A stretch of 64,000 bases of DNA, taken from positions 152,307 through 216,306 of the forward strand of contig MCGO01000070.1 of the NCBI GenBank assembly GCA_002104985.1. Direction: 5' to 3'. This document shows, piece by piece, positions 1 to 64,000 of the stretch. Position numbers and translations under genes: made by a program. The number at the start of each line of letters is the position of its first letter. Positions within the stretch are counted from its first letter, which is position 1. The DNA is from Rhizoclosmatium globosum. Taxonomy: Eukaryota > Chytridiomycota > Chytridiomycetes > Chytridiales > Chytriomycetaceae. The notes below the pieces were generated by a model. It saw nothing but the letters and a program-made list of their open reading frames with translations. It made no database searches and was not told the DNA's origin.

Positions 1-29
1 CCAAGACTCCCTTCTTTTCTGCATCTTCC

Positions 30-2092
30 ATGCCTCCCATCATGGCGAATAATGCCGTTGATTTGAATCCGTTTCTGGATATTGGTGGTATTGATGAGTA
101 TTTGCTTGGAACTGCAGGAGCTGTCGGGAATGTACCTGGTCATGGAATGAATCCGTTTTTGATTGAGTCGGGTGGTGGGATTGGGATGATGGATTTGATG
201 AACGGAACTGCCAGTGATGTGAGCCTTTTTGAATCCAAGCCGTCGGAATAATTTAACCCATCGATTTTTTATTTAGATGATGGAATTGGAGACAATGTTT
301 GATCCAAATCTGTTTGGTCTTGCGGCACCTTCCCAGTTACTGGAAGATTCGATGGGTGAAGAAGTTATCAAGCAAGAGCCAGTTTCTATACCCACAACAG
401 CAACAGCAACAGCTACCAAAGCTAGCACCAAAAAGTACTCGAGAAAGCGACCCACTTCATCACGGGAAATGTCTGCTACCCCAAAACCTGAAGATTTTGG
501 GCATCCCTCAGATGAAGAATTGCCGGCAATCGGGCCGTCCACGACCGCTAGATCAAAGAAGACTTCAACAGCAGTTCCTGGTACTGTAAATCGACGGGCA
601 GTCAAGGAATACGTCAACTGTATGACATGCAACGCTCAACTAGGTGTTCTTGAACTCCGGGGAACAGTAGTTGGCATTGCTTACCAACCTCAACTCCAAT
701 GTACAACCTGCGCACCTCCATCAACCCCACCGCCAACATCAGACCCTTCAACATCAGACCCAGCCCCCAAACCCCGTCGAAAACGCACATCCACCACAAA
801 AGACGCACCTCATCCACACCAAAAAACCCACCCTGCCTTCCCCTGCCTCGTCTGCAAAACCCTCAAAGCCCACGGCCACATCATAAACCCACAAGACCCA
901 ACGACCCCCACCCCCGTAACCGCAACCCTCGTCTGCCCCACCTGCGACACGAAATACCTCTTCTGCGCAGAGTGCGGAGGCGGTGGAAAACAACGCACAG
1001 GCAAATACCGGCCCCGCGCGTTATTCCCATCAACCCGAAAAACCTGTTCCCTCCCACACATCCGCATTGGAACCGCGCAAGTGCACACCCGCGTTGTTGC
1101 TCCGCCTTTCGGCGGCGGCGGCGGCGTGGGAAAAGGTGTTTTGGAAGGGATGAAGGACGTTTTGTTTGATTGTTGGGTTGGTGCGCTTGCTGTGCCTGGG
1201 GTTCTTGATGGCGACGGTGGGGATGGAGGGGTTTTGGGGCTGGTGGTGGTTTTGGTGGGGTTGAAGATGTGTTGAGGGATGTGGAAGGGGTTTGGGATGT
1301 GAGTTGTTTGGATGTTGTTCGACGCGGTGGGAGTGGTGGTGGGAGGGGGAAGGTGTTTGTTACTGTTGCGTGGATTGAGAAGGTGTACCGAATGAAGAGT
1401 AAGAGTAGCGCTAATGGGGGTGGTGGTGGGGTTGGGAAGAAGAAGGTAGATGAGAGTGTTGCAAGTGGAAGTGGTGGTGGTGTTTGGATGAATAAGATGA
1501 CGGAGGTTGAGAGTGGGATTGTGAAGCCAATTGATGTTGGAGATGTGAAGTTGGAAGGTGGTGGTGGAGAGGATGATGGTGGAGTGGAGAAGACTTATGT
1601 GTCGTTTGCGGTTACGGAATGGGTATGTACTTAGTTCTCAGTTTGTGGTTGTTGGTTGTTAACTTGGCCATAAATTAGGATCGACGGAATGGAACACTAT
1701 TTATACACCAGATATCGCCGAGATCAGCATACCAACCAACTGCAGTAAGTCGCAGTCTCTTCGTGTCAATTTTATTGTTTACTAACACCCATCTCAAATA
1801 GGATTCGTATCGCGACTTACTCAAAGCCACAATCCGTCATATCCAATCCGACGCGGAATACCGACAATTTCCTCCGTTAAAACATATTTGGTGTTGGACA
1901 CGAACCTCATTCCACTCACGACTTCGTGGGATTCCTGAACGAATGGGATTCATTCCGTTGAATGAGTACTTGGCGAAAGAGCGGTTGGCGAATGAAACTG
2001 GGAGAGCACTGTTTGATAGTGATGGGAAGGAAGTTTTGCGTGATGATGGAGCGGTGGTGTTTGGATGTCGTGTGGATATTGTGTTGAAGTAG
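30..2092 (+). CDS. Cysteine-rich protein of unknown family (paralogue A), 5 exons
   Basis: Read as exons 30-218, 277-1216, 1267-1622, 1679-1744 and 1802-2092, about 613 residues. I do not recognise the family. The N-terminus is acidic and hydrophobic, as in activation domains. Two zinc-ribbon-like clusters follow, with CxxC pairs beginning CMTC and CLVC and ending in CPTC and CAEC. Then comes a strongly conserved stretch, KQRTGKYRPRALFP, and later CSLPHIRIG. The last exon carries IWCWTR and a HSRLRxIPER motif. The gene at 56821-59324 shares all these motifs and the late intron positions, which supports the gene model. The second intron (1217-1266) is G-rich and unusual, and could instead be a frameshift. 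The frame is open to the window edge upstream of position 30, so the true start may lie outside. A role as a DNA- or chromatin-binding regulator is only an inference. Confidence 0.7.
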
Positions 2093-2259
2093 TAATATAC
2101 ATATTTTTGGGGGAGTAGTATCTATGCCTATATGAATGTAAATAATGAAATGGTTTTTGATGAACTACATATCATTTTCGTGCTTAAACATATAATTTAC
2201 AAGTGCACTAAACGCTTATTTATCCTTATTTGATAAATCCAAATAAATAAATCCAGCAA

Positions 2260-3885
2260 ATGACGTTCAGCGCGTTCCTCTCTGACCACGGCATCAGCAC
2301 GTTGCGAGTCGAGCACCGGGTCTCTCAGGGCAAAGGCAGCGGACTCTTTGCGTCGACTGATCTGTTGCCTGGGACCGAAGTGGTTTCCGTTCCAACCACG
2401 GCGCTGCTCGGATCTGCGGCGGCCAATCAGATTGCAGCTCGAGTGGCAGCATCTGGGCTTTGTATTAATAGCGACAAAGAAAGAAGCGAAAGAAGCGAAC
2501 GAGCAGCAATTGTGTCGGCACTGTTGGTTCTGCGCTTTGGCGGTGGAGTTGGAGTTGGAGTTGGAACAAGTGGTGGTTTCAATGGATTCGCTGAATACGC
2601 GGCTGAACTGCCGCCGCCCGAATCACTCGACTCGCCCGTCTTTTTCAATGTGAAGGAACGCGCGCTGCTCGTCGGCACTGGCCTGGATGTCGCAACGGAT
2701 GCGAAGCTGGGTGCCCTGCAGAGAGAGTACTTTGCCCTACGAGACGACTTGATGCGATTTGATCCACTGTACTCGGAGGCGATGCATCTGGACGAGGATG
2801 AGGAACTGCCGCTTTTGAACTTTGAAGCTTTTCTGTGGGCTGATGCAATCTTTTGGTATGTTGCGTTGCGTCTTTGATGTCATAATATTCTACAGTGGGA
2901 GGCATCGAATGAAAGAAGGTGGTGTGGATGCAAGAATGGGCGAGAGAGAATCAAGTTGGGCAATCCACTCACACACCAACACTACAGGTCCCGTGTCATT
3001 TCCTTCAAATCAGCGGCCACAGACAATACTTCAGACGAAAAAGCTCCAGACTATCATATGGTTCCTTTTATTGACTTTGCGAACCACTCAGAAACTCCTG
3101 AAATGGCCTGGCGCCTCACACCCTCCGGAATCTCACTTGTAATTACCTCTGAAACCACAGTCAAGAAAGGTTCTGAGCTTCATATCTCGTATGGCTCGAA
3201 ACCAAATGCCGAACTACTCTTTATTCATGGATTCACTATTCCCAACAACAAGAACGACTCTATTGCATTTCAACCTCAGATCATGGAAGCTTTTGGTGAA
3301 ACTGAAGAAGAGTTTTTGATCCTTCAACAGAAAAAAGAATTGATCCAATCCCTTTCGCTTCCCTCTCAACTCCTTCTCCTCCCAGCAAACACGTCCCTCG
3401 CACCCCAATCTTCATCCACCTCTTCTGCGAATCCAATTTCGCAAATTCTCTCAAAATTCCAACACATCATCTCCAAAGACTCTCTTCTCCTCCTCCTCAT
3501 TTCAGTCACATCTCCATCAGATATCCCCACAACAAATTTCCTCACAATCACATCCTCATCGGACGCGTTATGGGACATATATCTCTCATCCCAACTCTTT
3601 CCCATCCTCCTACTCCGTGCAACATCAGTTCTTCTTTCACAAGTTCAAGAACGCGCTGCAGAATTGTCTCAGTCAGAGCCTGAAGAAGAGACCAACGAGG
3701 ACGACAAAGACGAGGAAGAAGAAGGAGAAGAAGTGAATCCTCAGCGGTTGTATTTCATCAATATACTTCGGGAAGGACATTATGAGATTCTTGGAGCTGC
3801 TTTGGATGTGTTGGAGGGGTTACAGAAGGAGTATGCGGAAATGGATGTTGTTGTGCGTTATTTGGCGGAAATGAGTGTTGAGTGA
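2260..3885 (+). CDS. SET-domain lysine methyltransferase (RKM/SETD6-like)
   Basis: Two exons, 2260-2855 and 2988-3885, joined by a 132-nt intron with a GTATGT donor, give about 497 residues. The SET fold is recognisable from GLFA near residue 29, the exon-junction segment FWSRVISF, DFANHS at residues 228-233 (the NH motif that binds S-adenosylmethionine) and ISYG at 265-268. This spacing, with a helical C-terminal substrate-binding region after the SET core, is that of the RKM/SETD6/Rubisco-methyltransferase class. These enzymes methylate lysines on ribosomal and other non-histone proteins. A glutamate-rich segment lies near residue 430. The exact substrate cannot be read from sequence. It sits 167 bp after gene A on the same strand. 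Confidence 0.85.
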
Positions 3886-4131
3886 TGGAGAGATAATGTA
3901 TCTGTGAACGAGAATGTCAATAAAAGCATTGAAAATTACTTTTGGAATGTAAAATTGTCATGGTTCTTGAATGAATTGGAAGAGCCATCAGAAATACCTT
4001 CTCCACAAAATACTTTCCAAAAACTAACTTGTTTTCAAGAGCTTTGTATTAGGTCTACCTAACTCCTTTATTTTGATAAAATCATTTTGATAAGTGTACT
4101 ATATATTCCCAGGATTGGTTTAATCTACATC

Positions 4132-6660
4132 TCACTTCTGGCAAGGAGTTCCATTGTGGGTCTTGGTCTTACCAGCCTTAAGGTAGTAGGCACAGTCATA
4201 ATCATCCCACGAAGATCCAGGGTAACAGTACCAGTCACCCTTAACAACGTCTGTAGGATTGAGAAGCCAGTTCTTTGGGTTGACTTCAGCAAAAACAAGG
4301 AACGCGGCAAGCAACGAAACAAATCCAGCAGCTCCATCAAAAGCAGCTCCAATAACATACAAGTACTTTTGGTAAAACTCCTTGTTTCTCTTGAAAAGGT
4401 ACTGCGCCACAAAGGTGAGAATCAAGGGAACGACAATCAAAACTTGAGGAACACCTGCTCCTCCGAGGTTGAAGAAGATGGAGAAGTTGATGTAGTGCCA
4501 GTACTTTGACTTGTGGATGTATTTGTTGGCCAACCATGGGAGCAACGGGGACGCGAACCCAATAAGGAAACACCACAAGAGGCCTTCGTATAGAGATCCG
4601 ATACCGAAAAAGCGCTGTGGACCAATGGCTCCCCAGATACCTCCAGCCGAGTAGAAAGTTTGGTGTCCGTTGTATTGCCTGAAATGGTTTGTAAAAAATA
4701 TTCAATAGAGCTGTTACAACCGGAAAAAGTGCTCACCATTCATCCTTCTTGAGCAAATCTCTGGAACTGAAGATCATAAAGTAACATGCGATAGTGGATA
4801 CGATAGCGTTCAAGAAAGTTCCCCAGAATTGAGCGAAAACCATAGCGTATGGCGGAATGTGAAGGTATTGTCCAAGCTTCAAGTCCTGAGTCAAGGTAAG
4901 AGCCTGGGCCAAGCTGTTGGTTCCCCAAGACTTAAAGGCCATGACCGCAACAGTCTGTCCGGGAATCATCAATCCAATAACAAACTCGGTCAACACATTC
5001 AAAAACAGGTAGAATCCGGAGACAGCAGGAACAATTCCGAATGGCAAGATGAAAATGGCACACAAGAAGATGTTGAAGAAGATACCCCACCAAGGCATAT
5101 TGAATGGAGTGAAGATGGAAACCAAAAGCGCACCAACGGTAGTAACAGCAAGGAAGGCGAGGTAGGCCCAGTCAGGAACATCTGGGTATGCTTCCATCAA
5201 CTTCACATGCTTATCAAGAGAATCAACTTCGTCGCGGACTTGACGGAACGCGTTCATAGCTTGACGGTAGATATCCTTTCCAAACCACAAACCAACGTGA
5301 GAAATTGCAGCGGTGATGGTCAAGAAGGAGCAACCGTACACCAAAGCAAAGTAGGATGTAAGATGGACTGGGGCAACGTCGTTGTAGGCGGTGATATTCA
5401 AGTCATAGTTTTTGGTGGCGTCAAAGAAGTAGTTTGGCTTGACGCGAGATCCTTGTTTCTTGGTTCCGTTCTTGTTACCAACAAACAAATGTGGTGTGTT
5501 GAGCAAAGGGTTTCCATTCACAGTGTCCTTGGTGATCACTTGGTTGAGTCCCCAGACATCATTCGCGTAGAGGAGTGGGACAAAGACCCATTGGAACAGA
5601 ATTGTACCACTGAAGTTGACAATTAAAGCCCAGAAGGGGTTGTTGAAAACGTAGGAACCAACATAGTTCCAGTCGAAAGTGATGCCCAAGAGTCCAACAC
5701 CGTTGCTGATTGGAATTAATTAGAGCTTTAGAATAGGATGTGGTTGAAATGAAATAACTTACTAAACCGAACCAGCAACTACGTTGAATTGAGTTAATTT
5801 TCCACCGGTTCCGTCACCACGACCTCCAATCAAGCAAAGAAGAGAAATTGCTTGCAAAGTTTGCGCAAAATACTGTGGAATCCAGGTCCAAATGAACATG
5901 GCAGCAAAAGCAATCCAGAACATCTTGAAACGTGAAGCAGTGTACTTTTGGACGGATGCATCAATTCCACCAGTTTCGACTTTGTGGAAAGAGGTGAACA
6001 GAGCAATCATAGGCAAGTTTCCAGGCCACCACATTGCAGTTGGACGAACCAAGAAACGACGAGTGAGACCGGACAACCCATAACCCAAAAACTGAGTAAC
6101 AAACACAAAAGAAATCGAATGGAGGAATGTAATGTCCGTGTTTCCCATCAGCTCAGGCATCACTTGAGACACAACGTTCTCAATTCCGTATGGAATACCA
6201 CCACAAGAAGCCTGGATGTAGATCAGGACGTGTTCCTTCACAGTGAATGGACCTGGATTCAACCATGGAATTGAAGTTGGCAAGACGGCAGCCAAGAAGA
6301 GGCCCATTGGATAAGAGAGAATCAAGGCAATGTTGGGGCCGATACCAAAAGCAACGGTACGGAAAGACAGAACCGTATTGGCGAACGATAAGGCAACGAC
6401 CCAGAGTGAGCCAAGCAATACTGCGCGGAAGGTGAACGCTGGAGTCGATGGGTCATCCGTTTGTGGAACGATGAAGTCACTACATGATCAAAACACAATC
6501 AGAATCTCAGTAAAACAACCGTGCAAGCAACTCACATTCTTTCTTCGACCTCCTTGATGTCAGAGATTTCGACATCGTCTTCAAGTTCAGGATGATCAAG
6601 CTTGAGATCCTCGAGTTGGTGTTCCTTTTCAGCAACAAGGTCAGCTGTTGTCTTGGACAT
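4132..6660 (-). CDS. OPT-family oligopeptide transporter
   Basis: Four exons on the minus strand (6536-6660, 5763-6479, 4737-5705, 4132-4678) give about 785 residues, the normal size for fungal OPT transporters. Three introns of 56-58 nt have GTGAGT or GTAAGT donors. The N-terminal 45 residues are acidic and cytosolic, and many hydrophobic segments follow. Diagnostic OPT motifs are NPGPF near residue 115 and the C-terminal block YNGHQTFYSAGG followed by IWGAIGPQRFFG. The family imports tetra- and pentapeptides, and sometimes glutathione or siderophores, by proton symport at the plasma membrane. It is convergent with the SET gene. The intron-spliced junctions restore continuous OPT homology, so the model is firm. 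Substrate is not predictable. Confidence 0.92.
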
Positions 6661-7186
6661 ATTTTTGGATTGAATGAAAGAGAAAGGGGGGAAAAAGTTG
6701 TTGGGCTTTATAATTCTTTTGAGGCGGTGGCGACTTTCATTGGGTTGGTTGTTTAGGGTTGCGGCTCACTTAATTTTTGATGCAACGCCACGTTTGGAGG
6801 CGCCACGTTCCATTTCACTGTTACTTTTGGCATACTTGAACGCATTTTTTAGCATTGAAGATGTTGTCCGTGTGTTTCCTGTTCAACGCAGCTTTCCTGC
6901 CATTCAAGAGATGTTAGCAAAAACAATCAAGTCAATAATGTGAGCCTTACATCGTATTCAGTAATATAACAAAGCTCTTGATACCAGATCTATGTCAAAT
7001 AGACCAATTCACTGCCAATTGAAAGGCTTTCAAGTGGGACATCTCAATTGTGTAACACGAAAACGGCCAACTTCCACGGAAAAACGCCACTTTTTTGAAA
7101 GACACTAATTTGTAGAGTACACATCAATTATTATCTGCCCCAGAATCCCTGCTTTGTGGCCCTGAGCGACCACAAGAATATCGGAT
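6661..7186. other. Intergenic, divergent promoters
   Basis: This 526-nt gap separates the OPT start (minus) from the zinc-finger gene (plus). It must hold both promoters. I see no clear TATA box, repeat or RNA gene. The segment just upstream of OPT is G- and T-rich, and the rest is AT-rich. Confidence 0.5.
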
Positions 7187-7957
7187 TTGCGAGAATGTGA
7201 ATTTTCAGTGGGTGGCATTCTGACCGCACAGCCACATTGCTTAATTGATGAAGAGATGGGGAAAAGGGTATTGCCATCAAAAATTGCAACAGAGCACATC
7301 CATTTTCTCAAAATGTCCACCCTCCCTCCAGCATGGTCTTTGATACGCGCATCCATTCAAAACAATGGCCCTACAATGCCGTCTCTACAAGAACAGCTGA
7401 CAAGTCATAACGAGCGATATCGGAGGTTGGAATCAAAGGCTTATCTACACCAAAGCACATCATCTCCAATACCCACCATATTATCTTTATCCAATTCGCC
7501 TGACACAGTACCAATCTATGTTGCTGAAATTGGCTCGGCTACAGTCGTACAAGTGATGCGGTTACCCCAAGCACATTTTGCTCGAGTCAGCGGCATCCCG
7601 AACCACATCAATGCAGGATATTTTCAGCCACTCAAGCTCCACAATCCAGAGTATTTCGAACAAAGACAGCCCAATAGTCTTCCCATTCCCCCAATTATCC
7701 CGTCATCAAAAAAAAGGCCTTACCCTCCTCCGAAACGTTTGGAGAAGGTCCTGCCTATTACCCCAATAACCCAAGCTACAGAACACAACTGTGATAGGTG
7801 CTCTAAAACGTTTACAAGAGTATACGACTTGCTGCGTCACAAAAAAACACAACACTCACACATCAGTTCAAAACCACAGTATGAATGCAAGCAATGTGGA
7901 ACCAATTTTAGTCGCTCAGATTCATTGAAGCGCCATCTTCGTCACTATCGCCACTGA
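7187..7957 (+). CDS. C2H2 zinc-finger protein, two C-terminal fingers
   Basis: A single exon encodes up to 256 residues. Two adjacent C2H2 fingers close the protein: the first begins CDRCSKTF near residue 202 and ends HKKTQH, and the second begins CKQCGTNF near residue 233 and ends in closely spaced histidines. A pair of fingers at the extreme C-terminus after a Pro/Ser-rich, disordered region is a common fungal transcription-factor layout, so sequence-specific DNA binding is likely. The second in-frame ATG at 7313 is an equally good start and would remove 42 residues. The end of this gene, with its 3' flank, is duplicated in decayed form at 8941-9126. Confidence 0.75.
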   Translation: MRECEFSVGGILTAQPHCLIDEEMGKRVLPSKIATEHIHFLKMSTLPPAWSLIRASIQNNGPTMPSLQEQLTSHNERYRRLESKAYLHQSTSSPIPTILSLSNSPDTVPIYVAEIGSATVVQVMRLPQAHFARVSGIPNHINAGYFQPLKLHNPEYFEQRQPNSLPIPPIIPSSKKRPYPPPKRLEKVLPITPITQATEHNCDRCSKTFTRVYDLLRHKKTQHSHISSKPQYECKQCGTNFSRSDSLKRHLRHYRH

Positions 7958-8129
7958 CTGAAAAATAAATTTTAAACTGTGTTTATTGTATACTCATGAC
8001 TTCCAATCGTAAATGAGCAAATTACATTTTAGAATCACATATCATTACCCATCTTTACAAGAGAACGAGAAACTATAATTCATTTACGTCAAAAGTGGGA
8101 CTGTTAACCAAAACTCTATCTTAGCGCTC

Positions 8130-8588
8130 TCACAACACATTTTTGTACTTATCCTCTTCGGCACAGGACAGAAGGTATCTGGAACGAAGGAAAACAAGGA
8201 TGGATATGATCAAGAAAAGGGAACCAAACGAAATTCCAATCCCAAGGTAAACATTGCAAGCAACTGAGTTGGTTATGGAGTTACTCAGGCTTATGCTGTT
8301 GCATTGGGATCGTTGAATAAGTCCCCATGTGAAGAAAAATGCTGAAAATAGGATAGTTGCGACAGCCATTCCACATAGGTAGTACCCGCGTCGTTTGAAG
8401 TCTTTACTGGACAAAAAACAGATCGGAATTCCACCAAAGATAGGAGAAAGGATGACAGTTGCGAGGAAACCAATCACGGTCATGCCAAGATGCTTCATAC
8501 TTTGACTGGCTTGAATAGTGTAATGAAATGCAGTTTGAGAAAGGGACTTGATTGCGTTTAAGGAAAAGCTTGAGTTGCTGAACCTCAA
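8130..8588 (-). CDS. Hypothetical membrane protein, three or more TM segments
   Basis: A 152-residue open frame contains three clear hydrophobic segments: one starting MTVIGFLATVIL, one around GYYLCGMAVATILFSAFFF, and one around GISFGSLFLIISILVFL. The tail is short, charged and lysine-rich. The segment between the second and third spans has two cysteines. I do not recognise a family. It may start at the internal Met at residue 31. It is convergent with the zinc-finger gene, and their 3' ends share a short AT-rich region with AATAAA-like motifs on both strands. Expression evidence is needed to call it real with confidence. Confidence 0.45.
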   Translation of the reverse strand: MRFSNSSFSLNAIKSLSQTAFHYTIQASQSMKHLGMTVIGFLATVILSPIFGGIPICFLSSKDFKRRGYYLCGMAVATILFSAFFFTWGLIQRSQCNSISLSNSITNSVACNVYLGIGISFGSLFLIISILVFLRSRYLLSCAEEDKYKNVL

Positions 8589-8940
8589 GGGAAAAACTCA
8601 AATCACTGGTAGAACTTTAGGATTAAGATATTGCCACAAAATCACAGCAATATGAGTAACGTTTTTAATTTCAAAACGGCTGTCCTTTTCCTTGATTCGC
8701 ACGTTACTGGCTTATAAAGAAATACTCTCATCTACTACCAACCTATATTTAATTCACAGCAATTCTTTGCACTATAAGCTGCTCAATATTCACCAACTAT
8801 TACATTTCAATACGGAGTCTCCGTATTTCACCAATTCTCATCAACACAAGCAAAATCAAGCGCCCTTTCAAAACCTTGGCAACATAATATACGTTTAAGT
8901 CTGGAAGTTTAAAGTATGGAGCTTGAAGAATTACTGCAAT

Positions 8941-9126
8941 ATTCGCAGTCAAATGTTGCGAGAGTACATGATTGTTCCGTCACAATAAACGAAACACACG
9001 TAAATCAACTCAAAACCACGGCATGAATCCAAGCAATGTGGGACAGACTTCAGTCGATCAGATTCTGACGAAATAAATTTTAAACTGTGTTTATTGTATA
9101 CTCGCGACTTCCAATCGTAAATGAGA
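8941..9126 (+). pseudogene. Decayed duplicate of the C2H2 gene tail
   Basis: This segment aligns by eye with 7817-8017, the end of the zinc-finger gene. It keeps the codons for a SKPxxE segment and KQCG-DFSRSD, but the first zinc-binding cysteine codon is TCC (serine). The final LKRHLRHYRH codons are deleted, and the reading frame runs out. The 55 nt of 3' flank after the lost stop codon are almost identical to the original, including AAATAAATTTT and the reverse-strand AATAAA. The copy lies just downstream of the ABC transporter stop and probably supplies its 3' untranslated region. Confidence 0.75.
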
Positions 9127-9148
9127 TAATATCTATCAGGAAAAAAAA

Positions 9149-13697
<4,549 letters not shown>

Positions 13698-15048
13698 GTT
13701 TCAATGCAGACTTTCTTTGAGGAGATGTTGATGATGAATTCGAAGGGCGATGAACTAATTAACGCCACGTTGATAACCTTTCCCTTGATTTTAAATCATC
13801 CGACAAATTCATTATTATTAATCTAATGTCTTTCATTTCTCTTCATATCCCGCCATAACACCCCTCAATCGAAATCTTTCACTTCCACGCCCTCCTCCCT
13901 CCCTACTGAGCACCTTCGATTGTAATCTGCACAGATTTAGATTCTTCGTGAATATTGCTCAAAGTAATGTGACGAATATTCCATATCATAATTATGCGAC
14001 TGCGACCCATTTCCTACATCCTCACCCCCATCATTATTTTCCAAAGCATCACTACTCATGTATAATAATATTCCAGGGACTTTTTATGCTTCTTGTTCTT
14101 AGGCTCAGGCGAAAAATCGTCCTCGATTATTGATTACACCCACGGTCCCACTCTATCCAACATCTTCAATCTGTGTCTCCGTAAAGATGGTCGGTTGCTC
14201 ATTGTGGCTCTAAGTTCGATCAGATCCATCCTATTCTCAAATGTTCGACAATGTTGTGGTTAAGATTTCCATGACCCATCAGAACAACATCAAATTGCCA
14301 CCTAAGAATCAATGTTGTCAAAATCCACTCAAGCTGTTGAAACAAGTTGTGTTTGAGTGGGAAAGCCATACATGACCTGCCATGAGGCTGAGCTGATTTG
14401 TAGTGCAGACGAAACCGATGAATGTTTTCATTGCGGTCTCCGGATTTGATTGGGATCAAGTTGAAATTGTATGCGTTCGAACTCTGATTTGGTGTTATTG
14501 GCTTGTTTCCACACTATCTTTATACAGATACAGTTTTAGAAGGAAACCACAAGGAACTCCTAAAATGCAATATGCTGTTTGTTGACATTGCGAAAGGAAG
14601 ATTGAACGAGGACACAGCTCATGACTTTCTGGACGCAGACGTCACGTCACAAACACGAATACATGCTCCAGTAATTCGGAAGCAGAAATAGAAGAAGGTG
14701 AAATCATAGCCATTTGTTGCATAAAATTGCTAAATATTTTTAAAGTAAATGTGTTAGCATAGAAGCGCACTGAATGCTTGCCTGCCTGTCACTGCTTTGA
14801 CATTTGCTTGGTCGTGAAAGAGGGTGGCTCCTCAATAATACGTTAGACTAGCGAGAATCAGTTGCACTAAGTCGTCCACGCAAAAACAAACTGTTAGAAT
14901 GCACCAACACCAAATCGATAGCTCATTTGCTCTGTGGATTAGAACTTGGAATGCCAAAGGTAGGTTCGTTCTGAAATGAGTCACAATGATTAGGTTGAAA
15001 ATCTTGAACCTTTCCTTTGGTGTTACTATTTGGCCAGAACGCTCTCCC
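13698..15048. other. Intergenic region upstream of the ABC transporter
   Basis: About 1.35 kb contains no convincing open frame. The part next to 13697 should hold the transporter promoter. It is rich in pyrimidine tracts (13850-13910), but no clear TATA element stands out. I see no tRNA or rRNA. Confidence 0.5.
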
Positions 15049-15251
15049 AACCTACACCCCTAGACCATATTTGCGACGGAATTCCCACAGAGCACGTGTT
15101 CTGTTGGAACACTGTCGGAAATTATCACATAGTTCCCACGGAACATCTGTTAGGTGGGAATTGCCGTGGGAATTTGTGACATCGTTTTCGACGGAACGTT
15201 CCGTGGGATATTCTGTTAGAAGTTCCGACAGAGTATTGACAGATTAGGGTT
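15049..15251. mobile_element. Fold-back (MITE-like) element, copy 1
   Basis: About 203 bp begins AACC and ends GGTT. It is filled with alternating GACGGAATTCC, CTGTCGGAA and their complements. The left end (ATATTTGCGACGGAATTC) resembles the reverse complement of the right end (ATACTCTGTCGGAACTTC), so the whole can fold on itself. Length, base content and motif match the better-preserved copy at 16957-17158. It has no coding capacity, so any mobility would be non-autonomous. Confidence 0.5.
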
Positions 15252-16956
15252 AAATCCATCCTACGTTAAAACAATTCGAGACGGGAGTTTGAACACAGAG
15301 CTTCTTGCACAGTGCCCCAAGTGTTACCAGAGGAAGCATTCCTCATCACACAGGACATGTCTAAATTAAGATTGAGAAAAGTAAGGAAAGAGACATTAGA
15401 ACTCCAGCCACGCGCTCTGTTCAATATTACAATTTATACTGATATTTGATTATGTATATATATTAAAACTCATCCAAACCGGAGACATCATTTACAACTG
15501 GTGACCTTGTGTGATCGATTGTATGCGAGCTGTCCCTGCTGGCGATCTAACTTCCGACTTCGCGACCTTCCGCAACTGTTCATTGCCAAAAAAGTAAAGA
15601 ATAGTACAATAAAAGCTCAGGATAATGATAGACCTCCTTTGAAATAACTTCGAAATCAAGACAACAACAAGCTCAAGTTCTTTCCCTCGTCTCTCACACC
15701 CACACCCACACACACACACACTCTCTCTCTCTCATCGATTTGCGTCTTGATTAAGCATATCTCTCCCAATCCATACCAACAGAGTCAAGGATTGATGAGT
15801 AATGCTGGCACATTCAATTGCAAGTCGACAACAGAAACCTATTTCCTGTGTCCAATAATGCGCTAACCCCTCAAACAAGCTGCTATTGACACACTCTAGG
15901 ACTTCCCTTTGGGTTTCAAGAGTTACGGGGGTGACTTAAGTCCACACTGTAAACTCAACTCAGCTCGTTTTCCCTCCAGAATTCACGTCCGCTCCTTGTG
16001 TATTGTCTCGAAAGCCGCTTGTTCCAAACAATGGTCGCTCTGCGACGGGTGAGTACTTCAGTCCATACCACGCTGTTGGTTGGATTCAATGCTAAAACTA
16101 AGTTAGGACCAGTTACAACTGAAAAGTATGAAATGTCTCGAAGCGACGCTGCAATTGCGTTCTACGCTGCAATTACGTTCTATTACAAGTCAGGTACTCC
16201 CTCCCTTTCACTTTCTCGTTGCTCAACATCTTAGTCCACTCTTTCGCAGTTGACAAGTAAAGTTGCGCTCGATTATTGGATCGGTACTTGTTTATTAAGT
16301 AAGCTAGTAAAAGTTGTGCAGTTATGTGTCTTATCGAGCTTTTAGATATAACATCGAAGTTCTATCTTTACCGTTCCGTTCACTTTCTTTGAGGTTGCGA
16401 AGTAGGAGAAGGGCCTTTGTCAGTGTACATCGAGCAGAAGTTGACGCCTGCACGGACATTCTCGCTGACAGCCGAACAGATTCCTTTGAAGGCCGTTGCC
16501 CTGAAACTGGAGACTTGGTGCCAGTTTAACTCGTTTGAACAACACTTTTAATCACATGGCGTCGCCAAAGTTGGACATCGTCGGATTCGTACAACAACAC
16601 ACTCGACGAACCAGGTGCTGCCATGTTCCATGCGCTGAAACCGGGCAAATGCTTCACATGGAGAAGTTGTCGAATTGGACGAGGTTGGAGACTAAAAGGT
16701 GAGTGTAAGAGGAGGGGAGGGGTGTACCTTTGTCTTCCGTGTATGGATGACTGTCGATTTCAAGTTCTTGGTTGATGCCTCTGGTTTATTTTCCGAGGGG
16801 CCAAATTCCAGTTGACTTTGGTGTGGTAAGTTAAGTTAAAACATTTCATCTTTGATTTCATTCGGTTCTTGAAATAAATAATATAACCAATACAAATCAT
16901 TTCCATCTCTTTGTCATGTGGCTGCATCCCAAAATAAGAGATGAGGAACTGAAACA
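15252..16956. other. Intergenic stretch, no gene recognised
   Basis: This stretch of 1.7 kb between the two fold-back elements has only short, low-quality open frames. It contains the CA/CT microsatellite listed separately. I see no RNA gene or recognisable protein remnant. Confidence 0.45.
15691..15733. repeat. (CA)n-(CT)n microsatellite
   Basis: A run of CACACC and CACA units passes directly into nine CT units. It is a compound simple repeat with no coding content. Confidence 0.95.
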
Positions 16957-17158
16957 AACCCTGCTCTGTAGGGATTCTGTGGAAGAGTCTGGCAGAAATC
17001 CAACAGAGTTTCCTGCGGAATTCCGACAGAGCAGCTCTGTTGAAATTCCGGCAGATAACCTTCTGTGGGAACTCTGTGGTGTAACCCGTCGGAATTCCAG
17101 CCGGATTTTTCGACAGAATTCCGACAGAGTTCCAACAGAATTCCTGCAGAACAGGGTT
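16957..17158. mobile_element. Fold-back (MITE-like) element, copy 2
   Basis: About 202 bp is bounded by terminal inverted repeats. The left end, 16957-16980, starts AACCCTGCTCTGTAGG. The right end, 17135-17158, reads on the other strand AACCCTGTTCTGCAGG. Twenty-one of the first 24 positions match. The interior is a series of imperfect palindromic units of the type GGAATTCCGACAGAG. No open frame and no clear target-site duplication are visible. The palindromic structure and the second copy at 15049-15251 support a non-autonomous transposable element. The superfamily is unknown. Confidence 0.65.
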
Positions 17159-17639
17159 AGCGGTGTAGTTTCGTGTTGTTTAATCTGAGACCACGTGGAT
17201 TATTAGTCAAGTCTTATCTCATCTCCAACCTACTTATGTAAGGTCAAATGTGCACGTTTTGTCGTTTTCATTTAACGTAAAACTGAGTAAAATAAAAACG
17301 AAAATTCGGATTGCTTTTGCACTTTTGCATTTTTCCTTTGATGTATTTGTTCTTGTTGATTTTTACATATTGACAAGCAATTTTGTTTCTGCACATCAGG
17401 GTTCAAATTTCGTCTGTCGCGACAGACATCTTGAACTCCGTGAGTCAGGCATTGTCGCAATTGTGCAAAAAGTGAGCCTTATACTGTCAGTGTGATATGA
17501 AACTTTCACTATTAAGGTAGTTTTTGAGATTCTGTGAAAATGATTTTGGGATTGAACAGTCAGAGTGATACATTTTGTATCATGTACTTCCACTCATGAT
17601 TCAAACAAATCATTGAATAAAATAGACAAACAGGGAAAC

Positions 17640-18330
17640 ATTTAGTGTAGCGAGCAGTGAAACCGATGACTTTCCGAGAGAAATCAACAAAATAGAAATT
17701 AATTAAATAGGTCGAGGTACTCGTGAACCAGAGGAAATAGAAAAGGTTCGAGCGCCACAAGCAATGAAAGGGACGGAAGACGGCTGAGCGCCTGAAAGGC
17801 GCGAAGGAGTCTGGAGTTAATTCTGGAACAGGCAAAAAAGGAGGGGGGCGAGCGCAGCGAGCAATGAAACAAACGAAGTCAGGGGAGAACATCAACAATG
17901 AAATTGAAATAAACTCAAAAACGAGTTGACTTGCCATAGGGACCTTTTTGAACTATGCTTTTTGGGAATGGCGAACAGAGTGAGCAGTGAAACAGACGTT
18001 ACTGTGCCTTAACTTGTGAATTAGGGCTATGGAGTCTGGAATTAATGTGTGAATCAAGAGGGATGAAGGGCAGGAAAACCAACAAAGTCAATAGAGAACT
18101 CAACTAAATAGAAATAAACTCGAAAGAGGAAAAAGGGAAGGCGAGCAGTGAAACGGACGACTGAGCGCCTGAAAGGCGCGAAGGAATCTGGAGTTACTTG
18201 GTGAAACAAGCACAAAGGAGGGGCAGCAAACGTAGAAACAAACGAAGTCAGGAAGAGAAAATCAATTAAATAGAAATGAACTCAAAAGCGAGCGGTGCCG
18301 TAGAGCATTGTGTTTTAGAGATGCGAGCGA
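17640..18330. repeat. Three diverged copies of a GAGC-rich repeat
   Basis: Blocks near 17745-17925, 17968-18128 and 18138-18290 share GCGAGCAGTGAAAC, GCGCCTGAAAGGCGCGAAGG, TCTGGAGTTA, ACAAACGAAGTCAG and TAAATAGAAAT-AACTC. Copies 1 and 3 are about 377 bp apart and the middle one is the most degraded. The GAGCG-AGCGAGC signature relates them to the intronic repeats at 27290-28085 and 51435-51670. There is no coding function; CTGAAAGGCGCG contains a small hairpin. Confidence 0.7.
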
Positions 18331-18779
18331 AGCAAGCAGTGACACGAACAGCAGAGAACTACACGCCTTTACTTGTGCATAGATAAGGGTAGAACGGATA
18401 GTGTCTGATGATGAAGATCCATTCGTGTCATGATTTGTTCTTTTCAATCTTGTCTTTATTTCTTAAGGGTACATTAACGAACATGATCAGTGTAGAAGCG
18501 GTAGCGGGCCTGTACTATTATTGAGTGTCGGATCGAGAAACGGAAATGCTGCGCTTTGGGCACCCGTGGTGTGCCGCCTTGCCCGTCTCGATCTCATTTA
18601 GCAACAAAAATCCGGAACAATCCAAATCTTATTTATACCTGGCAAGCTTCGCGTGCACCGAGGAGTTGTTAAAGGTGGCAGGTCTCTATGTCACATGTGA
18701 AGTGGTGCCTCTCACTCAAATTTTTGCAGTTGATCACGTCTCATCACCTGATCTCAGGTTCTAAGCCAGCTTGAATCGA

Positions 18780-18787
18780 TATAAATA
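18780..18787 (+). promoter_or_regulatory. TATA box of the chitinase gene
   Basis: TATAAATA lies 47 bp before the chitinase ATG. This is one of the few clean TATA elements in the window and suits a strongly, conditionally expressed secreted enzyme. Confidence 0.55.
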
Positions 18788-18833
18788 CCACGTTCTCGCC
18801 GTCTCCTTTACAGCATTAATCAACAACTCTCCT

Positions 18834-20821
18834 ATGAAGCTCACTCTCATCGCCGCAACTCTTGTTGCTGTTTCTCAAGCCCAGACTGCTTGTGCCCCAC
18901 CATATGACTCTACTAAGACTTATCTTAAGGGAGACGTTGCCAGCGTTAACGGAGTCAACTACGTCGCCAACTGGTGGTCTCAAAACAATGATCCAACTGC
19001 CAACTCCGGTTCTTGGGGGCAGTGGACCAACCAAGGCCCTTGTGGATCCGGACCAGCCACAACCACCGCTGCTGCCGTCAAAACCACTACTACCACTATT
19101 GCTCCTGTTAAAACTACCACTGCGGCCGTTGTTCAAACTACCACCGCCGCCCAGGTCAAGACCACAACCACCGCTGCCCCTGTTACTACCACTGCCAACG
19201 TTGTGACTACTACTCAAGCGTCCAGCAACGTCGCGTGTTACCCCAACTGGACTGCCACTCCATTTGGTGCGGGTCAGATTCCATACAACACGGGAGACCT
19301 TGTTTCTTACAATGGCCAGAACTGGGTTGTCGGGTACCAAGGTGCTGCTGGACCACCGAACGCTGCTCCAGGTGCAGGTTGGACTCTCCAGGGACCATGT
19401 AACGGTTCCTTCCAGCACAAGCCATACACTACTCCAGGTGTTATCGGTTACTGGACTCAATGGTCCATGTACTCTCGTCGTCAGAATGCCATCGATAAGT
19501 TGGACTTGAGTGGATTCACTGGAATCAACTACGCGTTCGGTGAGTTTCCTTTTTTTTTGGATAATTGAGAATTCTTAACTTATTCTTGACAGTCAACGCG
19601 CTCGCCGATGGTTCCTTGCAGACTTTTGACTCCAACGCTGATCTCAACTACATGAGAAAGTTCACTGCCCTTCGTTACAAGTACCCCAACTTGAAGCCAA
19701 TCATCTCTATTGGCGGCTGGTCTGGTTCTCGTTACTTCTCTACCATCGCCAAGTCTGCCGCAACCATCCAGACTTTCGTCAAGAACGTTCACACCTTCTT
19801 GGACACTGAAGGTTTCGATGGTGTTGACATTGACTGGGAGGTGTGTAAACCGTCAAAACAAAAAAGTGATTCATTAACTGGCTACTTAATTAGTACCCTG
19901 GAGGTGGAGGTCTCGACTGTAACGCGGTCGACCCAGCGGATGTTTCCAACTTTGTAAACCTCCTTGCTGCACTCCGTGCCGAGCTCGGCCCCACTCGTAC
20001 CATTTCTTTGGCTGTCTCTGCCGAAGTCAATCGTTACGTTGACGGCAACACCAAGGTCAACCGTATTCCAGACATTCTCAAGTATGTTTCGTACATCCAG
20101 ATCATGTCTTACGACTTCTACGGATCCTGGAACTCTTACTCTGACTTTGTAAGTACTATAAAAACGCGTCAAGATTAGTATTAACATCACATAGAACTCG
20201 CCATTGTTTTCTCCAAGAAACGGTACTAGCGACCCAGTCGAGCCACCTGCCAACAGCGCCGGATACAGTCAGCCACTCTCTATCTCTGCCGCTGTCAACG
20301 CTTGGATTGCTGCCGGTGCCAAGCCATCTCAGCTTACCAGTGGTCTCGCCTTCTACGGTCGTTCCTGGTCAGTCACCTCCAACGTCAACAATGGCCTCTA
20401 CCAGCCTTGCAAGGCTGCTGATGGAAACACTGGATGTGGAGTTATTGGAGACTACCTTGATGCTGCCAAGTGGAAGGATCCATGCGGTGGAGAATACAAC
20501 TCTGGTGTCTGGATGTACAACAACTTGCGTGGAGCTACCAACACCAACGGTCAGCAAGCTGCTGCTCCTCTTGCTTCTGGTGCTACTACTGGCTCGAACG
20601 GATGGACTCGTCAGTACTTTGACTTTGCTCAAAACCCTACCGTCTATTCCCCAAGCTACTTGAACAGACCAACTATTGTCTCTTACGACGACCCAGTTTC
20701 CATCAAGGCTAAGGCTCAGTGGTCCAAGAATGCTGGTCTCGGAGGAGTTATGATCTGGGAGTTGTCTCAGGACTACAACCTTGAGTTGATCACTGCTACC
20801 AAGGCCGGATGGGGCATCTAA
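18834..20821 (+). CDS. Secreted GH18 chitinase with two CBM5/12-type modules
   Basis: Four exons (18834-19539, 19593-19840, 19894-20148, 20195-20821) give 611 residues. The start at 18834 was chosen over an in-frame Met at 18771 because it exposes a classic signal peptide (residues 1-17, ending SQAQ). A chitin-binding CBM5/12-like module with the AxWW-type motif ANWWSQ occupies about residues 18-70. A Thr/Ala/Val-rich, probably O-glycosylated linker follows to about 130. A second, more diverged CBM-like module spans 134-189, and a GH18 barrel starts near 201. The catalytic signature DGVDIDWE is at 311-318, with E318 the acid/base, and SIGGW is present. It should hydrolyse chitin outside the cell or in wall remodelling. 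The late barrel motif MSYDFYG is intact. Confidence 0.95.
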
Positions 20822-21984
20822 ACAAATCTCCTGAGCTATTTTGTTTTTGCTTACCTAGTTACTTTTCGAATATTCGTGATTTCTCTATGAACCCAATAAA
20901 TGACGCTGTTCATCTAGCATCGTTGGTGTGTGTAATCCATTACTCGTGATACGTAGACCAATGAAAATGAGTAATTACGAAAAGGAAATTACGAGGCGAC
21001 GCCTTAGCGTTAGATTGTTCGAAATAAATTGGGTTCTTGCCATGGCTTTCTGCCACTTAATTTTGTTTTGGTTTTTCGTTTGAAACCCCTCATTATTCAA
21101 CAACCCATAAGCCCAGTACTGATGCCAAACTAGCTTTCTTATATCAAAATTAAAAGTCACTTATTAATCCATGCTCAAACCAAAAATATCTGCTTATCCA
21201 AACCCCTCACCTTTAATACAATTTCCCCACCTTATTTCGTATCTGATACTTGGACTTCTCCAAACAGATTCACCTTCTACAGTAAGTTTTTGAGTACCTC
21301 ATTTTCGATCTGATTTTTATTAACCTATGCTTGCGCAGACTTGATTTCGACGGCACCAAATTCCGTTTCGTTGAAACGCGAGGACTGAGCCAGACTCTAA
21401 ATAAGATCGTTTTGGTACGAAATGCATTTGCGCATTCGTCATCAAGAGGGCTGACGGACGCCGCTGTATCGAGTTCGATCAAGTATGGAGGGGAGTTTTT
21501 GAATGTACTTGGGGCTGGTTTTGTCTTGCTTCAAGAGTTTGGAGATCTGAAAAGGCGATTCCAAGATATTGAATGACATGGAGTTTGCGCGAGGACAGAT
21601 TTTTCCAAAATGAAAAAATCATCAGTCTATTAGGTCAAGCTTTCCATTGCCATGGTAATAGTTCTTACCGTGGCTGTCAAATAGGTTTTATGTGGCGTAG
21701 GTGTTCAATAAGCTACTGACACAGCTTGCATCCTAATCTTTCAATGACACGCAAAGCTTGAGCAATTTTCTCAGAGCTCTCATGATTGTCTTACATTGTG
21801 TTTGATGTAAGACAAGTGTGAGAACCCTCATAAAACCGTGTCATTCTGTCATTCAACCTCGAAGGCCATTGATGATTCCGATTACTACTAAATTATATCA
21901 TATTGAAAGGTTGAAACAAACGTTGATTTTGATTTGTGCAGCCAATTATTGAAGAAGTGCTGGTCATAACTCCCTGTCTCCCAA
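20822..21984. other. Intergenic region after the chitinase
   Basis: About 1.16 kb. Just after the chitinase stop, AATAAATGA near 20893 is a likely poly(A) signal. One exon-like fragment is described separately at 21339-21576. The remainder is AT-rich with no recognised gene. Confidence 0.5.
21339..21576 (+). other. Exon-like fragment with an RNAFAH (Rx4H) motif
   Basis: An open frame of about 79 codons begins directly after a good acceptor (TGCGCAG), and a GTAAGT donor lies about 60 nt upstream at 21280, as in a spliced gene. The translation contains VLVRNAFAHSS, which fits the Rx4H pattern of HEPN-type domains, then a helix-like tail and a stop. No start codon or upstream coding exon could be found. 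It may be a gene remnant or a chance match. Confidence 0.25.
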
Positions 21985-22135
21985 ACTAACGAATACTACC
22001 CTCTGGGATGAGTTGAGGCAATTTCCATCATAATGACTAAATACTTTGCAGCAGCTTCTCTGTCACGAGTAACGACATACACAAAATTACTAATCCATGA
22101 GCATGTTTATTCAAGTGTCATGTTGTAAATAGAAT
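21985..22135. repeat. Outlying unit of the 126-bp repeat
   Basis: One diverged copy of the tandem unit stands apart from the main array. It is followed by about 270 bp of unrelated sequence. It keeps the segment GCAGCAGCTTCTCTGTCACG and TTTATTCAAGTGTCATG. Confidence 0.85.
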
Positions 22136-22404
22136 ATTTATAATACAATCGTGAAGATTGAGTGGACTTGATCGGATCGAGAGGAGCTTGGCTGCTACTC
22201 GAAACGGGAACAGATGGATTTCACATGTGATACGAGGTTGACTGAAAGGAACCAAAGCTCATGGGCTCGGGGACTTTTTGAAACAAAGACTCTTTATTCT
22301 CCGATCGCGAAACCAATAAATAGGTGAAGAAAAATACCAAAACAAAAACTATCTTGAAAAAGAACCTTTCAAACCAACCTCAAGACCTGACTGCGAGTTT
22401 ATAT

Positions 22405-24803
22405 CTCCAACATGTCATACCCTCTGGCATGAGCTGTGGTGCAATCTCCATCATAATGACAGAATGCTTCGCAGCAGCTTCTCTGTCACGAGTAACGACA
22501 TGCACAAAATTACTAATCCATGAATGTGTTTATTCAAGTGTCATGCCCTCTGGCATGAGCTGCGGGGCAATCTCCATCATAATAACAGAATGCTTTGCAG
22601 CAGCTTCTCTGTCACGAGTAACCACATGCACAAAATTACTAATCCATGAATGTGTTTATTCAAGTGTCATGCCCTCTGGCATGAGTTGAGGTGCAATCTC
22701 CATCATAATGACTGAATGCTTTTGTAGTAGCTTCTCTGTCACGAGTAACCACATGCACAAAATTACTAATCCATGAGTGTGTTTATTCAAGTGTCATGCC
22801 CTCTGGCATGAGTTGAGGTGCAATCTCCATCATAATGACTGAATGCTTCGCAGCAGCTTCTCTGTCACGAGTAACGACATGCACAAAATTACTCATCGAT
22901 GAGTGTGTTTATTCAAGTGTCATGCCCTCTGGCATGAGTTGAGGGGCGATTTCCATCATGATGACTAAATACTTTGCAGCAGCTTCTCTGTCACGAGTAA
23001 CGAAATGCACAAAATTACTAATCTGTGAATGTGTTTATTCAAGTGTCATACCCTCTGGCATGAGTTGAGGTGCTGTCTCCATCATAATGACAGAATGCTT
23101 TGCAGCAGCTTCTCTGTCACGAGTAACGACATGCACAAAATTACTAATCTGTGAATGTATTTATTCAAGTGTCATGTCCTGTGGCATGAGATGAGGGGCA
23201 ATATCCATCATGATGACTAAATACTTTGCAGCAGCTTCTCTGTCACGAGTAACCACATGCACAAAATTACTAATCCATGAATGTGTTTATTCAAGTGTCA
23301 TGCCCTCTGGCATGAGCTGCGGGGCAATCTCCATCATAATAACAGAATGCTTTGCAGCAGCTTCTCTGTCACGAGTAACCACATGCACAAAATTACTAAT
23401 CCATGAATGTGTTTATTCAAGTGTCATGCCCTCTGGCATGAGCTGCGGGGCAATCTCCATCATAATAACAGAATGCTTTGCAGCAGCTTCTCTGTCACGA
23501 GTAACCACATGCACAAAATTACTAATCCATGAATGTGTTTATTCAAGTGTCATGCCCTCTGGCATGAGCTGCGGGGCAATCTCCATCATAATAACAGAAT
23601 GCTTTGCAGCAGCTTCTCTGTCACGAGTAACCACATGCACAAAATTACTAATCCATGAATGTGTTTATTCAAGTGTCATGCCCTCTGGCATGAGTTGAGG
23701 TGCAATCTCCATCATAATGACTGAATGCTTCGCAGCAGCTTCTCTGTCACGAGTAACGACATGCACAAAATTACTCATCGATGAGTGTGTTTATTCAAGT
23801 GTCATGCCCTCTGGCATGAGTTGAGGGGCGATTTCCATCATGATGACTAAATACTTTGCAGCAGCTTCTCTGTCACGAGTAACGAAATGCACAAAATTAC
23901 TAATCTGTGAATGTGTTTATTCAAGTGTCATACCCTCTGGCATGAGTTGAGGTGCTGTCTCCATCATAATGACAGAATGCTTTGCAGCAGCTTCTCTGTC
24001 ACGAGTAACGACATGCACAAAATTACTAATCTGTGAATGTATTTATTCAAGTGTCATGTCCTGTGGCATGAGATGAGGGGCAATATCCATCATGATGACT
24101 AAATACTTTGCAGCAGCTTCTCTGTCACGAGTAACCACATGCACAAAATTACTAATCCATGAATGTGTTTATTCAAGTGTCATGCCCTCTGGCATGAGCT
24201 GCGGGGCAATCTCCATCATAATAACAGAATGCTTTGCAGCAGCTTCTCTGTCACGAGTAACCACATGCACAAAATTACTAATCCATGAATGTGTTTATTC
24301 AAGTGTCATGCCCTCTGGCATGAGCTGCGGGGCAATCTCCATCATAATAACAGAATGCTTTGCAGCAGCTTCTCTGTCACGAGTAACCACATGCACAAAA
24401 TTACTAATCCATGAATGTGTTTATTCAAGTGTCATGCCCTCTGGCATGAGCTGCGGGGCAATCTCCATCATAATAACAGAATGCTTTGCAGCAGCTTCTC
24501 TGTCACGAGTAACCACATGCACAAAATTACTAATCCATGAATGTGTTTATTCAAGTGTCATGCCCTCTGGCATGAGCTGCGGGGCAATCTCCATCATAAT
24601 AACAGAATGCTTTGCAGCAGCTTCTCTGTCACGAGTAACCACATGCACAAAATTACTAATCTGTGAATGTGTTTATTCAAGTGTCATGTCCTCTGGCATG
24701 AGTTGAGGTGCAATCTCCATCATAATAACAGAATGCTTTGCTGCAGCTTCTCTCTCACGAGTAAACAAGGATACATTCACAAAAATACTAATCCATGAAT
24801 GTG
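22405..24803. repeat. 126-bp tandem array made from the DJ-1 gene tail (about 19 units)
   Basis: The motif GCAGCTTCTCTGTCACGAG recurs every 126 bp from about 22470 to 24740. Read on the minus strand, each unit carries codons for EAAAKHSVIM-EI-PQLMPEGMTLE, a TAA stop inside an AATAAA signal, and about 40 nt of downstream sequence. This is the same material as the end of the adjacent DJ-1 gene. Subtypes alternate: a block of seven units (882 bp) around 22900-23780 is repeated at 23790-24660, a higher-order repeat. Because 126 is divisible by three, long plus-strand frames appear, but they lack gene features. Confidence 0.95.
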
Positions 24804-24809
24804 TTTATT
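24804..24809 (-). terminator. Poly(A) signal overlapping the DJ-1 stop codon
   Basis: On the minus strand the gene ends CTTGAATAAACAC, so the TAA stop at 24805-24807 is part of AATAAA. The same fused stop/poly(A) motif is repeated in nearly every unit of the adjoining array. Confidence 0.5.
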
Positions 24810-26253
24810 CAAGTGTCATGCCCTCTGGCATAAGTTGAGGTGCAATTTCCATCATAATGACTGAATGCTTTGCAGCAGCTTCTCCAGCCACTTCTTGCAC
24901 AATTTCTAGAGCTGCTGTGACACCACATAATCCTGATTCAGCCACAAGGACCCGATCCACGCGACCCCAACCCGGATGCGACCTACTATGAGTCCTGATA
25001 CTTTGATCCAAAGCCCGAATCAAAGGCTTTTTGAGAGCCTTTTCGAGTGCAGCAATGACGGACCGACCTGAAACAAGAATGCGCGAGTCACTGTCAGGGC
25101 GGGAAGCAAAATCAAAGAGCTGCAGTTCCTCAAAGACATTTTTTGCAGCGATAGAGTCAATGTGAGTTGAATTTGGAATGTAAATGATGCGAGGACGGCC
25201 TTCGGTGTTTGGAAAGAAGGATTCGGGGGCAGTTGAGTCGGTGATTTCACGGTCACAGACGACACGGAGTGCAGACGAGTAAGAAGAGTTGGAAGATGTA
25301 GAGTCGCCACCGATTTGAATGATGAGGTTGGATTGTTCTGTGGATACGGGTGCAGGGTTGACTGCAATCAGTTCGAATTTGTGGGATTTGCTGAGGGGGA
25401 GGAGGGATTCGAGGACGCCTGCAAGATCAAGGGTGTCAAAGTGGGGGAAGAGAAGGATGGACAGGTCTGCATCTTTTGAGGATGCTGATGCGGGTTTCTC
25501 TGTTTCGAGAGGGACTAGGTATGGGGCCAAGAGGGAGAGACCCAGGCAGTGCAAGTACCCAAACCAAGACGAAGGACGAGGGTGTATTTTCGCGAATGGA
25601 TCGTGAGCATTTCCAAGTGGAGTGTAGAATGTTTGTTTCGCAACCTTGTCCGCAATCGCCTTCCCAAACAACTTTTCGCCAAGCACAAAAGCCATATCAA
25701 GCCCAGCCGAGACACCTGAGGCGGTAACAAACTTTCCGTCTTCGACAAAGCGCGCGTCGTGGATGTAGTCAACATTTGAGCCGTACGCAGCCATCGGGCC
25801 GAACCAGGCCTTGTTTGAAGTGGCGCGGCGGCCGTCGAGCAGACCGGCGGCAGCGAGGATGCTTGAGCCTGAGCAGACCGAGGCCACGAGAGTCGCTGTG
25901 TGAGCGACTTCTTCCACAAAGTCGAGAAGCGCCGTGTCTTTCGCCGCGACAAACGAGCCGATTCCGCCTGGAACCACGAGCACGTCAAGTGGCGGACACG
26001 TGGCGTACGAGTGGTGCGCAACAACGGGCTGGTGCGCGGTGCTCTCCACACTGCCGCCCTCAACTGGTCCCACCGTCACAAACTCGACTTGTTGTTGAGA
26101 GTGACTTGCCATCTTTAAAAGCACTGACATCGGACCCTGCACATCAAGCAGTTCCCAGCCGTAGTAGTACAGCCCTCCAATCAAAAGAGGTCGCGATGTC
26201 ATTGAAATGTCTTCTTTTGGAAAGTTGTTCCATCCACTTTTTCCTCCAGCCAA
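24805..26253 (-). CDS. Tandem DJ-1/PfpI-domain protein
   Basis: One exon encodes 482 residues, about twice the size of a single DJ-1 domain. The N-terminal half (about 20-230) is a DJ-1/PfpI domain of the isonitrile-hydratase-like type: VVPGG near 93-97, the nucleophile elbow SVCSGS with Cys127, and AAGLLDGRRATSNK after it. The C-terminal half starts again with ILLFPHFDTLDLAG and ends with GLCGVTAALEIVQEVAGE, typical of the last helix of this fold, but its elbow cysteine is not evident. The second domain looks like a degenerate duplicate. Substrate is unknown; amidase, hydratase or glyoxalase roles exist in the family. Met18 is an alternative start. No introns are seen, in contrast to most neighbours. 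Confidence 0.85.
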   Translation of the reverse strand: MAGGKSGWNNFPKEDISMTSRPLLIGGLYYYGWELLDVQGPMSVLLKMASHSQQQVEFVTVGPVEGGSVESTAHQPVVAHHSYATCPPLDVLVVPGGIGSFVAAKDTALLDFVEEVAHTATLVASVCSGSSILAAAGLLDGRRATSNKAWFGPMAAYGSNVDYIHDARFVEDGKFVTASGVSAGLDMAFVLGEKLFGKAIADKVAKQTFYTPLGNAHDPFAKIHPRPSSWFGYLHCLGLSLLAPYLVPLETEKPASASSKDADLSILLFPHFDTLDLAGVLESLLPLSKSHKFELIAVNPAPVSTEQSNLIIQIGGDSTSSNSSYSSALRVVCDREITDSTAPESFFPNTEGRPRIIYIPNSTHIDSIAAKNVFEELQLFDFASRPDSDSRILVSGRSVIAALEKALKKPLIRALDQSIRTHSRSHPGWGRVDRVLVAESGLCGVTAALEIVQEVAGEAAAKHSVIMMEIAPQLMPEGMTLE

Positions 26254-26286
26254 TCAGTTGCGACCACCACCCAAAAACTCTCCCTG
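26254..26286. promoter_or_regulatory. Very short divergent intergenic region
   Basis: Only 33 bp separate the DJ-1 start codon (minus) from the ATG of the Hrd3-like gene (plus). Promoter elements must overlap one or both coding sequences, or the DJ-1 gene starts at its second Met, which widens the gap to 84 bp. Confidence 0.4.
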
Positions 26287-29200
26287 ATGGCACTGCTGAG
26301 GATACGGATCATTGTTCTGGTGCTCGTGCTAGTGCTGAGTGTGTCGGTAGTGCATTCGCAGGAGGCCGTTGAACTCGAGAGAGAGAGTGACGGTCAAGGT
26401 GCGTCTCTCCTAATCCTTTGAATCCAATGCAACGTTAATCGAATCGCATCCACACCAAAGTTCTCTTCCGCTTTGGCCACCTTCTCCTCCGCCAAATCAC
26501 CCACCCAAACCACCCAAACCACCCAAACCACCTTCAACGACCGCCTCAGGAACAGAACTCCGCAAACGACGCCGCTGCGAACCTTCTCTCGCTCGTGTTC
26601 CGCGTCGCTGGTTTCGATGTCGATGCAGACTCAGACGCTGAAAAGGACTCGGCGAAGCAGGAGAAGTTGAGCCAGGCGGACGCCCTCGATCAACTCGAAA
26701 AGAATCTTGTCGTGGCCCGCTTTAAACCACCGCCGAATTCAAACAAGGACATTGTCAGAGAAAAGGCGGTCCAGGCTCTGGATGCGGCTGCGAAAGAATT
26801 TGATAACCAGGATGCTCAGTTGTTGTTGGCAGACATGTTCATGGTGCGTATTGTTTCGTATTCATAACTCAGCTCTCACTAACACGTATGTATTATTATA
26901 GCACTCTCGTTTCTTGCACCCGCGAAACGTGTCTCGTGCCATCGAATATTACTCTCTTCTCTCAACAAATCATGCAAATCCTTTGGCTCAACGTACTCTC
27001 GGGCTCATGTACGCCACGGGTCTCGGCTTCAAACGCGACTATGCTAAAGCTCTGCTCTACCTCTCTTTTGCTGCTCTCCAAAATGATGTCATTGCTCATC
27101 AAACTCTGGCCTACTGGCATTCTATTGGTATTGCCACGCCCAAATCTTGTGACGATGCCGTTTACCATTACAAGGCTGTTGCGAATAAAGGTACGTTCAC
27201 TTTTCAAGCGAGCTGTTTTGGAGTAGTGCTACCCCGAAGCGTGCTTGAAGTGAGCTGTTTCTGGGCGCCACCTTGAAGTGAGCTGTTTCTGAGCGCAGCG
27301 AAGAAAGAGCGAGCGGTAGTACGCGAACGACCGAAAAATTGACTGATGGCGAGGTACGAGACAGAAGGAGATTTGAAGGGAGTGTGGAAACTTAGCGAGC
27401 GAAGCGAGCAAATCAAGAAGTGTGAGCGGAGCGAACGAACTTTTGCGGAGCAAACTGCGTAGCGAGGTCACGAGCGGAGCTCGTTTCCATTACTGCGAAT
27501 AGAGAGGAATAGCTAGCGTAGCGAGCAAGACAAGAAGAGTGTTAGCGTAGCGAACGAACTTTTGCGGAGCAAACTGCGTAGCGAGGTCACGAGCGGAGCT
27601 CGTTTCCATTACTGCGAATAGAGAGGGATAGCGAGCGGAGCGAGCAAATCAAGAAGAGTGTGAGCGTAGCGAACGAACTTTTGCGGAGCAAAATGCGTAG
27701 CGAGGTCACGAGCGGAGCTCGTTTCCATTACTGCGAATAGAGAGGGATAGCGGGCGGAGCGAGCAAATCAAGAAGAGTGTGAGCGTAGCGAACGAACTTT
27801 TGCGGAGCAAAATGCGTAGCGAGGTCACGAGCGGAGCTCGTTTCCATTACTGCGAATAGAGAGGGATAGCGGGCGGAGCGAGCAAATCAAGGAGAGTGTG
27901 AGTGCAGCGAACGACTTTTTGCGAAGCAAACTGCATAGCGAGGTCACGAGCCGAGCTCGTTACCATTATAGCGAAATGTAGTGAGATTGTGAGCGCAGCG
28001 AACGGCTTTTTGCGAAGCAAACTGCGTAGCAAGTCCAGGAGCAGAGCTTGTTACCGTCATAGCGAAATAGAGTGGGATTGCAAATGTAGCAAGAGATCTA
28101 ACCCAATCTGCAGCCATTGAAATGTGGAAGACGGGTCCACCTGGCGGTCTTACCCTCCCACCCACCAAAATCCGTCTCCCAGAATCCCTGGGTGGAATCT
28201 ACGGACCTGGTGCATCCGGTCCAGGCGCACCTTCAAAAGCTCTCCCTCAATCACACGAACATCAAAAGTCTGTGCGCGACATTTTCGAAATCAGTGCACA
28301 AGAAGGCGACCACTCGGTCCAACTCGAACTTGGAAATATTTACTATACGGGAACGCGGCACACAAAGCCTAACCACAAAAAGGCACTTAAATACTTTTTG
28401 TCAGCCGCCAAGGCATATCCGGGAAAGAAGCCAGTGGGTGAAATGAGCCCTACCTTGAAACATAAGGTTGCAATCGCTAGTATGGCGGCAGGTTACTTGG
28501 GTACAATGTATTGGCGAGGGGAGGGTGTTTTACCAGACCCAGAGACAGCAAGACAATGGTTTGAAAGAGGAGAAGAGTTAGGGAACGGTATGAGTCTTAA
28601 TGGTCTTGGTATGATGGTCCTCGAAGGAGTTGCTGGATTTGAAAAGGTATTTTTACATTTTCGCGTTCGATTTGATGGTAGTCCTTACATATCCCAACAA
28701 GGACAAATCCAAAGCCCTCCAATACTTTACAAACGCAATTCAAAAAGACTACCCAGAAGCGTACGTCTCTCTCGCAGAGCTCACACTCCAAATCGGTAGC
28801 CCAGACGCCCTTACTTCCTCCCTCAAATTCTTTTCACAAGCTGCCCAGAAGCCCCCGGCATCTCCTTTGACACTATACCGACTCGCTGAGTTCCACGAAA
28901 AGGGACTTGGCGGAACACCGAAAAACTGTGCAACAGCTCTTGGATTCTATAAATCGCTGGTTGAAAAGGCGGATTGGCACGATAAGAGCCTTCTCCGAGC
29001 GTTTGAACACACAGAACGCGATACACCTGCTGACTGGGAGAGTGCCTTCATTTTGTACCTCTTTGCAGCGGAACGCGGTATTGAAGTTGCGCAAACAAAT
29101 GCAGCGTGGATGATTGACTCAGGATACGTTGGAGGAGTTACACTCAACACTGAGACTGTTGGAGATAGCCCAGCTGCGGGAGAAGTAAAGGAGAAAGACC

Positions 29201-30305
29201 CAAGTGATCCGATTGTTGGAGGGGCTTTGGAAGTACATGCGAACGACTTGTACGAAGTTGCACTTGTCTTGTGGAACCGTGCGGCAAATCAAGGAAATGT
29301 CGACGCGAGAGTCAAGATGGGGGATTATCATTACTATGGAATCGGATTGAAGGCGTTTGAAGCTATGGAAGCGGAAGCGATCAAGGTGGCTGGGGAAGAG
29401 GAAGTGAAAAAAGAGGAAGAAAACGGAGGAAAAGCAGCTTACGATTTGACGGGATTTGCTGGATCGCTCAAAAAGTTGGCTATGCCATACTTGAGCAAAC
29501 AAAACGCTGTTTTGAGCGAGCCACGTTTTGATAAAGCTGCTCTGTATTACCAAGTAGCAGCAGATGAAGCTTCAGCTCTAGCACAATGGAATATCGGATA
29601 TATGCACGAAAATGGCTTGGGTGTGGCAAAGGTACATATCTATCAAGTTGAAGCAATTATCTTACGTTCCTTCTTTTACAGGACTATCCACTTGCGAAGC
29701 GAATGTATGACATGTCCCTTGCAACAAACCCAGAAGCCTACCTCGCTGTCCATCTCGCCCTCACCCAACTCTCCATCAAAACATTTTTTGCCAAGACCTC
29801 TGCTTTTGCGGCACAATATCTTTCTCGGGAATACTACAAAAAGCTGCTCAAAAAGTACAATCTGATTGACGAGTTTGAGCAGTTTGAAAAAGTGGGTGAT
29901 GAGCATATTAAAGGTGCACTGCCAAAGTCGGTTGATGAGCACTTGGTGAGTGTGGGTGGAAAGGGGGCTGTTGGAGGCTCGAAAATGACGGGTGGGAGTG
30001 AGCATGATTTATTCGGAGAGGTGGCGGGAGATGCGGTGGTAGTGACAGTGTTGTCTGTTATTATTGGTGCTCTATTTTTGTGGAGACGCATTATGCCGGT
30101 TCCTGTTGTTCGACCGGTGCCAGTTGTTCCGGTTGTTGCAGCTGCTCCAGAAACTGTGTCTGGGTCTAGTGGTTCTGCTGACCGCGTTGTTTCAAGTCGG
30201 TCGACTTCACGAAGCGTCTCGCCCGCGAGAAATGAAACAAGTAATGGAAATGAGGGAATTTTGAGAGATGAAGGCATTGCTGGTGCAGGCAGCTCAACAA
30301 ATTAA
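26287..30305 (+). CDS. HRD3: Hrd3/SEL1L-like ER membrane protein with Sel1 repeats
   Basis: Six exons (26287-26398, 26461-26843, 26902-27190, 28114-28646, 28702-29631, 29682-30305) give about 956 residues. The protein begins with a signal peptide (Leu/Val-rich, residues 1-24) and ends with one membrane span near 866-888 followed by a Ser-rich tail. Between lie many Sel1-type repeats, for example LAQRTLGLMYATG and LGTMYWRGEG. The segment IRLPESLGGIYGPGASG matches the conserved inter-repeat block of Hrd3/SEL1L. This protein is the lumenal adaptor of the HRD1 ubiquitin ligase in ER-associated degradation. Exon 1-2 splicing (26399-26460) is my best reading; an acceptor at 26549 would change the frame. 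The third intron is unusually long (923 nt) and full of repeats. Confidence 0.85.
27290..28085. repeat. 119-bp tandem repeat inside an intron of the Hrd3-like gene
   Basis: GCGTAGCGAGGTCACGAGC and its variants start at 27457, 27576, 27695, 27814, 27933 and 28024: four steps of 119 bp, then one of 91 bp. Each unit has GAGCG-AGCGAAC, a short hairpin ACGAGCGGAGCTCGT, and GTTTCCATTACTGCGAATAG. The block lies wholly within the intron 27191-28113, whose splice sites remain good. Confidence 0.95.
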
Positions 30306-30340
30306 AATGTGAATAAAAGAGATATAAAAAGCTAGGTTCA

Positions 30341-32991
30341 ATGTTTCAAAATGCAATTCAAAACTATCTTCAAATGACAACACTCCCTCAGGAAGTCCTT
30401 CTTCTTATTGTTAAGCACCTACCAATTGATGAATTGCTTGCGGATGCATTCCTTGGTATGAAAGCTGTCTTTGGCTTCAATGAAGAGGTCGTCTCCCTTG
30501 GATTCGTCACGAACCACTGGAAACTGAATCCACCACAAACTTTTGACCACTGGGACACTTTCCCCGTTTTCTATCAGTACGTGTTTACTATGCTTGAGAT
30601 TATGGATTTGATGTCGCTGCCTGAGGACCGTTTGAGGTTCTGCCGCGAACATCAACTCATTTGTTCTCCACTCTCATTTGGGACAGTCATGTTGGCGGAG
30701 CCACATATTAGAAACAACAAGACGTTTTTGGTTACCATGCTGGCCTGGGCTTCATTCAACGCGTACATTCCATTGATGGAATTGCTTTTGACCATTGAGA
30801 ACCTCGGAAATGAAACTTTCCTTGTTGCAGCCAACGACAAAAATTGGGTAGTCGCTGAGCGCTTGCTGTTTTATGGCGCTGTTGATCCATCGTTCAATGA
30901 TAACAAATGCTTGGAGCTTGTGATTCAGGCGGGAAAGTTGGACTTGGCTAATTTCATTCTCAGTGATGACCGTGTCAATCCTTGCCTTAATAGATACGCG
31001 GTCTTGACACATGCAATGAAGCATCCGCGTATTTTGAAGACACTGCTAAATGATCACCGAATGCCAACATACTTTCAGAATATGGATAACCTGCTAGAGG
31101 TAGCGCTGCGTCATAACAACCATCCAGCATTTTCTGTTCTCCTCAAAAGCCGCAAATTTCATCCAAGCAGTGATTTATTCTTGCCAGCCATCCTGTGTCC
31201 TTACCAGACGTTCCTGAAAGCCTTAATTCAAGACGGTCGTGTTCCCCTCGACGAGCTTTTTCTTCTTTGCTTGGAAAATAGTCTGAGTCCTCATACAAGA
31301 CCTGCAGCGTTGCTCATTCTGAGTTCTAACCGTTGGGATCCCAAAGCGAAACTGGAACCGAGACTCTCTACTGCACTTAATGTCCTACCACACCAAATTG
31401 TTTCAATTTTAGTCGAGTTTCCACCATCTGATAACCTGCCAACAGTTTGTAGAAATGCGCTCGCTGTGTGCCGAACCGTGCTGGACTCCGCCAACTTGAA
31501 TACTGATATTTTCATCATCAAGTATATTCGTGAATGCAAGAATCAGACGATGAAGGTGAAACTGACTGAAATGCTGCTCCAATTGCCTCGCATAACTACG
31601 AAAGCTCTTGGTCTAGCACTGTCTGAGGCTGAAAGAAATCGCTGTTCTCGTTGTTTCACACTTCTCTATGCTGACCCCAGACTACAACCAAATGCAGCTG
31701 AACTCGCGTTTGCTGCTGAAATATTTCATGAGCGGGAGATTGAACGCAGTCATCGATTGCTGCAACTACTTGATCTTTCGGACCATACCGTGAATGATGT
31801 GCTCGAATTTTTGAATGATACAAACTGGATATCTGTTCCACGGAACTTTCAAGAACCGCTTTGCAAAAGAATCATTCAGCTATCCGAGGACAGTGATTAT
31901 ATGAACACGCTTGTGATTCCTGTCTGTAATCATACGAACCTCGCTACGGTCGGAAATAATCAACTGCTGTTGCTTACAGCGAAGAATGGCTGTACGGCCT
32001 TGCTCCGGTTCCTTTTAACATTTGTTGACCCGTCAATTCCTGATTGTAAGTGCATTCAAGTCGCGTCAAAACACGGGCAGGCCGATTGTGTGCAGCTCCT
32101 CTTGCAAGATGACCGTGTGAATCCGAATGCAAACAACTCCTACAGCTTGTTGAACTCGTTGAAGGATAAGCGTCCTGATATTACCAACATCTTGTTGCAG
32201 GATTCGCGAACAGATGTGTCGCTCTGTGTGGAAGAGTACTTCACGCTTGCCTGTCAGTACGGCCATCTCGATATTGTTGTGAATCAAATCGAAGCGCAAA
32301 AAATGGCTCCTACAGTATTTCATTTGGAGGAGGCTCTTCAGTTTGGACAAGAGTCTGTTGCTCTGTACTTGCTACAAAACTATGGCCAACAACTCCAGCC
32401 TTCTGAAGAGCACTTGTGGATAGCATCTGCTACTCGGTAAATTACAATTTATGCTTTATCTGTCTGCTTAATTATTTGTTAAGGCTTCCAAAAGTTGTCT
32501 CCGAGTTATTGAACACGCTTCAAATCGATCCATCGCAGTCAATCAAAAATACCTTCTTACGTGCAGTTACAAACGGATTCGGTGATATTGTTGAGGTGTA
32601 TCTTCGACTGCACTCAAACTTGGTGAAGTCAAACTGGCTCTGTTTGGCTCTTGATGCACGCTCAGAACAGGAACAAATTTTGTTTCAGTTACTCCAAGTA
32701 CCAGGATTGGATGCATCTGTAAATAACAATCGTTGTATCCGAGTTTGTTTGGAAAAAGGGTATTGGAAGGCTGTGGATGTGTTGCTCAGTCGAAATGAAG
32801 TGATTGGACAGGTGAACAATCCAGAGTTGTTTTTGGCAGCATGTAAAGCGGGGCGTGTTGATGTTGTTGAAAAGCTTGGGGCTCTTGGGATTGGAAAATG
32901 GCTCACGTTCGATGTTATTGATGAAGCCAGCGACGAAGGCCACGAGACTATTATGGATTGTCTTATGAAACTTGCCGCGGAATTGATTTAA
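30341..32991 (+). CDS. F-box-like/ankyrin-type repeat protein, intact copy
   Basis: Two exons, 30341-32436 and 32484-32991, give about 867 residues. Near the N-terminus LPQEVLLLIVKHLP looks like an F-box. The rest is helical repeats of ankyrin type with units such as LLSDDRVNPCLN, LLQDDRVNPNAN and CIQVASKHGQADCVQLLL. This arrangement, with D-x-R-V-(N/D)-P at the ends of repeats, is common in expanded chytrid families. An F-box would recruit an SCF ubiquitin ligase, with the repeats choosing the target; both are inferences. Met12 is an alternative start and aligns with the start of the next gene. It begins 35 bp after the Hrd3-like stop. A frameshifted paralogue follows directly. Confidence 0.75.
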
Positions 32992-33076
32992 TCTTTTTCT
33001 CGATTTTTTATGTTTTAATAATAACGGAGAATTTATTAATGTGGAATCAAAAAAACCAAGCACAAAACCACAAACG

Positions 33077-35732
33077 ATGGCAAACCTACCACAGGAGCTC
33101 CTCCTTTCTATCATTGAGTATCTACCAGTCAATATTCACCTCTCGTCGGCATTAGTTGAAATGAACCAGCATTTTGGCTTACACCCCTATGCCCTCACGA
33201 TTGGGTTCATCAAGAATCACATTGCGATGTATCCTCTCCCTGACCATCGTCAATCAACTGGTCTTCCGCCAATCTACCAGTACCAAGTCGTGATAATCAA
33301 GCTTGAAGATTCAATGACGTCAAGCGAGAGGCGTCTCGACCTTTGCTGTAACCTCAGATTGACCCATCAGCCACTCATTCTTGTCCTTCTCATAATAGAG
33401 GATGAAAGACTTAACAACAACTTTCTGTTTCTGATTACGACAATCGTTTGGGCTGCGAGTAATAATTATCCTCCATTAATGGAGTTTTTCTTGAACCTCA
33501 CCGGACTCGGAAGTGATGCGCTTCTTTTGGCCATTAAGGAATTAAACTGGGATGCTGTACATGTATTGTTGGATGTTATGCATACTCTAGATCTCTCAGT
33601 TGTCGGCCTTGAGTGTTTGGAGAGAGTTGTTTTGGCTGGTAAAGCTGATTTGGCACGACTTCTATTGTCTGATCATCGTATCAATGTTATCTCGTCTCAG
33701 TGTTTGGTTCAAAGTTTAAGTAATACTCAGGTTCTGAAAGTATTCCTAGATGATGGTCGTTTCCAAAGCAGATTTGAGTCATTGTTGATGTCTGCTTTGG
33801 ACGGACAGCATTACAATAGCTTCATTATGATTCTAAAATACAGTGCGGATTTTCGATTGCATAAATACTCATTGGTTCAAGCCATGGCAGTTCCTATTCT
33901 CTTCAAACAATTGGTTGAAGTAGACTGGATCCCTCTTCAAGAACTCTTTCTCATGGCCCTCGAAAACATCAAACTAATAAGGGAAATTGAACAATCTGAC
34001 CGTCGTACTCAACAATTTTCGATTGACTTCATTCTTGGCTCTTATTATTGGGATAAAGGATTGACTCTGCAACCACGACTTTCCAAGGCATTCACCGAAA
34101 CCCCGCATCTGGTGGCAGAACTTTTGCTCACTTTCATAGATGCGGCCAAGCTAGAGGAGCCATCTACGCGAATAAAGCGGTCGATACTTAATGAAAATAT
34201 TGTCTCGATTTGGAGGAGTCTCTTCAGTACATCAACCTATGGTATGGAAATATTCATTGAGAAGTTAATGAAGCTCTGTCGAGATGCTTCGATAACCATG
34301 GCACTGACTTCTCTGCTGCTGACGTTGCCAATTGTTGAGAACTGTCACCTCAATCTTGCACTTGCTCAAGCTGCAAGGTATAATCGTGTAGATTCATTCA
34401 AACGTTTGTTCTCTGACTCACGGGTCGATCCAAGTGCAAATGAAAATGAGTGTGTCAAGTGCTTAGCCTCCGAGTCATTTACAACAATAGGTCCTATTTT
34501 GTTGTCAGATAATCGCGTGAATCCCGTGGCAAATTATCAGCTGTGCACCTTTATGATATTGGAACAACAAACTCGAGGAGATACAAGACTTTTTGAAGAG
34601 AATTGAAGGGGTTTCTATTCCATACGAGTCCTCGTTTCGCAAAGATTTGATTACTGCGGTGAAAAAAGACGAAAGAATGCTTCAAATAGTTCTTCTGATT
34701 TGTACGCGTACTGGTCTCATCAAATGTTGGGATAACTCAATGGTGTATATTGCTGCAATGTTGGGGTGTTCACAGATGTTACGGATTTTTATGGATCACC
34801 CTTTTGCTCTCGTACCAGACGACAAATGCCTTCAAATTGCGTCACAAAACGGTCATACAGAATCCTTACAAATAATTTTACGAGATCAATCTGTGAATCC
34901 GAACGCAAATGATTCGACCAGCTTGTTGACGGCATTGCAAAACGAACGGCATGAAGTTATCAAAGTATTATTGGAGGACCCTCGAACAGATGTTTCTTGC
35001 TGTAAAGGCGAATTCTTTACACTTGCTTGTAAGCATTTTGAATGTCCTTCCAACGGTGTTTCATTTAACGGAGGCCCTTCGATTCAAGCATGAGGATGTT
35101 GCCGTGTACTTACTGAGTAACAAATATGCACCAGTGCAACCTGTTCCAGAACATTTGTTACTTGCTTCCGAACATGGGTAATTTGTCCTGTGTGTACTGA
35201 CAGAATCTAATCTTGATGAAACAGGATCGCCAAAGTAGTTTCTCTCTTATTGAACAATCACAATATAAATCCTTTGTCGTGTAAGACAAATCCGTTCCTG
35301 CGCGCTGTAACAGCCGGGTTTCGCAGCGTGGTTGAGTTGTATCTTCCAACATACCCACACCTTGTGAAATCAAAATGGCTTTGTTTGGCGCTTGACGCAA
35401 AAGCGCAGCAAGAAGAAATATTGATGTTGTTGCTCCAAGTACCAGGATTGGATGCATCTGTGAATAACAATCGTTGTATCCGAGTTTGTTTGGAAAAAGG
35501 ATATTGGAAGGCTGTGGATGTGTTGCTCAGTCGAAATGAAGTGATTGGACAAGTGAAGAATCCAGAGTTGTTTTTGGCAGCATGTAAAGTGGGGCGTGTT
35601 GATGTTGTTGAAAGGCTTGGGGTTCTTGGGATCGGAAAATGGCTCACTTTCGATGTGATTGATGAAGCCAGTGACGAAGGCCACGAGACTATTATGGATT
35701 GTCTGATGAAATTTGCTGCAGAGCTGCTATAG
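33077..35732 (+). pseudogene. Frameshifted tandem paralogue of the ankyrin-type gene
   Basis: The first ATG in frame is at 33077, giving MANLPQELLLSIIEYLP, again F-box-like. The frame then follows the upstream paralogue but breaks twice. Near 34550-34600 the homology passes from the frame ending in a stop at 34604 to the next frame (FLKRIEGVSIP). Near 35030 it passes again, from FFTLACK to LPTVFHLTEALRF, with about 17 paralogue codons missing. No GT-AG intron explains either break. The last exon, 35225-35732, spliced after 35177, is intact and nearly identical to that of the paralogue. It could be a recent pseudogene, or assembly errors could be responsible for one break. Confidence 0.7.
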
Positions 35733-36362
35733 ATTTCTTTCCTCCTATTTCAGAAATCGACCTATAGTACTATTGTTTGTTGTTTGAGAAGTAAGATGTT
35801 GTCATTTGCAAACGACAGCTGTATTTTTGGTTGCATGGTTTTCGTTTCGATATTGTTGAAAGAGTTGAATTTGTTGGGTTTGGCGGGCGGTTTGCCTTGG
35901 ATTTTGTTAAGAACCTCATTGAAAGGACTAATAGCCACGATCGTCAAGCCTGTATTTTGAACCTGGTGGAGGCAGCTGAATATTTTGATTAGACAGAGTA
36001 AGGAGAAGTCAAGACTGAAAATGATAATTAGACTGGGTTTCGGCGCCGAAATTGGCTTTTAACATGCTTGTATTGTGAATGTGCATCGGAGGCGCAGTTC
36101 GGCGTCTCTTTTGTTTTTCTTTTCGTTGGCAGGTGTTATTGTCAAAACGAGATCGTCAACAAAACCAAACAACACAGAGGAATGCCTGTCACACCCCATG
36201 CTCCGATGGAAGAAACGCATGATATTGTTGAGTATTCTTGTTTCGTCAATCCTTGGTCTGGCCGGGAGTCACTTTCAATATTCCTCACTCTGTTGTAGTG
36301 ACTCTCCTTATCCATGATCCACATCCAACCCAAAACACCAACATCTAAAATAATTGCGATAG
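35733..36362. other. Region between the ankyrin-type pair and the Ras-like gene
   Basis: It is a 630-nt gap. It must contain the first coding exon of the Ras-like gene, which I could not place. The best candidate start is ATG 36314, whose frame gives SKIIAI just before the P-loop exon but is four bases out of register. No other gene is recognised. Confidence 0.4.
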
Positions 36363-37055
36363 ATTGTCTGTGGACCGCCATCTGTGGGAAAGTCAGCATT
36401 GACGCATCGATACTTATTCAACACATTCAATATCAACAATGAGTACAATCCAACTTTATTGGAAACATTCCAAAAGAGGGTAGCAATCGATCAGAAAGTG
36501 TGTTTGCTGACTATAACTGATACGGCTGGCCAAGAAGAGTATATAGCCCTAAGAGACAGTGCATTGAGAAACGGCGATGGATTCTTGGTTGTTTTTAGCG
36601 TAATGGATCGAACAAGCTTTGGAGAAGTAAGGGGGATCATTCAACGAATTGAACGAGTGCAGGAGAGTTCAGGATCAGGGTTGAATCATTTGGGAGCTAT
36701 TGTTGTATGTGGAAACAAGTGTGAGGGGAGTCAAGATGGGTGGGAAGTACAATGGAGCGAAGTCGAAGCACTTATACGTGAATTGGGAGTGCAATGTATT
36801 CAAACAAGTGCGAAAGTGAGTAACGTATCTTCAAAGTGAACCTCCGTACTGATAAGTTTGAGAGAGTAGGAAGACGTTGGAGTAGTTGAAGCGTTCACAG
36901 AGTTGATTCGAGAGATACGGCGGATAGGGCCCGCAGTGCGCAGCAACAAGGGAAGCAAAAAGGATTCCAAGTACGCATCGAAAGACAGCATGTTTAGCAA
37001 TAACAAAAAGAGAAGTAGTGCAAATATCCATAATAAAGGATGTGTGTTGTTGTGA
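36363..37055 (+). CDS. Ras-like small GTPase with a CVLL prenylation box (first exon unresolved)
   Basis: Exons 36363-36815 and 36870-37055 are clear; the 5' end is not. The P-loop reads GPPSVGKS, G3 is DTAGQEEY, G4 is GNKCE (Glu in place of the usual Asp) and G5 is TSAK. A hypervariable region rich in Lys and Ser follows and ends in CVLL, a CAAX box for geranylgeranylation and membrane anchoring. The switch I threonine is present in NEYNPTLLETF. This is a Ras-family regulator rather than Rab or Rho. Glu in NKxD may alter guanine specificity or nucleotide affinity. The start codon may be in an upstream exon before the acceptor at 36361-36362. Confidence 0.7.
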
Positions 37056-37112
37056 TTTCCATTTTCAATGATAGTCAGATTTGATTTGTGTCTGAAAACA
37101 TCGCAGAAAAGG

Positions 37113-38249
37113 ATGTCAGCACCTGTCAAATCGGAGCCACGTCTTCTGCGCTGCATCGTAGTAGGACAGCCCCGGGCCTCGGCAGTATTCCAAGTGAAAG
37201 CCAGTGAAGGAGACTCTGTCGCCAAGCTTCGGCTTCGAATTGGGCGGCGGCTTTCGTCGTCGCTTTCGAGACGAGGAGCAAGTGCGGCGCAGTTGATGTT
37301 GTTTTTTGGTGCGTTGGTTGGCGTGGCTGAACTTGAACAAGTTTCTGTTCTTTCTGGGGCCTTTGAAGCGGGCGAGTTGCTTGGCCTGGTTCCGTTGTTG
37401 AGGTTATTGGACAAACAACTACTCAAAAACTTGCTTTGGATGCCGGAATTTGAGGTGTCGGAGGTGCATGTGGTAGTGGCCCTGTCGTCTGCTGCCAGTG
37501 CTGGTGTTTCAAGCATTGTCTATGATGGGACAACTTCCAGTCCGCTTCCGAAAACTATCCATCAAACTGTCCCACAAACAATCTCTCTCGTTGAATTGCC
37601 AGACGATGCTGTCATCGATCCTCTTATTCCGGTACTGCGCTCACGTGACAATTCCGTGGCTTCTCTTAATGGACGAGGCCGTGATGTGCATACAAGTTTT
37701 ACTGCTACGCCGTCTCCAAGATCTCGAAACCGTATTCGAATTAGGACTAAATCAAGTGATTCTTCAATTAACTCAAGCACGTCCCCCACTCGTTTCTCAT
37801 GGTCTTTCCGAAGGCGTCCATCCGGTGCTCCGTCTCCTACTGTTTCAGTCTCCACTCCAAGGCCGGGTGTAGTCATTGGTGTCCGTTCCCTTAGTAACCC
37901 TACTTCCTCAGAAGCTATTCTCTCTCCCACTCCTCCAATCATAATAATCGACCCACCTTCTTTTCACTCGAATCGCGATGAATCTGTCCGTTCTCGCGTC
38001 TCTTCACTCGCTTCAAACTTCTCTATGGCTTCAAAATTGTCTGTCTTGAAAACTACATTTTCAAGAAACAATGCTTCACACTCTGGCACCTTAGGTCGTT
38101 CCACTACAGCATCTGCATTGACGCAGATTCCGGCCGCTGCTCAATCCTCTTCTACTCTTCTGTATCAAGAGGAAGAATTCTCATATGGATGCTCTGGCTG
38201 CTTTGCCTTTTTCTTTCGTTCCTCCAGAGGTAAAGGGAAAACACTCTAG
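37113..38249 (+). CDS. Protein with a crinkler-like N-terminal header and Ser-rich tail
   Basis: The start at 37113 (good context) is preferred to an in-frame ATG at 37068, giving 378 residues. The first 120 residues begin LLRCIVVGQPRASAVFQV and continue through a DSVAKLRLRIG helix to VHVVVAL. This fits the ubiquitin-like header of crinkler (CRN) proteins, known from oomycetes and chytrids. The usual nuclease-like or NTPase C-terminal domain is absent. Instead there are about 230 residues rich in Ser, Pro and Arg, then GCSGCFAFFF and a basic end. The header assignment is by pattern, without a search. It starts 57 bp after the Ras-like stop. A GTAAAG near the end could be a donor to a further exon, but none is evident. 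Confidence 0.55.
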   Translation: MSAPVKSEPRLLRCIVVGQPRASAVFQVKASEGDSVAKLRLRIGRRLSSSLSRRGASAAQLMLFFGALVGVAELEQVSVLSGAFEAGELLGLVPLLRLLDKQLLKNLLWMPEFEVSEVHVVVALSSAASAGVSSIVYDGTTSSPLPKTIHQTVPQTISLVELPDDAVIDPLIPVLRSRDNSVASLNGRGRDVHTSFTATPSPRSRNRIRIRTKSSDSSINSSTSPTRFSWSFRRRPSGAPSPTVSVSTPRPGVVIGVRSLSNPTSSEAILSPTPPIIIIDPPSFHSNRDESVRSRVSSLASNFSMASKLSVLKTTFSRNNASHSGTLGRSTTASALTQIPAAAQSSSTLLYQEEEFSYGCSGCFAFFFRSSRGKGKTL

Positions 38250-38564
38250 CGTAACTCTCCACTTGATTTGCTGCATACAGCCATGCATATTTATAATTTA
38301 GTTGCTGTGTTGAGTTGGATGGAATTATTTACTATGATTGCTGCGGACAGAAATAACAACAATCCTCCAACATACATGAATTCTGCTTTTACAAATAGGA
38401 ATTCCATTTGAAATGGGTTGACAAATACTTTGTGTGTATCGTGACAATTCTTTTATCTTTCTTGGCCTCAAAGGTCCATGGTAAATTCCGACTCTGTCAC
38501 TTCCTCAATCCTCATCCTCTGAACGCGTTTCATCGAACAGCCAAAAGCTGCACAAGTATACGAC
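38250..38564. other. Intergenic, ABC transporter B' promoter
   Basis: About 315 nt are AT-rich. No repeats, TATA box or RNA genes are recognised. Confidence 0.45.
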
Positions 38565-42855
<4,291 letters not shown>

Positions 42856-42900
42856 TTTCATAGAATAGTGATAATCGAACATAAAAGAAAACTTCCCCAA

Positions 42901-44497
42901 ATGCCAAAGGTTGAAAAGAAGGCTGCCAAACCATCACCTGTTTCTCCACCAGCGAAGGACGCCAAGAAAGGAGTAAAAGCTGAGAAAGCTGAGAAGAAGA
43001 CTGCCGAGAAGGTTGAGAAGGTGAGACCAGAGCTTGTGCAACTTGGTCCCAATTACTCAAACAAACAACCAACAGGCTCCAGTCCCTGAGTTCAGCTGTG
43101 TCCTCACCGACATTGAAGTAAGCTTAACCAGCCCCAACCAGGGCACTGGAGCATGCACCTAACTAGCAGCTCTTCCCGTTCAGGGCACCACCACCTCAAT
43201 CTCGTTTGTGCACGAAGTCCTCTTTCCCTACGCCCGCGACAATGCCCTCGATTTCCTCACAAAGCACTGGGACTCAGACAAGAACTTGAAGCCGCTGCTC
43301 GATGCCCTCAAAAGCCAGGCCGATGAGGACAAAAAGGCCGGCAGAAAAGATGTCCCAGACCTCAACGCGAAAAAGAAGGATGCCCTCATCAAAAACTATG
43401 TGGCGTACATTCACTCAATGATCAAGGAGGACCGCAAAATTGGGGCTCTCAAGAACTTCCAGGGCTACATTTGGAAGTTTGCCTACGAGGACGGAAGTGT
43501 CAAGGGACAGTTGAGTACCATTCTATCCAGAAAAAGTGAATGTTAATGTATCTCCTACTAGCGTGTATCCCGATGTTCTGCCAAGCTTGAAGAAGTTTAC
43601 CGAGAACGGAATCCCAGTGTATATTTACTCTTCGGGCAGCATCTCTGCACAGAAGCTGATTTTTGGGTTCTCAGAAGCGGGAGATCTCTTGCCTTACTTC
43701 AAGGGTCACTTTGACACTACCAGTGGCAGCAAATTGGAGAAAAAGTCATACATCACTATCGCAAACGAAATTGGAATTGAGCCATCAAAGATTTTGTTCT
43801 TGAGTGACAATGTGAAGGGTGAGCAGTTTTTTTTATTATGCATCATCAATGCGCGCCTTTCTAAATTATAACAACAGAAATCGAAGCTGCTAACGAGGCA
43901 GGTTACATTACTTGCATTCTTTTCCGTCCTGGAAATGCCGAGCTCGTCCCTGCTCCTGTCAAGTCTAAATACACTCTTCCCAACAAAGACGCAACCAAAA
44001 TCCCAGTCGCAAAAGACTTCAACCAGTTGTTCTCATTCAATGATTACTTCAAATTCGACAAGTCAGCCCGTGCTCATGCCAAATCGGATGCGTTGGCAGA
44101 ACAGCTTGCTCAGAAAGCAGAAGCCGACAAGAAGCGTGAGGAAATCAAAGCGAAACATTTGAAGCAGATTGAGGAAGCAAAGAAAGGGAGCAAGAGAACT
44201 GCTCAAATTGAGGCAAGAGAAGCCAAGAGACAGGCCGCGGCTGAAAAAGCTAAAGAGCCAGTTTCGAAATCTTCTCCAAAGAAGAGAAAGGCCGATGAAG
44301 CCGAAGCGGAGGAAGCTAAAGTAGTTGAAGAGGAAAAACCTCCAAAGAAGGCCAAAAACTCTTCTACTCCAAAGAAGGCCAACAAAGATGAAGAGGAGAA
44401 ACCTGTTAAGAAGGTGAAGGAATCTCCAACTCCAAAGAAAGTAAACAAGAAGGAAGACAAAGCTGTGCCAAAGAAAGGCAAAGTCGGAAAGAAGTAA
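42901..44497 (+). CDS. UTR4: Enolase-phosphatase E1 with lysine-rich extensions
   Basis: Five exons (42901-43020, 43076-43117, 43184-43509, 43562-43818, 43878-44497) give 454 residues; the usual enzyme has about 230-260. The core starts CVLTDIEGTTTSISFV, the HAD motif I of the E1 family. It continues with GHVYPDV, YIYSSGSISAQKLIFG and FLSDNVKEIEAANEAG (motifs II to IV). The enzyme enolises and dephosphorylates 2,3-diketo-5-methylthiopentyl-1-phosphate in methionine salvage. Before the core are about 45 residues rich in Lys, Ala and Glu. After it come about 150 residues with many Lys/Glu and repeated TPKK motifs, resembling linker-histone-like or nucleolar tails. The third intron has an unusual GTTGAG donor but is needed to rebuild GHVYPDV. 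Confidence 0.92.
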
Positions 44498-44562
44498 ATC
44501 CGTTCAATATATGAGGCGCAAATAAAATCCCTCTTTATTTCCAAAATGAACTCATCAAAAAA

Positions 44563-47500
44563 TCACATTTGTCCCAAATCACGCTCCTTAATACGAGCTC
44601 TAATTGCATCTCTGATTGATTCAGTTCGACTTCCAGTGGTGCTAACTGCACGTAAACCTGTTGTTGATCTGGCCGATCCCCAACCATTCAATCCTTCTGT
44701 GTCAGACTTTGCCTTCAACGTTCCCGCAGAAAACTTGACGTCCTTTTTGGCCCCGTACTTAGAGTCTGCGACGGATCTTCCATGAGCACCAGCAGTGGCA
44801 GCTCTAGTAGCGGCGCCAACCCCACTACCAAACATCACTTTCTGAGCTGGCTCACTGAATGCTTCCAAATCCTTTTCTGTGAAATAAGTTCGAAGTCCTT
44901 CCAACGAAACGTGACGAGAAAGTCCATTTCCGGTTGATTCAGGTTCCGTGTAATGACGAGTTTCACTGGCTTCTAACGCAGGAGCCCTTGAACTATATCC
45001 ACGGTCTACAGGAGCTTTGCGAACAGTTGAGTAGTAACTTGCAGGTGCAGTGGCACGCTTCAATTGAGCAGCGTTGCGAGGAGTAGGTGCTGAATCAGAG
45101 GAATCAGAATCTTCACGTTTAGTGCTGGCGATTCGAGCCATTGGAAGAGATGTTGGAGTCGCAGAACTTCCAAGGTTACTTGTAAACGGGATTCGAGATT
45201 GAGAAGGCTTGATGGAAGATTCAGCCTCTCCAACTGCCTCTGAAAACTCTGAAATACTGTCAGTATAATCATGGGAACCAAACTTGCGACGTATGGATTG
45301 GATAGGATTGTTTGCCGCAAGTTTCGTCATCGTACGGGCTGTTGGGTAGACTGCGGCAGGCTTTTGGGATGGGAAGCGAGATGTGGAGGTTGTGCCATAA
45401 CCAGATAGAGTTTCGTTCGAAGCGTAATACCCAGTTCCTTCAAGCTGAGAGACAATAGTGTCGGCACTAACGGACACATTATCATAATCGGCCAAAGTAC
45501 TGGCGTGAGCGGAGTTGAATCCAGTGACTCCGCCAGATGAAATGGTTTCAGGACCATCTGAAGAGGCTCTTCGTGAAGCATCATGGACTCGCAGAGAATC
45601 GCCACTATGGGCAGATAGCTTGCTTGCTGTCTGAGTAGATCTCTTTGAAGATTTCTGTTGCTGTTGGAGCGATTGAACTTGAGTCAGTGTCTCGTCTAGT
45701 TTTTTGCTTAAATTTTGGTTGGTGCTGCAAAGAGAACGTGAGTTGAAAGCGACATACATAAAACACAAACCTTGTTAGAGACACAATTACATTGACCAAA
45801 TCTTTGTTTCCAAGCAAGTCTGTTTCGCTTGTGCTGCGTACACTGGAAGCTACATCAACGTCAGCACGTCGAGACCACAAATGACTACGATCAATGGCAC
45901 CACCAGAAGCTTTTAGCTCCTCAACCGCAGGAACAACATCATTCCACATTTTTTTCAGATCGTTAGCGGTGGAGACCAAGGCAGCAGCAGCTTCCTTCAA
46001 CGAACTCTCTTCCTTTGCGATTTCCTGGTATTTTCTTTCAAGTAGCTCAACGCGTTCATCAACAGCAAGTTTTGTATTTTGGTCAGTCGGTCCACTTGGT
46101 GTCAACGATCTCATTGAACCAGACTTTTTAATGGTGCCAGATTCAATCATTTGGGTGAGTCTGAGGACATTGTTTTGTAGTTGACGGTTAGACTCCTCTA
46201 ATTCAGCAATCTGATTCACATCCTGACTGCGAAGCGCGGAAATATCGTCAATGTATTGCCTCAAATCCGCATTATCCTTCTCCAGCATAGCGATTTTGGA
46301 TACAAGCTCCTCATTCAGGACAGATTCGGCACCGTAGCGAAGAGACTCTTGTCTTTCGTTCTCAATAGATTTTTGAAGTTCTTCAACCATCATGCGCTCG
46401 TTCTGGATTTCACACATCGAGATTTCTTCACGTTCTTTCAATGCGGTGTGGGCCTGTTGAAGTGATTCAAATTCAGAACGAATTCGGGATTCGTTTTCCT
46501 TCATAGAGTTGTCAATGTACGCTTTCATTTCAGTGAAAGAAGCCACAGCATCATCCAAAGCAGATTGTTGAGATGCAAGGCTCGCTTGAGCGTCCTGGAT
46601 TTCCTTCGCCTGATTGGTCAATTCAGCTTTTTCATGCTCAACTTCCCGCTTCATTTGCTCCACACGAGTCTTTTCGTCATTGACTTCTTGGGAAAGACGG
46701 TAAAGGTCATCAGATTGGACTGCCAACTGTGCTTCACGTTGTTGAAGATCCGCAGCCTCGAACTGAAGGCGTTGCACATCCTCGTCGTAATTTCTTCGGA
46801 GTTCCGCCAACTGCATTGCTTCTTGGTTGGCCATATTCGATGCTTGAGCCAAAAAGTCGTCTTCTCGCGATCGGATTTCAGCTTCACGGACACGCAAAGA
46901 TTCCTGATCTTCTCTCAGCCGTTCGGCCAACACATCCAAAGCATTTCTTGCCTCTGCAAGGCGAGCTTGTTCCAATTCTGAGTTTCTGAACTGATTCTCA
47001 AGAGCTGCCTTGTCGTTTTCAAATGCCAAGATTCCTTCTTCAAACTCTCGTCTCCTACTCTCAATTTCCAATTCAAGAGCTCTCAATTCGCGTTCTTTCA
47101 CGTCCAATAAGCTTTGCTGGTTTTGAACGTATGCTAACCCGTCCTCTCGCTCCTTGGTCAATTCCTCCGAAACTCGTTTGCTATCCTCTTCTCGTTCACG
47201 AACCCTTGACACACTTGCTTCAACACGATTCAGAGCCTGAGCACTTTCTTCCTTCAGCGCTTCCGCCTCACGTAATCGCTCTGCAGCTTCTGCCTCCTTT
47301 TGACGAACTTCTGCCCACAACGCTTCAACCCCCTCACGACTCTTTTCAATCTCTGCAATACGGACTCGCATGCGGGAATCAAGTTCCTCCGATCCAGTTG
47401 TGACAAGAACACTTTCACGATCTTGTACTTCACGGTCTCGAGCCTCAATACCAGTGGCCCAGGACTGCAACTCTGCTTCATGTGCATGAACGGCTGATTC

Positions 47501-49923
47501 ACGCTCAACAAGGAACCGTTCTCGTTCTTCGATTTCTCGCATGCGTTGCTCCAAGTTCCCAAACCCTTCTACAATTTGTTTCAAGTCGGCCATATCTTGC
47601 ATCACGGACTCCCGCTCGGCTTCGAGTTGGGCGCAGCGTTGTTCAATTAGGAGACGGGACTGGATTGAGTTGGTGAGGTGCTGTTCGGTGGCGGCGGCTT
47701 GACGGGTTAAGGCGTCGTTTTCTGTCACAAGAGTTGTATATGTGTCGGCGCCAATTTGAAGTGTCCCTTCATCAGTGGCAGTTGCAGGATCTTGGGCATA
47801 CAGATCTTCTGGTTGTTGGTACTGTTGCCCTTGTTGTTGGTAGTACAACTCCTCAGCTTCTTGTTGTTGTTGATAAAGACTGGTATCAATTGGAGGCACA
47901 AGGGCGCTGGCGGGCCTTGATCCACGGGGCGATCTCTTGGGTGTTCGGAGTTGAGGTGAAAACCCAGCACGTTCAGGAATTGGGGAAGTGGTTGCCTGGA
48001 AAGACATTGAATTGTGCTTAGATGCACTTTGTTGATTACTGTAGTTCATCATATTTGAAGATGGTCGTCGTGAGAGCGATGCGTTGTGAATTTGAGTGGG
48101 TGATGTTGGCCATGTCTGAAGACCTCCACTAAATGGAAACTCCCCAGCTGTTCCACCGGTCGAGAAAGGAATGCTACCACTATTTGAGAATGGAATCGGA
48201 GATCCAGCTTGTGGAGCAGGCGCACGAGACAGAGTCGTTGGAGAAGAGAGGCGTGAGCGACTTGGAGATTTTGGTTTGAGAGATGATTTACGGGAGCGAG
48301 GTGATGGCGATGGTACTGTCTCCTGACGGAATACATTGCTCTCTGTATGTGAAATAATTCCAGTGCCGAATGGGTTTGACTCTTGTCTCGAGTTACTTCG
48401 GCCTCGGCTAAGTCCATCGAAAGGAGAAGCTGTTGTTTGTATCGGTCCGCCGAATCCTGGAATAGCGTCGTGAGAGACTGTGGGAGCAAGAGATGGGTCC
48501 CATGACATGTTATTGTTGTATGTATCCTGCGAAGCATTTCTGAATAACAATGACAATACTTAGAATTTGAGTAACGCTTTGTAAATATTTTTACCCGAAA
48601 GGAATAGACTCTTGAACCGAAGGTTGCAGTGGATAGTCGCCATAGCTCAAAGTAGAGTCTACCGACGGAACAGATTGCATAGAATAGTTACTTTGATCGT
48701 AAGGATTATAGTTTGATACGTCTTGAGCCTGTCCCGGTTGCAAGTATTGACCATTCTAAAATCGTGTGAACTTTTGGTTTATGAAACGAAACTTATGCAT
48801 CCAACCTGATCGTAATAGTATTGATCTCCGTAATATCCAGCATTTTGATCATATTGCTCGCCTTGAGGATAGGCTTGCTGTTGGTAGTGCTGTTGTTGAG
48901 AATAATTTGCTTGCGGCGGGTATGCAAGTCCAGTTGCTGGATCGACGTAGCCACCTTGGGCACCATATTGATACGCATTTGGATCATATGGCTGATGTTG
49001 CTGCTGTTGTTGTTGTTCGCCATATGAATATTCTGCATGAGGAGGTTGTTGTGTATAGTAACCATCCTGACTGAAGTCTCTCCCTTCCTGCACACCATAC
49101 TGATACTCTTGCGAGTGTGAATATTGGGCATCTGGCACCGCAGGCAGAGATGTGACCGAATTCGCAGCAGCAACAGCACCCGAAAACAGTTTTGATGCCA
49201 TACCAAACACACCAACAGTGTCCGTGTTTCGCGCGGGAGAAGCGGCAGACGGACTCCGCGGCGGCAGTTGTTTCGCGCGGGAAGGCGAGCGAGAGAGCGA
49301 GCGAGACCGGCGCTCTTCACGGGCCTCGCTGAGTTGTCGCCGGGCGTCATCGAGGTCCGAGTCTGGTTTTATGATTGCGGCGGCCGTGTTTGTGACGGCC
49401 AAGACGAACGAATTGAAGTTGTTGAACATTGAACGACGGTTTGGCTGGTTTGGTTTGGTTGTTGGTTAGTTAGTGACTGGTGATGTACAAGGCATGCCAT
49501 TACTTGGGAGACAGACGAGGCATCGACGGCCTGGGGCGGCGGTGGAGCATACACACTTTGCTGTTGTTGTTGTTGTTGCTGTTGCTGTGTGCTGTTGATT
49601 GATGTTCGAGAGGGAGGTCGGTTCTCAACTGAAAGGGAGTGTTAAGTGGGGAAACAGTGTCAACCAACTACGACACCACCCACCCGCAACAGGAAGTGGA
49701 GCAAGCGGATTAGCCACAGGAACCAATGAAACAGGTGTAAACGACTCGGCCGGAGTCGCTGTTCCGCTCTGCTTTTCAGGAGCTTCCCCGTCCTTCTTTT
49801 TCTTTTGGAACTTGCCGAGCTGTGTTTTAGGCCATCAAGTGTTAGTTGAAACTATGGTCTAGTGCTCCAGGTTACCTTTTTGCGCGCTAGTCGCAGCTTC
49901 TCGTCTCGATCCGTGGTGTCCAT
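44563..49923 (-). CDS. Golgin-like long coiled-coil protein
   Basis: Seven exons on the minus strand (49876-49923, 49684-49819, 49504-49628, 48806-49444, 48595-48755, 45771-48539, 44563-45724) give about 1679 residues. The N-terminus, DEKLRLARKKLGKFQKKK, resembles the basic tether-binding end of GM130-type golgins. A disordered part rich in Gln, Tyr and Pro follows, with a run of nine Gln and tandem YGxQ/YDQ segments. The coiled coil runs from about residue 630 to 1240 with heptads rich in Glu, Gln and Leu. The C-terminal 390 residues are Ser/Thr-rich. A scaffold or vesicle tether at the Golgi is the likely role, though other coiled-coil scaffolds cannot be excluded. The first three exons are mine by frame and splice signals; a shorter protein would begin at 49429. 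Its stop is 65 bp from the E1 stop, convergent. Confidence 0.8.
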
Positions 49924-50441
49924 CCAACGTCAATATTGATGATGGTCCAAGGATTTGCAAGAAAATCAGAACATCTCTTCTCTCTTCCTTTCTTCATTAT
50001 TATGAAGACGAAATATGGAAGAGAATCGGAATTGTCAGTTGTCAAAACAAAGAGTGGAAACCTTGCTCTCAAAGGATGGTTGAAGTACCTATTGCTCACT
50101 CGAATGAAACTCCTCCTCCTTCAACTTTTTGGTAACTCATTCAATACAATTTGTCTATTCTAACACTAAAGTAGTAGGCATCCTATCTGCCAGTTTCTCT
50201 TCAAACACGCGTCAGCGAAAAGGGATGTCTTCGTAGACCAATTTCCTATGGCAGAAGCTGTTATTTATTTGGCGTTCGTCTTTTGTTTTGTGATGGAACT
50301 TGCAGCTCTCACTCTCACTGAGCATTCGAATGATTCTGCCAGTCAGAGCAGCATCATGGGCATTGATGTCAAGATTTAGAAGGCATGAGGATTAAAGAAC
50401 TTCTTGTCTTTCCATCATTTTCTCGGACAAACAGCAGTGAG
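49924..50441. other. Divergent intergenic region, golgin and SNF2 genes
   Basis: It is 518 nt long. A 75-codon plus-strand frame (49936-50163) starts 13 bp from the golgin ATG. It is rich in Leu and Lys, matches nothing I know and is probably chance. An ATG at 50385 is in frame with the SNF2 start and could extend that protein by 19 residues. Confidence 0.4.
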
Positions 50442-53400
50442 ATGCCGCCAATCTACATTGACAGTGACTCCGACTCCGACTGCGAGGTACGAATGTTTTA
50501 GCAACGCGTGCACCGTGACTCAATAGATAAAGAGCAGGTGATAGACCTCACTGGCGTGCAGAACCCGCTGACGTCGTCTGTGCATCGCGGGCCGCCGAGA
50601 CCCGCGGGGCTTTCCTTTAATGCTCATTCTAATGCGGGCTCTGGCTCTGGCTCAAGCGCACCCAGACCAATCGCCACCAGCAACTCGAACTTGCTCGTGC
50701 GTGTCAAGGCCGAGCCTGAGCCGAATCGCCTTATCGAATTGGACGATGTTGCAAAGACTCCAACTCGCTCAGGCAACTTGAAACCCGCTTTTCAAGGGAC
50801 TCTTGCTCTCGCGACTCAGACGTCCCCGCGTTTGCCACTCGGTCTCGTCCAACCACAACCACAACCACTTCAATTACTGTCACAATTACTGCCACCACAA
50901 CCACCACCTGCACCCGTAACACCACTTAAGCAGACCCAGTCCCAGAATATGCTCAAAGGGAAATTACCTCAGACTCAATCACCACAAAAGAACATGAATT
51001 CACTTGCCGAAATCCTGCGTGTCACTGCCCACGCCCCACCCTCAACCAATCCATTTGATGACGGCGGTGATGACCTCGCAGAAATTCTGTTTCCTCGAAA
51101 CGGCCCTCCTCTCGTTCAACCCAACCTGCCCCCTCAACATCCAACTGAATCCCTCATGGAATTCCTTGATATTGCGAATGACAAGGATAAAGAAGCGGAG
51201 GAAATCGATGTCAGCATCGTGATCAAGTAAGTAAAATAACTTTTCTAGAATATGCACTCCAACACGTTTTGACAGAAAACATGGAGGCAATGGAACTCCA
51301 AAAGGATTTATTGACGTGAAACTCCATGAACATCAAGTAGAAGGATATGCCTGGATGGCAAAAATTGAAAACTCTGAAAAGAATGGTGGGCTTCTTGCCG
51401 ATGATATGGGTCTTGGAAAGGTATGGCAGTTGGGTTGAGAAACTGTGAGCGCAGCGAACGATTCTTGTTCAGCAAATCGCGCAGCAAGTTCACGAGCGGA
51501 GCTCGTTTTCGTCAAATTAAAAGAGGAGGAACTGTGAGTGCAACGAATGAACCTTGCTTGTAAAGCAAATCGCGCAGCAACGGTATGAGTGGAGCTCGTT
51601 TCAATCAAATTGAAAGAAGAGGAGCAACTTTCTGAAGCAAATCGTGCAGGATGGCATGAGTGCAGCTTGATACGAGGAAGAAATCCAGGTCTTAAAGTTT
51701 TGGCTCTCTAATTTATGAAACTGCCCTTCAATAGACAATCCAGACCCTTGCTCTGATTCTTGGAAATAAACCAAGGTCCAAACGAGAGTACGGTCATGGA
51801 ACTCTAATTGTTTGCCCAGTTTCTTTGCTCCGACAATGGCAAAAAGAGATTGAAACCAAAACAAAGGGCCTTACCGTGTACATTCACCATGGGCCGAAGC
51901 GAACTAAGTCCAAATATGAATTGTTGGAATACGACATTGTGTTGACGTCATATGCAGTGAGTTGGGAATTTTGTTGGAAGCTTTTAAATTCTTTACACTC
52001 ATGCTTATAGATTGTTACGAATGAGCGTGGAAAACCTGCTACTTGGGATCCCGTCACAAATGAATTGTACGAGCCTGAAGTGAAGGCAGGTCCCATTTTC
52101 CGCGCTCGATGGCATCGAGTCATTCTCGACGAAGCCCATTACATCAAAAACAAGAATGCTGCATCTTCTCTAGCCTGTGCTGATTTAAAAGCCAACAAGC
52201 GGTTCTGTCTTACTGGCACACCTATTCAGGTACTTTCTCTTGTTTATTTTTCTCATTTTTCCTCATCCCATAGCATTATATCCTCACAAACTCACAATGC
52301 GACTACACATTCACCAAATTTAGAACTCTGCGGATGAAATGTATTCCCTCTTTCGATTCCTTAGAGTACCACACTTTTGTGAATATGCATACTTTAATGA
52401 AAAAATCGGCCGTCACATCAAAATGGGTAAAAACGATTCAAAACAAACTCTTATGGGTATGACACGTCTCCAATGCGCTCTGAAACCGTATCTGTTACGT
52501 CGCACGAAAAAATCTAAAAAGAAGGACGGTACCTCGATTCTCGTACTTCCGAAACGAGGTGTTGAGATTGTTGAAGTTGAATTTTCGGAAGCGGAACGTG
52601 GCTTTTATGATGCATTAAGTTCCTATGCAGAAAGCAAATTCAACAAATATTTAGAGCAAGGAAAAGGTAAGGCTGGATTCTAAGACGAAGGAATTATTGT
52701 TAATTAATTACCTCTATCCCTTTCAACAGTCATGAATAAGTTTCATCACGTTCTTCTCATGATTTTGAGACTTCGTCAAGCATGTTGCCATCCTCATCTT
52801 TTTTCTGAAGTTTTTAAAGACTTTGCGAAAGGAGAAGGATTGGATGGAGGGCTTCACCGTATTATGGGTGGTGGAGGTGGCAGAAACGGAACCAATGGAA
52901 CCAAGTCAAGAAAGAGAAGACAGAGCAATGCGGTAGATAGTCGGGGAAATGAAGATGTAAAAAGCTCTAGTTTGGGAATTGTAAAGGATACCGATGCAGC
53001 TCTATTTGAGAGCTCAGATGAAGAAGAAAACAGGTCTGATTACCACAAGTGTGGAGGGAGTAGTATTTCTATGGCTGGCTCCAAGCGCAAGGCACCTTCG
53101 GGAATGAAAGAATCTCCGCATGCAAAGAAACTTCGATTGGCGAAAACCTTGATGACGAGTGCTGTATTTGAAAGAGTCATGAAGGAAGTGAATTTGAAGG
53201 ATGGTGGAATTTTGGAAACAGAGTGCCCTCATTGTTTGGATGTTTTGACGGACGCGATGATTACATCATGTGGACATGCTTTTTGCAGAGAGTGCATCAC
53301 TGGGTTTGTGCATTTTAGTTATGTCTTTAAAATGTTTGTATTCTGACGGATTTTCAAGCTACTTGTCCCACAAGCCAGCTAATGAGCAACACGATGACGA

Positions 53401-54535
53401 TGAAGAAAATATCGTGAGACCTTGTCCCGTCTGTCGAGGAAATATTTCATCAAAGTCTCTAGTTGGCGCACACTGCTTTATGAATGACGAGAAATCGGAC
53501 GACGAGGATTCAGACAACGAAGAGAAGGAAGTTAGTGACAAGGAGGAAGATGAACCGGAAATCCAAGAGGTTGGTCTTGGAGATATTCTTGTGGCGTGTC
53601 ATGAAGCAAAGGGAGCCCGATCTATACCAAACGAAGTGGAGCCTGTTTTGAAGAAAACGATGACTCCTGAGGAAGGGAAGCAACTGATGATCAAGAGCGT
53701 AAATATGTTACATCCCACAGGCGATTATTTAGAATATATTAGTTCTTCCAAGAGTAAGTACCTCAGCCCAATTGCTCTAAGCTTATTTTGTTTACGAACA
53801 GTTGACAAGATGATTTCCATTCTTCGCGAGATTGATGATGAAGATCCAAGCCTTAAAGTCATCATTTTCTCCCAATTTACCTCCATGCTTGACCTTGTTG
53901 AAAAGGGTCTCAAAGCAAATGGAATGTCGAGTTTCAAACGTTATGACGGGAAAATGTCGACATCTGATCGAGCAGATGCTATTGAAGCATTTTTCTCGCA
54001 AGATGACATACCTTTGATGTTGGTTTCTTTGAAGGCAGGGTCGGTTGGACTGTGAGTTGATTTTATTTCTCGATGTCTTTCCAGTGCTCACTATCACCTC
54101 CAGGAACTTGACGTGCGCTTGCCGGGTTATTATGCTTGACGTGTGGTGGAATCCTGCTGTTGAAGGTTTGAAATGACTTATTTGATCGCGTCACTTACTA
54201 GGGTTTCTCTCATCATAGATCAAGCAATCGATCGTGTGCACCGTATTGGTCAAACTCGCGACGTTAAAGTTTTCCGTCTTATTATCAAAAATTCATTCGA
54301 AGAGCGTATTCTCACGCTACAAGAAAATAAGCGCGCCATTGCGGCTGGTGCTTTGGGTGAAGGGGAATTGAGAGTTGGGAAATTGTCGTTGCAGGATTTA
54401 AGATTCCTGTTTACAAATGATCAGGCCTTCTTGGCTCCTGTGGCTGCCGCGGTTGCGGCTGCTCAAGCTGCAGATTTAGTCAAGGACGATAATGATGGTG
54501 ATGTTGGTGAAGCACAGGTGGATAGTGCACCCTGA
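50442..54535 (+). CDS. SNF2-family ATPase with embedded RING finger (Rad5/Rad16/Uls1-like)
   Basis: Eleven exons (50442-50486, 50538-51226, 51276-51420, 51735-51956, 52011-52229, 52324-52666, 52730-53303, 53359-53753, 53802-54051, 54104-54165, 54219-54535) give about 1086 residues. The N-terminus is Asp/Ser-rich and has VIDLTG, a SUMO-interacting-type motif. The helicase lobe follows with DDMGLGKT (Walker A), ILDEAHYIKN (DEAH box) and LTGTP. A C3HC4 RING beginning CPHCLDVLTDAM and ending CPVCRG is inserted between the two lobes, with an acidic loop in its second half. The second lobe has FSQFTSMLDL, LKAGSVGL and DRVHRIGQTR. This order defines the Rad5/Rad16/HLTF/Uls1 group of nuclear DNA translocase-ubiquitin ligases. 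The SUMO motif favours Uls1, but this needs phylogeny. A 314-nt repeat-filled intron splits Walker A between Lys and Thr. Confidence 0.9.
51435..51670. repeat. GAGC-rich repeat inside an intron of the SNF2-RING gene
   Basis: Three successive diverged units of about 95 bp carry GTGAGCGCAGCGAACG, AGCAAATCGCGCAGCAA, CACGAGCGGAGCTCGTTT and AAATTGAAAGA-GAGGAG. They align by eye with units of the 27290-28085 array. They occupy most of the intron 51421-51734; other introns in this gene are about 45-95 nt. Confidence 0.9.
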
Positions 54536-54686
54536 CTTTTGGACATTATTTTCCCCTTTCCTTTTCAATACAATTGAAGAAAAATCTTGATTCAAACAAA
54601 AGGTTTGCACCACTTCTCGTTCCATTATCCCTCACTACTTCTTCGTCATTGCGGCGACAAATGAATTGGATTAGATTGTAGCGATA

Positions 54687-56738
54687 ATGTACTTGACAGT
54701 CAGCACGACGGTATCAATCTCGAGTCTCATGGAATCCCCTTTCCAAACCCTTTCTCACCCTTTCCAAACACGTTCCCATCCAATCATCTCACCAATACAT
54801 CCTCTTTCATTAAATAGAATGGCTGAATCAGCTTCTACCGAAGTTCCTATCATTGTTCCACCTGGGCTTTCCTCTGATACTTTCATCAATCCCCTTTCGG
54901 AGATAATTCCAACTTCGGCTTTGGACGTATCTGATGGATTGGGAATGAATATTAATCGATTGATTGCGGACGTGAACAGTCGCTTGCCACCAGGAGATCG
55001 TCATCATCGAATTGGAGATTTCTCTTCAAAAAAATGGTTCACTTCGCGTCCAGTTCCGCGCAAAACAGCCGAAATCCGTGCTGGACAGAAAATCCCCGAT
55101 CTCATCACAACTGATTCGACTTTGATGGCTACTATTCTCGAGAAGCTTGGAGTGAAAGTAATCGAAGTTGGGCTTGCCAAAACAATTGAATTGGCACAAG
55201 AAAACTACAAGTTGAGACGCCAAGTTGATACACTGGAAATGTCGATGCGCGCATTGGAAATGGTAATTTCACTATTTTTTCAATCTCCTCCTTTCCAGCT
55301 TAATAATTCGTTCAAATAGAAGGATGATGATTCTGTGGAAGAAATTCCCCAAACCGACAAAGCAACTCAGACCACTGCCACTGTGCCAGCAACTCCCAAG
55401 TCAGCTGCCACAACATCAAAACGCAATCTGGAGAGTCCACCCACTTTGAATGCTCCTGTCAAGAAACAAGACCAAAAGACTACTCCGCCAAAAGCAGGAA
55501 GCGCGTCTGGCTCCACACCCGCGCCATCCAGTTCTGTCAAAGCTCCAAATGCAGGAAGTTTGTCTGGCTCCGCAGCTGCCCCATCCAGTTGGGCCAAAGT
55601 CGCAACCCCTCCACGGCCATTGAGCTCTGCACCAATCGCTGAACTGATCCCCTGCAAGAATGCATTTACGTTCAAGGTACACACAGATTCCGAAGCTGTT
55701 GTCTTTTCTGTAACAAGTATTCGCCCAAATCTGGAACCGAAACATACTACTTTTATGACATCCAATCCAGCCATCAAAAACTACATGGACGCGTGGTTTT
55801 ATGAGACCATTACCAAGGATAACTCTTGTGAGTATTCAATTTCAGTTCATCTCATAACTTAAAAACACAAAGGCGCCAAGTTTCTTGCGCGAATGTCAAC
55901 CACCATCAAAGCTCCGTCTGGCAAGTTGATTGGGCATTTGTTAGATGGCAGTTGGTGCATCTGGATTCCGGAAACAAAAGGAGTTGGATACGTAATTATT
56001 GCTGTTGATTACCATACGTAAGCTTTAAGTGTTTGCCATGAATGAGCTGATGAAATTGTTTACTGTAACAGCGCTGACCTTTTCTACGTCTCTTATGATG
56101 CGGTGATGGCTTCTCATTTGAAGCTTGAGGCTGAGCGCTGCAAAACAAAGTCGGTTATCTTCTATGATATTGACGAGACTTTGGGGTCAGATGCCAAACA
56201 TGTTGATGTGTCAGATTATCCGTCTGAGCGTGTGATTGACCTTGGTATTCATGGGAAGTTCGTCCTTGTCGATGGGTTATTGGATCATCTGCGTGCGACA
56301 CAAAAATTCGCTGTGAACAAACTCGTCACCAACTCGATTTGGGGACGAATGCAAGCCATTAAGCAAGCAATCAATGCAGCCGCAGGATGTGAAGTAATAC
56401 ACGGTGGTTATGCTATGACTGCAAGACTTCCCAAAATGACTCGCAGCAAATCAATGACAAGTTTCTTCAAGTTTCGTCCACTGGATGCTCTTGTTTTCGA
56501 TGATGCGCCCCAAGTCTGGGACCTCGAAACATCAGCCCAAACTCTCATTGTAAGCATTTCTTTCAATCAGAAAAATAATAACATTTAACATCTCTAGACT
56601 GTGTCAACTCGTCCAATGCCGTCAAAGGAGGAACTGCAGCGCTTGTTGAAACGTGCAAAGTATTGTCACGACCGTCACAAAACACAAAAAACATCCTTTG
56701 CCGTTAGTCTTTCCGACTATGGAAGACAGCTTGGTTGA
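54687..56738 (+). CDS. HAD-superfamily protein with FCP/SCP-like motifs
   Basis: Five exons (54687-55262, 55320-55827, 55873-56017, 56072-56549, 56598-56738) give about 615 residues; a second start at 54819 would remove 44. The N-terminal half is low in recognisable domains, with a short coiled coil near residues 165-190 and then Pro/Ser/Thr-rich repeats of the type GSxSGSxxAPSS. The C-terminal part holds FYDIDETLG, with Asp442, Asp444 and Thr446 as the HAD nucleophile motif, and a later VFDDAPQVWD, like the acidic motif of FCP1/SCP CTD phosphatases. It could be a protein phosphatase or a nucleic-acid 3'-phosphatase; I cannot choose. It is convergent with gene A', 82 bp apart. Confidence 0.65.
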
Positions 56739-56820
56739 AATTGATTGGAAATAAGGAAAGTGGAAAGTTTGCAGCGTTGGAATTTTCAAATTATTCTTTG
56801 GTTTCAGAAAGTCAAAATAA

Positions 56821-59324
56821 TCATTTCTTGCTCTTTTTCATCATCATTTGCATAAACTTTCGGACATTTGTTACATGCAAACTGACCCCCTCCTCCTGTA
56901 ACGGCTTGTAACCCTCCCTGACAAAAGTTGATCGATCGACACCAGGATGTTCACGAATATATTGCTCAAGGGGAACAAAGCCCAGCCGTTCAGGTATACT
57001 TCTGAGTCGTGAATGCGATAGATTTCGCGTCCAGCACCAGATATGCTCCAATGGAGGTGCATTGTCCCGTCGAGAATCGGCTTGAACTCGTTCAATGTTA
57101 CGACGGAGAAGATCGCCGTAAGATTCCTGAAACTTTCTTAGCAAATTTGAGCGAGAGGAAATATTAATGAATTATCACCATGGTAGGTAAATATACTGAT
57201 CGTGGTGCCATTTGCAGTACAAACAATGCTCCTCGTGCACGATCCTAAGAAAATATTATCAGAAAAAAAGGCAGTTGAGTTAGAAAAAAACATATGTACC
57301 CATTCTGAAACGGCAAAAGAGACATAAGTTTTTTCCACTCCAACAACGTCTCCATTCATTTCGTCAGCCGAAGGCTCTGGCAAGATTGGCAAAGCTACTA
57401 ACACAGAGCTGGCTCCAACTTCTTCTTTTTCCTTCAATGGGGCAACAGTTCCTTCCATTGCAAGTCTCAAAAGCCAGGGAATCCTTTCCTCCTCCTCCTC
57501 TTTCTTCTTTTTGCTTGCACCAACAATACCCTTCCCTTTATTCCGGTTCCGCTTCTCAATCCATGCAACAGTCACATAGATTTTGCCACCAGCTAGTCCT
57601 TTTGGGACCATGCTTACAATCGCGTCGCGCACCGTACTACTCCACAGGCCTTCCACATCAGCGTGAATACGCGCCAGACTGGAAAGGCCGGCAGTGCCTG
57701 AATCTTCATCCACACCTTCCAAAACGCCTGGAACCGCATATAGAGATACAAGGCAATCAAAGAATACATCTCGAACTCCTTCAAGAACATCAGGTTGGGT
57801 GATGGGCGCTTCCAAAACGCGGTGAGAGACTTGTGTTGTACCTATACGAATATGTGGGAGGGAACAAGTCCGCCTGTTGAGAGGAAAGAGAGCTCGTGGT
57901 CTGTATTTTCCAGTACGTTGTTTACCACCTCCTCCACATTCAGAACAGAACAGATATTTCGTGTGGCAGGAGTCACAGATGAGAGAGATTGCAAAATCAG
58001 GCGATATCCAGACTGGTTCTTGCACAGTGGGTGCATGGACCACTGATAGAGAGGGATCAGAGCTTCGGTGGAGAGGAGATGAAGTGGAAGCTGCTGGTGC
58101 GCGCATTTTTACACAGCCTTGAGCTGTAGCACGTTTACACACTTGACAAGAGAGAACTTCATCTGCTGGGGAGTGTGCTTCAGGAGCCCCGCGACGCTTT
58201 CGATTTGTTGAAGATGAAGACATGAACATTGTGTTGGTTGGAGTGGTCGCGAGAATATTAGCAACGCCGTTTCCTATCGAGCTTCTTCTGGAAGAGGAAG
58301 AATTGGCATCTAGAGAATCAGAACAACAAAGCTTGCAACGGATGCTAACAGCGTATGCGGCCTCAAAGCTTGCAGGAGTGCCACGTAACTCAAGGACACC
58401 AATGATTGCTGAACATGAAATGCAAGATATTGGCTCTTCAACAGTACGGCGGCGTGTTGATGCTTTTGCGGCAGCTTGAGAAAAGACTTCTGTAGGATTT
58501 TTTGCAGCTGAAAACACAACAGTTTCAGAATCAGTCAACTCTTCTTCAGCAGCAATTTCTTCTGTAGCCTTGTAAATTGAAGTTCGTTTTTTCCTTCCAC
58601 CGCCAACTTTTTTGGTGCTAGGAGCCGATATCATTGGCGACATCATCGCAACAACAGGTGCGGGTTTATTGACCGAAGAAGAAGATTCCCCCTAAACATG
58701 AAAATTAGCTTATCATTTTCATTGAATACTCCATATGTTTTCATCACCCTCACATACCAACTTCATATCCCAAGCTTTCGGAGCACTAGTTGAATAAGAA
58801 GTCGAAGAGGACAAAGGATCTAGTAGCGTCTGGTTGAGGGAATCAAGATCGAGAAAATCCAAGTCCAAGGTGGAAGTGGAAGGAGCAGCGAGAGAGTTTG
58901 AAGAAGCAGCCATATCCATCAAAAGGGTATCAAGGTCGAAATTGAAGGAGTTCTATCAAACAAGAGTAAGCGCGGTTAATCGCAAGCACGACAGCACCTG
59001 TTGCTGAGGCGGAAGTGGGTTTAGCTCGCTGAGCAGCTGGTCCATCAACAGCGAGTCCAGCGGCTCCTGCGTAAACAAGTGCGACGAGTCGTACGCAAAC
59101 GAGAAGGGATTCGGCGCGTTCGAAGCGGCGGCGTCGAAGCCGGGATTGCCGGAGTAGCTGCCAAAGTCTCGTTCAACTGAGTCAAAGTCAAGGCCGTGGC
59201 CCAGGCCCAGGCCCAGACTCCCTTCTGCATCTGCATCTGCATCTGGCTGTTGAAGAAGATCGCCATCGTCAAAGTCCGCAAGAAACTCAAAGCCGGAATA
59301 CGTGTCGTTGGGATCCTGCGCCAT
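56821..59324 (-). CDS. Cysteine-rich protein of unknown family (paralogue A')
   Basis: Five exons on the minus strand (58998-59324, 58758-58952, 57300-58691, 57179-57244, 56821-57126) give about 761 residues. It is a paralogue of the gene at 30-2092 with the same late introns: a 66-nt penultimate exon (22 codons) in both, with aligned residues DRxxGxLFxxQxxPRSxYxPT. Common motifs are CISC-type clusters, LELRGT, SECGGGGKQRTGKYRPRALFP split over conserved cysteines, CSLPHIRIG, IWCWTRN and HSRLRSIPER. The first two exons are acidic and Leu-rich (LDLDFLDLDSLNQTLL), like transcriptional activation segments. A longer start at 59360 is possible but would run into RIB7. Function is unknown; a nuclear regulator is an inference from the acidic leader and zinc-ribbon clusters. 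Confidence 0.75.
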
Positions 59325-59349
59325 TGTTTCCCTAGCAACTTTCCTCGAA
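59325..59349. promoter_or_regulatory. 25-bp divergent gap between A' and RIB7
   Basis: The ATG of A' (minus, 59324) and the ATG of RIB7 (plus, 59350) are separated by 25 bp. Both transcripts must start inside or next to the opposite coding region, or share overlapping 5' leaders. Confidence 0.6.
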
Positions 59350-60153
59350 ATGGATTTCATAAAGCCAGCCTTTGATGCAGCTTTGGCTGCTCACACGGAC
59401 CACACGCGCCCTTTCACTGTTCTCACTTTTGCACAGAGTCTCGATGGATGCATTGGCTCTGCGGACAATTCACAGCCCTTGAGACTCAGCGGAACAGAGA
59501 GCATGGTACTGTAGTGTACATATCAACCGTCTCCTGACTGGACAACGCTCTAGAGTCTCACGCATTCCCTCAGACATCTCTGTGATGGCATTCTCGTTGG
59601 ATCAGGCACTCTTGTCAATGACAATCCTCGTTTGAATGTGCGCCCAGAGCTTCTTGTTTCCTCAGACTCAACTGCCGTCCTTTCGTCTGCACCTTCCCAT
59701 CCTCGTCCCATAATTCTAGACTCTAATTTGCGTACTCCCCCTACCGCAAACATTGTCTTACTCAAAAATAGACCGATTATCGTCTGCTCTTTCAATCCAT
59801 CATCAACCCATTCCTCAGATATTCTTAAACGTCAGTCAGATCTAGAGGCTGTTGGCGTTCAAATCTTGAATCTTGAAGGAGTTTCGCTCCATGATAACAT
59901 TCCCCGAATTTTGACTGCCCTCAAGTCTGTTTATAATATCAATTCATTAATGATTGAAGGCGGTTCGCGTGTCATTTCATCCTTCTTGACTCTTGGTAGT
60001 AATGCCGTGGACCTACTGGTTGTGACAGTGGCTCCCATGTTTGTCGGGATCAACGGAGTAAAGGCAAATGATGGAAATTCCATTGTGAATCTATCAGATC
60101 CCACCTATAAGCAATTTGGAAGAGATATGGTTCTTGTTTCCAAATTACCTTAG
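59350..60153 (+). CDS. RIB7: Diaminohydroxyphosphoribosylaminopyrimidine reductase
   Basis: Two exons, 59350-59505 and 59554-60153, give 251 residues, the expected size of fungal RIB7. Family motifs are TFAQSLDGCIG, LRLSGTESM across the intron, and DGILVGSGTLVNDNPRLNVR, with IEGGSRVISSFL and APMFVGINGV towards the C-terminus. The enzyme reduces 2,5-diamino-6-ribosylamino-4(3H)-pyrimidinone 5'-phosphate with NADPH in riboflavin synthesis. The protein is likely cytosolic; no signal or membrane segment is visible. An AATAAAG lies just after the stop. Confidence 0.95.
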
Positions 60154-61100
60154 CGTTCATCCTCAATAAAGTAAAAAAGAAACAGTGTTATTAGTAGCGA
60201 GCAGAGGCGGGCTTCGACGAGGTACGAGTTGGAGCCCGCTGGCGCGAGCTTTTAGTGATTTTAGGTGAGTGTGTTGGCTTGGTGGTGGCTGTAGTGTCCT
60301 CCATTGCAGTAGACCAACGTGTAATGGCTTGTTGGAAAGATAAAGCGCGCAAAATTGTTATTAGTCATAAAATAAAAGATTTAAACCTATTGATTCAACG
60401 ATGTGAGCTTAAGCATTTTCCAGTTCTTGAAACATAAATAAAACGGGACGAAACGCTCTATTACATTCAAGCAACGTATATTTCAATGACATTGATGGGG
60501 TGATTTTTGTTATGTGACCTATAGTCCAAAAGTTTTAAGTGTTTCCAAATCAAAACTCAAATCACTGCCATACGTCCAAAACATCAACTCCAACACCTCA
60601 CTTTGGCGAGGAATTCAAGACAACACTATAAATTACATTGTGCATATCAAAGAAGCCCTTCAAACAACGCTGTTGGTGAGTGTGTTGAGTGTGTGCCTTT
60701 CAAATGACAGAAACCGGTATAGATCCCAACGAGCATCGTTTGAGCGCGACGGAGCTTGGTATTGGTTCGACGATTTGATTGGTGTTGCAAAGGAGGTGAC
60801 GATGGCGGCACATATCAGTTACAAACGCTTCGGTTATCAATGTATTTATATCGAGAGTGAGGATAGGGAAGAATGAAATTATTGTGAGTTTAGCACAAAA
60901 TCCAACAAAAGTGCAAATTCTTTGCACCCTGACCACCGATTGCACTTTCCGTTGCCTCCCACACGTACGGTGCCATCTGGTCATTCAAGCACTACTAATA
61001 GAAAGAGAAGAACAGGAGCTTTGCATTGATGCCGCAAACGTGTTAAAGTAATGTATAACAGAGATGTTCTATTTTTAGCGTCATAACAATAGCATGAAAC
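60154..61100. other. Region after RIB7 with exon-like fragments
   Basis: On the plus strand 60199-60264 and 60310-60436 are joined by a good GTGAGT-TGCAG intron. The spliced frame reads EAGFDEVRVGARWRELLVIL, then VDQRVMACWKDKARK and on to a stop, but I find no start codon. A second open frame of 120 codons (60514-60876) contains ERDGAWYWFDDLIG. I recognise neither. They may be remnants of a gene, or part of one with unseen exons. Confidence 0.3.
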
Positions 61101-61941
61101 ACTTAACATGCTATAGTTACTAGTTAACTAGATAAATTTAAAGAAAAGCTTCAGAATTTTGTTGTTAATTACATCATAAACAGAATCAACATAGAGGACT
61201 TGTTTGGGTAAAAGTACATTATAAACAGACTATATATTTGAACAAGAGAGGAGTTTATTCGCTTGCATATCCTCATCAACATGGAAAGAAAGTTAAGATG
61301 TTTTTCAATAGAGCCATGTTGTGACTCTGGCACGCCTCAAGAAAAGCGCATTCCCAGGCCAATGTATAGGCCTTGAATTTGTCTGTTGCTCAGTTGTTAT
61401 AGAACACTGAGGCCTTTATCATATGGTGCAGATCGTGGTTTGCGGGAGATGTTGGAAGCACGATTGGCTAGAAAATTGGATTTTGGCCAAAAACCACAAT
61501 ACAGATTTCATGTTTTGCTTTATTTGCTTCATTCAAAAAACTATTCGAACCAACGGTTGGAATACCAGTATGTGCGAGCTGTTAAAAATGCTTCTCTATC
61601 TTATTAATGTATTGAAGATATATATCTCAGCTCCTCTCCACTACTAATCAACTTTTGTCTGTCTGTTATTGAATTTCACAATTACAAAGCAAGATTGATT
61701 GATGATGGAGGAAAATGAGGAAATTAAAGGAAACCGAGGTGACTTAAATGTAATATGAGATAATGGATCTGTGTTGCCATATATAGTTTTCACAGCTTAA
61801 ACAAGGAATCAATAAATACATAAAGTGATTAATTAAGAGCTTTGAAATTGATATTTTTGCACCCCAGGTATTGTTAATACATTATTTATTGATTTTCAAC
61901 CTTTAAACTATCTGGGAACAACTGTTACATTCAATTTCCAA

Positions 61942-61975
61942 GGTGGCTCCCCCCACTCATTGTGACTCATGTGGA
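61942..61975 (+). repeat. GGCTCCCCCCACTCA repeat, copy 1
   Basis: GGCTCCCCCCACTCATTGTG continues with ACTCAT. The same sequence occurs inverted at 63081-63106. Confidence 0.8.
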
Positions 61976-62469
61976 GCTGAAGAACTTTGGGCTCCCTGGA
62001 AGCCGCCTTTGTATCTGAAATAGATTTTCCAAGTTGGCTCCCCACTGTATAACATCAAAGTGTCCATAGCTCCATCCCATAACTTGAATAAATGCCTTCT
62101 GTTGCAAACTTTATTTGTTAATGGACAAAAAAATAAAACGGTACATACGAAATTGTCCGCATTGAATGGCTCTCTTCTTTGTTTCTTTCAACAGAGAGGG
62201 GTTGCTCGCATTTTGCTTTATCTTCTTTGACCTTTGGACTCGTTTAACAGCAGTTGGAAACTCAAGACTCACACAAATCTCCTTGTCCTTGCGAAAGTGT
62301 CTTTGTAGTTGCAGAAGACTTGCTGAAAGGGGAAAAGCGTTTGATTGTTGGCCATTGGTTTTTCCAGTGTCTTAATATGGCGTAGTTCATCTAAGAGGCC
62401 CAATGAATTATGAATAAGCATTTTTTTCTCTTTATCCAATAAATTCAACGAAAAACCACAGTGGCTTCC

Positions 62470-62503
62470 TGGGAGTCAAAGGCTCCCCCCTACTCACAAT
62501 GAG
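62470..62503 (+). repeat. GGCTCCCCCC repeat, copy 2
   Basis: TGGGAGTCAAAGGCTCCCCC is followed by CTACTCACAATGAG. It shares the GGGAGTCAAAGG leader with the inverted copy at 63081-63118. Confidence 0.75.
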
Positions 62504-63080
62504 AATTCAATTTCATTTTCCCTCTCCTCCTTTTTTCTTCTTGCTATCTTTATGGGTGCATCTTTTCGGACACCATCCAATAAAACAATCACAATAAGCG
62601 ACACAGACGACCAAGAAACCATTGCATTGCATGCATGGCTGTTGAAGCACAATAGAGGCAATCTACTTTGGCCAAGTCAAAACAGCAGTCAACGCTCTCT
62701 GTCTCAAACCTGACAATGCCGTTCCCCTCAATGATCTTTAACTTGATTATTGATTAATTATTCTTACGCTGGAATCAGGAACAAGATCAGACTAATGATC
62801 AATCAGTTTTATTTGGGGATCATCTGTCACAAATTCTGTATTTTCACTGTTGCACCAGTTGAAGGATGTGGTCAAAACTTCAATTGATATTAAGGACCTA
62901 GAATGGCTGGCATCAGCAGGCTTGGAGGCTGCAAACAAAACGTATTCTCCATGGAACAGAAGAGGAATACTGGCAATGACATACTTTTGAATTGCCAGCA
63001 GCTACGCAGGCTCCCGGGAGTCACTGTGGATTTGAATAGAAACCTTTCCACAGCGGCAGAGAATGGCGTCAAGCTCCCAT

Positions 63081-63118
63081 ATGAGTCACAATGAGTGGGG
63101 GGGAGCCTTTGACTCCCA
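63081..63118 (-). repeat. GGCTCCCCCCACTCA repeat, copy 3 (inverted)
   Basis: On the minus strand it reads GGGAGTCAAAGGCTCCCCCC and then CACTCATTGTGACTCAT. It combines the parts seen in copies 1 and 2 and could be the right end of an element of about 0.65-1.2 kb. Confidence 0.8.
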
Positions 63119-64000
63119 ACAGTCACCTTGTAATATCCATTTATTAATAATCCGAATAATGGGCCAGTTTCAAATTAGAGTAAAAGCCGGATATCTTGGT
63201 TCTGATGTACTGCCGGGAGTCCAAAGAGTGCCTTTTGTTATGCTTCCTGTTGCTGCCAATTTGTCAGCTAAATCAAGTTCTGCAGATGTGAGTGGGATAC
63301 ATACCTCATTGACCGTCTTTGTTGCCAAACAGGGCCTCAGCTGTAAGCCTGTACCATCCGCTTCAAGAAACTTTGGGTTAGCCATAAAGCCTAGCTTCCT
63401 CAACGTTTATGCAACTCTGCTGAGAGCATGAGCAAATAATAATAGAATAAATGATCAATAATCATTGGCAAACGTTTGGCGTTTCTGCCATGAATGATTC
63501 CTGATTAATCATTGTTGATTGTAAAATTCAATACTGCAACAATATGCACACTTGTGTGAAAGCAGCCAATGTTCTTGAGGAGAGTAGCATATTCATCTTC
63601 ATAGAATTTATATAATGTATCAGACAGTGAAGATACACCAGGTGAACTCTTTCTCTTTCAAACATTGCGTATGATCTTTGATATCCACAGTCTTGTGGTA
63701 CAAATAAACAAAAATGAAGATATATTTCATTTATGGTTTTTTCATTAGGTAAGGAGCAAATTACATTTTTTCAGAATAATGAAATCAGCACCCAAAAAGA
63801 CTTAAAGTATATATTTTAGCGACTCATCTTTGAAGGCCTTGGATTTTCCCATAATTTAGCACTGTTGCTGTGTTGGATTTCTGCCATTCCTTCTTGGCTT
63901 CTCTGAGCCAATATGTTGGGAAAGGCTACGGTTTTAAACATGAATAGTGTAAACACCGCGATCAGACTGACTGACCTCACATGAAGTTCCTGTAATTAAA

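Follow-up and report, generated by a model that had tools for sequence, protein, structure and literature searches.

The window analysed here is a stretch of 64,000 bp from the Rhizoclosmatium globosum genome (within contig MCGO01000070.1, C389 below), in which we found a DJ-1/PfpI gene that ends inside a tandem array. The gene (24805..26202, minus strand) contains 465 codons in one open frame, and its product carried a DJ-1/PfpI domain (Pfam PF01965, 8.6e-21), with isonitrile hydratases as the closest solved relatives. The predicted model of the product had a mean pLDDT of 83.5, and Foldseek returned E values down to 2.4e-18; isocyanide hydratases matched the model over one domain only, and the two-domain plant DJ-1d matched most of its length with an rmsd near 15, indicating that the domains are placed differently. 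On the far side of the array, at 18771-20821 on the plus strand, fragments of a gene for a chitinase (CBM_5_12 and GH18) run toward it. The next gene, which encodes Sel1 repeats, contained a 119-bp minisatellite of about 5 copies (27393-28080), apparently within an unusually long intron (about 27191-28113, judged by eye); this minisatellite was present on both haplotypes (7376-7965 of the sampled stretch L009 in the second) and the two lengths differ.

TRF detected a single strong array in the window, with a period of 126, 19.6 copies, 93% matches and a score of 4076. The main array including the gene tail occupies 22413..24884 on the minus strand, and with the distal end counted in, the array in full is located at 21999-24884. 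Read on the minus strand, the unit is composed of 25 tail codons, a TAA lying within AATAAA and a stretch of some 48 nt that leads to the next unit. The window, which we call haplotype A, contained 20 stop-bearing units and one truncated unit, numbered here from the gene outwards. Their length is 126 bp except for the gene-proximal unit (132 bp) and unit 17 (127 bp; 22610..22736, minus strand), where a one-base insertion shifts the first tail codons. Unit 0 (24805..24882, minus strand) is the gene's own tail, comprising the codons of residues 441-465 and the TAA within AATAAA, and it starts where the last predicted helix of the product (441-451) starts. The first-pass annotation had described the repeat as the last 27 codons of the gene; the tail is indeed repeated, but the part common to the units is slightly shorter, 25 sense codons and a stop (EAAAKHSVIMMEIAPQLMPEGMTLE followed by the stop codon). 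Coding starts in haplotype A were located through the word GCTTCTC alone, which gave 21 units. AATAAA followed in the same uninterrupted unit in 19 of them, lay past an insertion in one, and was missing from one truncated before it, and in those 19 the TAA falls within AATAAA, in agreement with the fusion of stop codon and signal noted at first pass. The sequence CGTGACAGAGAAGC was found at 19 of the 20 unit junctions, and the gene-proximal junction reads CGTGAGAG. The array has the head-to-tail units and the unequal unit number between alleles (20 and 6) that define a minisatellite or VNTR.

About 19 units and a separate outlier at 21985 had been reported at first pass. The array of about 20 units stood, but the outlier turned out to be the array's own distal end (21999..22120, minus strand), consisting of the rest of unit 19 and the truncated unit, as revealed by blastn of the unit and by alignment of the joined flanks. 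Between this end and the main array lies a 292-bp insertion (22121..22412) with TGTTG...CAACA ends, bordered by target-site repeats TGTCA on the left (22116..22120) and on the right (22413..22417). After the flanks were joined, the alignment to the unit series was unbroken save for a 2-base gap. The TG...CA ends and the short (5-bp) target duplication are those of a solo LTR, but a DNA search, and a pattern search for both ends that allowed as many as 3 mismatches, recovered only the insertion itself in the assembly, and with no related LTR or complete element in the genome we describe it as LTR-like only and leave it unclassified. The array of haplotype B lacks this insertion. About 450 bp beside the distal end (21549-21998) did not align to haplotype B and had no other match in the assembly.

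The tail motif of the gene (MEI..., LMPxG) is common to two chytrid relatives. Given that these relatives have C-termini homologous to the tail residues, the unit derives from the gene, as the first-pass annotation had supposed, and the gene's tail does not derive from the unit; the homology of the unit to the DJ-1 tail, whose absence the annotation had named as one refutation, is seen in the array's last unit being the gene's own 3' end. A search of the assembly (56.9 Mb, 420 contigs) gave, among the best candidates, 28 matches to the unit, all on C389 and C376. An Rfam search of the window gave nothing at gathering scores, and no tRNA was found. A reading of the unit as a structured RNA was set aside: the folding z was -1.5 on the minus and -2.9 on the plus strand, and one pair of the main hairpin is lost through a G-to-A change in units A01, A06, A13 and B03 (by eye). 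Read-through of the TAA into a repeat protein was rejected, for the frame is open over 41 codons between stops, yet the downstream half has no synonymous bias in that frame (2:16).

Other arrays were surveyed in twenty 10-kb stretches, which total 200,000 bases or about 0.35% of the assembly, a sample too small to tell whether tail arrays accompany other genes of this genome. With a period of at least 40 and at least 2.5 copies, four arrays (five TRF rows) were detected, and none of the four was a plain gene-tail array, judging by eye from the lists of open reading frames. One had a 199-bp period, with 13.2 copies almost identical in sequence, and lay just upstream of a 484-codon open frame (3517-6138 of stretch L028, contig C95); another was a 293-bp satellite of 14.6 copies reaching the edge of its sampled stretch (5798-10000 of L024, contig C55). 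A separate, unrelated-looking array also had a period of 126 bp (1-534 of L026, contig C75), with 4.2 copies at 100% and open frames on both strands, and was cut by the edge of its stretch.

According to a published comparison (PMC6757388), the R. globosum JEL800 assembly was produced with Falcon and is probably diploid, which is in line with our finding of the gene on two contigs, C389 (the window) and C376, with 99% amino acid identity. For JEL800, mRNA sequencing with mapping to this genome has also been reported (PMC8887899). Another gene, about 31 kb further on, likewise occurs on both contigs. Haplotype B (C376, stretch L009) contained six stop-bearing units, located by the word TTGAATAAA, so that AATAAA is present in them by construction. 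Several are damaged: one has a 4-base insertion and a broken frame (B01), one is cut to 94 bp, and one is fused across a deletion. The two alleles of the gene differ at 11 of 1398 nt, ten of them at third positions, with one amino acid change. Three of the 11 differences are located within the last 78 nt of these 1398 (p=0.020, a post hoc comparison).

A 6-bp indel (GTATCC) in the context GTTTACTCGTGAGA serves as a marker. It was found in the downstream half of unit 0 in haplotype A and in unit 1 in haplotype B, so that B has one border unit more, or A one less. The unit that ends the gene thus seems to differ between the haplotypes, to judge from this marker. The tail half of B01 was nearest to B00 (5 differences), the nearest A unit standing at 7, which fits a duplication of the tail in B and is what would be expected of a displaced tail. 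Beyond the border the unit-by-unit orthology is ambiguous; B02 has GCTGCAGC in common with A01, yet overall it is nearest to A08 and A15. For a possible transfer of cassette sequence into the gene, the observations from the two haplotypes are the shift of the indel marker and the position of three of the 11 allelic differences within the tail.

Higher-order structure was clear in haplotype A. At an offset of 882 bp, 1001 of 1008 positions were identical, with an exact run of 917 bp, and at the remaining seven multiples of 126 up to 1008 the identity was 91-94%. The 20 stop-bearing units represent 11 sequences in the order abccccdefgcccdefhijk. Two seven-unit blocks can be read in this string and in the exact run, cccdefg (units 3-9; 23617..24498, minus strand) and cccdefh (units 10-16; 22734..23616, minus strand), and the order [cccdefg][cccdefh] indicates duplication of a block. 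Both the recurrence of subtypes in blocks of seven (882 bp) and the duplication of a multi-unit block, which had been proposed at first pass, are borne out by these data. The flanks of the array differ between haplotypes by 5.6% over 2,935 columns; set against this, 917 exact bp within the block indicate that its duplication is far more recent than the divergence of the haplotypes.

For the analysis of variation, all stop-bearing units of the two haplotypes (26, of which 17 are distinct) were aligned together. In the unmasked alignment 33 of the 78 positions in the coding part were variable (10, 9 and 14 at codon positions 1, 2 and 3), as were 18 of the 48 in the downstream half. Once three misaligned pieces had been masked, variation was seen at 5, 3 and 13 of the 26 sites of codon positions 1, 2 and 3, respectively, and at 16 of the 48 downstream sites; codon positions 1 and 2 together compared with the downstream half (8/52 vs 16/48) gave no significant difference (p=0.06). 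With each variant counted once, the tail half contained 15 synonymous and 10 replacement changes, where 24.1% synonymous are expected (p=1.4e-4). The excess stays when both gene tails are left out (14:10, p=3.7e-4). Variants shared between units had a synonymous to replacement ratio of 11:4 and singletons one of 4:6; this difference is not significant (p=0.12), and a reading in which old variants are filtered and new ones free is a trend only. In haplotype A, 12 of the 20 units encode the exact tail peptide of the gene, in four nucleotide versions, and in haplotype B one of the six does, the gene's own.

Several explanations of these features were weighed. One holds that the array is a plain neutral minisatellite, its synonymous bias due to accident or mutation pattern. 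The tolerance of damaged units and the near-neutral ratio of the singletons would agree with it, but among 12 frame-and-region tests the bias was significant in only one, that of the gene's frame over the tail half, and when the base changes were relocated at random, each change being kept, a mean of 5.7 was synonymous and 15 was reached in none of 20,000 trials. We therefore regard this explanation as unlikely.

In another, the units would act as successive poly(A) signals and terminators, as also raised at first pass, and would secure the DJ-1 gene at its 3' end, opposite the GH18 gene on the other strand. There is one AATAAA per 126 bp, and the plus-strand chitinase pieces are convergent with the DJ-1 gene. 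The signal overlaps GAA-TAA, however, so that a coding tail alone would keep it, and its presence is no proof of a role at the 3' end; moreover, the downstream half varies freely (16/48 positions) and the two haplotypes differ in unit number (20 and 6). Such a function appears doubtful to us.

The units might also be alternative terminal exons reached by splicing, each supplying a separate stop and poly(A) signal and each selected directly, and the first-pass annotation had suggested that they could serve as alternative terminal cassettes. The sequence CGTGACAG is found before 19 of the 20 units, and the synonymous bias in the tail half would suit such exons. Against this, the gene is one open frame whose sole GTRNGT site does not match the acceptor-like site in phase, and of its 78 GTs the 18 of the right phase include none that fits GTRNGT; the acceptor-like site before unit 1, at the gene-proximal junction, reads CGTGAGAG and lacks CAG; and units A17, B01, B03 and B04 are frameshifted or truncated. 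These observations do not support the cassette proposal; judged from the sequence, splicing into the units is unlikely, and we give little credence to direct selection of the units as exons.

Falcon takes long reads. Its use for this assembly, as stated in the published comparison (PMC6757388), the 11 distinct unit sequences in an ordered series and the different array on the other haplotype make it very improbable that the unit number or the 882-bp block is an artefact, although an exact identity of 917 bp can confuse assembly. Least credible of all is that the conserved thing is a tandem-repeat protein of the plus strand, where open frames of 121, 162 and 204 aa run across units, for the CAA/CAG variants of the tail give TGA/TGC there and stop the frame in many units, and the bias in this best opposite-strand frame, the next best of the 12 tests, was weaker (10:15, p=0.057) with third positions that coincide with those of the gene.

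We consider it reasonably probable that the array is a minisatellite that arose from the end of the DJ-1/PfpI gene, to which it is still attached, and that its units alternate in the role of working tail and are under selection there. A second tail would have been produced by a duplication one of whose borders fell within the gene, and unequal exchange (or slippage) would then have multiplied the units, singly and in blocks. With the last 25 codons of the gene being unit 0, an exchange at the border could hand the tail role to another unit and at the same time push the former tail into the array. The place of unit 0 would be held only by units with a good tail, and displaced tails would be free to decay, as may have happened in B01. 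If units descend from tails that formerly served, their older variation should be mostly synonymous. Such turn-taking would account for the synonymous bias without expression of interior units, and we infer that selection acted through service as the tail, the mechanism and direction of the exchange being likewise drawn from the pattern of the units.

APOB has a VNTR 3' of the gene and CEL one in its last exon, both minisatellites at gene 3' ends. The R. globosum array is similar in having tandem units of tens of bp at a gene end, with a number that varies by allele, but its unit is a complete gene ending, with coding tail, stop, AATAAA and downstream DNA. It shares with partial tandem gene duplications in general a duplication border inside a gene, and differs in its amplification (6 and 20 stop-bearing units) and in the exchange that apparently takes place at the gene border. 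The D4Z4/DUX4 macrosatellite repeats entire reading frames, and its poly(A) signal is not part of the array; there too the position in the array decides which unit makes a usable transcript end, but in R. globosum only the tail of a gene repeats. The first-pass annotation knew of no described satellite that consists of a coding tail and poly(A) signal, and we recognised none in the titles and abstract beginnings of the open-licence literature, which agrees with the statement and is not proof of it.

The vls locus of Borrelia is an array of silent donor cassettes, and bacterial Rhs/CDI genes are accompanied by orphan C-terminal cassettes. As in these systems, partial homologous copies lie beside one complete gene and may supply part of it by recombination; unlike in these systems, where the product is diversified, the R. 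globosum units mostly keep the same peptide, and their variation is not rich in replacements but in synonymous changes (15:10). A bolder possibility is a eukaryotic array that works as a bank of interchangeable gene endings, with units kept translatable through use, either by frequent tail-renewing exchange or by transcripts ending in different units, and thereby maintaining or varying the C-terminus of one protein. We put this forward as a speculation with a small chance of being right.

In this one diploid genome it can be followed how a satellite arose from a gene, how it grew in blocks and how, apparently, its sequence returns to the gene. The array suggests that repeats which are not expressed can bear the signature of purifying selection, and it is a warning that such a signature in repeats is not proof of translation. 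Exchange at the border of a gene could also be directly measured at this locus.
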